Positions 1 through 64,000 of a DNA stretch of 64,000 nt are shown here, piece after piece. Both the position numbers and the translations under genes were made by a program. This DNA is from Halichondria panicea. Its lineage: Eukaryota > Porifera > Demospongiae > Suberitida > Halichondriidae. The notes under the pieces are model-generated. The model made no database searches. It saw nothing but the letters and a program-made list of their open reading frames with translations, and had not been told where the DNA came from. The stretch spans positions 5,147,378-5,211,377 of the forward strand of contig NC_087381.1 of assembly GCF_963675165.1 (NCBI RefSeq). Reading direction: 5' to 3'. Each line of letters starts with the position of its first letter. Position 1 is the stretch's first letter.

Positions 1-113
1 ACTACATCGGACCCAGATGCTTCTCTTTGCAAGGTCAAGTCCACTCCCTGAGCAGTCAGTAGAGGGAGCAATGCACTGAGAGTAATCAGCACACTGAAAG
101 CAGCAGTCTTCAT
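1..113 (-). CDS. vWA-family secreted protein, signal-peptide exon (partial)
   Basis: Reading leftward from an ATG at 113-111, this encodes a typical signal peptide ([17 protein letters not shown]...) followed by [18 protein letters not shown], then leaves the window. It is nearly identical to the first exon of the vWA gene at 33156 on the other strand (one obvious change, KTAA versus KTAT). By that similarity it is the start of a paralogue whose later exons should hold an N-terminal domain and a von Willebrand factor A domain. Function is unknown; a secreted or membrane-anchored extracellular protein is inferred. Confidence 0.7.
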   Translation of the reverse strand, partial: MKTAAFSVLITLSALLPLLTAQGVDLTLQREASGSDV

Positions 114-473
114 TGATATATTGATTAAGTTAACAAGTGATGTGGCGACTAAAATGTTGACAGTGCAGAAAGTGATGCATGATGGCCACTATAGGGAAGT
201 ATCCCTCAGAAAATCATGTACACAGCACAAGGAAACTATAATTATGCCCTCAAACCCATGCACACACACATAAGGAAACTAGGCCACCAGAAAGAAAATT
301 ATACCCACACACACAAGGAAAGTTTAACCTCAAACCCACACAAAGTAGGAAACTCTAACCTCAGAAATGTACTCTCATAAAACAAGGCTCAATATCGTGA
401 AATGTCAAAAGGATATATGACTGTGTACAAGTGTGTGTTGGTGCATTGTTTAGCATAACATTGTATACCCAAC
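114..473. other. AT-rich upstream region, no gene seen
   Basis: This stretch lies upstream of the minus-strand vWA start. It has short ACACA and AAGGAAA(C/G)T motifs repeated three or four times (235-350), but no convincing ORF, splice site pair or RNA gene. Confidence 0.5.
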
Positions 474-1182
474 TAGGCCCTGATAAATTATGCTCAGAAT
501 AATTTTAGCATAATAGATCTTAGCCTCGATTCCAGCCGCGAAGATCGAGGCTAAATAGATCTAGGTGTCTAAAGATATCAATGTTCATTTTTGGGAAATC
601 AATTTTTGCATAACGAATGTTCTCATAGCAAAAAGTGGCTGAAGGGGAGTACTGATTAGGCCAAGCCAACTTAATAACATGTTTCACGACTTTCATTAGC
701 AATTTATAGACCAGCTAGGCCTGTAAAAAAAAAGTATGAATCTCATTAAAAATGAAGGGAGAGTGGGTGTTTAGGCTGTTAGAGAAATTGTTAGGCTTCC
801 CAAACCACACTGGTAAGTTGTGGTCACAAAAAAACCTTATAAGGGTGTTTTTTTACAAAAAGAGACCTGCTTGCATCCGTGAAGCATGTAATTAAGTTGG
901 CTTGGCTTTATAGTGAATATTATGGATCAGTTCAAGTCGGCAAGATAACACTGAGAACCATGCATGATCATATTAATTATGTCATGTGTCAGTCATGCAT
1001 GTGCTGTGTTTATGCCTACGTCTTAATTTCGTCAATAATTATTATGTCACATTTTTTGGAAATAATTACATTTTTATGAGAATAATCAGGGAATAATCGG
1101 ATTTTTTATGAGAATAATAGGTACATTTTTCAAAAATAATATAAAATAATGGGGAAAAAAAAGCATAATTTATCAGGGCCTA
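474..1182. mobile_element. Foldback MITE, TAGGCCCTGATAAATTATGCT ends
   Basis: The left end (474) and right end (1182) are perfect 21-bp inverted repeats starting TAGGCCCTGATAAATTATG. A second nested inverted repeat lies inside (about 657-690 versus 880-908, GGCCAAGCCAACTTAAT and its complement), so the element folds on itself. Related single ends occur near 5167 and 23945-23970. There is no coding capacity; the short ORFs inside are shadows of the inner repeat. A non-autonomous DNA element is inferred. Confidence 0.65.
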
Positions 1183-1570
1183 ACCTAAACCAATGCATGC
1201 ACCAACAATGAGTCCAATTGAGGGATTTGAGACCCGAAGCATAGACATAGTTTAAATTACATGGAACGTAGCGAGGGGGCTATATAAACTAATGGTCTGA
1301 TGATCTCAAAATCCCATTGTGACCATTGGACGAGGCTATATATACCGGACAACTAAGCAATGAGAAAGATCAATGAGCGTGGTTTGCGAGCTTGAAGACT
1401 TACAAAAAACTTGGAAAGCACAGCGCATCTGTATAGGAGACGACATGACATGTTGTTCAACTAGCCATTTGAAGGCTACAAAATCTGGCCACTCTTTCTG
1501 CAGTATAATAATGGTATTATAGTCTACTTTGAGACTATAATTATTGTTTTTCGGTGTAACTATAATCAAA

Positions 1571-1690
1571 GAACCGGCTCAGTTTATCTAAACGTAGTGA
1601 TATAGGAGTCTGGACTGTACGAATGTGAAAGACAGTTTACCCACCTGCCTGTTGAGAGCAGGGGAGGGGAGGGACGTACGAGGAAGAAAA
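1571..1690. repeat. Dispersed repeat, second copy at 27119-27225
   Basis: The segment around GACTGTACGAATGTGAAAGACAG and GAGCAGGGGAGGGGAGG recurs at 27145-27215 with about 90 percent identity by eye, in the same orientation. No protein is recognised in it. Confidence 0.55.
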
Positions 1691-1770
1691 AACAATACAG
1701 ATATCAACAAAAGTCATGGAAAAAGTGATATTGACCAAATAAACTTATGTAAAAGCCGTTTTTTATAGTA

Positions 1771-1949
1771 CAGTGGAATCTCAGTTAACAACTACCTCCG
1801 AATAAAGGCCAGCTGCTATATATAACGGCCAGGCACCCAGGTCCCAAATGAACAGTTTGTATACAAAACAACCTCTCAACAAAGGCCACCTCTGTATAAA
1901 GGCCAAAACATTGTTCACCAAAGGTGTCCGTTATAGAGGGGTTCCACTG
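1771..1949. mobile_element. pogo/Tigger-like MITE, 179 bp
   Basis: The ends are CAGTGGAATCTC and its approximate complement GGGGTTCCACTG, flanked on both sides by TA, as expected for Tc1/mariner-pogo target duplications. The interior is built of 'aaaggcca' runs. Diverged relatives with similar ends or interiors occur near 35850, 37380, 41975 and 43920-44090. Confidence 0.65.
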
Positions 1950-2388
1950 TATACACATGCACAGAGGTGCATTTTGAAAAGATAGGTGGTGCATGCCATT
2001 GACGCACAGTGCAGTGCAGGTCAGTTGGATTTGGTCCTGTATATAGAGCTATATACTCTTGAAGAGAGTAATAAGAGCTTGAGCTGCACCATGCTTGTCA
2101 GATCTCCTTTGATAAGCCATTCCATGGAATGTTTATATCATAACGATTTCATGACCCGTTATGGTTGTTAATTACCAGTCCATGAAATTCCTGGTATACC
2201 AATTGCCACATTGGAACTTGACCAGGCGTTCTGTCTGTAACAAGCAGCCTGTTCTCGACGCTATAGGCCATTTCAACAAAAGGAATACCTTTCGTTAATT
2301 AAAATGCAAAAATATGAATTGATAGTTGACCCTTGAAATTGTGCAGACTGATCAAATATACCTGAACATTAATTTTGTTGGCGGTTTT

Positions 2389-2750
2389 TGTTTAACCATG
2401 CGCACAGTTAATTGTGCCAGCTATAGGCCGAGGCGGGTGACCCTTCTCTACCATCATACTAATTGTACCCCTCTGATGCCAGTAAAAATGTTACGAATTG
2501 TCAATTTATTGCATATAATAATTATGAGCAGAACACTTAATGCTTCTGAGGTGTAAAATTGAACTGCATAGAGTGTCCTCAATACCATAGCTAACACGTC
2601 CTCCAACTTTGAAGTCAAACTGTTCAAGTAACGTAAATGCAACAACCAGAGCCACTAAGTTCTAATGTGTCTGCCACTAATGTTATAACGTCCATGCACT
2701 GCCAAAATCTCAACGTGACCTGATTACTCGGCCGTAATAACCAAGGGGGC
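2389..2750. repeat. Interspersed repeat, copy 1 (copy 2 at 24479-24945)
   Basis: About 360 bp starting near TTTTTGTTTAACCATGC and ending near GTAATAACCAAGGGGGC is clearly homologous, in the same orientation, to 24479-24945. The two copies differ by many substitutions and AT-rich indels. No coding sequence is recognised. It is probably an old non-autonomous mobile element. Confidence 0.65.
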
Positions 2751-3076
2751 TGGGGGGCAGGTTTTCATACTGCAATTATGTATCTAAACTATGTTAACAA
2801 CTATGAGAACATTAAATTAAGTTTCACCAGCGCAAGAGCCGCCTTGCCCAGGAGTTCGCCCCCATTTCTATTTGTGCCTCCACCATAAAACATTTTCTTA
2901 CAGCCCTGGATTAGAGCCTCGCTTCGTTAGGAATTAAAAAGGGGCTGGCAGCATGAAATTGATATGAAAACTCAAGAAGCAAAAACAGCATGCAAATGAA
3001 CAAAGTCTAAAATGCTCAAAATACTCTCATGTTAGCTAACTACTTTTTCACTTGTTATAGTATCCAAGTATTGTAC

Positions 3077-3318
3077 TCAGTCAGTCGTATCTTTTTTTTT
3101 ATCCAAAAACGCACTCGTTTCAGTATCGGATTGACAACTTTTTTTCTTACGATCCTTCACTCCACACACGACAACGAGTATTAGAATACAACAGCATACA
3201 ATGAGCAGGATCACCACAATTGGTACCACTATGGCCGTGTTTAGATTGACTGTGACTACTACTTCAGGGGGGTTTATAGTAGTGTCAGTGATGACTTCTT
3301 CCTCGGTTAGAAGCTGAT
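3077..3318 (-). CDS. Orphan terminal exon with one transmembrane helix
   Basis: On the minus strand a polypyrimidine tract and AG (TCTCTCTTTATTATAG) precede the exon at 3318. It starts in phase 1 and runs to TGA at 3077. It encodes a short acidic/Thr stalk, a roughly 24-residue hydrophobic segment (TAIVVPIVVILLIVCCC...), and a Lys/Asp-rich cytoplasmic tail. This looks like the membrane anchor and tail of a type I protein. The entry phase equals the exit phase of the last exon of the vWA gene at 33156-34978, and both lie near vWA-family exons, so it may be the anchor exon of that family (inference). No upstream exons on this strand were recognised. Confidence 0.5.
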
Positions 3319-3409
3319 CTATAATAAAGAGAGACAATGCAATATAATAATGATCTAGTTGTGCTCAAGGAAATTGCCTATATATAGTTATAGGATGAAT
3401 CCAAGGTTT

Positions 3410-3504
3410 CTATGGGATTATGAGACCCCGAGGGCCTGAGGCTGTAGCGCCCCCGAGTGCAGCGAAGGCGCTACTAAGGGCCTGAGGGTCTCATAATCCC
3501 ATAG
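3410..3504. repeat. Hairpin with internal CCCGAGGGC-type motif (1)
   Basis: CTATGGGATTATGAGACC at the left is perfectly complementary to GGTCTCATAATCCCATAG at the right. The loop region holds CCCCGAGGGCCTGAGG and GCGCCCCCGAGTGCAGCGAAGGCGC. It belongs to a set of six such hairpins in the window. Confidence 0.7.
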
Positions 3505-3624
3505 TGACCGTTGGATGAGGCCTATAACTGATTTAGAATAGTGCTAAGCAAGCTAAGCTATATTAACACAAAGAATACTTGGATGAGAGACTTGGATGAG
3601 GCAATACTTTAATCTCATTGGAGA

Positions 3625-4980
3625 TAAGATGCCTCACATCGATCGCGTATACACCTTCCTCATTTCCTCACTAAGTACGATGTGTACTTCAGGATGAAGA
3701 GGGAGCTCATGGCTGGAGGAATCCCAGTTGTAAAAGTTTCTACCTTTTACCGCTTTTGGAAAGAAGATTTTTCGAAGGTGCTCATTCCCAGTGTAAGTAT
3801 TCTATAATTATACTATAACCATATCAACTATAACAATTTACAGCAAATTAAAGCGCTTTCAGCAAGTGTGATATTTGCACTAAGTTTGACCAGGAAAGAA
3901 TGAAGAGTGGATTTAAGGAGGAGTATGATCAACATCTACAGATTGTTCAGTAAGTGACTCTGCAAGCCTTTACCTTATATTCAAGTACAGATTACATTTA
4001 CACGCAATTAATTCTTTGCCTTTAGTCAGACAGCAATAAAATGTACGTAACTCACAATTATGCATTTTATTCCATCTTGCTATTATTATTATGGTGACAG
4101 GCAAGGAAGGCGGAAGTATTATGGTCATCGGGAGAAATCTAGAACAAATCCACAGCACAGTGTTACCCTCATCATTGATGGCATGGATCAGCACAAGACC
4201 AATCTTCTTCACCTCGCAAAGATCTCAAAGTCTGTGCAGGGATTGCTTCCTCTCAGAACACGTCACTGGAGTGCTAGTACACACCCGGGCATGCACCTCA
4301 TGGAAAGTTAGCTCACGTCTACATTGACATACTGCAATTCCCTCATGACTGCAACGTTATATACAATTCATGTGCTACTCAAATCCTTGATTGCTTTAGA
4401 TCATCTCCCACCAGTTCTGAACATCCAACTGGACAATACAACAAAAGAAAACCAAAACAAGTTCTTCCTGGGGTTTTGTGCATTGTTGGTAGAACGGAAG
4501 ATATTCACTAAGGTATCATTATTATAGCATTGTAATAATTATTACATAGCAACTGCATGCACTGCCCTGCCCTAATGACTACAATTATAATCATTCATGC
4601 ATACATTGTCAATGCATGGTTGCCCATGCATGCATATGACACTGTATACATTGTGCTATAATAGGTGCGGGTAAACTTCCTACCTGTTGGTCATAAATAT
4701 ACCCATGAGGACATTGACCAGCTTTTACATAATGATTATTGCATGTATAATTGTACAGATCTCCAAAAGCAGATTACACAGTCAAGCACACCTACCCCAA
4801 CGGTTGAGGTACTCAATACTATTTCTGATGTGAGGTCGTGGCTGGAACCTTGTATTGACGGACTAAACGGTCACTCTCTTCCACATTGCTTCAAATTCTT
4901 TTAGAAGATGGGAAAGCTGTGATATATTTTCAGCATTGGAGCAGTGATGCTTGGTGCAATGCTGATGTAGCAGTGAAATG
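3625..4980 (+). pseudogene. DUF7869-type transposase-like gene, 5' part
   Basis: Translated blocks match the DUF7869 family, large proteins common in sponge and cnidarian genomes. They run from a start-less IHLPHFLTKYDVYF..STFYRFWKEDFSKVLIP (to 3791), then FSKCDICTKF (3858-3950), then the core VTLIIDGMDQHKTN (4102-4310), HVYIDILQFPHDCN (4309-4395), LPPVLNIQLDN..ENQNKFF (4405-4512), and VNFLPVGHKYTHEDIDQ (4665-4900). A clear intron joins K|V at 4513-4664. Frameshifts are needed near 4395 and 4905, and the 3858 block does not join in phase, so the copy looks decayed. The C-terminal part appears at 10790-11640, beyond a large insertion. The function of the family is not established; a mobile-element origin is commonly assumed. 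Confidence 0.6.
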
Positions 4981-5328
4981 ATGTAGCAGTGAAACTACTT
5001 CTGGCAAGTCCGCATGTAATATATAACGTTTTTTCAGTGATCATAATAAATACCGTACAAGCACATGCATACATTATGTATGGCAACACCCTTTGTGTTA
5101 GGGTGTATGCAGTTGCTAATAGCGGTTTTTTACAGACGCTGATGTTCGTTATATTGTACAGCTCTCTAGGCCCTGATAATACACCCATTCGATACTTGAA
5201 TTCTTGAAAAATGTGCCTATTACGCTCATAAAAATTTGGATTTTACACTATAATAGCGTAACATTTTGAGTATTAATTTTCGCTGATTCGTGCATTTTAC
5301 TGTAAGGATCTTTACCAAAAATACACCT
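4981..5328. other. Interval between DUF7869 block and Ngaro-like insert
   Basis: AT-rich sequence with a fragment of the TAGGCCCTGATAA element end (about 5165-5180). No gene is visible. Confidence 0.45.
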
Positions 5329-5472
5329 ATGATGTTTAAGGTAGTTAAACAAGGTTAATCGAGGTACTCCGCTTGCCCCGCCTACTGCATTATGTACTGC
5401 CCAGCATCTACGCGCATGCGTAATTATCTCTACACCACCTCGTGCTCGATTATAGCTACCTGAGTTTAAAGC
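5329..5472 (+). repeat. A1 repeat of Ngaro-like element
   Basis: 144 bp beginning ATGATGTTTAAGGTAG and ending GAGTTTAAAGC. Identical by eye to 10043-10186. Confidence 0.8.
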
Positions 5473-5484
5473 TGTCTTCTCTCT

Positions 5485-5605
5485 CTGGTTCCATCTCTCC
5501 TACACCGAGGGACACACCCGCCGACCCGGTGGCCCTCAACGAAAGACTCTCCACCCTCGAGCAGGCCCTGGCTGCAGCTTAACAGACTCACCAGCCTTAT
5601 CACCG
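5485..5605 (+). pseudogene. Possible 5' Gag fragment of the Ngaro-like element
   Basis: Just inside A1 there is a higher-GC stretch encoding PTPRDTPADPVALNERLSTL and EQALAAA before TAA. This is a short Pro-rich then amphipathic/coiled segment, followed by sequence ending at a GTGAGT donor-like site (5604). Its position right after A1 fits the start of a Gag ORF. The family is not identifiable from this alone. Confidence 0.35.
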
Positions 5606-5639
5606 TGAGTCTTTGCCCACCCTGCCCTGCCTACAATAA

Positions 5640-6070
5640 CAGCTTATAAAATACCGCCCCGCTCTGCTCCATACTATATATTGCCCTATAATAATTATAC
5701 TGCCCTGCTATAGTATACTGCCTCGCCCTGCCCTCTATAATAACTATATTACGCTCTATAACGTTGCCCTGCCCTGCTCTATATTATTATGCTGCCTCTA
5801 TAATATACTGCCCTGCTCTGCCCTATAATGTACTGCTCTATAATAATATTTTATACTGCCCTGCTCTGCCCTATAATGTACTGCTCTATAATAATATTTT
5901 ATACTGCCCTGCTCTGCCCTATAATGTACTGCTTTATAATAATATTTTATACTTCCCTGCTCTGCCCTATAATGTACTGCTCTATAATAATATTTTATAC
6001 TGCACTGCTCTGCCCTATAATGTACTGCGCCCTGTAATGTACTGCTCTATAATATACTGCCTTGCTCTGC
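5640..6070. repeat. 48-bp minisatellite (CTGCCCTGCTCTGCCCTATAA type)
   Basis: About five near-perfect copies of a 48-bp unit (…ATAATGTACTGCTCTATAATAATATTTTATACTG…) lie at roughly 5800-6030, flanked by degenerate units from 5640 on and again from 6540 to 6960. Related scraps occur at 9560-9665, so this simple sequence pervades the element body. Confidence 0.85.
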
Positions 6071-6455
6071 TCTATGCCCGCTCTCTATGCCCACTCTATG
6101 CCCGCTCTCTATGCCCGCTCTATGCCCACTCTATGCCCGCTCTATGCTCGCTCTATGCCCACTCTCTATGCCCACTCTATGCCCGCTCTATGCCCGCTCT
6201 ATGCCCACTCTGTGCCCGCTCTATGCCCACTCTATGCTCGCTCTCTATGCCCACTCTATGCCCACTCTATGCTCGCTCTCTATGCCCACTCTATGCCCAC
6301 TCTATGCTCGCTCTCTATGCCCACTCTCTATGCCCACTCTATGCCCACTCCATGCCCGCTCTCTATGCCCACTCTATGCCCGCTCTATGCCCACTCTATG
6401 CCCGCTCTATGCCCACTCTATGCCCACTCTATGCCCGCTCTATGCCCGCTCTATG
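6071..6455. repeat. Short tandem array CTCTATGCCC(A/G)CT
   Basis: About 30 copies of an 11-13 bp unit alternate between CTCTATGCCCACT and CTCTATGCCCGCT, with occasional CTCTCTATG variants. Long ORFs across it are repeat artefacts. Confidence 0.9.
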
Positions 6456-7019
6456 CCCCCGATAATGTACTGCTCTATAATATACTGCCCCTATAATGTA
6501 CTGCTCTATAATATACTGCCCCTATAATGTACTGCTCTATAATACACTCTGCCCTATAATGTATACTGCTCTATAATATAATGGGCTGCTCTGCTCTACC
6601 CACCCTGACCTGCCCTCACCTATAACAGCCTACAAAATACTGCCCGCTCTGCTCCATACTATATACTGCCCTGCTATAATATACTGCCCTGCTCTGCCCT
6701 GCTCTATAACGTTGCCCTGCTCTGCTCTATAATGTACTGCTCTATAATAATTATACGGCCCTATAATATACTGCCCTGCTCTGCTCTATACTATACTGCC
6801 CTGCTCTGCTCTATGCCCCGCTCTGCTCTATAAGGTACTGCCCTGCTCTATACTATACTGCTGTATAATAGACTGCCCCGCTGAGGCTGCTCTGCTCTTA
6901 TAATGTACTGCTCTATAATAATGCTCTATAATACTGCCCAGCTCCATAATTTACTGCCCCGCCTATAACATACACCCTATCCCCGTATACCGCCAATCTA
7001 TCACTTGGTGACCCCCCCC

Positions 7020-7313
7020 CCTGACGCACACTCGCCCACAGGTACCATAGACAGCGGAATGCTGTCCCCAGCCACTATTTATAGCATATCAATTATTAGG
7101 CAAAAAAAAAAAAAAAAGTTTATGTACCCCTCTTGGCTGTACTACGACACAGAGTTCCAGAAATGGGGCCGCCACAACACACTGCCGCCCACCATTAACA
7201 CCCAGCTGTACTCCCTCGCCTTTACCGGACAAGGCAACCCTGTCTGTGTCGTGGTGCCCGGTATGCCAGGTAGACGGAGGAAACCACACCTTAACCTTTG
7301 GGGTGGTGCCTAA
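7020..7313 (+). pseudogene. Gag-like fragment in the Ngaro-like element
   Basis: A higher-GC island encodes YPSWLYYDTEFQKWGRHNTL and then PPTINTQLYSLAFTGQGNPV, ending soon after. The pattern W-x-x-YD-x-x-F-x-x-W ... I-(N/D)-x-x-L-Y resembles the C-terminal part of Gag-like proteins of some DIRS/Ngaro elements (recognised from memory; not searched). A poly-A run interrupts it at 7101-7116. It supports calling the surrounding repeats a retroelement. Confidence 0.4.
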
Positions 7314-7372
7314 AAGATCAAAAGATTATAATAACATTCAGCCACATAACTATAATTGAATTGCTATAACAG

Positions 7373-7411
<39 letters not shown>

Positions 7412-8070
7412 GGTAGATACATGTAACACACCACTAACTCACAAGCCAACAAACCTAAAGAAGTATACTAAGAACAGCCATACACAAAGTACAGTACATC
7501 TCGTACAAGGGTGACAAAAAAAAAAAAGAAAAAAAAAAAAATTATGGATCATGCAACCTTAGACATAATTATGTATAGGCCCACACAAGCAAACTTACAT
7601 GCAATGGCGCTCATAGGCACATATAAAGCAATTGTGATCCTACAAAAAACTGGGAGTTCATAAAAAGATTCAACTTTGGGCACAGAATTACAATGCATAT
7701 CACAGCACAAGCCAACTAATCGCACAAGCCAACTAATTACAAATTATGACCTAATCCTACCCGGAGAGCATAACACAACCAACAAGCCTATTATGTCGGG
7801 ATGAAAATGTCCTTACACAAGTAAACAGTACACTCATAAGCCCAACAAGCCTTTGCTTCCCCTGAAAAGGTCAGAACACTATCATGCAATCAACCTCTAT
7901 ACATGTACACAGTGAGCCTAATGAGTGACTGAGTGGTGAGCCTAATTGAATTGTAACCTTGGTCGGAAGCATGCAGAAACTTCACACAAGCCTAGGCATA
8001 AGAATTAACTTTTGGCAGCACTGATAATGTAAATTGTTAGCACTGTATGAAGTATCATGCCACAGGCACA
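7314..8070. other. AT-rich body of element with poly-A tracts
   Basis: Contains an A30 tract (7379-7408) and A-rich runs at 7516-7541. Motifs ACAAGCC(A/C)AC recur at about 7440, 7700, 7725 and 7785. No gene is seen. Confidence 0.5.
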
Positions 8071-8340
8071 CACGGCACGGGCGGGCACGCACACACACAC
8101 ACACACACGTGGGCACCAATAGTGAATACACACAAATGTGCACACCAATACACACACACAGATACACACAAGCGCGCACGTGTGCACAGATACACACCCT
8201 CGCGGGCACACATACAGACACATACACACACATACACTCGCATGGGAACACATATACAGACACACACACACACACACGCACGCACGCGCACAGAAAGATA
8301 CACACACACATACACACACGCACACACACACACAAACACC
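8070..8340. repeat. (CA)n microsatellite
   Basis: Interrupted ACACAC with CGCA and GATACACA variants. ORFs in all frames here are low-complexity artefacts. Confidence 0.9.
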
Positions 8341-8635
8341 ACTTACTGTAAGCAGTTCCACTCCTGGCCTGCCTATGGACTCCCACCATCTCAACCAATC
8401 CGTTGGCCCAAACTTTTCGGTGTTCAGCATTCTTCACAGCTGATAACAGAATACATCGTGGATGAGACCAACAGATAGCTAAGCAAATCAATGATAACCC
8501 CCTTTACATTGCAACACTGCTGAGCGTACATATATAGGCTTCTGTATCTAAACTCGGGCTTCAACACACTGCTGGAGCCAGTATACTTTACAAGCTACGC
8601 AGGTAAGCGTATAGTATTATCAGCTAGCTAATAAT

Positions 8636-9480
8636 CATACGCACACAAAGCTTACCTCTAAAGTAATCTCTCGCTCTGTCCTTGGCTGGTTGACTCTTCG
8701 ACTGTTCAGATAAAACTACAAGGCAGCTTGAAGAGAACCGTTACTGTTACTAAGGGGTGCATCTTTCTTTGCCACACCGAAACAAATAAATTGAATATCA
8801 AACACTGTACACTACACTCTAAAAACAGGCTCTAAACTAACTCAGCTTCTACACAAGTATACTTCACACACTCATAAACTATCTAGGCAAGTGCATAAGC
8901 ATATTAAATCAGCTCAAAGGCTTATGAAGGCTTATACTAGCTACATAATGCTTGCTATATACGCACACAAAGCTTACCTCTGAAGTGATCCCTTGCTCTG
9001 GTCCTTGGCGGGTTGACTGTTTCGTTGAAAACCAGGAGATCCTGACACAGTAACTACTGTAGACTACTTTGCTAAGAAGTTGAATAAAGAAAACTGTCAC
9101 TGTTTCCAAGTTATGCGTCTTTCTTTGCTAGAGGCAAAGGCTGAAAAAGAGAAAATAAATCTCAAAACAGGCTCTAAACTCACGAAGCTACTCTTCCAGT
9201 ATATTTCACACACTCAGAGGCTATCTATAGGTAGGTGGACAAGCATATTAAATCAGCTCAAAAGGCTTATAAAGGCTGAACTAGGAAAATGCTGACTGTA
9301 TACACACACACAGAGCTTACTTGGGAAATGATCCTTCACTGGGGCCTTGGCTGGTATACTCCTCCGTTCGAAACTTAGAGATCCTGGCAGAGTAGCTATT
9401 CTTGACTAGTTTGCAACAAAGTTGCCTGCAGAAAACTGCTACTGCTTCTTAGCTACGCATCTTTCTTTGCTAGGAGCTGA
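8636..9480. repeat. Three imperfect tandem copies, about 320-340 bp
   Basis: Copies begin near 8641, 8959 and 9302 with (T/C)ACGCACACAAAGCTTACCT-like sequence and share CTTGGC(T/G)GGTTGACT, CTGTTACT and CATCTTTCTTTGC blocks. Each copy contains a minus-strand donor-like AGGTAAGC. They could be exon-bearing repeats of an unidentified minus-strand sequence or part of the mobile element body. Confidence 0.6.
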
Positions 9481-9731
9481 TAATAAAAGTAATTTAAAAT
9501 TAATTGGATTTTGGTTCCGCGGTGGGTGGTACTACGTATGAGATCATAACCGCGGCTATTCGGTCTATAATGTACGGCTCTATAATATAATGCCCTGCTC
9601 TGCTTTATACTATACTGCCCTGCTCTGCTCTATAATGTACTGCTCTATAATATACTGCCCCGCTGAGGTGGCATACTTACCTTTACGCAATCGATGTATT
9701 AATTCCTTGGGGGTAGGACATGCGTCCGATG

Positions 9732-10042
9732 GGCTATGACTGTTGGCTAGGCCACCTCTTTACCCCCAAGTACTTAATTAGGGGAGCATCGTAATTATTA
9801 GAAACGCTTCATCATTATCTAATTAGCGAGGTTGCACCCCTCTAATTAATTAGAGGGGCTTCCTATCCATATTAACGGCCTTCAGTCATGGTCCGGCTCA
9901 CCCTCCAAGGAGCGTTGCGGTAATGGGTAGCTGTACTCATCGCTTGCAGCAGTACCTAGAATGACGTATATCTTCGTAGTGGTAATGGTATCTAATTGGG
10001 TGCATGGCTTGCATATTTATTACTTGACGTACAGTAGATTAA
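9732..10042 (+). repeat. B1 repeat of Ngaro-like element
   Basis: 311 bp beginning GGCTATGACTGTTGGC and ending CAGTAGATTAA, identical by eye to 10250-10560. It includes a small hairpin GCCCCTCTAATTAATTAG around CCTCTAATTAATTAGAGG. It abuts A2 without a gap. Confidence 0.8.
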
Positions 10043-10186
10043 ATGATGTTTAAGGTAGTTAAACAAGGTTAATCGAGGTACTCCGCTTGCCCCGCCTACT
10101 GCATTATGTACTGCCCAGCATCTACGCGCATGCGTAATTATCTCTACACCACCTCGTGCTCGATTATAGCTACCTGAGTTTAAAGC
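10043..10186 (+). repeat. A2 repeat of Ngaro-like element
   Basis: 144 bp identical to A1. It lies between B1 (no gap) and B2 (63-bp gap). Confidence 0.8.
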
Positions 10187-10249
10187 CCCACACCCAACCC
10201 TCCCTTGGTTTCTATACATTTCTCTGTCATTACGACATGACCGAGCCGT

Positions 10250-10560
10250 GGCTATGACTGTTGGCTAGGCCACCTCTTTACCCCCAAGTACTTAATTAGG
10301 GGAGCATCGTAATTATTAGAAACGCTTCATCATTATCTAATTAGCGAGGTTGCACCCCTCTAATTAATTAGAGGGGCTTCCTATCCATATTAACGGCCTT
10401 CAGTCATGGTCCGGCTCACCCTCCAAGGAGCGTTGCGGTAATGGGTAGCTGTACTCATCGCTTGCAGCAGTACCTAGAATGACGTATATCTTCGTAGTGG
10501 TAATGGTATCTAATTGGGTGCATGGCTTGCATATTTATTACTTGACGTACAGTAGATTAA
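10250..10560 (+). repeat. B2 repeat, right end of Ngaro-like element
   Basis: Identical by eye to B1. Similarity to B1 stops at 10560, taken as the element's right boundary. Confidence 0.8.
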
Positions 10561-10571
10561 CAACTTTACAT

Positions 10572-10661
10572 GTAGCCTCGATCCCAGGCCGAGTTTTCGC
10601 TTTTATAGCGGTTAGGCGAAACCGTTATAAAAGCGAAAACTCGGCCTGGGATCGAGGCTAC
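10572..10661. repeat. 90-bp near-perfect palindrome (TAGCCTCGATCCCAGGCC ends)
   Basis: Two arms of 42 bp with one mismatch flank a 6-nt loop (AGGCGA). The ends TAGCCTCGATCCCAGGCCG recur as partial copies at 521-553, 13396, 25300, 26440 and 27005, marking a foldback-element family. It lies 11 bp beyond the Ngaro-like element. Confidence 0.85.
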
Positions 10662-10774
10662 TTTACATGCAAAATGTTTACTGCAGGAGATTCCATGTGG
10701 CATTCCAAATAGAGCTCACCTGTCTGACAACAAGATAGACCTGCCGCGCACGTCTACACATAGATATTCCAAAG

Positions 10775-11640
10775 TTTTAGTCTTGGATCTCTGATGATGC
10801 TCGTATTTGGTGGGAGCAATTTGAATTTGGAATTACCCCCTGGCCCTTGCTACATCTCCAAGAAGGTGAGCAAACTTTCATTTCAATCAGAATTATATAC
10901 GTAACACCATTATACTTTAATAATTATTACACAGTTTGTCAACTGGCCCAACTCCCAGCCTCAGGATCAGCAGATATGAGCTGTGATGCGCCTCAGAATA
11001 CCCAGCTTCAAGCTCTATTTGCTGCAGAGAATGAAGAGTGCAATGTAAGCAATAATTATACGACAGTTCAGCACACCTATTGCACCTTCCCTAAATTTAT
11101 AATAACCTAAATTTAGGTCACTTTGCATAATTCTTCAACTTAGGTATACGTAATGCATAAGTATATACACACAATTCCTAAATTTAGGTCACATGTGTGC
11201 ATACAAACAAATTATACCATCCCTAAATTTAGGTCACTGAGCAGGCTTCCTAAATTTAGGTTGCTTTGCTTCACATGGTATCTACCTTCAAATTCGATGT
11301 TATACAGGTGTACACTGGGGCCTACCGAAAGCAATCACGAACAGACGTTAGGGAGGTGCAGGATTTAGCAGGTCTTAAGATTGATCAGTTGCTGGCAGTC
11401 AGAAGCTGTCCAAGCAGTAACATCGAGCCATGGATTGCTCAAGTTCGATCGATCTCAGATTCAGAGGTATAGAGTTGTCTGGATGGAAGGGAAATACAAC
11501 AGCAAATGGATAGTGGCAAGAAGACAGGATCCAGAAAACAAGAAGAAGCGAATTGAGTGGGAAGATTCAGTCACGAAATCCTCAATACTCTTGTATGATT
11601 TCCAGTTACGTCCACCAGTCATCTACGTAAAAAGACAATA
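10775..11640 (+). pseudogene. DUF7869-type gene, C-terminal part
   Basis: Exon-like blocks encode WISDDARIWWEQFEFGIT (to a GTGAGC donor at 10866) and a short middle block (10940-11043). They continue with YRKQSRTDVREVQDLAG..IEPWIAQV (11312-11466) and then, in another frame, YRVVWMEGKYNSKW..IEWEDSVTKSSILLYDFQL ending at TAA 11640. The last block resembles the W-x-G-x-Y...W...SI-x-L-x-x-F-x-L tail of DUF7869 proteins. Together with 3625-4980 it makes one gene model broken by the 5.2-kb insert, with at least one frameshift near 11466. Confidence 0.5.
11085..11280. repeat. Palindromic CCTAAATTTAGGTCAC repeats
   Basis: The 12-bp palindrome CCTAAATTTAGG, usually followed by TCAC, occurs four times within about 170 bp (11104, 11177, 11222, 11248), with a partial copy at 11090. 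They lie in the putative intron between two DUF7869 blocks. Spacing is 26 to 73 bp. Confidence 0.85.
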
Positions 11641-12727
11641 AAACATTTAAAGAGTGTATACCAAGAGCTAAAGCAAAGTAACACCTAATGTTGTGTATAT
11701 TTCATGTTTATGTGATACAAAATATATCTCTGTTAGCTTCTTCAAATCTAGTATGCTAAACAGAGTCAATAAAAACAAGTTAACACAATCATGGAATACA
11801 ACAATAACATAACAATGCAGATAAGATTTACAAATAGACAAAAAATCAAACAATTTTTGTTTAATAATTCTATTCTGATCCTGCAAAAGAGAAAGGGAGC
11901 TTTTGACAGTGAATGTGTTTGTACATTTCGTGTGAGGTCGGCATGATCATAATTATACTAAAAGAGAAATGCAGCTTTAGCTATAAGGTTTGTTATTGAT
12001 GATTTTAGTCTCTGTGGTACTTCCAAACAGTGCGACAGGGATGTAGATGTATATGTAATGCAGTGAATAAACATGCAGAATAACTGTTACCAGGAGTTTT
12101 TGCTGTTACACAGTACAGTGTATAACATTATAGTGTGAGGTTGGCAAGTTCACACTAAAAGAGAAATGCGCGCACAGCTTTATAGGTTTGTCATTATGAT
12201 CTCTGTGGTACTTTTAAACAGTAATACTACATGTATATAATCACCAGTATGATACACACGATATTTAGAGCAAATGTGAGACAAGTTAGTATAATTATAT
12301 ATAGGCGTCTATAGATATAATTATACTGACCAAAATACGCAAGGCCATAAACTAATTTGACTAAGCTACGTCACAAACACTATTATTATATATAGTCTTG
12401 TTGTTGTATAAACTGTGAAGTAGGAAATGCACTATCCAACACCACAAGTGCATGTATTCGTACACTCCTGGTGTGGTTAGATATAGGTACATTTCCTACT
12501 TACACACTATTTAAACACACTGTTTAAACACTAATAAAACATTACACAATAACTATCAACAGACATTCTGTTAATTTTCACCTGCAAATGGTGCATGTCA
12601 AACCAACAATGATGAATAATGACCGCTCTCCCTCATCCTGTTTATATAAACAGGATGCATGGGAATGAGCATAACTGTGGCCTTACAACCAAAGCAATCA
12701 TTGTCAAAAAGAACACATGCATGCAGG
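11641..12727. other. Intergenic region with small duplications
   Basis: Two related copies of an ACTAAAAGAGAAATGC...CTCTGTGGTACTT segment lie at 11959-12032 and 12152-12215. A foldback (GTGAAGTAGGAAATG at 12414, CATTTCCTACTTACAC at 12491) lies further on. Just upstream of the aGPCR start there is a CATCCTGTTTATATAAACAGGATG palindrome at about 12635-12657 containing TATATAAA, a possible promoter element. No gene is seen. Confidence 0.5.
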
Positions 12728-15700
12728 ATGGGAGTTTCAAGTCAACTTCTACTGACATTGATCCTCTTGCTCAATTCCACTGCTGGTAAGACACTGCTTT
12801 TTTTTAATAAATAATACAATGTGAGGACTGTTGTGTCAATAATATAAATGCAGGAATGTATTCAGTTATACTGATGGTAGGACATGCTGCTTCCAGTGCA
12901 TGGGTGTTATTCTGCATGGCAGATATATATATTTTAGCAGATATCATATTAACATAATTTAGGGCCATGCAAAGGAAGTAGATCTAATCGGGTCAGGCAA
13001 AAAAACAGACTGCCCAGGGGGTGCTCCCCCTCTCGCTCGGTTAGAAGGGAAATTTTAAGCACTATTTGATCTTTGAATTTAGCCATTGGCTTGCTTCCAA
13101 AGCCTTTGCCTGCATTGTCTGAATTGTTCTGGAAATTATGGAAAATGACTAGAACTATAGTAGAAGCTATAATTATTGTATAACAGCATGCATGCAAGAG
13201 TCCATAAATAAAAGAGAGGGAGTATCAAACAAAGCAAATTGCCCTGTATCAATGTATTCAGACTTTCTGTCTGCAACACGTTATCAATGATAACAATGTG
13301 GTAATAAGATTAATTGCTGCCTCAAGGCAAGTGCATGGCGGCTCTAGGCGCTCGGATTGGTCAGTTATACCATCACGCTATTCAACTTATGAGTTAGCCT
13401 CGATCCCAGGCCATATATATATGCACTCTTTTTTCCTTCAAGACCTGTGAAGGAGACTACTTATGAGTTAGCTGTGCACTAAAAGCGCTATATAGCTGTT
13501 TGAGAGTCAGAAAAAAGCTGGCAAAACTGCATGCAATGAGATCAGAGTTCACAAGAAGGGCTGCAGTGCTGGCTGGTATATACTGCCAGCCAGCAGCCCT
13601 TCTTGTGAACACTCCATTTTTAATGATCTACTGGCAAAATACTTACGAACAGTTGGCTATCCAAATGCTTGCTCGGCTCTGTGCATGTTTTTGAGAACCT
13701 CTTTCACCGTAAACATTTGGGAACCAACTTTTAGCCATTATACAGAGGTGACCTTTGTAGGAAATGTGTTGTACACAAAAAATGGGCTGATTTATATATT
13801 GCAGTTGGCCGGCCGTTGAGTGTGGTATGATATAATTTTATCATCACTGCATGGGTATATTAATTAATAGGTATATATGGCTCAAGCAACCAGCTGTTAC
13901 ATGATGTGAATCACAATCTAGGCTTTTGTTCCGGGCCTGGGTTTTTTAAGGTTAATCTATTATGTATCATCAATAATTATTTTTCTGGCATTGAACAGGT
14001 ATGGGTCAGGTCCGGAATGTTACAGTACAGCAGACTTCAGTTGCAGTAGTGAACGACCAACATTAAGAGTCGCAGGTCAGGACTGCTGTGATGAGGGATT
14101 CTTGTCCTTCAATACAGGAGCCGATATCTGTCAACTGTGCTCCGGTAAGATTCACAGTATTAAAAATGTGAATTAAAGAGGGGACTGTGCTCTTTTTAGA
14201 AAATTTTAACTCATTTTTAACTAGTAATATCCTTTGTAGAGCAATGTGCTTAGTAGTCAATGTGCATGCTTTGCTCGACTATATCCCTATAGCTGGCTGT
14301 GCTGATCCATTCGACTCCAGCTAGTATTAGTTTCATAATAAATTTATGATTTCTCTCCATTCAAATGCAGGAAATGTGATTTGCTCGGCTAACATTGGCT
14401 GTACTGATGGCTTTAATGCCAGCCAATCTCTGAGTCGTGGCGAGTGTTGTGCTACTGGTGGGGGAGTGGCTTACACAGACAGTGCAGGAAGATGTTTACA
14501 ATGTGAGTCTATCTCTACAAATTACCGTATATACGAGTTATAAATTTTTCGTACGGTGCACATTTTGGTAGCTAGTTTAATTATTCGTCTGAAAATTAAG
14601 TTATAGTTGTGACACATGCACGAGTGCCACATGGGATATATTGGCTCAGTAGTGACTTAGGCCCGAGGGCCGCAGGCCTCAAGAGCAAAGGCACTACTGA
14701 GCCAATATATCCGATGTGCGCACGAGTGAGCTGTGTAACAACTGATTTGTTGCATTCCTTGTGCATTCTTTTCCGTGTACACATCACTCCTTTTATAGGA
14801 CAACTAGTTTCAACTACTTGTGGTGGCTGTGGAATGCACCAGACGCATGAAAAACGTTTTCTGCTTACCACTGAATCTGTTAACAGTGTTATACTATAAA
14901 AGGGACCGTTTCAGGTTACTGGGTGGAGGGTGGGCTTTACGTAACTTCAGCCATACTATGCCAGTATCTAGATAGTGGCACAGTTCAAGGCTTGACCTGT
15001 GCCATATGGCAGATACTGGCACAGTGTTTCCTTTGATCTGCCCACTCAAAATGCAACAATGCGCAATAGTCACCACCTTGAGTAGGGTGAAACTTTTTAA
15101 TACGAAATAAAGTGGGTAATTATTATAGTTAGTAGGAAAATTTGTATTGACAAAAATTCCCTGATATACGTTATTTACTATCGTGTTAGACTAAAAAATA
15201 TCTTGGTTATACAAGTAAATAGTTATTGCTCTTTTTTAAGGTCCTCGTTCCATCACTGGTTGCTATAGTGAGGTCGAGTGTAACGGAGACATCATTTCTG
15301 TAAGTTTGATCGAGTCAGCTACTGCTCAGGTTAGAGAGTGTTGTCTCAGCACTGCCGGACTCTCCTATAACCTACTGGGACAATGCATCGACTGTATCGG
15401 TATGTAATCTCTCAATATAGGTATTTAATTTGAGGCCCATTAATCTGGCTGTATTATATATAGAGGGTGACCTGCATACAGGGGGTAACCACAATAATAA
15501 CATACATGTAATAGTTGTACCATAGATATCAAGGGTGTATTGGATTTGTACTACCGAGGGCAGTTCTATGTATTCCCTGAGGGTGCAGTCCGAGGGAAAA
15601 CATACAACTGCACGAGGTAGTACAATAACAATATATACACACGCAGATATCCATGGTATAGGTAGCTTGTACTATGAATACCAGTAGAAGCAATTAGAAG

Positions 15701-18700
15701 CTGTTATCCAACCATTTACAGCTGAGTAGTAGTAAACACTCTTCGATCCCTGCCGTGCATGCACTGTGCACATTTTGTGTGCGTGTGCTTGCACTTGACA
15801 AACCACATTTACAACTTCAGACACCCGCACATTTTTTGCTTTTCACAAAATTTTTCTCGGTATAGTATTCTTTAAAAGAGAGGGTCCTTAAAGGGTAGGA
15901 GGGCTTCAGGCTGACCACAGCCAATGTACCCTAGGGTATATGAATTAATGTACACCCTAGCAGGGTACATGGGATTTGTACTCTGGAGTATCCTGAGAAT
16001 TTCAATGGATATTCCTTAGTGTCAGAGCACATCATGGTACAAGTAACGTTCTACCAATTGCAATATCCACAGTGTATGGATTTCTTGAAGAGAGGCTAGA
16101 AGCAGTTGAAAGGGGACAAGGCTATATGGTTGGTATTGGGTACATTAAACGACCTGACTCGGTTACCAACCTTATCAGAGGAGACATCCTTGTAGCTGAT
16201 GATGGGACTGCAAGTGAGGCTAATCGTCTAATTTCTTTGTGTTAATGAAATCTCTCCCAAAAAATTGTTTGGCTATTATTTTAGCTTTATTTTTTGCAGG
16301 TGTGGGCATAGATTTTCAGATCAGTTCCGACAGATACACAGTTCGTCCGGGTGTGAATCAAGAAATCATTGTTACGTATCGGGTAGACAGTATTGCTCAA
16401 GAGCCCATGGAGACTGCCCAATTGCAACTAAGTATTACTACAACGCCACCAAGGGGATTACTGGCACGTGACACATTGGATCTGATTGTCATTGACAATG
16501 GCTGTAAGGATTATGTAACTAAAATAATGTTTGTGCCCATACCTTGATTATAATTAGCCTGTATATAGCATGCAATGTGAAATGTTGCTAAGATTGACCA
16601 AAAAGTGTAGAAACAAAAATTCGGCACGAGTATAACTCCAATCTGTTACAACATCATTCACATGACTGGACATTTTTCGCAAATGTTTTTTTGCTGATAG
16701 TGTTTTCACACTTTATTTAACATGTTTTATGTGAATGTAACAAATTTGTTTTTTACTGTATATATAACTGTCACCACTGTAACACCTGTAACACCAGTCA
16801 CTACTGCATGCATGTAACGATTGTAACAACCGTATAACACTATAGTCACCACTGTAATACCCCCTTTTTTTGACAGAAAGTGCAAAATACTTATTACAAC
16901 TTTTACATGCTTCTATCCTTGAAAATCCCTTGAAAATCATTCATCAAGCCATCAGATATGTAATAGACTTCTGTTTCCATTTAAGCTTCTATATAATGGC
17001 TGCGTGGGTTAATTGTCAAAAATTACAAGCACAACAATAATTATAACAAAGCAAACTATAGTAATATAATTATATGTAAATCTCCTAACACAGTTAACTA
17101 TAATATACTAAATGCATATTTTTTTCAATGTTCTCAACAAGATTTTTGTGGCAGCTAGTGAGTGTGTGGATACTTTTGTTATAACAATTACCGTATTACT
17201 TTGCGAGCATCAAACATGTGTAAACTGCATGTGCGAGAGTTAATCAATTCGCAATAATAAATCGTAACACCTAAATTAGTACTGGTAGATTGCAACGGAT
17301 TTTCTGTTGATTTGGCTCATTCATAAGGTTTTTACCACAACATTTTTGGTATTAAAAGTTATTTTATTTGGAATAAAAACAACGTGATGTTTTATAGTAA
17401 TTATTAATTTTTATGTTTATTAACGTATAATATAAGTCAATTGGTGCCTTGGGATAATTAAATGATTACAAAGGTCATGTAGTACACAGTACATTGGTTC
17501 AAGCAGCTTTATTTACTCCTCTTATAGCATCGGCTACATTAGTGTCATTTATATATAGAGCAACGGATTTATTTGTATGTGTCTTGTACAATGCACACAC
17601 TTTTACAGCTGGTTGTAAAGCAGAGGTATACCAGAATCATTCTTGGCCCAACACGGCACTAGGGTCTACTGCACTGTCCCCTTGTCCATGTGTAGAAGTA
17701 TTGGATGTGTTTGCAGGGAATGTCAGCAGACAGTGCTCTGGATCAATCAGTGAGGGAGGTATGTGGAAGGATGAGCTTGACCTCAGCAGCTGTGAGACTA
17801 CACTTTCAGACATATCCCGGGAATTGTGTGAGATTGCACTAGTAAGTGGTTTGAGGAAATAAATATTATCTGTTGAACAACTGCAGGACTAATTCTATAT
17901 AATTATATATATATGTAGCTAACTGTTTCAAAAAATACAACTAGAACAAGCTAGCTGAATTCCTATTCATTTCCACTTACTGTACTGAAATGCTATTCTG
18001 TTTTTACTAGGGACTCTCAACAAATAAGACAACGCAAACATCCAATCAGATTGCCAACATCACATCCAGACCACAAAATCTGACTGCAAGTCATATCACC
18101 TTGGTTACTGCAATAGTAGAGCAAGTAGCAGCAGAAGCTGCTGTCAACCAAGAGGTGAACATTATGTGATAGTTAGTATATACATGCATGCATGCATGGA
18201 TATGAGGTATCTATTATATATAGTGTCCTAAATCTCGAGGGCTTGCCCGAGGGATGAGGGACACTATAACCATAGATACTGAATGCACATGTACTGATCC
18301 CATGCACTTTTCATTGGCTATATGTACTAGCCGTACCTCATGCAGGAAAAAAGTGTATCTATAAAAGCAGCAAGCCTTAGCAACAGCTTTATTTTTGAAA
18401 CTGCCCTGTTCTGACAGGGTGATTTCTGCTTCCCTGCTAAAAAACCTTTGTATTGGCCCTGAATTGCCCAGCTTCAATATTGTGGATTAACTACATGTAT
18501 GACTCCACCTTCTGCAGGAAGCGCTCTGCAACAAACGAGCCCAGCCCCCTTTTTTGCAAAAAAAAGCTCAAGCTTCTCAGTTCTGTACGGCTAGTTAGCA
18601 AGGAACAACTTGCTATACACTATCGTTCCCAAAAAGACACTATATAGAGTCTACTGAATAGGCGTACAAACAATTTTAAAACATGGCTTCAGAATAGAAA

Positions 18701-21700
18701 CAGAAGTCAGGAAGACAAAGTTGACAAATACTTAGACACAAAAACCTGCTTGTGACAATGGACAGTTAAAATCATTAGCTCTCAGTATTCCTCGTAGAGA
18801 CAAGAAAAGTTACAGGTGAACCCTACGAACCAGTAAGCGCTATAAATAGAAACACTAAATAGCCCTATTGTAGTTGCAGCTACAGCTTCATTTGTACTGC
18901 ATAATAATACTCAATTTGTACTTAACTTTATACCCTCAAGTTTATAATTCCCATTTTTGTACACTCGGTGTACTTAACTTTATACCCTATATAAGCTTAT
19001 AATTCTCTGGGAGACTATGAAATTATGGCTAATTCCCTGCTAAACACACACAAGTGGGATCTAAAGCTTGCCGAATTTTACATGTTTAGGTGAGAGACAA
19101 CTATCTTCAAACAATCAACAATATTCAGCAAGCCGATGCTGACGTCATCTATGAGAGCCAGATGGTAATGAATTCATCAACAAGGTATGCAATAATGCAT
19201 GTAGCCAACGTAATTAATGTTGTGGGACTCCCTAATTCTCTTTGCTATTTACCTTCAATTCCCTGCATGTGTTTATAGTTGCCAAAAGCCATTTCATAAT
19301 GAATATAGTGGCTGTTGATCAATAGACTTAGTCAACACTGTATTGTTATAGCAAGCCAGTTTAATTATGCTATATAATCTTTGCCATGCAAAATTTATGT
19401 TTACGCTATAATTATAGCATTATTATTTTACCCTCCTCGTATAGGATTCTTGCAAGCCTCGAAACATTTGTGGTCAATCTCAATACTTCAACTGTTTTCA
19501 GAAACTCCACAAGCAATCGAACTGTTCTCAGTTTTGAAACATTTGCTATCACAGTGCAAGATTTAGACCCTGACAGTTTCCAAGGCCAGACATTTGCTGT
19601 TGATTTAGGTCCAGTTGAAGAGGCAATAAAAAATACTGGCGTTATCGACCAATATGCTTTGATGACAACTAATGCTGATAATAGATCAAAGATTGATTTT
19701 CTTAGTGAAGACACTGAAAACTCAACTGCCTCTCTACGCTTAAGCCCTTCCTTGTTTGAAAAATGCCCTACAATAAATCGTACTTCACTTTGGCAGAGAT
19801 TAAGTTACTCTGTTTTTTTGTCTGATGTGCTTTTCCTTCCTGAGAACAGAAGTACTAATCAGGTGGGATCTATTGTGGTGGCTGCAAGACTAGCTTGTCT
19901 GCAGACCAACAAGACAGTACCAATACGAACTAGCTTTCTGATCAGGAATACGGTATGAGCAACTTAATACTCTGCAGTATAGATTTATTACATTATTTGT
20001 TTGCAGGATAATGTCAATAACAGCAGTTGTGCTATGTATAAGACTAAAGGTAAGTGCCCTTGGATAGCAGTAACACATGCAGCACTATTGTTAAAACCAA
20101 TAGGCTTTAACTGGATTGGCACTATACTCTTGTAGCTTTTTAGCACTTTTCACATATATTCTCGGGTGTTTAAACTGTTATATCTCTGCAGAGAAGAATC
20201 ACATCTGAAAACTGACTGCATAGCTAGTTTCTAGAGCTATTGTTTTGTTACTCTCGTTCCCTGGCCGATTTGTCTCTAAAATAATGCTAGGTCGACTCCC
20301 CGGCCTGGTATTGATTGTATCTGGGAGTGACCGGAAATTGCGCATTGTATTATTATTTTGTGCCATCATGTCACATCAGTGATTAAGTGATATATGCACT
20401 GGAAATTAATGCTGCTATAGTCCGAGATAATAGCTGTTTTTTGTAGAGTGTACTGCACAGCAATACTGTGTCTTAACAGACAAATGTTTAGAAGCAAGGA
20501 TCTCAAATAAGAGCTTCCAGAGAGGCTTAATACTGCATTGGATGTGCCTGCTAAGCTTTCAGGTGGCATGACAAAGATTGTGTGTTCACATGCAGTGCAT
20601 CAAGAGACAATAGAATCCTGATGTCACTGGCCATGCAAGATAGCAACCAGAAGTGTTGGTAGAGCTATATCCATCTCAGTATATAGATTTAGTACAGGTA
20701 GTTCTATAAGATCGGTCCCTAAGAAGGACATGCACGAGTGTCACTCTTTCAATGAGTTCGCACCCATCAGCTAGTACGACGGGGGTTGGAGGGAAAAGGC
20801 TCGATTTTGCTCCTGTATACAATAAATTCACCATACATTTTATACTCACAGTGATGGTACACAACGCCAGTGCCAGTGCCGTAATGTCACACCTTGATCC
20901 AGGCATGATCCAGGTACCAAGGATTGAGCTATAGTTAGTGTACACTTTTCCAATGATGAAAGGTATTATTGATTTATATCGCTCACCTTAATTGACAATA
21001 CATCCCAGGCCCAGCCACTTGTGGACACCCCTGAGCAGAGATCTATGGCCAGAGTCTGAGGGTAGACTCTATATACTAGGTGTATCTGAAACTTTCCAGC
21101 AATCAATGGTCCTATATAATAGTCAATCAAAGGGTAGCCACTGATAGCAGAAACTTCAAAGAGAATGGCCAGTAATTCAAAAAACATTTCGCGCAAACAG
21201 ATAGACAACCGCTAGCTGCATGCAGCTACTGTCTTCCAAGTTTAATGTCTTAATTCCTACTTTCTTATCTGTTGCACTCAGCTATACTCTGTCTTCCAAG
21301 TTCTTGTCTTTCTACATAGATTCTCATCTGTTGCACTCAGTATATATAATTATACTCTGCCTTCCAAGTTATTGTCTTCTTAGATTCTCATCTGTTGCAT
21401 CTATTATAATTATGTACATGCGAATTACCATCCAATAATTCATGACGATATAATAATAGAAACAAGGATTGAGAAGCGAATAATCATGCATGGTTGATTA
21501 TAATTATAGTGTCTGGTGCCAGGTCCTTTGATATCCAAGGAAAACGTTACAAATAAATATCTGAATAACTGCAAACTTATGAAGATATGCCACCCACTAA
21601 CTCCACCCACTAACTCCACTCTCTCCATTCGTTTTGTGAATCGCCTCTAAAAGCATAATAAATTTCGCGCTATTAATTTGGTCAAATGACGTTGTGTCTT

Positions 21701-23711
21701 CTGTTAGCTAAGTATTTCGTGGACCTAATTTTCATAGTGGATCGAAAACAGTGAAAATTAAGCACTTTGAAGATGTATCGCTATACAACATAAATTATAA
21801 TGCATGGTGGTGTATGTTTGAAAACGAAAAAAGACCTTAAGAGTTTGCAGTATGGTAAATGCAGCTTTAAGAAGCTCACAAAAAAAATTCTGTCATTTAT
21901 TAATGCCAGCTATTTCAGATCAATTTGGAGCTTGGGACACTGCTGGATGTAGAGAGATAACCAGTTCCAATGGGAGAAAAGATTGCGAGTGCAGACAATT
22001 GGGCCACTTTGGAATACTCTTTGTAAGTTTAGTAGAGTCTACCTGGCAACAATGGCAATATACATACCTGCAACCTTTTGTATCTCCTCATGGTTACAGG
22101 ATTTGAATCCAACTTCATTACCTGAAAAGCTTTCAATTGCTTTGAGCACCATCACATACATTGGTCTGAGCTTGTCTGTAGTTTGTCTTTTGGTGTTCAT
22201 ATTCACCATTTTTGTCAGCAAGTAAGTATAATATAACCTTATTACATCAACGTTAAGTTTGAAATTTCTAGGAAGCTACTCGCTGATAAGCAGAACCAAA
22301 TCCTCATCAACATTAGTATTTCCCTGATGTGTTTGTACTTCACCTTCCTCATTGGAGGGTTCGCTGTTGGTATCCCACCTATCTGTGGGTTCATGTCTGC
22401 CCTCTTGCAGTACTTCTTCCTAGTGTTTTTCTCCTGGATGGCTGTAGAAGCTGTCTGGCTCTATCTCAAACTGGTAGTAGTAACGGGATCTCAGTCCCTC
22501 ACCTCCAAGTTTATGCTGAAGGCTGGACTCTCAGCTTGGTGTAAGCAATCACTAGTATCGTGTATTGTTTATCTTGATGGATTGCTTGTGCACTCATGAG
22601 TTGATAGTACATTCAGTGATTCTTGTGTGTGTATAATGAGGATGCTTTGTCCATGCAGTGCTGCCCTTTATGATTGTAGTCGTCAGTGCTGGAGCAGGAT
22701 ACCAGTACTACAGCAACCCATACTAGTAAATGATTTATATAGTAATTCCAAAATTAATGTTTGTGAAAGGAATTATAGGCTGATTTTTAGCGTGGGGGAG
22801 GATATACTAGCACACTAAAAGAAGTTCCGTGTAGTTCAAATCATTCACTCTTGTTACCTGAGGCACGCGTGGGCGGCCACGGGTATAGTAGTAGTATAGT
22901 ATATAGTGTGATCCTGGACCTAGTCCACTGTGCATGCCTCATGTACCACTAAAACTCTGTTCTCACAGCATGCCTCTAGTCTGGTTTAGTTTTATTGCTC
23001 TTGAGTTGCTGTGCTAGACAGCTCAGTCATACATCACTATACATGCACTGCATTATATCACTCTACTGGTTTCTTTATAATCATGTCACCAGCCGAGGGT
23101 TTGCACTTTAGTGCTCCAGTTATACAATAGGACATGTGTATATTCCATCGATCACATACACACATCATTATTCATTCAGCTGTCGTCCTACTGAATGGCC
23201 TTTCTATTTTGGATTCATTCTTCCTTTTGTCATCATCTACGTACTCAACTGGATTGTGTTTGTTGCCATCATGGTGTCCATTTGCAAGCATTTTAGAAAC
23301 TTGCAGTCACTTCGTGAGAGCTCCGTACGTCAACAGTTGAGGAATGTTAAGGAGAACTTGATCATTGCAATGTGCCTATCGATTGTACTTGGCCTGGGTT
23401 GGGGCCTTGGACTAGTATCAACAAGCTCTGGTCTTGTAGAGCTGTCATTCACATTCCAAGTGATATTCTCTATCTTTGTGGGTTCTCAAGGTGTGCTGAT
23501 TTTTATTCTATATGGTATTCGAAACACTAACTTCCGCCAGCTATGGATAAAACTCTTTAGTGGCTGTAGATCAAATACTGATAACTTTGTGTCTTCTGAG
23601 AAAGGGAGCACTAATCCGCGAGATAATTCTAGCACTGTCGGAGAGGAATTATCGAGCATGAGCACATTATCAAGCAAGCAGTATTCCCTACACAATGAAG
23701 AAAAGAAATAA
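12728..23711 (+). CDS. Adhesion GPCR (Cys-rich repeats, HRM, GAIN, degenerate GPS, 7TM)
   Basis: Sixteen exons: 12728-12785, 14010-14144, 14371-14502, 15241-15399, 16073-16213, 16300-16503, 17609-17841, 18011-18154, 19090-19184, 19445-19952, 20007-20049, 21919-22022, 22100-22221, 22272-22540, 22659-22725, 23180-23711 (2946 nt, 981 aa). Order: signal peptide; three one-exon Cys-rich repeats (C..CC..C..C); Calx-beta-like segment over exons 5-6 (DDGTASVGIDF); hormone-receptor-like domain in exon 7 (HSWPNTALG, SRQCS, GGMW); GAIN in exons 8-10; GPS in exons 11-12 (GAWDTAGC, DCECRQLGHFGILF); TM1 exon 13; TM2-3 exon 14; TM4 exon 15; TM5-7 and a Ser-rich tail in exon 16. The GPS lacks the His-Leu-Thr cleavage triad (Gln-Leu-Gly), so self-cleavage is not expected. 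It should act at the cell surface; the ligand is unknown. Exons 1-6 all end in phase 1, favouring module shuffling. Confidence 0.9.
13547..13610. other. 64-nt hairpin in aGPCR intron 1, pre-miRNA-like
   Basis: The arms GTTCACAAGAAGGGCTG and CAGCCCTTCTTGTGAAC pair perfectly (17 bp). After a 5-nt bulge on the 5' arm, CTGGCTGG pairs with CCAGCCAG around a 9-nt loop. The size and stem resemble a microRNA precursor, but it could equally be a tiny foldback element. It is transcribed if the aGPCR intron is. Confidence 0.45.
14633..14712. repeat. Hairpin with CCCGAGGGC motif (2), aGPCR intron 3
   Basis: GGATATATTGGCTCAGTAGTG pairs with CACTACTGAGCCAATATATCC. The loop holds GGCCCGAGGGCCGCAGG. Confidence 0.75.
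15546..15625. repeat. Hairpin with CCGAGGGC motif (3), aGPCR intron 4
   Basis: TTGTACTACC and GGTAGTACAA form the outer stem. Inside are CCGAGGGCAGTT, CCCTGAGGGTGCAGTC and CCGAGGGAAAA, with weaker pairing between them. Confidence 0.6.
16504..17608. other. aGPCR intron 6, AT-rich
   Basis: Contains tandem CACTGTAACACC-like units (about 16773-16870). No alternative exon is obvious. Confidence 0.5.
18219..18268. repeat. Hairpin with CCCGAGGG motif (4), aGPCR intron 8
   Basis: TATAGTGTCC pairs with GGACACTATA. The loop has CTCGAGGGCTTGCCCGAGGG. Confidence 0.65.
20987..21205 (-). other. Exon-like ORF antisense in aGPCR intron 11
   Basis: The minus strand is open here, encodes a protein-like sequence (SGYPLIDYYIGPLIAG, YRVYPQTLAIDL, STSGWAWDVLSIK), and ends at an AAG|GTGAGC donor at 20987. 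I do not recognise the family and found no clear partner exons. It may be a fragment of a gene captured by duplication, or chance. Confidence 0.25.
21233..21400. repeat. Three tandem copies of a 60-77 bp unit in aGPCR intron 11
   Basis: Each unit begins TCTTCCAAGTT(…)TTGTCTT and ends TCTGTTGCACTC, at about 21233, 21291 and 21361. Confidence 0.8.
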
Positions 23712-23865
23712 CTCAAAGGGACAAAATCATGAAAGTAAATAGCTGAGTTTTTAGCCGCTTAACTTAACTTCTAGATCTAGTTAGTTATAGTATATGAATA
23801 GAAGGTTGATTATATGCATATAATTATATAGATGCTGATTTATGTTATACATGTTACAGTACTGA

Positions 23866-23871
23866 AATAAA
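23866..23871 (+). terminator. Poly(A) signal of the aGPCR gene
   Basis: AATAAA 155 bp after the stop codon, the first canonical signal downstream. Confidence 0.5.
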
Positions 23872-26437
23872 GTTGTGGGCTGCTAGGAAGACAAGCATAA
23901 TTATAATTTATGTAGATGGTCAATTATCCTTTTTACCCTTGCAATTATTCTGAGCATAATTTATCAGGGCCTATACTCCTTCCTTTACACTAGTTGTGGG
24001 AAGTATAACTAAGAATTTACTATAGAATTCTGGAAAACTAATGAATTCGCTCAAAACACATGTCTATTATTATACCTTAATTTTATACTATTATATAAAC
24101 GGGTACTAATTTTTTAGCGAATTTTAGCAAATTTGTAATTAACGCTAAATGAAGTCCACAACTAGATCTAGAGTAAGGCATCTATAATCAGACACAATGC
24201 ATGTTCAGACACTCATTCTAAGGAAACAAGCAGTGATAAAAAGTTTTCTTTTGCACAATCTGATCAAGCATGTGTTACTATGAATGTATGTGCAAAAAAG
24301 AATTGATAAATATCAACTACTAAGTCTTCAAAAGCTGAAATGTGCTAGATTTAGTGTCTGATAAACGGTAAGAATGGACAAAAAAATCTATCATCAGACA
24401 CAACCTATACCTTTTCTTCTGTAGGGCGATATTCTGAGAGTCACATATAGTAATTACAGTTAAGGCTATACCTATAAGTTTTTTGTTTAACCATGCATGC
24501 ACGCGCGCACAGTTAATTGTGCCAGCTTAGGCCGAGGTGGGTGACTCTTCTCAACCATCATAATTTTTAATTATACCCTCTGATGCCACTGTAATTGTAA
24601 TTGTAGGTAATGATCAAAATGTTACGAATTTATTGTCAATTATTGTCCAGCTTTATGATAATTATTATAATTATGAGCAGAAGCTTAAAAATAATAACAC
24701 TTCTGAGGTGTAAAATTGAACTGCATGGAGTGTCCTCAATACCATAACAACACATCCTTCAACTTTGAAGTCAAACCGTTAAAGTAATGTATAAATGCAA
24801 CAACTACTGGTATAGATGATCATGAGTCACTAAGTTCTAATGTGTACTCCACCAACAGCTATACTATTATAATGTCCCGGCATGCACTGCCAAAATCTCA
24901 ACGTGACCTGATTATTTACATGGCCGTAATAACTAAGGGGGCACACCGGAATATAGCGATCAAGAGTCTACCGTATTATATAGCAAGGTAATAAAATACT
25001 TGCACAACAAAATTTAATTACAGATCTTAACTCAAACATAATTATAAGATAGTTTTACGCCTAACATAATTATTTTCAATGTACACATAATTATTCTAAC
25101 AGCCATTTTGGAATGATGATGTCATATGATGTAACAGGTGGTGGCCCAATGGAAGCGCCAATAGTTGAACTTTCAGTACCTACACTCAAATTGATCCAAT
25201 CACATTTATAGTTTAGAAGATATTCACAAAAACGTAAAAAATCTAAAGTTCTACGTACTCTCTTTCATTGGTTGTTGCACTGCATGTACAGTACTATCTA
25301 GCCTCGATTCAAGGCCGATTAACAAGAGTGCATCTTCATGCACTCCTGGTACTATATATTTTTGTAAACAGTATAATTATAGCTTTATATACGGTAATTT
25401 GTTGCCTTCCAGTCTAAGTAGATCTACTACATGACTGTAGGTTAAAAGCTGGAACATAAAATTTTAGCAATTTATAATTGTCTGTATTTTGGGAATTGCA
25501 ATTAAGCTATTTGACTGTTGTATCTCAGTATAATATTATAATACATGCATGTGCCTGCACTCAAATTGATCCAATCACATTAAATTTTAGTTTAGAAGAC
25601 TGATATTCACAAAAACATAAAAAATGATAAGTTCTATACTCTCTTTGCACGGTTGTTGCACTGTAGATGTAAGCATTCATGCATGCATTCAACATGCAGG
25701 ACGGTGTATATCTCAAACTATATATTTCTTAACTCCCAGAGCTACTGTATAACAGATGGGATGCATGCTATAATATATACACAGTGTATAATTATATACA
25801 TTTACACGCATGCAAAATTGTGACAAAATAGAAATTCTAATTATATTAATTTCCATATTAATGACTGACAGCAAGGAATTATAATTGTTCACGTTGTGTT
25901 AGGGTGTCTCGATACTTGACAGTTCTTTAGCTTGCATTGTGGTACTAACTATTGTGGAGTGGGGCTCACATTTGAACTCCTACAGTGGGAAAACGGAGTC
26001 AATAAGCACATATCGACATTGAAATCCCTTTGTACCATATTCTACTGAGATTTACGCCCATGCCCCACTTTAAGCGAAAGTTCCTGCATGGGCCTCAAGA
26101 ATATGCCCATGCATGCAAATTTGCCTCAATAGAAGCTTTAATATCAAAATCTGCCACTACAAAAACTAATGACTTGTTGTGGAAGGCTACATGTATATCA
26201 ATGCTGTAAACTGCAAACACACAGGTAAGCAGATGTCACAAACAGACAAACTCGCCTGTTGACATATGAATAAAATAATAGATGTACAAAAACCATCTAA
26301 TACAGAAGCAACAAACTACAAATTAGAGACCGGTATAAAGGATAACTTCAGCTGCAAATGTATAGCTCTACATCAAATAAAGGTCGCATGAACAGCTATA
26401 GTATAGAACCAATTAACGTGCAAGTTCAAGCTTCTTA
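23872..26437. other. Intergenic, AT-rich
   Basis: Holds the end of the TAGGCCCTGATAA family (23945-23972), the second copy of the 2389-2750 repeat (24479-24945), and a duplicated segment 'caaattgatccaatcaca...tattcacaaaaac' (25187-25240 and 25560-25620). No gene is recognised. Confidence 0.5.
24479..24945. repeat. Interspersed repeat, copy 2
   Basis: Homologous to 2389-2750, longer through AT-rich insertions such as 24640-24690. Confidence 0.65.
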
Positions 26438-27026
26438 TAGCCTCGAATCCAGGCCGATTAAAATACGGCCTGGTATCTATATTGAATGGGTGATAGTGCA
26501 CATGCACAAACTGAGTCCCCCAGAATCTGGGGGGATTCGTTATACGTCAGTAAACCTTTGTAAAATTATACCGTAAACTATATACACTGATGTAGTTTGT
26601 TTACTAGTTTTTATACTTTGTCTCCTGTGAAGCTGTGGCTTATGCCCTCTATTCCGTTGTCGAGAAGGCTTGCACACTGGTCTAAAGCCAGAAGAGGGTT
26701 TCATCTACATGTATATACATGTATTTACGATGGTCGTATATAGTCACAGTTAATTGGAAGCACAAAGTCAAAGACTTGCCATAGTCAGCACAGAAACTAA
26801 GTTCAAATCCTGACCATGGATACGACCATTATAGAGGTAGATGAGAGCCTCTTATGGCTTCAGACCAGTGTGCAAGCCTTCTGGCAACACGAGCTAGCTA
26901 AGCTTCACCACAGGCCATACAATGTAGATAGTACATGGGCGTGGATGGACCACACATAATTTATTATTAATTACCCATGCAATAGATACCAGGCCGTATT
27001 TTAATCGGCCTGGATTCGAGGCTATA
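26438..27026. mobile_element. Large foldback element, about 590 bp
   Basis: The outermost 46 bp are perfect inverted repeats (TAGCCTCGAATCCAGGCCG... and its complement, including GGCCTGGTATCTATTG). Inside, 26605-26705 and 26795-26910 form a second imperfect inverted repeat (GAAGGCTTGCACACTGGTCT and its complement), so nearly the whole element can fold. It shares its ends with the 10572 palindrome. Confidence 0.8.
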
Positions 27027-27388
27027 ATTATGTACAATGCTAACACGTACAGCACACATGCAGCTACATGTATAATTATAATTATAATTTTATATGCAAT
27101 ACCAAGAACCCTAATGAAAGAATTGGCTCAGTTTAACATACAGGACTGTACGAATGTGAAAGACAGTTCACCCACTCACCGGTTGAGAGCAGGGGAGGGG
27201 AGGAACGTACGAGGAGCAAACCCACCACTGCTGTCCGGACCAATCGGCTGACGGCTCACATTCCTGTCAGTGTGTAAGAAATGAAAATCATAATGTCAAC
27301 TTGCACGTATAATTATGTGTTTGTTCATGCTACTTCATTTGTCTGATTGTATAATAATTATGATATTCATATTTCTATATACATGTAT

Positions 27389-27591
27389 AGGGTTTCATCT
27401 ATAGGGGGGGGGGGGGGGCTGGGGTGAATTTGTATAATACATTAGTACAGTCTATGATGTGCAATATGTAACTAGATCTACTGTGATGCACTATGTAATA
27501 GAGGGTGTGGTCAACAAATGTGGGAGTGGCCAAACATTTTGCAGCGTGCGTAAACCTTCCCCCCCAAACTTTTAATCCTAGATGAAACCCT
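27389..27591. mobile_element. MITE with AGGGTTTCATCTA ends
   Basis: Inverted ends AGGGTTTCATCTA and TAGATGAAACCCT flank about 200 bp with a G16 tract near the left and a C run near the right end. Similar ends occur near 26696, 41730 and 42080. Confidence 0.6.
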
Positions 27592-27620
27592 GATGTACGT
27601 ATCATTCATAGAGTGACGAT

Positions 27621-28661
27621 TTACTGCTGACTAAAGCAACCCACACGTACAGGATGCAATATAAAGCCACAGACACATAATGAACGTTTGATGCGACCAA
27701 GGCGGATGACGAGAAACATTACAATAGCCAAATTACTGTACATGCATATACTGTATGCTTACATAGGTAACAAGCATTGTAATAAAAGTCATACAGTCCC
27801 TTACACGGTCAAACGCTTCCAGGCATAATTTGGTAAGGAGGGGTCGCCACAAATATACAATGTAGCAATTACACAGGCAACTCCCCCTCGGAATAGATTG
27901 AAGTGATCAGCTGAAGAAAACTTACATTGGGGCCTGAGCTCTTGGCGTGACTTGTTTTCTTCTCAACCTTTCTGGCCTTTCATTGGCACTGTACATGTAC
28001 ATGTGTATGCAAACACATTCAAGCATGACACAATACAAGTATATAAAGTCTACACAAAGATAAATTAAGGTATACTCTTATGCATGTACATATACATATA
28101 CATGTATATAAATTAAGGTACTGTACATGTATGCATGGGGATAAATTGAACAGCCTCATGTTGTTTACCAGTATACGTGTACATGCAGGTAGTGCTGAGG
28201 TCCACATTACAAAAAGTTCGTTTTTCCAACATTCAGAGGCCTTTTAGTACTAACCACCACTAAGACAATAATGTATGGGCTTCCATGCATGTACATGTAC
28301 ATGTAGTCAGGAGCAAATGAGATTATGATGCAGTTTACTACACTGTACATATTGAATTGAGAGATAGAAAATAGCCACCACTTCAACTACAACACTTATA
28401 CACACATTGTACGTGTGTCCCTCACACATCACATACATGTACATACTGTACGTGTGTCCCTCTCACCTGAGCTTCTTGACATGGCTGGCACTATTCTTCT
28501 TTGATTTGCTGTTGCTCACCAAAAGAAACTCGACCTCATCTCCAGAATGTAGGGCAGTGAAATCAGTTTCCACAGATTTCATGTGGAAAAAGATACTCTC
28601 TCCATTACTGGTGGGGCTGTTGCTACGGCTGGACAAGGACCCGTGGCAGGTGATGAATCCG

Positions 28662-28710
<49 letters not shown>

Positions 28711-28734
28711 AGTGTGAGTGTGTGTGCGAGTGTG

Positions 28735-28804
<70 letters not shown>

Positions 28805-31800
28805 AGTGTGAGGGGACGTTGGTACAGTTGTATATGTATACGTGTGTGTATGCACAAATGATTGTGGTGCAATAAGTAAACATGCATGTACATGTACAGT
28901 ACACATGCATGCAGTTAGACTATTCCAAATAAAACATGGCACGTGCATGGTTGGCCCACATGGCATATCATGCTGTCTATTGTGGTCACCCCAAAAGCAG
29001 CATGCACCCTCTATAAAACAGCCAGGTTATTACGTCCAAAGTCTCTAAAACAACACGTGTTTCAAGGTTCTCATTTTAACCGAAAATTGAACCCTAAAAT
29101 ACCTGTAGGCAACATCTTATAAGCAGAATAGCTGCTTGTACTAGTCACATGTACAGTGATGTGCTCAGATTGTTGGTACAATCCTCACAATACACTCTTT
29201 ATTAGCGCGTGTTGTCTAGCGGTAGTCTCTAGTTTATAACATGTACGCACCTCTCCCTTGATGGTCTCCACAGTGCCCCTGAGGAACTTCTTGCATGACT
29301 GCACATTGACGGCCCGCATAGTGTCGGAATGGGGACACACCCCCACCCGGAACTGGACCTGAGAAAATGGGAGGGGCTTTAGATCAGAGTGTTAAAATTA
29401 ACAATCTAATTACATGAGATTGTACTGTTTTATGCAGGATGTGGAAATTACTCAAAACAGGGTTGACAATCCCCGGCCATAACCAGAGAACTGCCATACA
29501 TGTACAAATGTACATGTGTATATTTGCATGTTTTTCAATAACGACAAGCATGCATGCAGTTACATGTAAATATATGACTATGTGTGCTTATACAGTGGGA
29601 AAATAGATTTGGTTAAGAGCAACGATACTGTACATGTACGTACAAGTACATGTTTGGTCTTTAAAAGCTACTAAAACGTTTCGTCATGTAAGTATTACCG
29701 TATAGCGGGTAATTTTCGTGGGGTAAAATATTCGTTATTTTCGTGGGCAAGCTGACCTCCACGGAATTTTAACGTAGGCGTGGCTTACCGGAACGTAGGA
29801 ATGCAGGCAGTGCAGGCAGACAACGAGACTAAACGAAATTTTTACTCACGAAAACCACCGTTTCTCGAGTTGAACGAATTTTTACCCCACGAAAATTACC
29901 CGCTATACTGTAACAATCCAGACGGTTTTATAATACGCTTAAGAATTTTAACAGAGAAACATGTAAAAAAACTGTGTAAGAACAGTGCAAGTACAGTGCA
30001 CATACAATTATGTACAGTCATGTTATGTACCGTGTCTCCCTGAGCTAGTGCAACTCTGTGATCAGCGAGGCTCGTGGCACTGAAGGGCAGCTGAGGAGGA
30101 AGGGAGGGGCCATCTCCGCCAGTAGGCTTGATAATGCCCTCATAGTCAAGCTATGGAGGGTGGGAGAGATGGGTGAAGTAGATGTGCAGACAATACCGAG
30201 AACAAGTATTAAAGTATACACGTACATGTACATGTATGTACAGTATGCACTGGCACAATGCCTACATGCATCTACGTACAATGTACTACCAGGTATAATT
30301 TATGCAGCAAGAGCATTGCCAGGAAAAAGCATACACGTATAATAAGGAAAAAGCACATACATGTAATATACAGTACCAGGAGTGCCCTCCTGACATGCAG
30401 TTACGTATACGTATTGGTGAACACATGGTCTATGTAACATTAGTTCAAGAGCTACAATGTACACACATTAGTGCTAGCTATAATTATTTGTACACAATGC
30501 TCACAGCGTTGTCTGTGCTCTTCATTGGCTTCTCTACGACGCCATTGTACTGTCCTTGCTTCAAAGCCTGCAGGACATGTGGGGAAAGAATAATGAATGT
30601 ATCAAGCAAGATACATGTACTGCGGTGCCTCTTATTAAAATGGAACAATTCAGGGGCGGATCTACCAGTATAGGAAAAACAAGTAGGTAGGTACAATGTA
30701 GGTGCAAAAGGAAAGGAAACACGCACACGTGATTTTGAGATTAAATTCTTCAAGGTCAGGGGGTGCTGGAGCACCCTCTGCTACTCTCTAAACCCCCGCC
30801 CCTGAACATCACCATAAGGTCACTACAAATGAAACTGTAGTTTCCTGTCAGAGGTGCAGTATTATCGTGAATATCATTATAAACGTGCGACATCATTCAT
30901 TAAAGAACCACCAATTTAACAGCATGTGCTTGAAAGCAATCTTATTGTGTGCCGATAAATGACTAGCAGTGGCAGGATGCAAGTGGTGGACGGGAACTAT
31001 ACAGTCTCATTTGGAGTGGCCTAACATAATTATTCACTTCCATGTTGTATATATGACAACCCCCTTTCCAGGAAATGTTTGCACATCCGGTTCATTCTCA
31101 GGTACTGACAAATTGTATTGTGGAAGCGAGTTTTGGAAGCACATGCACTTTTTTCCTTATTAGTCATGCCAACAAAACAGCTGAGGGTTTAGCACTTCAC
31201 ATAGTGCTCTGAGTGTGTTTCTAATGGCGCTTTCTTGTTCGACTCCTTTGTTTGCAAGAGTACATGTAGCTGTACATGTGCAATCCTTGTGGGTGCTTTA
31301 CTGTTTTTAGACTGAGTACAATTATCTCAGGTACCACTTGTATCTGTCACGTACGTTTGAAGAGGTCCGATCTAACAGCAAGTTGTGGTCCATTAAAAGT
31401 TAGGCATTTACGGAGAATAGAAACCATACATACATGTACTGTATACATGTACTGTATACATGTACTGTATATGTACATTGCTTACATTGGCAGCTATAGC
31501 CAGATGTGCCCTAACTAGCGCCCCCTCCCTTTAAATAAAACCTTAACACTACACCCTCACCTCCGATTGAATAGTGCCTTGGGGCAGTTTGGTGATCTCA
31601 TCAGCCGACAGTTTGCTGTTCTTGCGTACTATACCGTACTCGACCTCGTCCATCACCTTGAGCTCGTGGGGGTCGCAGAATCCGTTGCATGACCTGGAGG
31701 TGACAAAGGAAGAAAAGTAAACAAGCCATGACTACAGCCTTACAATCCCAGTGACGCATATATGCTGTATCTTTGACTGACTGTAGTTTTTAGTTTGGAT

Positions 31801-34800
31801 CGACCAATTTTCAAAATCAAAACTAAAATAATACATGTACATGTATGCATTCAGTAGCTCTTAGGGAGCTGCATGTACGTATCATATGGAATAGTTAGAG
31901 CTTAGAACAAGTTACTGGTTAAAATCTAATGATTCTGACAAAATATGTCCATGGCATACAAAATGGTAATGAAACTGCTGCAAATGTAAACTCGTTATTG
32001 CAATACATGTAGCTGTGGCCAGCCCTCCATATAGGGCCTTAGTGAGGCCATACATACATGTACATGTACTGTACGCTGCACATGAATATCAGAGAAGGGG
32101 AGTTCCACTACATGTATATACGCATTTACATGTAGTGGAATTTCCACACTATTTATTTCACACGAGAAGGAGCCCCACTATAAATATGACCCTGACCCTG
32201 ACACTGATATGACTTCACTGACATGACCCTGACACTAACATAACACTAACACGACCCTGACACCGAATACCCCGGCCCTGCTCACGTGAAGGGAAAGAAC
32301 AGTTCACAGTCGTGCTCCTCGGACTCTATAAATCCGTAGCTGTCCTTCAGAGTAGCCACAAAGCCCTGAGGGAGGAACAGATCGCATAGTAAATTTAGAG
32401 TGATTAAAAGTTCTTAGCTATCAATTACTCATACAGAGCGTGGGTAGCTCCACCACTTTAACATCATGTTGTCAAGGTAACAAGCGAGTAATGAAATTCA
32501 TACAGTCCCTAACCGTATTTTTATAACATTACACGGTCACGTATAGCCTCGAGGCATAATTTGGTAAAGATCGCTATGATATAAAATTCGTGTCGTATGC
32601 AATATACATGCAGGCAGCTCACCAGCTTGTATACCTGCATGTATATTTCATACAACACTCAGGTTTCACTACATACATGTAGAATGACATCTCAGGCTTG
32701 GGGGAAGTTGGGACACACATGCAAGTATGATCACACTACCGTATTACTCGTAAGCTTATACGTCACAGTACATGTGCATCCTCCCATTTGGAAGCTAATT
32801 ATTATTATTTTGGTACCCTGGCTATACAATATATCTTGTACGTTCCTCGCTGTATGTGCACCCTTACTTCCATGCACAGTATGTTATTTCCTGTGCTACC
32901 CTCTCCTTACTTGCTACCAGTACACTATACCCTCCCCTTAATCGCTACCAGTACTTACCCTCCCCTTGCTTCCAGTACCATACCCTCAGTGCATGCATGC
33001 CTGCATCTTACATCAGCACATCAAAGTTGTTGTGCACATAAGGTACAGGCATGCACCACTCAACCTAAAGAGCTATAAAAGGACCCGAGTTATGACCAAA
33101 ATTATTATCAAACTATCATTGTGACTTTAACAATCCTCATTAAATCAATCCATCAATGAAGACTGCTACTTTCAGTGTGCTGATTACTCTCAGTGCATTG
33201 CTCCCTCTACTGACTGCTCAGGGAGTGGACTTGACTTTGCAAAGAGAAGCATCTGGGTCCGATGTTGTCAGAGCAGCAGTAAATAGCTATGTTCGGTTTT
33301 GATCGACAACTTCTCAGGCGAATCGCTTTTGTTGAATCGAGAGATGGAACTGACACGGATACGTATCGACCTGGCTACAAATGGAGGCATATGGCAGGTG
33401 GATGAAGATAAGTTTTTGAGCATTCAAGACACAAATAGATCTAGTACACGAAATGTTGCCGTAAGAACGGCGTTCAACATTGATTGGCCGAGTGTGCAGT
33501 GGAGGGATTTGAGGATTCCCCTTTATTCGGGAATAGCAGCGAGACTGTTTCTGTTAAACATTTCTGATACAGAATCTATTCCGTGTGATATACCAGGACA
33601 GGCTGCTTACTGGAGTACGCACTACAGCAGTAACACCATTGTGGAGACATATATTGAAGACGTTACCCTCTTGACAAGCGAAAATCGTAAGAGAAAGATA
33701 TACATGTACATGCATAAATTTGTTGGCAAGTGCATGCATTACTGCCAAACAGATTCAGTCTTAGTGAAAGCATTGTATGGCATTATAATTTCATGTTAAT
33801 TTAATCAACAGCATGTCTTTGTATCATTCACAGCCTGTCGGGTTAATAGCAATATTGTGATGGTCCTGGATGAATCTGGCAGTGTTGGGCGTGATGATTT
33901 TAGTCTAGTGAGACAGTTTGCTGCACAGTATGTGGACAGCTTGAAAATCGGACCAAATGATAATCAAGTAGGTGTGATCACATTTAGCACCTCTGCCCAG
34001 GAGCAATTTCGTCTAGACACCCACAGCAACGCTACATCTTTGGAAAATGCTGTGGCAGCTATTCCTTATAATGGAGGAAACATCAACATACAAGATGCTC
34101 TCTGTCAACTTCTCCGAGTTTTCTCAACTGAAGGTCGTACAGATCCCAGTGTGTTTAGAGTGGCCATGGTCTTAACTGATGGGCGGTCTACAGTAAACAC
34201 TAACGACTGTGGCTATTCATCAGTTGCTGAAGCTGCGGCTGATTTGAGGGCTGCCTCTCCACCTATTAATGTGTTTGCAATCGGAGTCGGGACTAGATTT
34301 CGGAGAGAAGATTTGGTAGCCATTGCCAGTCAACAGCAGTATATTTTCAATTCTGTTGACTTCTCACAGTTGTCGTGCGTTCAGAGTGCTCAAGAGGAAC
34401 AGATTTGCAGCACAAGTAAACCATTCATTTTCATTTGCAACTAAAATCCAACCCTATACTATTAGCACGTACTATACCGTGCATGCTAATGATTGTAATT
34501 ACCGATACCATTTTTATCGTAGGGCCCATGCACCACTATAATTTGTATATATATATATGACATTGTAGCCTTTATATATATACGTACATGTATGCAGGCC
34601 TACAATAATTAATTACTACTATTCTCAAACAAAATCCAGTTACAACACCTGTTCCAAGAAACACCACCAACAATGGTGAACTGGAACGTGGGGAGCAGGC
34701 TCGGTGGAAATTCACTATTTCCGAATGTGGCGTGTCATTTAATCTCACCGTACAAGAAGGGGATGTCGTTTTGTACGCGTCAACAGAAATCACAGCACCA

Positions 34801-37800
34801 AATGAGGCCATTTATCAGTGGAGAATTGAAGTTTCAGCCACATCCAATTCTTTTGAGGTCATAAACATTATTCCATTGGGAGACAATGCTGTCAACTGCA
34901 GTTCTGTTACTAATGTCACTGTGTTTACAACTATTGTCGGTATAAACGATACCAACAGTTTCATGGTATCTACCGATGGTAAGCACACATTACACAATGA
35001 AAAATAGTTCCATGCACACCATCCCCACGTATAATTATTATGAAAGGGCTGTTCTTTGCCAATAAAATTATGGAAATGTCATCTATCAAGAAAGTAGATT
35101 ACATCACCCACACTTGGATGGGTTGATAGATTACATCACCCACGCTTGGATTGGTCAGTGTGCAAATTCCAAGCTTGTGACAGATACAGGAAGTCACGTT
35201 ACTCTCCGCATGCATCTGATGTACAGTATGCCTACGTTCGATACTCTCTCTCTATCATAAACTCTTGATAGTACCAATGAAACATGTATGCCCCGAGGCA
35301 TTTAGCATCGCAATGCTTGAATGATTGTTCTCTAATGAGCTCAGTGATCAGTTCGCCAGGCAATATCATAATCATAAGCTCACCTATACATAGCCCTACA
35401 AGCACATGTGCTTATAATATACAATACGTACCAGGCTACATATCCATTGTATGTACACGATCCAGCACACACTGTACGTACCCTGAACTTGATGTCCTTG
35501 GCTTTCTGAACCACCCTCACATCAGTGGCGAACACGAGGTTGTCGTAGCTACGAGTGGCCACCTGGAACTCAACCTGAGAGGAACAGATGTTGTTCAGCA
35601 GTAGATAGTATTGAGAGAAGGACAAAATAATAAGTATTATTCAGAGGCCTTTTAGTACTATACATGTACATACATGTATAGTACACTAGTCGGTGGTGGT
35701 TGGTACTAATCACCTCTAGACAACAAAAAAACCTCTTAGGCTTAGTTTACTACATACATGTAAAAGCGAAAAATGTGGTTGTTGAATTGAGATTGAGGAT
35801 TGAAATAATTATAGCCACCATTTCGAAATTAGACGTATCACTGCATGTAGTGGAACCTCCGATAAATACCCTCTGTACTGGTATTAAGTACCCTCCACAG
35901 AGGACAGTGCTTCGTCGCACTTAACCACAAAATGGACCCATTTCTCAATTTCTACAATTAATGTGTACCACTAGTCTTGTTGCACTTATAATTATGATCT
36001 CTCCAAAACGTAGACTTCAACAGCCACATGTACATACACCAGTATGAGTAACCGTGTAAATCAACAATCTTCTAAATATCTAATTAATTTAAAGCCCCGA
36101 GCTCTCACCTGATCTCCAAATTGTAGACGATCGGAGGACCAGTAGAACTTGACCACCTCCACATCACCAGTGGGACCCAGGAAACGAATAGTCCCAGAGT
36201 CACCCTCACTGTGCGTGTGTGTGGGGGGGGGGGGGTCATATCATAATTATGTATAATAATTATTATGTTCATTTATGACCAACAGAATTTATACGTGCAC
36301 AAGTCATGTGTACTTTAAGCTGGCTGTACATGTTATGAACATTAAAATTGCCAGCAATAGCAAACTTGATGATTTAGAGTAACTACATGCATACATGTAT
36401 ATTAGTTTTAATTTTTAGATTCACACCACGTCCTTAGAGCTGCTAAATGGTTTTGTACAGTAGCTTTGATCCAATTAAAATTATAGTTGCAAGGGCAGAA
36501 AAGAACACAAGGCCTCAGAGTGTGTTTCCATGGATTTCGAGTACACGTACACGTACAGTATAAGCAGGGTTGGTTGCTAGGGACTCCCTCACACCACCCA
36601 CCACCCACCTCTGTATCTTGTGCACGCTGGGTTGGTTCCTAGGGCAATCTCCAGGCAGCTCTTCCTCCACTGATCCAGTGTACACATCATTAGAACACAG
36701 CTGCAAGGTACAAACACGCTATTAATAGAGGGTACCCTGCAATAAAGAGGTGGTCTACTAACACTACTTGAAACACGTGCTATGGAGAGACTTTGAGGCC
36801 CATTAAACTGGCTGTATTATAGCTAACAGCTGCTAACAGGTACAAATGCATGCTAGGGGGCCTATTAACGGCTGTACACGTATTACAAAATGTGCACATA
36901 CAAGTACAACTGTACAGTGTACAAGCTGTACAGTCATGTACACCGTATAGAGGGTGACCTGTTTTATGGAATGCCACTCTGACCAGACTTCTGCATTCAT
37001 CAATAAAATGCATTCATCAATAAAAGATCATAATTACAGACTTTTGGGTGGCCCCGGCCAACACTCAATATAGCTTCCACCAAATAACTTCCTCATACAT
37101 GTAATACCATTACATGCATGTACATGTACATGTACATACCGTCTTACACGTACTAATAGTCTCTATGTACAAAACTACATGCACAGTGTACAGTGTATGT
37201 GATGGCCTTATTCTACATGACTTATTTTACATGACTGTACTAAATTGATTACCTCAAACTTGACAGTGCCCAGGGGTATGACCTTGATCCTGACAGCATG
37301 GAGTCTCTCGTTTGTGTAGTCCTGCAGTAACATAGACATAAGTAATGGGCAGCTGACTAGTATAACATGTACTACTGTAACAGTGTGGTGACCCTCTTAA
37401 TGGCCACTTTTAAAGAAAGGCTGACTAAAAATAGATACATGTATATAACGGTCAGGACCCAGGTCCCCTCTGTACGATGTACAGAGGCTAACTTTTTTTC
37501 CAATGTAAAGATGTACACATGAGTGTACTCACATTCTGTACAGAGAACTCTACTTCATCGTACTGCGCCAGTTTGTGGTCCTGGAATGGAGAAAGAACAC
37601 AAACTAATAGGACAGCTAGACTACAATACAGTACACACATGCGCATGCACTGGTTTGCCTATGCACTGCAACTGTAATGGACTAGACATGTTACAATTTG
37701 ATTCGAACAATGATTTTGACCGGTATGGCCTCACGTAAAGACCACCATCGATAGTTGGTTGTCAAGGCTACACAATCAACCGAGGCTACATTTTGTACAT

Positions 37801-40800
37801 ACATGTATATACATATTCCCAATAATAGTATATACATTGTACATGCCATAATTATACATGTACATCATGTACACTGTACATGTATGAATGGCAATGTATG
37901 TATACATGTACACAGTCAGTGAACCCTGTCATTAGCACACTTACGAGATCAATGACTTCGTTGAAATGGAAGAACATCCTCATGTCCCTCTGAGCACACT
38001 TGATGAACCCGAACCCATCCCTCAGTGCCGCCACCACACCCTGTAGGGGAGGCAGGCAATAACGACATGATGCACAGGCAGTACAAATATACATACATAT
38101 ACATGCATGACCAAGCGACTGGTCCACTGCACTATCAGTATGTGCCGGACATTTTAGGTGCTTCAAACTCAGGCTATAATGTACATAATTTATACATGTA
38201 ATAATATATGTTATAGTTATAACACGGGCACAAGGGATGTATGGAATATATTGCACTGAAGCACGGGGCGTAAGCCCCGAGGGCTGAGTGCAATATATGC
38301 CATGCATCCCGAGTGCACGTGTTATAACTAGTTTATATCCCGAGGGCATAGCAACATAACACTGTTTTAGTAACACAATATAAACTGCACAAAAAGATGA
38401 CAAAGACAACTCTAGACACAGCTCCATCTCTTCTCTCTTCTAGACGCCAGTATATGCAGCGTATTAGATTGGCATGACCGACGAATGGCTTGACACAAAA
38501 TCCAACGCTGAAAGCACTGCAAAACAGCCCCACCCCCACTACTGCTGCAAAGAAACAGCCCCACCCTACTTACTGCTGCGAAGAAACAGCCCCACCCCAC
38601 TACTCAGTGTATTTTAAACTGCTGCTCGAACAGCCCTCCACTATCCTCGGCATCACAACCAACCCAAAGAAGCTCGCCTCTACACTGCTGCAAAACAGCT
38701 CAAGCCCCCAGCAAAAAGAGCCGCTTCTAGTGCTATGGTGAAGCAGAATTGACATGCATCACAAAGTCGAGGACTAGGTCTAGGAACACAGAATCTTCCA
38801 CAAAATGAACCTTGGACAATTTAAAAACCTGCATGGTTGCAAAGAAACTCCAGTAGTGCTGAACATTCCTGCATGGCTGGACTTACTTTGATATATACTT
38901 GTTATTTCTCATGATACAATAATTGTCTGCTTAATTTAATTGTCTGTCTAATGCCATGCAGAGGGGCGTTTTGTGGTTAGTGCATTATGACTTTCAGCAG
39001 TGCATTATGCTGCATATTGCACCTGGTAACAACGTGGCAACGGGATATAAGTACACATAATTATATTATTATTAATTGTACATGCTCTAAATATGACATG
39101 TGAAGAGTTTCTATTTGTTTTACAATAATTATATTGACAATGAACCCACCGTTTCCCTCTGAGATGTGTCCTTCTGCTCCTCGACCAGGCGGTGTAGCCT
39201 CACACCCGTGGCTCTCTCTGTGCCGTCTCTCTTGTCAATGGCCAGACTGAAGTTGACTATGTCCCCGGAGAGCATTGTGAAGTCCCCCACCTGGTCTGTG
39301 TCACTATACGACAGCACACGAACCCTGTACATGTGTGTGTGTGGGGGGAAGGTCACTAAGTCTCTCTGCAGCATGTGTTTTGACCTGTTAGCAAGGTTTT
39401 ATTACAGCCACTGTTGATCTACCCAACAGTGGCGGTCAACACTGTACGAGGCAATTCAATGCTACATGTACATGTAGATGCTATAGGCTCACGTACACAA
39501 TAATGGTCAGGCACTCTAGGAAAACTTCATTAGCAGGCCACACTCTATAATACAGGCCACCTCCTTATTACAGCCACTGTTAGTCTACCACAGTCACTGT
39601 ACCAAATAAAGCGCTAACACAATAGTATAGTACGGTACCGTAACAAGCGGTCAGGCTGGTCAGGTTTTGGCCTGACCACTTTTTGGAACTAAGTAGGTAA
39701 TGGTCGTCATTATTGAAAATTGCATAATGTTTCCTGGTAATTATTATGGTCGTCAATATTGTAATCGAGTATAAAATTTACCTTGGTCTGCATTGCTATA
39801 TCCTACTAGTATCATCAACTCACCCGTCCATGTCCTCCATGTACGTGACCTCCCCTTGGGTGCTCTCCGTCTCCTTCCCGCGGCCGTGGGTGAACGAGCG
39901 GATGACAGGTTTCTTGACCACCCCCTGTAAGAAGTCCCCCGCTACCTCGTCAAACTGGACTGACCCGGCGGAGAGGAGCTGGATGTTGGCAGCTACGTCC
40001 TTACCCTAAGAGAGAGGGGTGAAACAAACATCCACTAAACACACATAGCCTTTGCATATACATGTACATGCATCCACTCTTTAAACGAAAATTAAGCTGC
40101 TCTTACATGTATCTCACAAAATGAGGCCCTAAGTTGAATACAAGTGTGGAACTACATGTCCAAATACAGGGCATGCTAGATTTCAACAATACATGTATGT
40201 GCATGTACACAATGCAATACTAGTGTATCCATACTACACGCTTGTTCATACAATCTCCAGTACAGCAATGCCCGAGCCCACCACCCACCTGTCTGTTCTG
40301 CACCACGAACTCCACACAGGAGCCTACCTCCACACTGGACTCACCAGTCACCTCACTGTAGTGGAAGAAGATCTGTAGGGGGAGTGGTGTAACGTGGGTG
40401 TAAGGGTGCAGTGGGGGATAGGGGACACAATGTACGACAGGCACGGTGCAGCTCAAGCAATTAGCCTCTGATTACACTCAGCAATTACACTCAGCGTGGG
40501 CGGATAATTGGTGCTCAATCAAAGACTAATATCTTGAGCTGCACCGCGCCTGTCGTACACGATCTCCTCTGGTACAGTGGCGGATATAGGGGACAGGGTC
40601 ATTTTATTAATCGTATGTGTAAAACTGCATCTACACCTAGTGGAACCGCAAAATCAAAATGTGGACACTTTTGGAACTTATGGAAAGCGTCCTTTTTATT
40701 GACGGGTTCATTCGTACATGTATGCACATGTATGTGCTAGAGTTGGGACTTGATTGAGTGTTCTGATTATAAGAGGTGTCCTTATTTCAGGGAGTCTACA

Positions 40801-43800
40801 TTTAATTAGTGGTTCCACTGTACACCATTCATCATCATAACAGTATTCTGCTATACATGTACATGTAGGACTCACGTCTTTGACAAGGTCAGCTCTCTCG
40901 ATGAACCCGAAGGAGTCCTTCATTGTCTTCACTATTCCCTGCACGTGGAAGGAAACAAACAGTTGAGAAGTGTATGTAGTACAAGCACACTGTAACTGGC
41001 AATCTCTCTACACGACTACTAAAGTGCATACAGGTACAAAGAGCCTTATACACACTTGTACATGTACATGCATAAAAGGCAGACTTCGAAAGGATTATAC
41101 AATCTGTACTTGTTTGTAATACAATGTAATAGTACCGTATTGCGGGAAATTTTCGCGGGTGCAGCTATTTGGCTCCAGAGCCCTCAGCAGAAATGTTCTT
41201 GGGTTCTAATATTCGCGTTTCAATGCCAGGAAACCACACCCACCAATAGCTTTGTATGTGAAATACTGGTGCGTGGGAGTTTATCCCAGTTTTGCGTCGA
41301 CTGCTCTGCCCTCGAAAAACGCAAAAAAATGTTGCACCTCACGAAAGTTTCCCGCTATACGGTATTCATTTGAATGTGTACTGTATAAGATATCATTACC
41401 TGCACAGTCTCCACCTTGGCTGGCTGCACCAATCTCACCAGCCTGGCTTTAAGAGCTCCGGTCCTGCATAGGAATAATCCATGTACATGTAATTCAGCTT
41501 TAATAACAATAGAGAGGACAAGTACATGTGCAGTCAGTACTTGGGGAAACATTTAATGCAGTCAAAATCACCGACTGTTTTCATTGCGTGATTGTACGGA
41601 CTTGGTTGATCCAATTTCAGGGAATCTACTGCATTTAGGGGCATCACTGTACTTGTACAACAAAGCTTTACACACAGTACTGTCTGTATACATGCTCTGT
41701 ATGCTCTGTATACAGACACAGTTAAAAATAGGGTTTCATAGAGAGGGGGGGCGCCCTGGGACCCCCCCCTCTCCTAGAAATCTGAAAAATTAAGGTCACA
41801 TCCTAACCACACCCACCTCTTGTTCTTGGCCATGTAAAAGGAGACCTCATCTCCCTTGCGAATGTCTCTCTCATCGTTGACATCAGTGAATGTGTACGGC
41901 ACAAAGAAGACCTCCTAATTTAAAAGTAAACACAGAAGTAAGTTATCAATGTTAACATGTACACGCACATGTACAGTCAGTGGAATCTTAACGGCCAAGC
42001 TGAACGAAAAGGCCAACTATGAAATGATTATAAAGGCCAGGCAGGTACCAAATGCAACAAAACAACCCCTCAAACCCCCACTAGATGAAACCCTGCTGTT
42101 GTGCAACTATCCAGCTCATCTGTAGTACTGAAACAGTGTACGCACACTACAGACACAGACACAGACACTTGTAGAGTACATGACGGTATTGTGCTAGTGC
42201 TCACGCACCCCACTCCTCTCGTAGATGATCCTGCCCATCATGGGATCATTGTAGGTCTGCTTCACCTGAGCAACAAGAAACACATACGCATCTATGACTA
42301 AGTACATGTATAACATGGGTAGGTACAGTACTTGAAATAAGCAGGCAACCCTTTATAATAGAATAGGCATCAAATATTTGGACTTGTTGTTTTATTGTCA
42401 GAATTGATTGACCTAAATTCTTTACCAACTTGCAACAGTAGAATTCACTCTCACCTTTGACCCTCTGGCCGGCCCATCTCTCTCTGAAGGGGAAGCCCCT
42501 CTTATTGAGATGATCTTGGGCTCACAGTCAACCTGAGAGAGAGACAAGGGCACATACTTTTATGATTACGTGATAACACCAAACATAGGTACCAAAAATG
42601 TCCACGTTTGACAGCATGTGGAATGCCGTTTAAAGTAAAAATCGGCAGTTTTGACAAATATCCCCAGTAGAATATCGTGTTGCTAATGGTAATATACCTT
42701 TCCCAGTAGTCTCTCCTCGCTGATGCTCTCGAAGGAGACGGTGCCAGTGGGTAGGAGGACCAGTCGTCGTGCTATCAGCTTACCAGTCCTGGAGTCCACA
42801 CCCACTTCAAACTCCACCTCATCTGGAGGGGGGTACATGTATTGTCCATGCTCAACACATACGGTCTTTGAATAAGCTATTGAATGAATTGACTTCGAGT
42901 TGGTAATTTATTTTTATTGTGTCAATATTTTACAGCCATTCAAAAACGAGCACAATAATTCAAAATTATTGATTTAGATACGTAACTAAGTAGACATTAA
43001 AATTGAGGGACCTCTTAGAACACTCATCGTCAATTAGAACACTCATCGTCAATTAGCCCTATACAATGTACTTATGACACTATCTGAACACATGATGATG
43101 ATGATGTACATAATTTGTATCTACTAGTTTGCAATTGGGAGCTATGTAGGAACACTGCAGCAATGTACATGCATGCACACAAGACAGCACAATGAGGTAC
43201 CTCCAGAGCTGAGTTCTGAGGCACTGCCATTGTATTGTGAGAAGTGGAAGAAGATGGACTCATTCCTCTCACAGCACGTGATGAACCCAAAGCTTTGCTG
43301 GAGAATAATCACAGAGTACAAAGAGGTTGAATATGCAGAAAGAGGTCATGCGGTTAATATGGCCATTGTAGTAACTGTACACAGACAGTATGAAATGCAA
43401 TGTAGGATGTGGGACAGGTTTTGGGTTTAAATTCTTCAAGAACTTTATATGTACTGATCGACAAGTACACTATACACACTGATGATGCCTACCATGAGTT
43501 TGTCAATGATCCCAGTCTCTCTGATGCTAGCACTGCAACAAGCAATAAGCATAATGATGTGTGAGTGTGTGTACAGTATAAATTAAGTGCAACCCATAAA
43601 CGATGTCTCCCTGAAGTACAGTACAGTATAAGGACACGTCATCAACCAAAACAAGCTTTCTCTATAAGCTCAGCATGATTCAAAAGCATGGCCAATGTTA
43701 ACTGACCCTATAAGCACATGTGCATATCAACAGTTGATACGGCACTGTGTACACTGACCTCGTGGCCACGAATGATGAGGAGCTAGGTTGCTGAGACTTG

Positions 43801-44359
43801 AAGCTCCCACTCTTGTTGAAACTGCCGCTTCGACTGCGGCCCGCAAATGGATCCTGTGTGTGCATGTGTGCGTGTGGGTGGGTGGATTGTTATGTGTGTG
43901 TGGAGTGGGTGTCTAAAGGATACAGTTGATGCTATATAATGGCCACCCCGGCCAAATAACTGAGAAATCAAGGCCAGGTCCCAAATTAGCAATTTGTGGG
44001 AGGGGAAAACAATCCCTCAACAAGTCTGTATTAAATAGCCAAAATCTTGTTCACCAAATACGTCCGTTATGAAAGCTAAGGGGTTCCATATATTAATTGC
44101 CAGTATACAGTCAGTATATGTAGTCGAGTATTGCACATCATGCACAACAATGTGCAATCAATAACACATTAACAGTATAGCTACGTGTCAATGCGTGTAC
44201 AACTATTACAAAATTGTTGAGTACCAGTACAGGTATAGAAATAAAGCATGAGTTGGTTGCACTTGTTGTGTGAACCTGTTAAGCCTACTTTTTGTATGAA
44301 AACCTTCATGTATTGATGCAGCAAGAGAATCTATTAACAAAAGTACTTACCGAAAACAT
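27621..44359 (-). CDS. CSDE1: CSDE1/Unr-like multi cold-shock-domain RNA-binding protein
   Basis: Twenty-seven exons in transcript order: 44359-44351, 43853-43759, 43532-43493, 43297-43201, 42822-42698, 42532-42455, 42265-42209, 41914-41817, 41463-41400, 40938-40876, 40372-40289, 40005-39824, 39324-39150, 38040-37945, 37580-37533, 37321-37253, 36700-36609, 36208-36109, 35574-35482, 32365-32286, 31693-31561, 30567-30505, 30150-30031, 29358-29251, 28663-28467, 27976-27926 and a tentative last exon 27735-27621 (843 aa; human about 800). RNA-binding cold-shock motifs are [52 protein letters not shown] and YGFITC/IFFHM, separated by non-canonical CSDs as in animal CSDE1. The PERLRRK exon resembles the CSDE1 C-terminus. 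The expected role is cytoplasmic control of mRNA translation and stability. The fourth canonical CSD has FFPF instead of FFHF. The last exon is the weakest call. Confidence 0.9.
28665..28812. repeat. (TG)n microsatellite abutting a CSDE1 splice acceptor
   Basis: About 145 bp of TG with CGAG/AGTG interruptions. On the coding strand it is (CA)n ending CACACACAG, the acceptor of the exon at 28663. Confidence 0.9.
29696..29912. mobile_element. MITE with TACCGTATAGCGGGTAATTTTCGTG ends
   Basis: The inverted ends of about 30 bp are near-perfect (TACCGTATAGCGGGTAATTT at left; its complement ending CTATACTGTA at right). It lies in a CSDE1 intron. A relative is at 41133-41364. Confidence 0.75.
30651..30804. 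mobile_element. hAT-like MITE, CAGGGGCGG ends
   Basis: Ends CAGGGGCGG and CCGCCCCTG, typical of hAT elements. The flanking duplication is unclear. Confidence 0.45.
33156..35007 (+). pseudogene. vWA-domain secreted protein nested in CSDE1 intron (frameshifted)
   Basis: Exons 33156-33686, 33834-34415 and 34640-34978. A signal peptide ([12 protein letters not shown]) leads to an N-terminal domain, then a von Willebrand A domain ([15 protein letters not shown] motif, [21 protein letters not shown]), then a roughly 110-residue extracellular domain with several N-glycosylation sites. The frame opened by the ATG meets TGA at 33300-33302. The continuing domain ([11 protein letters not shown]...) is in another frame, so one base is missing here or in the assembly. 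No exon follows the GTAAGC donor at 34979. Reading through it gives a stop at 35005-35007, with AATAAA at 35061, which would yield a secreted form. The gene lies wholly inside the CSDE1 intron 32366-35481 on the opposite strand. It is a paralogue of the exon at 1-113. Confidence 0.75.
35061..35066 (+). terminator. Possible poly(A) signal of nested vWA gene
   Basis: AATAAA 54 bp after the read-through stop. Confidence 0.35.
38216..38330. repeat. Hairpin with CCCCGAGGGC motif (5), CSDE1 intron
   Basis: AGTTATAACACG pairs with CGTGTTATAACT. Inner arms CATATATTGCACT-like also pair. The loop has GGGGCGTAAGCCCCGAGGGC. Confidence 0.75.
40431..40559. repeat. Foldback repeat, 27-bp arms
   Basis: TGTACGACAGGCACGGTGCA... 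at left and its complement ...CGCGCCTGTCGTACA at right, with one mismatch. A single related copy of the right arm lies at 2070-2105. Confidence 0.75.
41133..41364. mobile_element. MITE with TACCGTATTGCGGGAAATTTTCG ends
   Basis: Inverted ends TACCGTATTGCGGGAAA and complement TTTCCCGCTATACGGTA. It lies in a CSDE1 intron and is related to the element at 29696. Confidence 0.7.
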
Positions 44360-44891
44360 TTGTGGTGTCTCTTTGTTTGTTCAATGTTATAAGTATTTCA
44401 TTCAGATATTGGGTCCGACTTTTGTTTGATTCTTTTCGTCTTGATTATATTTATTGATCGTACATGTGGATATCGAATTTTTAAAATGCGTAAAAACCAG
44501 TCTGTATAAGATATGATTGCTTCAAAAAAAGAGAGAGAGATCGTCCAGATTTGTGTTGAACCTGTGAACGTGTGTGAAAGAAGGGTGGTCATCAATTAGA
44601 ATTAGAATTTTTTATGCAAATCTTACATGTTCATAAAACACACTATTATCTCACCTATTATGCTGAGTGATTTGCCAATTTGGTGTGCTTTATAAAAACG
44701 CTACAAAGAGAAAGAAACCTAATCTACAGAGATAAAGAAGTTCTGGCTCCTGCCCAAAGAAGCCAAAGCCACTAATTAATGGGTGCAAGTCGAGTCAGCA
44801 AGATTTATAATTAAATATTAATTATTTTTGTTAGCTCGCCCATTAAATTTGCTTGTTACTATTAGCAACCACAGAAACTTTGAAGGCAAAA
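44360..44891. promoter_or_regulatory. Shared divergent upstream region, CSDE1 and NME5
   Basis: 532 bp separate the CSDE1 ATG (minus) and the NME5 ATG (plus). It should hold both promoters and 5' UTRs, unless further upstream non-coding exons exist. No clear TATA pair or binding motif is evident. Confidence 0.45.
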
Positions 44892-46699
44892 ATGGAAGAC
44901 ACTCCAATTTTCCCCGACCCTCCTGTTGTAACTGTGGAGAGAACTCTGGCTATTATCAAACCTGATGCAGTGCATAGAGCAGATGAGGTTATGGAGGACA
45001 TCAAAAGTTTGGAATTTTCCATTCTAAATGTGAGTTGTAGAGCTCAAAAATAAATTAATTTCTGAAATATTAAAATGCACCTTATAACTTTATTTTTTCA
45101 TATTCACATTCATACAAATACGATTAGTCTTGCAGACGTCTGAGACGATGTACATACCCTGTACGTACGTACATGTAGCGAACAGGCCGGATTTGTGGAA
45201 CACTGAAATTTAGATAAATTATGCTCACCTGTAGTTAAAAACTGTACGTTAAATTCATTGTACTGCCCAGAATAGTCAGTACATGTACCTTACATGTGCA
45301 TATTCAGGTAACTTACAGTCTAGTAGAGAACGGACACCTTGGGGAAATTTTTGGTTGGCCTTTCTTCATGGGTGGTGGCAGTTTAAGTGCTTCCACTGTA
45401 ATTATACAATCTCTGAAACCTGTAAAGATGCAGTAGAGTGTATTTATTGCATGCCCTTTTGCCATCACCAAATCTTTATCTCTCATCACAGCAACGCAGG
45501 TTGAGGCTGACTCCAGAACAGGCCTCCGACTTCTATGCTGAGCACTATGGCAAAATGTTCTTCCCAAGTCTCATCGCTTACATGCAAAGGTATGATGGGT
45601 TAATCTCACAAGATATATTTAGTAGCTCTGAGGAGCATTCAGTATCTCGATGGTGTGTACATGTAGATCAAAAATGTGTGATGGCTCAAAATTCTGTAGT
45701 ATTTCCATGAAGTGTTTGAGTTGAATGCATGTACCTTTTTGGTAAACTCTTAGAGTACTAAGTTACACGCACCGGATGGGCCTTATAATTATTTGCCAAC
45801 AATTTCATTGGTATAAAACCTTGTATTCCTTGCAGTGCTGACATCATAGCACTGGTTCTGGCCAAGCGTGATGCTATTCAAGAGTGGAGGGATCTGCTGG
45901 GACCCACGAATGCGGTCAGAGCCAAGCAAGAAGCTCCCGACTCACTCAGGGCAAAGTATGGGCATGATCAAACAAGAAATGGGCTGCACGGCAGTGATAG
46001 CTACCATACGGCCGAGAGGGAGATCAGATTCATGTTCTCAGAATGTAAATAAGTGAAGGGCTACTCATGTACATGTACATGCATTAATTAGTTAGTTTCC
46101 ATCATATTATGAAATTATTGTTTCTGAGGTTCAAACATTATTTTAGTGTACGTATACAGTAATGATATATAATTATAGGTACCGACGTTTCTAGAATTTA
46201 AACTAATACATGAATACATAATTATTATCTCTGTCTTTTCTTTGTCTGCAGCGATCACAGAGCCCATCTACCACGGCCAAGATGCAACTGACTATCTCCA
46301 GAGCAAAGTGAACCCTGTCCTCACCAAGGCTCTCACACATCTGTCCAAACAAAAACCAGAAGACCCACTGGTACGCACAATCATTAAAATGATGTGATGG
46401 AAATAATAATGCATCAGTTGAATGTACACGTGACGTACGACTATTTTTCATGTGTGAATCTATACTGCCCATCCCCTGCTCCATTTTGAGGACAATTATT
46501 TGTATGCAGTTGCTAGTTACCCTAACCAACTATTCACCTACATAAGCGTATAATCATGTAAAGTACAACTTAAAGGCTCAAAATTGTATTTTGCTTATCT
46601 GCATCATTCACGCCACTTATTCCCTTGCAGACCTGGCTGGCTCAATGGTTGCTGGACAACAATCCTAACAAACCCAAAGTGACAGAAGTGGACACATGA
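44892..46699 (+). CDS. NME5: NME5-like nucleoside diphosphate kinase homologue
   Basis: Exons 44892-45029, 45492-45589, 45836-46044, 46252-46370, 46631-46699 give 210 aa, about the usual NME5 length. The NDPK domain spans residues 14-150: ERTLAIIKPDAV, TPEQASDFYAEHYGKMFF, and the active-site region NGLHGSDS with the catalytic His. A Dpy-30-like C-terminus follows (QSKVNPVLTKALTHLSKQKPEDPLTWLAQWLLDNNP). The family is tied to cilia, flagella and the radial-spoke system; kinase activity in NME5 is doubtful although the His is kept. The start is the only ATG that begins a normal NME5 N-terminus. Confidence 0.93.
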
Positions 46700-47088
46700 A
46701 CTCATTCATAATTATAGTTACAGAAACTGTGTAGCACATTACATTTTTATGTTCATGTTTATGCAATTGGTATGACCACAGTGGTACATGTAGTGCCTGC
46801 AGCGGGAATTTAAGTTATTTTAGGTGAAAATGAGGGTGATCGTAAAAATGTATTACTACCAGTATTTTTGATCAAAGATAGAAAATTTAATGTGCAAACA
46901 GTTAGACCTTAGCCAACGCATAATTATGTTAGATTCCTTATTAAACCGACAACGATTGGTCTTTTCCATCGCTAAAGCGATACGTATAATTATTGTCCAC
47001 TATAGCTCTTCATAAACCACCAAATACGTTTATACCCACCACCTTAATTAAGGAAACAATAATATTTTATGTATATTATTATTTTAAT

Positions 47089-50000
47089 ATGCCTAGACAA
47101 TTAAGTCATGCGTATAGTATAGGCAAATCAGATACGCCCCTTTTTGGTACTAGAGGTACGTGTACGAACAAGTTTGTAGCTAGATCTACGAAAATGAGGC
47201 ACCGTACAACGAACAAGAAAACCAAGAAGCTAAGGAAGAAGTCTCTGGAATTGCAGGCCTTTGTTAAGCATTCCAGTGAGCTTCATGAAGTTCTCAATGA
47301 TGGTGTGTTAACAAGATTGGTTTGGGATCTCTTCCAAGCTGAAATATTCTCTCAAGCCACAGTTAGTAGTATAACACACGTCATGCTTAGTGAGAGTGAT
47401 AAGGCTACAAAGCTCGTTGGTGCTATAATACAGTCTATTAAGTCTGATAACTCAAATTTACTGACCATCCTCGATTGCTGCGACAAGTATCTTGAGTTGA
47501 AGCCGGTCGTTATGCGAATGAGAGAAGAATACGACCATCTCAAAGATGTTTCGCCAGGATTTAAGAATGGTACGTAAGCGTAGCTAAGAGTATATTAATT
47601 AATGCAACGTAGTTAGTAAGTAGTGATCAATCAGGTAGTAAAACTGTATATCGCAACATTTTCAAAGGGCTTAATTTTCGCTTTTTTCGTGGGTTAGCAA
47701 TCCTACATGAAAATTGCTTTTTATCTGCTATAACGTGGAGGGAGTGTTTCCGGTTCGAGGCATTTCGTTGAATAAATTGTGTGGGTTGACTGCTTACCGG
47801 AAACATTCCCAGGCCATGTCATCAAATCTTTACACGTTATAGCAGATCATTTCATGTATACGGTTGCTAATTCCCTCAAAAACAGCGAAAAGTACTACCG
47901 TATATCTTTTAATTTATCGGACAGCAAAAAATAATTATTTGGGAAATTTTCCGGGTATAATTGGAACAGATTTTTATAGAGCATGCGAAGTGTCCGGAAT
48001 AATTAGAACAAGCAAGCAGCTGCATGCGAGCTAGCTAAGTTTAATAGAACAGGGTACGACTGAATAGTTGCACTAGCTATCTAAAACTAGCTACTCAAAG
48101 CTATCTAACTGCAGCACTCTAAGTATAATTACTTGCCATCAATGAATGGTAACTCAATTTTTTATATTGTCCGGATATTTAGAACAAATGTAATATTAAA
48201 GTACTGGAGTGTCCGTTGTATTAGAACAACGAAAATTGCCCAAAAGAGTGTCCGGGGTAATTAGAAGTGTCCGATAAATTATAAGATATACGGTAACACG
48301 TACTATGATGACAGTAGACTCTCGCTATTCCGGCTCTCTGAAGGTACGGCCACCTCGATATACCGGCCGTTTGGTTTGGCACGAATATATGTTTACTGCA
48401 CAAACTCACCCTGCATGAAGTACGGCCACTCGCTATTCCGTATACTGGGCAGCGCTGGCTCCCAAACTAATAAAAAGAAAACCAAGAAAACCAACCCCCT
48501 AGAGGACCGGGTGGGTGGGAAAAATGATTGAAGCAGCTACTCCGCTCTCAGTACAATATTAAACAGGTGGTCGCACGAGGCTGGTCATCCTAATACGCAT
48601 GCGCGGCCACAGCCGCACCCTGGGTAACCCCCTTTGGCGTTAACTACGTTTAATTACATTTTATATACATTTTATTACGGCCGGATTTGACGTTTTGGGT
48701 GTGGTTTGGCAGATAAAATTGGATTACACTTAAATAGAGAGTAAAATGATTCATTAATTATCATCCTTCATTATCCTCGAGACAAGAACCGCTCATTAGA
48801 TTCGAGGTAAGGTCGTTTTTAAGCAGCGGCTATTTCCTGAAATACAGCCACCGCGCTATTCCGGCCAAACTGCACTAGCTGTCCCAAGGGTGACCGGATT
48901 AACGAGAGTCTACTGTGTAGCTATATATACACATGTGATGAGCAGTTGGTATAATTATGTGCCGGGAACTGATTGTAGATTTCACTGTGATGATGCATGA
49001 GCATGTCTCATTAAAATAATTATGATGACAATAATTATATTTATACGCTTTGGTCTGAATTCTCAGGTTCACGTAATCGTCAATTTATTATTTATGCTTA
49101 CATTCACAAATTTAGAAGTTATTGCAAGCCCAGCTGGACAAAACAGATCTTGTCCTGGACTAACAAAGAAGTGCTGTGTGAGAGGCACAATCGCCACCAT
49201 AATATCAATTTTTGTATTGATGATAATTGGATTCAGATGTGTGAATTATGTTGAAGGACGTTTTGAGATAACTTTTTTGGGTATTGGTCAAGACCAACAA
49301 ATTTTAGAACATGAGTTTGAAAGAAGTGATGACGAAATGCCAAAGCAAATTAGTTATGGCAGGCCAAATGCACCTCTAATTAACATCAGTTTACCATTGC
49401 CGTCTCGCCCCATGCCGTTTGTTGGTAGAAAAGAATTAATAAACGAAATAATACAACGTCTTCTTGGTACCCACACATCAATAGTAGGATTGTTTGGGCC
49501 TCCTGCGTTCGGAAAAAGTTCATTGGCTATTCATGTTGGTCATGAAGTCATGAACAAAAAAGGCGTTAGTGTAAGCTACGTTGATCTAAGCGAATTCAGA
49601 CTATCCTTTGAGCAACAACCTCACGCCAGAAGCCATGTCAGAGGAGTTCAGATACATGGTGACAATTTTGGGAAACGTTTACTAGGCAGGTCTGTCAACG
49701 GTGACCACCTATTGAACTGGGCAGCTACAATTGAAAACATTTCTATTTTGATTTTTGATAACTGTGATCCTGTTCTCAATAAATGGCATGATGAATTCCA
49801 AGAGTTTATACTAGATTTGAGAAAGTCATCTAGAAATAATTTGAAGGTCATAATTACAAGCCAGCTAAAAATTTCTTTTGTGGACCACTTTACTGATATT
49901 GAAGTGTTAGAGTTAAGTGACAAGGATTCAAAATCCTTAATCAGTGTTCTTCGACCAAATTTGAATCATCACTTACAAACTGAAATAGTTGAACTCGTAG

Positions 50001-51463
50001 GAAACTGCCCTTTGGCAATTAAGGTGGCAGTTATGCTGCTCAAAACAATTAGCCCGACAATGTTAATCCAAGATCTAAAGGCAAAAAATGTTGATGTGAT
50101 ATCTTCTTCACAATTTCCAAGGCGTGAGAGATTCAATGTTGTAATGGACACTGCTTGTCAATATCTCAGCAACAACTCCATAAGAGCAGCATATCTCTTT
50201 TCGTTATTTCCTGGTTCATTTGATGAAGATGTTCTTTCATTTTCGTTTTTCAGAGAATTTCGTGATGAGGTCAACAATCTTTTTGAGCGGTCTCTCTTTG
50301 AAAGGTACGCTCACATTTTTGGAGAAAGATACAAGTTGCATAAGCTAATAAAAACATATTTTAGGGAGAAGATTTTGATAGATTCAAAAAATGTATTGAA
50401 ATCTGACTTCAAAACAACATTCGTAGAGTATTATACAAAGAAACTTTATAATTATCTCACTTCTATAAAGTCGATTAAAGAACCAGCTCAAAAAGACCAA
50501 CTTATCACTAGCGAACAGCATAACATACGACAGCTAGCTAGAATTTTGTTAAGTACAGAAGATCACTACTTTTCTTCAGAAGAAATAATAGTTCTTCTAT
50601 TTTATTCTCAACAAGGAGGCTTAGAGAGCAACCATTCAAGTATTATTCTAGATGTCACGCTTACATTTTTAGAAGAAAACAACACATTGCTGAACAAAGC
50701 GTGCTCTCAGACTTACACGAGTGTATGCAAAGTATTGATATCCGACCTATTGCTCTCCATTACCGAAACTGGCTATACATACCTCCCTTGTACAATTTGT
50801 GACACAGTTAGTGGCCCAGACAAGCTCATGAACTTTATCACTGATGACTTGCTACAGTTAATTGACAATTCTTATGTTTTCTGCTCACAAAACAATTTTG
50901 CACATAACATTGTCAAGATTTTGAAGTATTTGCTTTTTTCATTGGAGTGTTGGTTTTCATTGCAGTATTCTTCAGTTGTCTTTCGCGTTCAAATGGGAAA
51001 GACTGGCTCATTTCAATCTTTATTGCACTTTCTATATTTTTTTTTAGTGATTCAAACAATTGAATCTTACGTTATGCTTTGTTTCACAATTTTTCTACTT
51101 GTGATTTTGTATGCTTTGAGAGGTTATATCTGGAACAAGTGTGTCACTACTCATCTTTTCTTTTTGTGCATTCTTTATCTTAATTTTTATGTTTTGGGTG
51201 TTTTAGCTAACGCTCTTGGATATTTTTCACTAGAAGGAAATGGATCAATGAGATACCAACAGTGGTGTCTATTATGCATACATTTAACATGTAAAAACTC
51301 GTTTTGGATCGCAAATTTTCTTAACAATCTTATATGCTCAGTAATTTTTCCTGGTATTCCTCTATACTTTATAGCTAGATATTTTGTTGGCAGCATCATT
51401 AGCTTATTTATGAGTGATTTTCATCAATTTGTATACACAAGTAAAAGACGTTTCCACAATTAG
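47089..51463 (+). CDS. CARD + NB-ARC STAND protein with multi-pass membrane C-terminus
   Basis: Two exons, 47089-47569 and 49116-51463, join in phase 1 (942 aa). Exon 1: a basic N-terminus, then a roughly 90-residue helical domain resembling a CARD (about residues 58-150). Exon 2: one hydrophobic helix (TIATIISIFVLMIIGF), linker, then NB-ARC: Walker A GLFGPPAFGKSSLA, Walker B SILIFDNCD, VIITSQ in the sensor-1 position, GNCPLAIKV in place of GLPLA, AAYLFSLFPGSF, and LHKLI in place of MHD. The last about 200 residues hold four or five hydrophobic segments (LLHFLYFFLVIQ, YVMLCFTIFLLVILY, LFFLCILYLNFYVLGVL, PGIPLYFIARYFVGSII). No LRR or WD repeats follow. A membrane-bound innate-immune or death-signalling sensor is inferred. 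If the exons are not joined, exon 2 could start at 49022 with its own hydrophobic leader. AATAAA at 51499 fits the end. Confidence 0.75.
47665..47893. mobile_element. Foldback MITE in the CARD/NB-ARC intron (a)
   Basis: Arms TTTTCGCTTTTTTCGTG..TTAGCAAT, TGCTATAACGTG and TTTCCGG are matched in reverse by CCGGAAA, CACGTTATAGCA and ATTGC(T)AA...AGCGAAAA. Confidence 0.65.
47896..48295. mobile_element. MITE, TACCGTATATCTTTTAATTTATCGGACA ends (b)
   Basis: Inverted ends of about 28 bp (TACCGTATATCTTTTAATTT / complement ending AAGATATACGGTA). The interior has three or four GTCCGG(A/G)(A/T)AATTAGAAC-like units. Confidence 0.8.
48312..48915. mobile_element. pogo-like MITE, CAGTAGACTCTCG ends (c)
   Basis: Ends CAGTAGACTCTCGCTATTCCGG and CCGGATTAACGAGAGTCTACTG. 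The interior has CTATTCCGGCC repeats. 604 bp, no transposase. Confidence 0.75.
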
Positions 51464-51498
51464 CTTTTTGTATTCACACAATCCCCATTATGTTTAAT

Positions 51499-51504
51499 AA
51501 TAAA
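51499..51504 (+). terminator. Poly(A) signal of the CARD/NB-ARC gene
   Basis: AATAAA 36 bp after the stop codon. Confidence 0.55.
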
Positions 51505-53350
51505 ATTAATATGCAATTCAGTTATACCTAAAATTTTATAGTTATGTTTGTTCTTATCGGATTGTCTTATATGCAACCAATCGGCTGGAGTATGTATAAT
51601 TATGTGTGGATACAGAGGTTACATGCAGAGGAGAGAAGAACCTAATTAGTTTTTGGCATCACTGTATTTTGTGCAGTCATAATTATATATAATTATAGCT
51701 TTTTTTATTTAGTTTTTTGTGTTATTATTTTGTTTGTCTTGTGTTTGCTATTGTAAGGATTCCACATTAGACCATCTATGATAAGCTTCTCAGACTCAAT
51801 ATCAATAATGGGTAAAGATGATTAACTAGACAATGAAAAAGTAGTAGAAAAATCAGAAGTAGGCGTAGCTGGGAGAGGCTCGATTCACATGTAGATCTAC
51901 GTGTACACAACTCTGGCTCTTTGGCTACGGCCTGTTGCAGGACAGGTATATAGGTCTACATCACTGTGGATATTCCCAAGAGAGACTCTGAGTAACCACG
52001 TACTGACTGATACAAGTCTAGGATTGATCCCACACTTGTACACTGTACTGCTGGTATGTTGTGATAAAGCCATGACAAATGGCTGTGTCGCGTCCGTTTG
52101 TTAATTAATAGACAACCAAACGATACATCGTATCTATGGATAAAGCGTCCGCTATTGTAGTGTAAATGCGCACACACTTATTATTTTGTGCCATTGCCCT
52201 TTTTATAGCATTCTGATGATCCTATTGATTTCTTTTGTTTGTGTAACTTCTAGGGCTGTATTTTATGTCGTACACAAAGGAAATTCCCGTGCTTTGATTC
52301 CGGTAGAGTGTTCACACTTTGTATTTGTACAGTTCACAATCTTTGATGCTGCAACTTGAGTTAACAGTTCAGCATGTGTCTAATGTTGAGTCAGTATATC
52401 ATGTGCTGTGTGTACATGTTCTAACAAAGCTTAGCTCATGTGTTTTGCTTTCCAACCATCAAAGATAATTATTGTTTAATGTCACATTTTGTTTATTGTG
52501 CAAGCCTCCGCTTGTTGTCATGTGCTTGTAAAGGCATTTGCAACTCTTGTAAAAAGCTTGTAACACTCGTGTACTAGCTGGTTCAGCTTATAGTATTTGT
52601 TGTTTTGAAAAGACACATGACAGAATAACGACACCTCAGCAGCATGTACAGTTGTGTTTATAAATAGTTGTGCTTGTTTAGATTTATTATTAGTATCAAA
52701 AAACAACCTGAATTCAGTAAAGTCTTCTTCATCCATTATACGCGCCAATCAAGAAGTTATTTGTGAGTTATAATTATCTTATTTATCTTAGTACGTACCT
52801 AGTTTAAGTACGAACTGTATCTGAGGTTATTGTGAGAGCTTGATTGTGTTTGTATCTGCTATCATTATGTCATTGTCTTTTTTCCGAGACTTAATTTACA
52901 AGGTACTGATGTGGATATTTATGTTGTGGTTGTGAATAGCGTATAATATCTCAATAGTGATCATACCACCATTAAGAAATCTTAAACCAAGCTTTGGCTA
53001 CAGTACATTAGGGTCCGAACCGTGTTTGCAGATATCCACACCTTATATTATCAAGCTGGTTGATATCGATGCATAATAATAATATAATGATGACACGTCT
53101 AATAAGCTTGCACTATAGCTACAGTGATACTGTTACCAGTTGACATTCTTCAAGTTTGTGTTATTGTTTTCCTGGCTTGTTTACAATACAAGAATCTGTT
53201 GCTTTTATTGCTGCACTTTAAGTTAGTGCAATGCTCGATCATGTGTACAGTCCCTAATTAATAGCAGACACATTTTAGGCAACAAAGTTAATTAACAAAA
53301 AGCCCGTTTAATAATTAAAGCTCCACTGTGATACTTACAGGTATACAAAC
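51505..53350. other. Intergenic, AT-rich, no gene recognised
   Basis: A minus-strand ORF at 52733-52518 (MDEEDFTEFRLFF...) has no family resemblance or splice context. The rest shows no coding pattern. It presumably includes the TBC1D25 promoter. Confidence 0.45.
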
Positions 53351-54235
53351 ATGTCTTACTCTAACGGAGCATCACTCTCAAATGCTAAGACTCACCATCG
53401 CCACGGTAACCCTGTGAGTGACTCGGAGTTCAGTGATTGGTTCGATTCTGACGGGAGACTAGTGAATGAGGCGGCCATGAGAGAGGCTCTCTTCCGCTGT
53501 GAGTGGATCATTATGGTTATGATTATGTACATGTACATGTAGTGGCACCTTTCATAACAGACACATTAATTTTGGGAGTATAGTTTTGTTCGTTGTACGA
53601 TGGTAGCCTTGTTGAGGTGTTTGGGACCTGTCCTTTATATCGCAGTGGACCTTTCTTCAGGGGTGGCCATTAGCTCTTAGTGAACATACATTAATAATTA
53701 TAATAACTACCGCAATCATGCAATCAATTACCCCCTCCCTTTAGTGGGTGTGTCCTCTCCATGTCGTCCCTGTCTCTGGAAGTTCCTGTTTGAAATATAC
53801 CCCCTCAACTCAACAAGACGGTGAGTAACCATGCACACACAGTACACCCTTAGGGCATCACTATAGCCTCACAATTATCACTATACCTAACAGAAGTAAG
53901 GCTACAGTGAAACCCCCAAACTGGGGTAATTTGAGAGGTGTCCTTTACTCTTCTTTATTGTACTCTCTGTGTTAATGCGGGAAAGTACGTGTACTAAAAT
54001 TTGGCAGACAGAAGTGTCGATATGCTGTAATAGGATACATTGTGAAGATTCCACTACAGTATTGCAGAAGTTATTCAAAATCCCTGTTATATTATTTAAT
54101 CCACACACCCACACACCTACACCTACACACACACACGCACGCACACACACCACGCACGCACACACACGCACACACACACACGCACCCACACACACACACA
54201 CACACCCACACACCTACACACACACACACACACAC

Positions 54236-54277
<42 letters not shown>

Positions 54278-57200
54278 CACACACACACGCACACACCTAC
54301 ACCTACACACACACACACACACCACGCACGCACACGCACACACGCACACGCACACACACACAGTGACCAGAGAACCATCGACCTGGAGAACAGAGCTAAC
54401 TACCTGGCACTTCGACAACGCTGGCAAATCCTCGATAATACAATGCAATCCCCCGAAACAACCATCCATGACCAACCCTCGTATCTAGAACTGAGCGACG
54501 ATGAAATAGTTAATCAATCCCGATCAAATTCCCCCTCCTCCAATGAAAAATCCCCTGTCACAAATGATGAATCTCCGACCAATGATGATACAGGTTCGAT
54601 AGAGGCCAGTTTGGACTGCAGTGGAGAAATGTGTAGCCGATGTCACAAGATGATAGCCTCGGGCTCTTTAAGTAACTCTGTAACTACAAACAGTGAAAGC
54701 GGATTTTCAGAAGCTTCAAACACGACATTCTCCTCATGTACTTGTACAAAAAGTGACCAATCAAAAAGTTCTGAAAATGATGGAGTTACATGTAGGCGCA
54801 CAACTGTTGATCTGTCTGCATCCTCTGAAAATGAGTCTGGGTGCGAGACTAATATTCAACCTACAACCTCAAGTACTAATGGTTCAACTTTATCCCCGAG
54901 CGATGGCAGCGGGTGTCAGAGTGTTGATCAGAGCTCGTGCAGTTGCAGTCGGTCAGTTGGGGAGACTAGCAACGAGTGTGGCATCTGTCAGGAGAGGGAG
55001 GAAGGTGTGAAGAAGTGCGTGTGTGAGTTCAAGAGCAGCTGTGAGAACTTGAGTCAAGACGATGAGGCTTTGTTGAAGATCCTCGATTTCCCTTCTCGGG
55101 TGAGTCAGTGTTTTTAGTAAATGTGCCGAGTACTGTGAGCTAGTACAGTGCATGTGTTTTGCTGCTCTATTAATTAGGCTAGAATGTAAGGAATGTTGCC
55201 CAATATATATATAAGGGCGTATGGAATCCTATATAGACTAATAGAGCATAAGTTCATATTAATTAGCATTAACAGTTTCTCCTTTTAGCATTAAGTTTAT
55301 ACTTGTGCACGGTTACACATGTGCAACGTATTCAAACATTGACACTCACCACACTCACTTACCACCACCCCACACACGAACCACACATACACACACCACA
55401 CAACACAGGTATACGCAGCTCGCCGGCCTGTCCAGTTAGAGACCAGCTATCCCAAGGCCAGGAGAATAGTTCTCAGAGATGTGGCCAGAACTGACAGGAA
55501 CTATCACTACTTCACTCACAAGCGCAACCTGAGGAAGGTCCACAGAATACTCCTCACCTACGCCATGTTTCACCCGGGTGAGTTAGAGCTATGGTATATA
55601 CTGTACGCGGTTTAGAAGGAGTGATATGTATAAGAGTTCTCCTAATTGCTGTAATTGCTGTAATTGACTTTATTTATTGTGTATGTACAGTTCTTCCGTA
55701 CATATTACAGTCATGTACATGTTTTTGTTTCCTGGTAACGTAGTAAGTTTTCAGTGACCATGGCAATTGCAATTATAAGTAACATACTTTCACTAAATAC
55801 ATGTAATACATTACATCGTCACAAATGACACTCCAAATGGAAGTTCGACACATTTTTAGTGATTTAATTGGCCACCCCCCCTCCCCCCTCCAGAGGTTGG
55901 CTATGCCCAGGGCATGAACGACATCCTGGCCCGGTTCCTAGTGGTGACAGACTCGGAGGTTGACTCGTACTGGCTGTTTGCCAGCTACATGTCCAAGAAG
56001 AGAGAGGACTTCCTCGAGCACACCATGATGAGGAAAGTTGGTGAGTGCAGTGGCTCTTGTATCACTAGTGCATGTAGTGTGCTGTAATAGAGTTGTGATT
56101 TGCATTAACGATTCCGCATAATCGATTACCAATTAAGTGTGGCCCGTACACTGTACAGGTTAGGTGTGTGTGAGTATATAATTGTAATAGGTTGCACTGT
56201 CTGAATGTTTTCCTGTTGGTCTGCAGCATTTGTGAAGAACCTGGTGAGGGAGGTGGATAGAGAGTTGTACAGCTTCTTTGACAAGTCTGATTGTCGTGAC
56301 TACCTCTTTTGTCACAGGTGAGTGGGGTGTGTCCATGCATGGGAAATTAGTTGCTTACTCCTATAGTTGAAGGTTGTTCGTTTGAATATACTACACTGTT
56401 ACCTCTATACAGTATATAGACTACATCAATTTAACCGAATGCGTAGGTGGTGGTGTGATATCCACATTACAAACGCACTCTGTAGTGTTTTGCACTATAA
56501 CAATGGTTGATCTTTACCTAACACAAATCCCTGTAATGTTTTGCACCAGAGGAGGAATGCCAGTGTCAAAAGGTCACTAATTAAAACACCATATGGCCCT
56601 ATGTTTTACATGTAAAACTGAGTTTACCCTCGTGCCCCTGAGTTTATACACCACCAATAGCTTGATCCTCTTTATAATCACAACAGAAATCGGTTGAGCT
56701 ATCGCGCCCCAGAGGAATCAGCTTGAGAGGAGATCCAGGATTTAATTGCAACCTTTGTCCTTTTACTGCATTCTTCAAAACCACAAGATATGGAAATTAG
56801 CCTTCCATGGCTAGGGTATAAATTTTGATGTACTGGCTTGCTGCACTGGATAGACCTAGGTATAGCAAGCTTTCCAAGCAGGCAAATAAAGAACAGAAGC
56901 GCTAAGCTGCTATATGCAGCAAAGGTCAAGAACCCAGAACAAGAATGTTTAATCCTTCATTAAACGTGACTCTATTGACCCTGGCGTTCCTCCTCTGGTT
57001 TTGCACTGTTGATCTTTACCATACAAATCCCTGTAGTGTTTTACACTATAAATAGTTGATCTTTACCTAACACAAATCCCTGTAGTGTTTTGCACTATAA
57101 CAATGGTTGATCTTTACCTAACACAAATCCTGTAGTGTTTTGCACTATAACAATGGTTGATCTTTACCTAACACAAATCCCTGTAGTGTTTTGCACTATA

Positions 57201-59370
57201 ACAATGGTTGATCTTTACCTAACACAAATCCCTGTAGTGTTTTGCACTATATCAATGGTTGATCTTTACCTAACACAAATCCCTGTAGTGTTTTGCACTA
57301 TAACAATGGTTGATCTTTACCTAACACAAATCCCTGTAGTGTTTTGCACTGTAACAATGGTTGATCTTTACCTAACACAAATCCCTGTAGTGTTTTGCAC
57401 TATAACAATGGTTGATCTTTACCTAACACAAATCCCTGTAGTGTTTTGCACTATAACAATGGTTGATCTTTACCTAACACAAATCCCTGTAGTGTTTTGC
57501 ACTATAACAATGGTTGATCTTTACCTAACACAAATCCCTGTAGTGTTTTGCACTATAACAATGGTTGATCTTTACCATACACAAATCCCTGTAGTGTTTA
57601 TTTGCACTGACTGTAACAAAGGCTTCGTTAAAAAATAATATATCTTTTCCCCATGCATAGATGGCTGTTATTAGACTTCAAGAGGGAATTTCCCTTCGAG
57701 GAGGCCCTGAGGATATTTGAGGTGCTCAACAGTCAGTACCTGGAGCTCAACTCTGACCGGGCTCTCGTGGTAACAGACAAGGTCATCGCCAAGGAGTTTG
57801 AAATGGATGGTGAGTGCTCGTTTATGCATGATAATAATTAACATGTACAATCATTTGTATAGGTCTATTAAGTTATAGAAGAGTACTATACGTACAATCT
57901 CCCTACCCTATGCAGTCCTCTATATGCATGCATGTAGTCCTGTGCCTGCATGCATGGGTACATTTATTGGCTATAGATAATGCTGCACCCCATAGTCATG
58001 TATTGATTCCATAGATAAAGGAATTCGAATAAAGAACTTCTACCCCTGTATTATACACTTGTATTTTCTTTATTCAGCTGGTGAGACCCGCTCTGAGAGG
58101 TCAGAGGTCAACCTGGAGTTCACGTTTGATGTTTTTGTGTGTGTGGCAATTCTGACAATGAACAGTAATGACATTTGCAAGGCTTCTGATGCTGCTGGAA
58201 TCTATGGCTGTCTCAACGGGTGAGTGAAACATGTGACTTTGTATCAATACTGGTGACAATGCCTCTATTGTTTATCAATTGTGCCAATTAAGGCTGCTTA
58301 TAGTATGCTTATACTCTAAAACTTAGATATGTACAATGTATATTGTCCATGTACTCCATCTGCCATATGGTAATTGATGTAGTGCCAGTGTGACAATGCC
58401 TCTACTGTCAATCAATTGTGCCAATTAAGGCTGGTATAGTTTATGTAGACTCTAAAACTTACAATGTATATTGTCCATGCACTCCATTTGCCATATGGTA
58501 ATTGATGTAGTGCCAGTGTGACAATGCCTCTATTGTCAATCAATTGTGCCAATTAAGGCTGGTATAGTTTACGTAGACTCTAAAACTTACAATGTATATT
58601 GTCCATGCACTCCATTTGTCATATGGTAATTGATGTAGCCAGTGTGACAATGCCTCTATTGTCAATCAATTGTGCCAATTAAGGCTGGTATAGTTTACGT
58701 AGACTCTAAAACTTACAATGTATATTGTCCATGCACTCCATTTTGCCATATGGTAATTGATGTAGCCAGTGTGACAATGCCTCTATAATAATAGTAATAC
58801 AATATGCATGACCATTACAGATACACGTGTATGTGAATACTGAATAAAGTTTGATATACATTTCTGCTGCAAATCAATCTTGGATCTTTGCTAACCGCTT
58901 CTCTATAGCTCATGCGAAAAGGCTGTAAAATGCTGTATAGGGACGAGCTATATAGCTCGGTTTTTACGGTTGTGCAAAATAGCAATTAATTCAGGGTGTG
59001 GCTGTCCGTTCTGGAGGTTATTTTCCATTGCTAAAGCAGATTAGGAGTATAGAAAACTGCTCTTTATACGCAGTATAGAGAGGTGGTCGCTCCTGAGAGG
59101 TTGCTTTACATTGAAGTCATTGTATAGTTTCAATCCGGACCTGAGCTCTTGACCGTTTTATAGCGTGTGGTTGCTCTTCGGAAGTGGTTGTTATGGAGGT
59201 TCCACTGTTCTTTTGTTGGCGGTTCTATGCAGTTAACTAAGTATGTCATTCCCATGCACAGACTCTCCATGAAGATGAATCTGACTGAAGTACTGACACA
59301 GGCAGAGGAACTGTTTTACAAGTATTGTAGACAGAACATCACTAGGGGATTTGCTGAGATAGACTTGTAG
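53351..59370 (+). CDS. TBC1D25: TBC1D25-like Rab GTPase-activating protein
   Basis: Nine exons: 53351-53498, 53745-53820, 54364-55099, 55409-55577, 55894-56040, 56227-56317, 57661-57809, 58078-58219, 59262-59370 (588 aa). The start (VSDSEFSDWFDSDGRL...) matches the segment before the TBC domain in TBC1D25. TBC motifs: LWKFLFEIYP; RIVLRDVARTDR with the Arg finger; VGYAQGMNDI with the Gln finger (YxQ); RWLLLDFKREFPFEEALRIFEVL; FVCVAILTMN. Both catalytic fingers are present, so GAP activity is expected; in animals TBC1D25 acts on Rab GTPases in endosome and autophagosome traffic. Exon 3 inserts about 200 Ser/Cys-rich residues (MCSRCHKM, CSCSRSVGE, ECGICQE, CVCEF) into the N-terminal half of the TBC domain; this part is not recognised. 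Human TBC1D25 carries its own extra residues near the site of LNSQYLELN. Confidence 0.85.
54104..54363. repeat. (CA)n microsatellite abutting TBC1D25 exon 3
   Basis: Interrupted CA/CGCA/CCTACA repeat ending CACACACACAG, which is the acceptor of the exon at 54364. Confidence 0.9.
56480..57600. repeat. 51-bp minisatellite in TBC1D25 intron 6
   Basis: About 11 copies of a 51-bp unit (…TGTAGTGTTTTGCACTATAACAATGG-type) run from 56998 to 57600, and one copy lies at 56480-56546 to the left of an inserted MITE. The unit is a multiple of three and open in one frame (VVFCTITMVDLYLTQIP), so the array makes a spurious 167-codon ORF. Two degenerate units remain in the duplicated locus near 60050-60115. 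Confidence 0.92.
56547..56997. mobile_element. 451-bp hAT/MULE-like MITE inserted in the minisatellite
   Basis: Ends CAGAGGAGGAATGCCAGTGTC and complement ending GTTCCTCCTCTG (near 24-bp inverted repeats). It is flanked on both sides by GTTTTGCAC (56538-56546 and 56998-57006), a 9-bp target duplication (8 bp if the end is set one base in). The target sequence is the minisatellite unit itself, so the array existed before insertion. Confidence 0.85.
58235..58790. repeat. Tandem repeat of 120-136 bp in TBC1D25 intron 8
   Basis: About 4.3 copies beginning (T/G)TGACAATGCCTCTA at 58253, 58390, 58520, 58645 and 58766. A shorter array is at 60840-60990 in the duplicate. Confidence 0.85.
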
Positions 59371-60118
59371 TTTGATTATTACTGTTGTTTTAATCGTATT
59401 TTTTCTCATCTGCCTTATATCTACGTATACAGTGCATGTCTTTTTAAGCCAAGCTAAAAAATCCTATAAACGTATTAGTTGGCCTATAATTATAGGCATT
59501 AATAACCAATAATTATGCAAAAAAGTTGCCTATAATTTAAGAATGTATTCCGAGGCTATATTCTAATGTTCATGGTTCTGTTTATTATTCCAACATAATT
59601 ATGCTTTCAATTGTAAGTGCGCTTATCTTGGATAGAGAATCTCAAAGAACGTTCTTGTATCATAAAAAGAATATAATTTTATATACATAAAAATAGGGGG
59701 AAAATTTGATCTTTTATAATGCAGACGACAGTGGCTGGCATGCCCTGGCCCAATTAGCTTGCTGGGGTTTTTATCAGACATTGTAGATCTAGAACAAAGA
59801 TTAAACCATGCACCCCCTAATCACATGCATGCACCTCTAAAAGTATGATTGTATGCCTAGAATATATGGCATATATAATATGCTCATGGCATGCATGCAG
59901 AGCTAATATAATTATATATACTACATGTCCTTATTATTCTATTGGATGGTCATCACCTAAGCTAATAACATCTTCCAGAACACACTATTTATTGTACTTA
60001 CATAATTATAGTAATTAGTAGTAACCATGGTTGCTGCCCATATTGACCTGTAACAATGTGGTTGATCTTTACAAATCCCTTTAGAGTTTTGTCTGTAGCA
60101 ATGGTTAATATTCGTTAA
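59371..60118. other. TBC1D25 3' flank and left part of duplicate
   Basis: AT-rich 3' flank, then 60045-60118 with two decayed units of the 51-bp minisatellite, marking the left edge of a duplicated intron 6. No independent gene is seen. Confidence 0.5.
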
Positions 60119-61551
60119 ATGATATCTCTTTTCTCCATAGAATTTCCCTTCGAGGAGGCCCTGAGGATATTTGAGGTGCTCTCTCCCCAACAGCTCCAGC
60201 TCTCGCCCGTGCTCAACAGTCAGTACCTGGAGCTCAACTCTGATAGGGCTCTCGTGGTAACAGACAAGGTCATCGCCAAGGAGTTTGAAATGGATGGTGA
60301 GTGCTCGTTTAATTTAAGGATAATAATTATGTACTGTACATGCATGTATGTACAATTAGGTTCAGGTAGTCTCTATACGTACAATCTCCCTACCCTATGC
60401 AGTCCTCTACATGCATGCATATATAGTCCTATGCCTGCATGGGTACATTTGATTTGTTGGCTATATAATTATAATGCTACACCCCATAGTGATGTTAGCT
60501 CTGTTATAGGTTAAAGATCTATCATTAAAGGAATTCGAGTAAAGAACTTCTACCACTGTATTATAAACTTGTAATATTTTGTTCAGCTGGGAGACCCGCT
60601 CTGAGAGGTCAGAGGTCAACCTTGAGTTCACGTTTGATGTTTTGGTATTGTTACAACAGTTGTCTACGAATTTGCATTGTATCCATTCATAAGAAACAAA
60701 GTACCCAGCTCTATGCGACGAATTGGAGACGTTCGTGTGTGTGGCGATTCTGACAATGAACAGTAATGACATTTGCAAGGCTTCTGATGCTGCCGGAATC
60801 TATGGCTGTCTCAACGGGTGAGTGAAACATGTGACTTCTGGTGACAATGCCTCTATTGTTTATCAATTGTGCCAATTAAGGCTTACTTATAGTACTCTAA
60901 AACTTAGATATGCACAATGTATCTTGTCCCTGCACTCCATTTGCCATATGGTAATTGATGTAGTACCAGTGTGACAATGCCTCTGTAATAATAGTAATAC
61001 ACAGATGCATGTGAAAGCATATTCTTCGAATATACATTCCTGCCTCAAATCAATCTTGGATTTTTGCTATCCGCTTCTCTATAGCTCATACAAGCTTTGA
61101 AAAAGCTGTATATAGGGACGAGCTACAGCTAGGTTTCACAGTTGTGCAAATAGCTGCTAATTCTGGGTTTGGCTGTCCTTTCTGGGAGATTATTTTCAAT
61201 TGCTAAAGCTGATTAGGACTATAGACACGCAGTAGAAAGGTGGCCGCTCCTAAGAAGTTGCTACATTGAGTCATTGTAAATCCGGACCTGAGCTCTTGGC
61301 CGTTCTATAGCGTGTGGTTGCTCTTCAGAGGTGGCTGGATAGTGGAGGTTCCATGCATTGTAACAGTTTCGAGTAGTTCTTTTGTTGTTGGTTCTATGAT
61401 CAAGTATAACAATTCCATCTAAGTATGTCATTCCAATGCACAGACTCTCCATGAAGATGAATCTGACTGAAGTGCTGACACAGGCAGAGGAACTGTTTTA
61501 CAAGTATTGTAGACGGAACATCACTAGGGGATTTGCTGAGATAGACTTGTA
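60045..61551 (+). pseudogene. TBC1D25 duplicate 2: exons 7-9
   Basis: Exon 7' (60141-60297) has lost its first about 26 nt (the WLLLDFKR part) but keeps an extra 33 nt (SPQQLQLSPVL) absent from the main copy. Exon 8' (60588-60817) lacks one base in CTGG(T)GAGACC and holds a roughly 80-bp insertion at 60641-60738. Exon 9' (61443-61551) is intact with the stop codon. Introns are collinear with the parent, including the tandem repeat and the 59000-59200 type sequence. The frame damage makes a functional product unlikely. Confidence 0.85.
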
Positions 61552-61670
61552 GTTTGATCATTATTTTAATCGTATATTTTTCTCTCATCGCGTTATATCT
61601 ACTTACAGTGCATGTCTTTTTAAGACACACTTCATTATGGTCTAAGGAATTGTATGGATGTATTAAATAG

Positions 61671-63225
61671 ATGGCACACGCTAACACTCGTCGCCATGGT
61701 AACCCAGTGAGTGACTCGGAGTTCAGTGATTGGTTCGACTCTGATGGGATACTAGTAAAGGAGGCGGCCATGAGAGAGGCTCTCTTCCGCTGTGAGTGGA
61801 TCATTGTGGTTATGGTTATGTACATGCATGACATTGTATATGTATAGTGGCACCCTTTCATAACGGATACATTAATTTGGGGAGTATCGAGTACGGTTTT
61901 GTTCGATGTGTTATACAGAGGTAGCCTTTATTAATTATTTTTGTTGAGTTGTATAATTATACACAAACTGTTTGTTTGGGAGTTTACCTTTCTTCGGGGG
62001 TGGCCATTAAGGGGGATACCAGTTTTGAAACTAGATCTAATGGTTCAATTTTATCCCCAAATGAAAAACGGGTGTCAGGGTGTTGATCAGAGCTCGTGCA
62101 GTTGCAGTCGGTCTGTTGGGGAGACTAGCAACGAGTGTGGCATCTGTCAGGAGAGGGAGGAAGGTGTGAAGAAGTGCGTGTGTGAGTTCAAGAGCAGCTA
62201 TGAGAACTTGAGTCAAGACGATGAGGCTTTGTTGAAGATCCTCGATTTCCCTTCGCGGGTGAGTCAGTGACGAGTACTGTGAATACAGTGTATTTATTTT
62301 GTTTTGCCACTCCATTAATAATTAGGGTAATAATTATTCTCCATAGATGGCTGTTATTGGATTTCAAGAGGGAATTCCCCCTTCGAAGAGGCCCTGAGGA
62401 TATTTGAGGTGCTTAACAGTCAGTACCTGGACCTCAACTCTGACCGGGCTCTCGTGGTAACAGACAAGGTCATCGCCAAAGAGTTTGAAATGGATGGTGA
62501 GTGCTCGTTTAATTTATTATGTACTGTACATACATGTACAATTAGGTTCAGGTAGTCTATTAAGTTAGAAGAGTACTGTACTATACGTACAAATACTCAA
62601 CCCTAATGGCTATATAGATGATCATGTTTGCCATAAATACTGCGATCTGATTGGCTAAAGGAAGTGTTCTATCCAACTTATAAAATCATGTACTTCACTT
62701 AGAAAATCATGTAGCAAAGATTAGCATTCAAATCTGATTGGCTAGATACTCATGGTTGCTATGATCTAAAATGCTGTTTAGGAAGTTTCCACATGATTTA
62801 GAAGCCCTCAGGGCTAGTAGAACCCTCACTACGTTCGGGATACTACAACCAGTCCTTTGAGCTTCTAAATCATGTAAAAACTTCCGAAACATTGTCTAAC
62901 TACATGTACAGTCCTGTGCCTGCATGGGTTCATTAGATACAATAATTCTATACCCATGACTGTGGTTAATTCTGTTAAGTTAACGATCTATCATTTATGT
63001 ATAGTATTGATTGGATAAAGGAATTCAAGTAAAGAACTTCTACCCCTGTATTATAAACTTCTTTCTTCAGCTGGTGAGACCTTCTCTGAGAGGTCAGAGG
63101 TCAACCTGGAGTTCACGTTTGATGTGTTTGAGTGTGGTGATTCTGACAAGGAACAGTAATGACATTTGCAAGACTTCTGATACTGCCGGAATCTATGGCT
63201 GTCTCAACGTTTTATGGTAATCCAG
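61671..63225 (+). pseudogene. TBC1D25 duplicate 3: exons 1, 3 (part), 7, 8
   Basis: Exon 1'' (61671-61791, MAHANTRRHGNPVSDSEF...) is open and ends at GTGAGT. An exon 3 remnant (62035-62260) keeps the Cys-rich half with a frameshift before CSCSRSVGE. Exon 7'' (62349-62497) has one extra base in GAATTCCCCCTTCG. Exon 8'' (63070-63210) has frame damage at GTTTGAGTGTGG and no donor after CTCAACG. Exons 2 and 4-6 are missing. Most sites are almost identical to the parent, so the event is recent. Confidence 0.8.
62780..62885. repeat. Hairpin with CCCTCAGGGC motif (6)
   Basis: AAGTTTCCACATGATTTAGAAG pairs with CTTCTAAATCATGTAAAAACTT with small mismatches. The loop includes CCCTCAGGGC and CTACGTTCGGG. 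Confidence 0.65.
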
Positions 63226-63290
63226 GTACTGACTGTTGAGCATCTCAAATATCCTCAGGGCCTCTTCGAAGGGGGAATTCTCATATGGTA
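63222..63290 (-). pseudogene. Inverted TBC1D25 exon 7 fragment
   Basis: The minus strand reads GAATTCCCCCTTCGAAGAGG...GAGATGCTCAACAGTCAGTACC, the start of exon 7 in inverse orientation. It carries the same extra base as exon 7'' at 62349, so it derives from that copy. Confidence 0.85.
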
Positions 63291-63539
63291 ATTCATGTAG
63301 TACCAATATGACAGAGCCTCTATAATAATAGTAAATTATATGCATGACCTTTACAGATACACGTGTATATGAATACTGTAAACGTGGATTCTCCGAAAAA
63401 ATTATACTGTACATTCCTAAATAATCATCACACACAGAAAATTCACCGAGTGAGTATACATACAAGTTGCACGTGTATACTATTAAGAAGCCAATATAAA
63501 TTCTGAATTATGCCTGAATTAAAGAGTTGCAGATTGTTC

Positions 63540-64000
63540 GTGCGCGCAGTTGCAGTTGGTCTGTTGGAGAGACTAGCAACGAGTGTGGCATATGTCAAGA
63601 GAGGGAGGAAAGTGTGAAGAAGTGCGTGTGTGAGTTCAAGAGCAGCTGTGAGAACTTGAGTCAAGATGATGAGGCTTTGTTGAAGATTCTCGATTTCCCT
63701 TCGCGGGTGAGTCAGTGTATTAAGAGTAAATGTGCCGAGTACTGTGAATACATGCATATTTTGTTTTGCTGCTTCTTTAATTAAGCTAAGAATGTAAGGA
63801 ATGTTGCCCATTATATATGTAAGGGCGTATGGAATCCTATATAGAGCTTAGACTAATAGAGCATAAAGTTCATATTTAGCAGTTACAGTTTCTCGCATTA
63901 AATGTGTACGAGTAAATACTTGTGCACGGTTACATACATGTGCAATGTATTCGAACATTGACTCACCTCCACACACACACCACATTCACTTACCACCCCC
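63540..64000 (+). pseudogene. TBC1D25 duplicate 4: exon 3 end and intron 3
   Basis: 63546-63709 encodes CSWSVGETSNECGICQ through LKILDFPSR and ends at GTGAGT. It is followed by sequence collinear with parental intron 3 (55100-55390), including the CACACACC run at the window edge. It may continue beyond the window. Confidence 0.75.

Follow-up and report, generated by a model that had tools for sequence, protein, structure and literature searches.

In animals, plants and bacteria alike, STAND ATPases are the switches of immunity, and most accounts place them in the cytosol. Among the closest described systems, Apaf-1 and CED-4 have a CARD followed by NB-ARC and a winged helix, as does the protein described here; both are soluble and Apaf-1 carries WD40 repeats, unlike the present family. 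Yuen et al. (2014) is reportedly a study of Amphimedon NLRs. An earlier note on this DNA had described NB-ARC sensors as normally soluble, which has to be amended, since membrane-bound NLRs have been reported in sponges, anemones and sea cucumber. As far as the available text of PMC12909245 goes, they occur in the sponge Dysidea avara, and that paper credits the first report to work on Amphimedon queenslandica; the accessible part of PMC6208332 lists a D. avara NLR with a predicted transmembrane segment among the genes responding to microbial patterns.

Like the present protein, the sponge NLRs are STAND receptors of animals that carry transmembrane domains, and their repertoire includes CARD and Death variants; they are, however, NACHT-LRR proteins (PMC12909245, available text). 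The protein here has NB-ARC instead, lacks LRR and ends in a hydrophobic region. Sea-anemone NLRs containing TMDs are likewise predicted to be membrane-bound; unlike the protein here, they have 3-5 helices clustered N-terminally and were found by NACHT and LRR (PMC5094078, in the portion available). The sea cucumber protein AjNLR-new, whose nucleotide-binding domain is reported outside the cell and whose signalling domain is inside, combines NACHT with an Ig domain rather than NB-ARC with CARD (PMC13133943, available part). For NB-ARC genes, of which 39 are given for Trichoplax sp. H2 in the accessible part of PMC6321704, the available portions of PMC8260672 and PMC8242945 contain no case with a membrane helix. 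Among the matches listed in the full-text literature, with subscription papers mostly outside it, no paper describes a CARD, transmembrane helix and NB-ARC together with a C-terminal membrane region. Judged by its predicted domains, the layout closely resembles, without matching, the small number of membrane-bound immune switches on record.

The window, the whole 64,000-nucleotide stretch of Halichondria panicea DNA analyzed here, carries on its forward strand a gene whose product very probably has the architecture CARD, transmembrane helix, NB-ARC and C-terminal membrane region. Exon 1 (47194..47569) would encode the CARD, and exon 2 (49116..51463) the transmembrane helix, the NB-ARC/STAND ATPase, a winged-helix and helical region and the C-terminal hydrophobic region; between them lies a phase-1 intron (47570..49115), placed by splice sites and phase, with the donor GTACGT at 47570. 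The two open frames described in the earlier note (the large one 49001-51463, the smaller one 46990-47577), the GT..AG intron and the hydrophobic segments were all found where it had placed them. Its proposal of a membrane-tethered STAND protein with a CARD likewise holds, given the CARD fold, the NB-ARC profile and motifs, a helix in all ten family members and a shared gene structure. That the gene encodes a membrane-anchored CARD-STAND signalling receptor is the reading we favor with moderate confidence; a receptor or death function we infer from the parts.

In a structure model, exon 1 has a six-helix CARD fold, and structure comparison places it closest to the CARDs of caspase-9 and Apaf-1; profile tests with shuffled or reversed controls back the CARD as well. 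Pfam CARD gave no match for exon 1 of the window, while the paralogue L027 exceeded the cut-off (24.7 vs 23.9) and the region upstream of L029 matched Pfam Death just above it (22.9 vs 22.6). The model-based comparison and the profiles together support the assignment of exon 1 as a CARD. A sequence search of the PDB was set aside as CARD evidence: a profile of ten death-fold exons, including the Pfam-positive L027, returned 23 sequences, 16 of them counted as CARDs and none below E 0.03, whereas the same search without L027, L032 and the second L023 frame gave 16 sequences, with Sin3 at the top (0.01) and ICEBERG (0.3) as the only CARD. A further CARD-like exon of the same family was seen at L033 (4588-5058; G000:C14:4774587-4775057), with no frame of at least 300 codons in the 9.9 kb examined around it.

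The NB-ARC nucleotide-binding domain spans approximately 49397..50107, as judged by motifs and profile. In the alignment, GPPAFGKS (49496-49519), LIFDNCD (49748-49768) and GNCPLAIK (50000-50023) are followed by a winged-helix-like region (50108..50407, boundaries approximate) with a His (50339-50341, LHKLI) at the MHD place; we take the window protein to have in these Walker A, Walker B, the GxP motif and the winged-helix His of MHD. Invariant in 10/10 members are D214, C216 and D217 of Walker B, P298-L299-A300 and His408. Against the PDB, the ten-member profile matched AfsR (7.9e-8), PH0952 (4.6e-7), NRC4 (4e-5) and Roq1 (0.0014). The window protein scored 11.9 bits against Pfam NB-ARC, below the gathering score of 23.5, which the paralogue L026 exceeded (31.5). 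At E <=0.1, the ten members matched AAA_16 (6), ATPase_2 (5), nSTAND3 (5) and NB-ARC (5, best 1.1e-6), so that Pfam by itself would indicate a STAND-type NTPase. With the window protein as a lone query, searches of Pfam and the PDB were uninformative, and Pfam showed neither a CARD nor an above-cut-off NB-ARC in it; the assignments needed family-level evidence and the structure model. ATP binding by the window protein is expected because its Walker A reads GPPAFGKS; the paralogue L028 has GPPAFEKS instead and may be incapable of it. Neither LRR nor WD40 matched the window protein in Pfam at E up to 10, and hydrophobic segments are found instead.

A single hydrophobic helix, TM1 (49184..49246), is preceded by the basic stretch TKKCCVRG. 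By hydropathy, one such helix lies directly before NB-ARC in 10/10 family members, and we predict a transmembrane segment within the STAND receptor in each. The C-terminal hydrophobic region (51017..51460) comprises three clusters with room for 3-5 helices. Here the earlier note had counted four or five helices: the hydrophobic region stands, and the number is possible but unproven, with three clusters reaching 1.6 on the Kyte-Doolittle scale and two segments passing a stricter insertion-type scale with a weighting of our own. On the latter scale, eight members show 2 to 6 C-terminal segments and L029 none; L028 (4495-6249, G000:C14) stops short of this region.

The genome searched comprises 131 Mb in 39 contigs, with the window on contig C5. 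Six-frame searches of the contigs with the window protein, L025 and L029 as queries all gave the same ten genes, on C5 (2), C14 (4), C11 (1), C6 (2) and C8 (1), plus an extra 37-residue piece at C14:4672481; six-frame counts are lower bounds, and the family has at least ten members. The earlier note had suggested a search for paralogues of the same layout, and this found, besides the helix, a death-fold exon upstream in nine of the ten genes: in the window and L021, by exon family in L023, L024, L025, L026 and L028, by Pfam CARD in L027 and by Pfam Death in L029. No upstream death-fold exon was found for L022. The cases are not independent, because the window gene and L021, as well as L024 and L028, are close copies. 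The CARD, transmembrane and NB-ARC layout is a trait of the family rather than of one odd gene. Some members carry repeats as well, with a weak TPR_1 match in 2/10 and a TPR_12 match in 1/10 at 1e-4. L023 holds an in-frame TGA and L027 changes frame, and both may be damaged or have further introns. At the start of the L029 frame (4238-7057), a long CA/TG repeat reads through in frame as His-Thr; it is probably part of an intron.

As in the sponges with membrane-bound NLRs, this genome also has a TM-NACHT-LRR gene (L032; 4471-8088, G000:C17), which a CARD-like exon precedes by about 4 kb and whose plan matches that of the NB-ARC family. Its NACHT and LRR_8 score above the Pfam cut-off and its CARD-like exon at 21.4 bits vs a cut-off of 23.9; the intron would span 3980 bases, in which further exons may be concealed. 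The NB-ARC genes thus share with one or more NACHT genes a membrane helix set precisely where the death-fold domain gives way to the switch, and the same kind of phase-1 exon junction. This suggests that early animals made transmembrane death-fold receptors out of NLR parts. Two other CARD-NB-ARC genes of the genome, L030 and L031, are Apaf-1-like in look and, unlike the window gene, split into many exons; the WD40 repeats of L030 were seen by eye only. As no-helix controls they are weak and somewhat compromised: the hydrophobicity threshold is passed by none of the L031 frames shown, and by one L030 frame (0.81) that immediately precedes the P-loop exon. We read this L030 stretch as probable intron, because the two genes agree only from RWLVVHG onward. 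Across the genome, 102 of the 265 candidates, those scored, gave NACHT matches above cut-off, most on C13, C14 and C7, and many lie close together with long open frames; the NLR repertoire appears to be very large, which is consistent with a demosponge without proving one. Among peptidase exons examined as a sponge marker, one resembles silicatein but retains the Cys. The presence of CARD, Death and NACHT-LRR genes points to an animal genome.

In the favored reading, the protein runs from the CARD through one membrane-spanning helix to the NB-ARC switch and its winged helix, then to a helical region bearing cysteines and, where LRR or WD40 repeats would otherwise be, a membrane domain at the C-terminus. 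On a cue (ligand, nucleotide or membrane disturbance), NB-ARC would swap ADP for ATP and oligomerise; with a single helix tying each switch to its CARD, the NB-ARC ring would gather CARDs at the membrane. The gathered CARDs could seed an assembly to which caspases or NF-kB adaptors are recruited.

With one helix between them, CARD and NB-ARC would lie on opposite sides of the membrane. Tentatively and with low confidence, we place the CARD in the cytosol and NB-ARC in the lumen or outside the cell, an "inside-out" NLR, as the likeliest single topology. An NLR-type switch would then form the ectodomain of a transmembrane death-fold receptor; NB-ARC would cluster outside or in the lumen, perhaps in response to extracellular ATP or to a microbial cue, and clustering would drive cytosolic CARD or Death-domain signalling via one helix, as in TNF and Toll receptors. 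The extracellular NACHT receptor reported in sea cucumber is a precedent (PMC13133943, in its available part). A possible but rather doubtful alternative keeps both CARD and NB-ARC in the cytosol, with a helix that is re-entrant, peripheral or inserted only on activation and a protein that guards an organelle or the plasma membrane from within. Well-known NB-ARC proteins act in the cytosol, which counts for this alternative, as do the N-glycosylation sequons, whose counts are at chance in 11/11 proteins and lend no support to an extracellular NB-ARC. Against it stands the full-length hydrophobic span in all ten genes, together with the K+R count within 20 residues of TM1, which is higher on the CARD side in 8/9 joined genes; net charge is higher on that side in 7/9, with L023 and L027 opposite.

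It would also leave unexplained a cysteine region at 50702..50800 (forward strand; Cys codons 50702, 50726 and 50798). Over 97 gapless columns (471-640) in seven aligned members, the three Cys are the sole invariant residues (P 2.7e-5, a value that assumes random placing in a region selected after the alignment was seen), the pattern to expect if they bind metal or form disulphides on a non-cytosolic side. When L026, L027 and L029 are added, only the third Cys remains invariant; because two of the three are missing from 3/10 members, we hold the inside-out topology less strongly.

The second copy, L021, lies inverted on the same contig, 310-317 kb away (G000:C5:5505500-5515000, reverse). Window 44084-52881 and L021 form an inverted segmental duplication spanning both ends of the 9.5 kb compared; identity is 90-97% in four longer pieces of the alignment, which extend into the flanks, and the duplication takes in the upstream gene, by its motif presumably a nucleoside diphosphate kinase. 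Such a setting would fit a decaying duplicate without function, as would the state of other members, interrupted (L023 by its TGA, L027 by its frame change), short (L028) or altered in Walker A (L028). We nevertheless consider decay very unlikely, as both C5 copies remain open and dN/dS between them comes to 0.24 for exon 1 and 0.47 for exon 2. The synonymous excess in exon 1 (Fisher p 6e-5, from rounded counts) shows coding selection on this exon between the two copies. Along exon 2, synonymous divergence drops from 0.76 (linker and TM1) to 0.04 (its last two regions), a fall that may reflect gene conversion. In those two regions, with 4 synonymous changes each, dN/dS (0.62 and 0.31) is weak because synonymous divergence is low there. 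We regard the gene as intact-looking and as belonging to a real family. Elsewhere in the window, 57111-57638 is an open frame of a repeated unit, about MVDLYLTQIPVVFCTIT.

The comparison with L021 also bears on the gene model. Exon 1 is ungapped between the copies from 47181 (397 bases, 91%), and the sequence before 47194 is unconserved, with stops in L021; we therefore take ATG 47194 as the start, which the conserved block supports. The start at 47089 given in the earlier note was ruled out, its counterpart in L021 being unconserved and containing stops. Nine genes (window, L021, L023, L024, L025, L026, L027, L028 and L032) have phase 1 both at the end of the upstream exon and at the start of the TM exon, and reading continues open across the join; L022 and L029 were left unjoined. 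The test was not blind, the splice sites having been chosen by visual inspection of the codons, and the L023 join uses a second, weaker CARD-like frame. The two-exon model of the window gene is backed by these nine stop-free joins. A very unlikely alternative, in which one gene would encode a protein with just the CARD and another, free of introns, the membrane STAND protein, can draw on an upstream ATG (49022) in the exon 2 frame of the window, but L021 has a stop at its place, L024, L025 and L028 have no in-frame Met ahead of the helix, and the phase-1 joins are open in nine genes. Exon 2 is open in both the window and L021, and only about 74 bases of the intron are alignable between them, though both exons are kept. 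Within the intron, the stretches 47896-48295 and 48311-48916 end in inverted repeats of 28 nt and 23 nt and are perhaps small DNA transposons.
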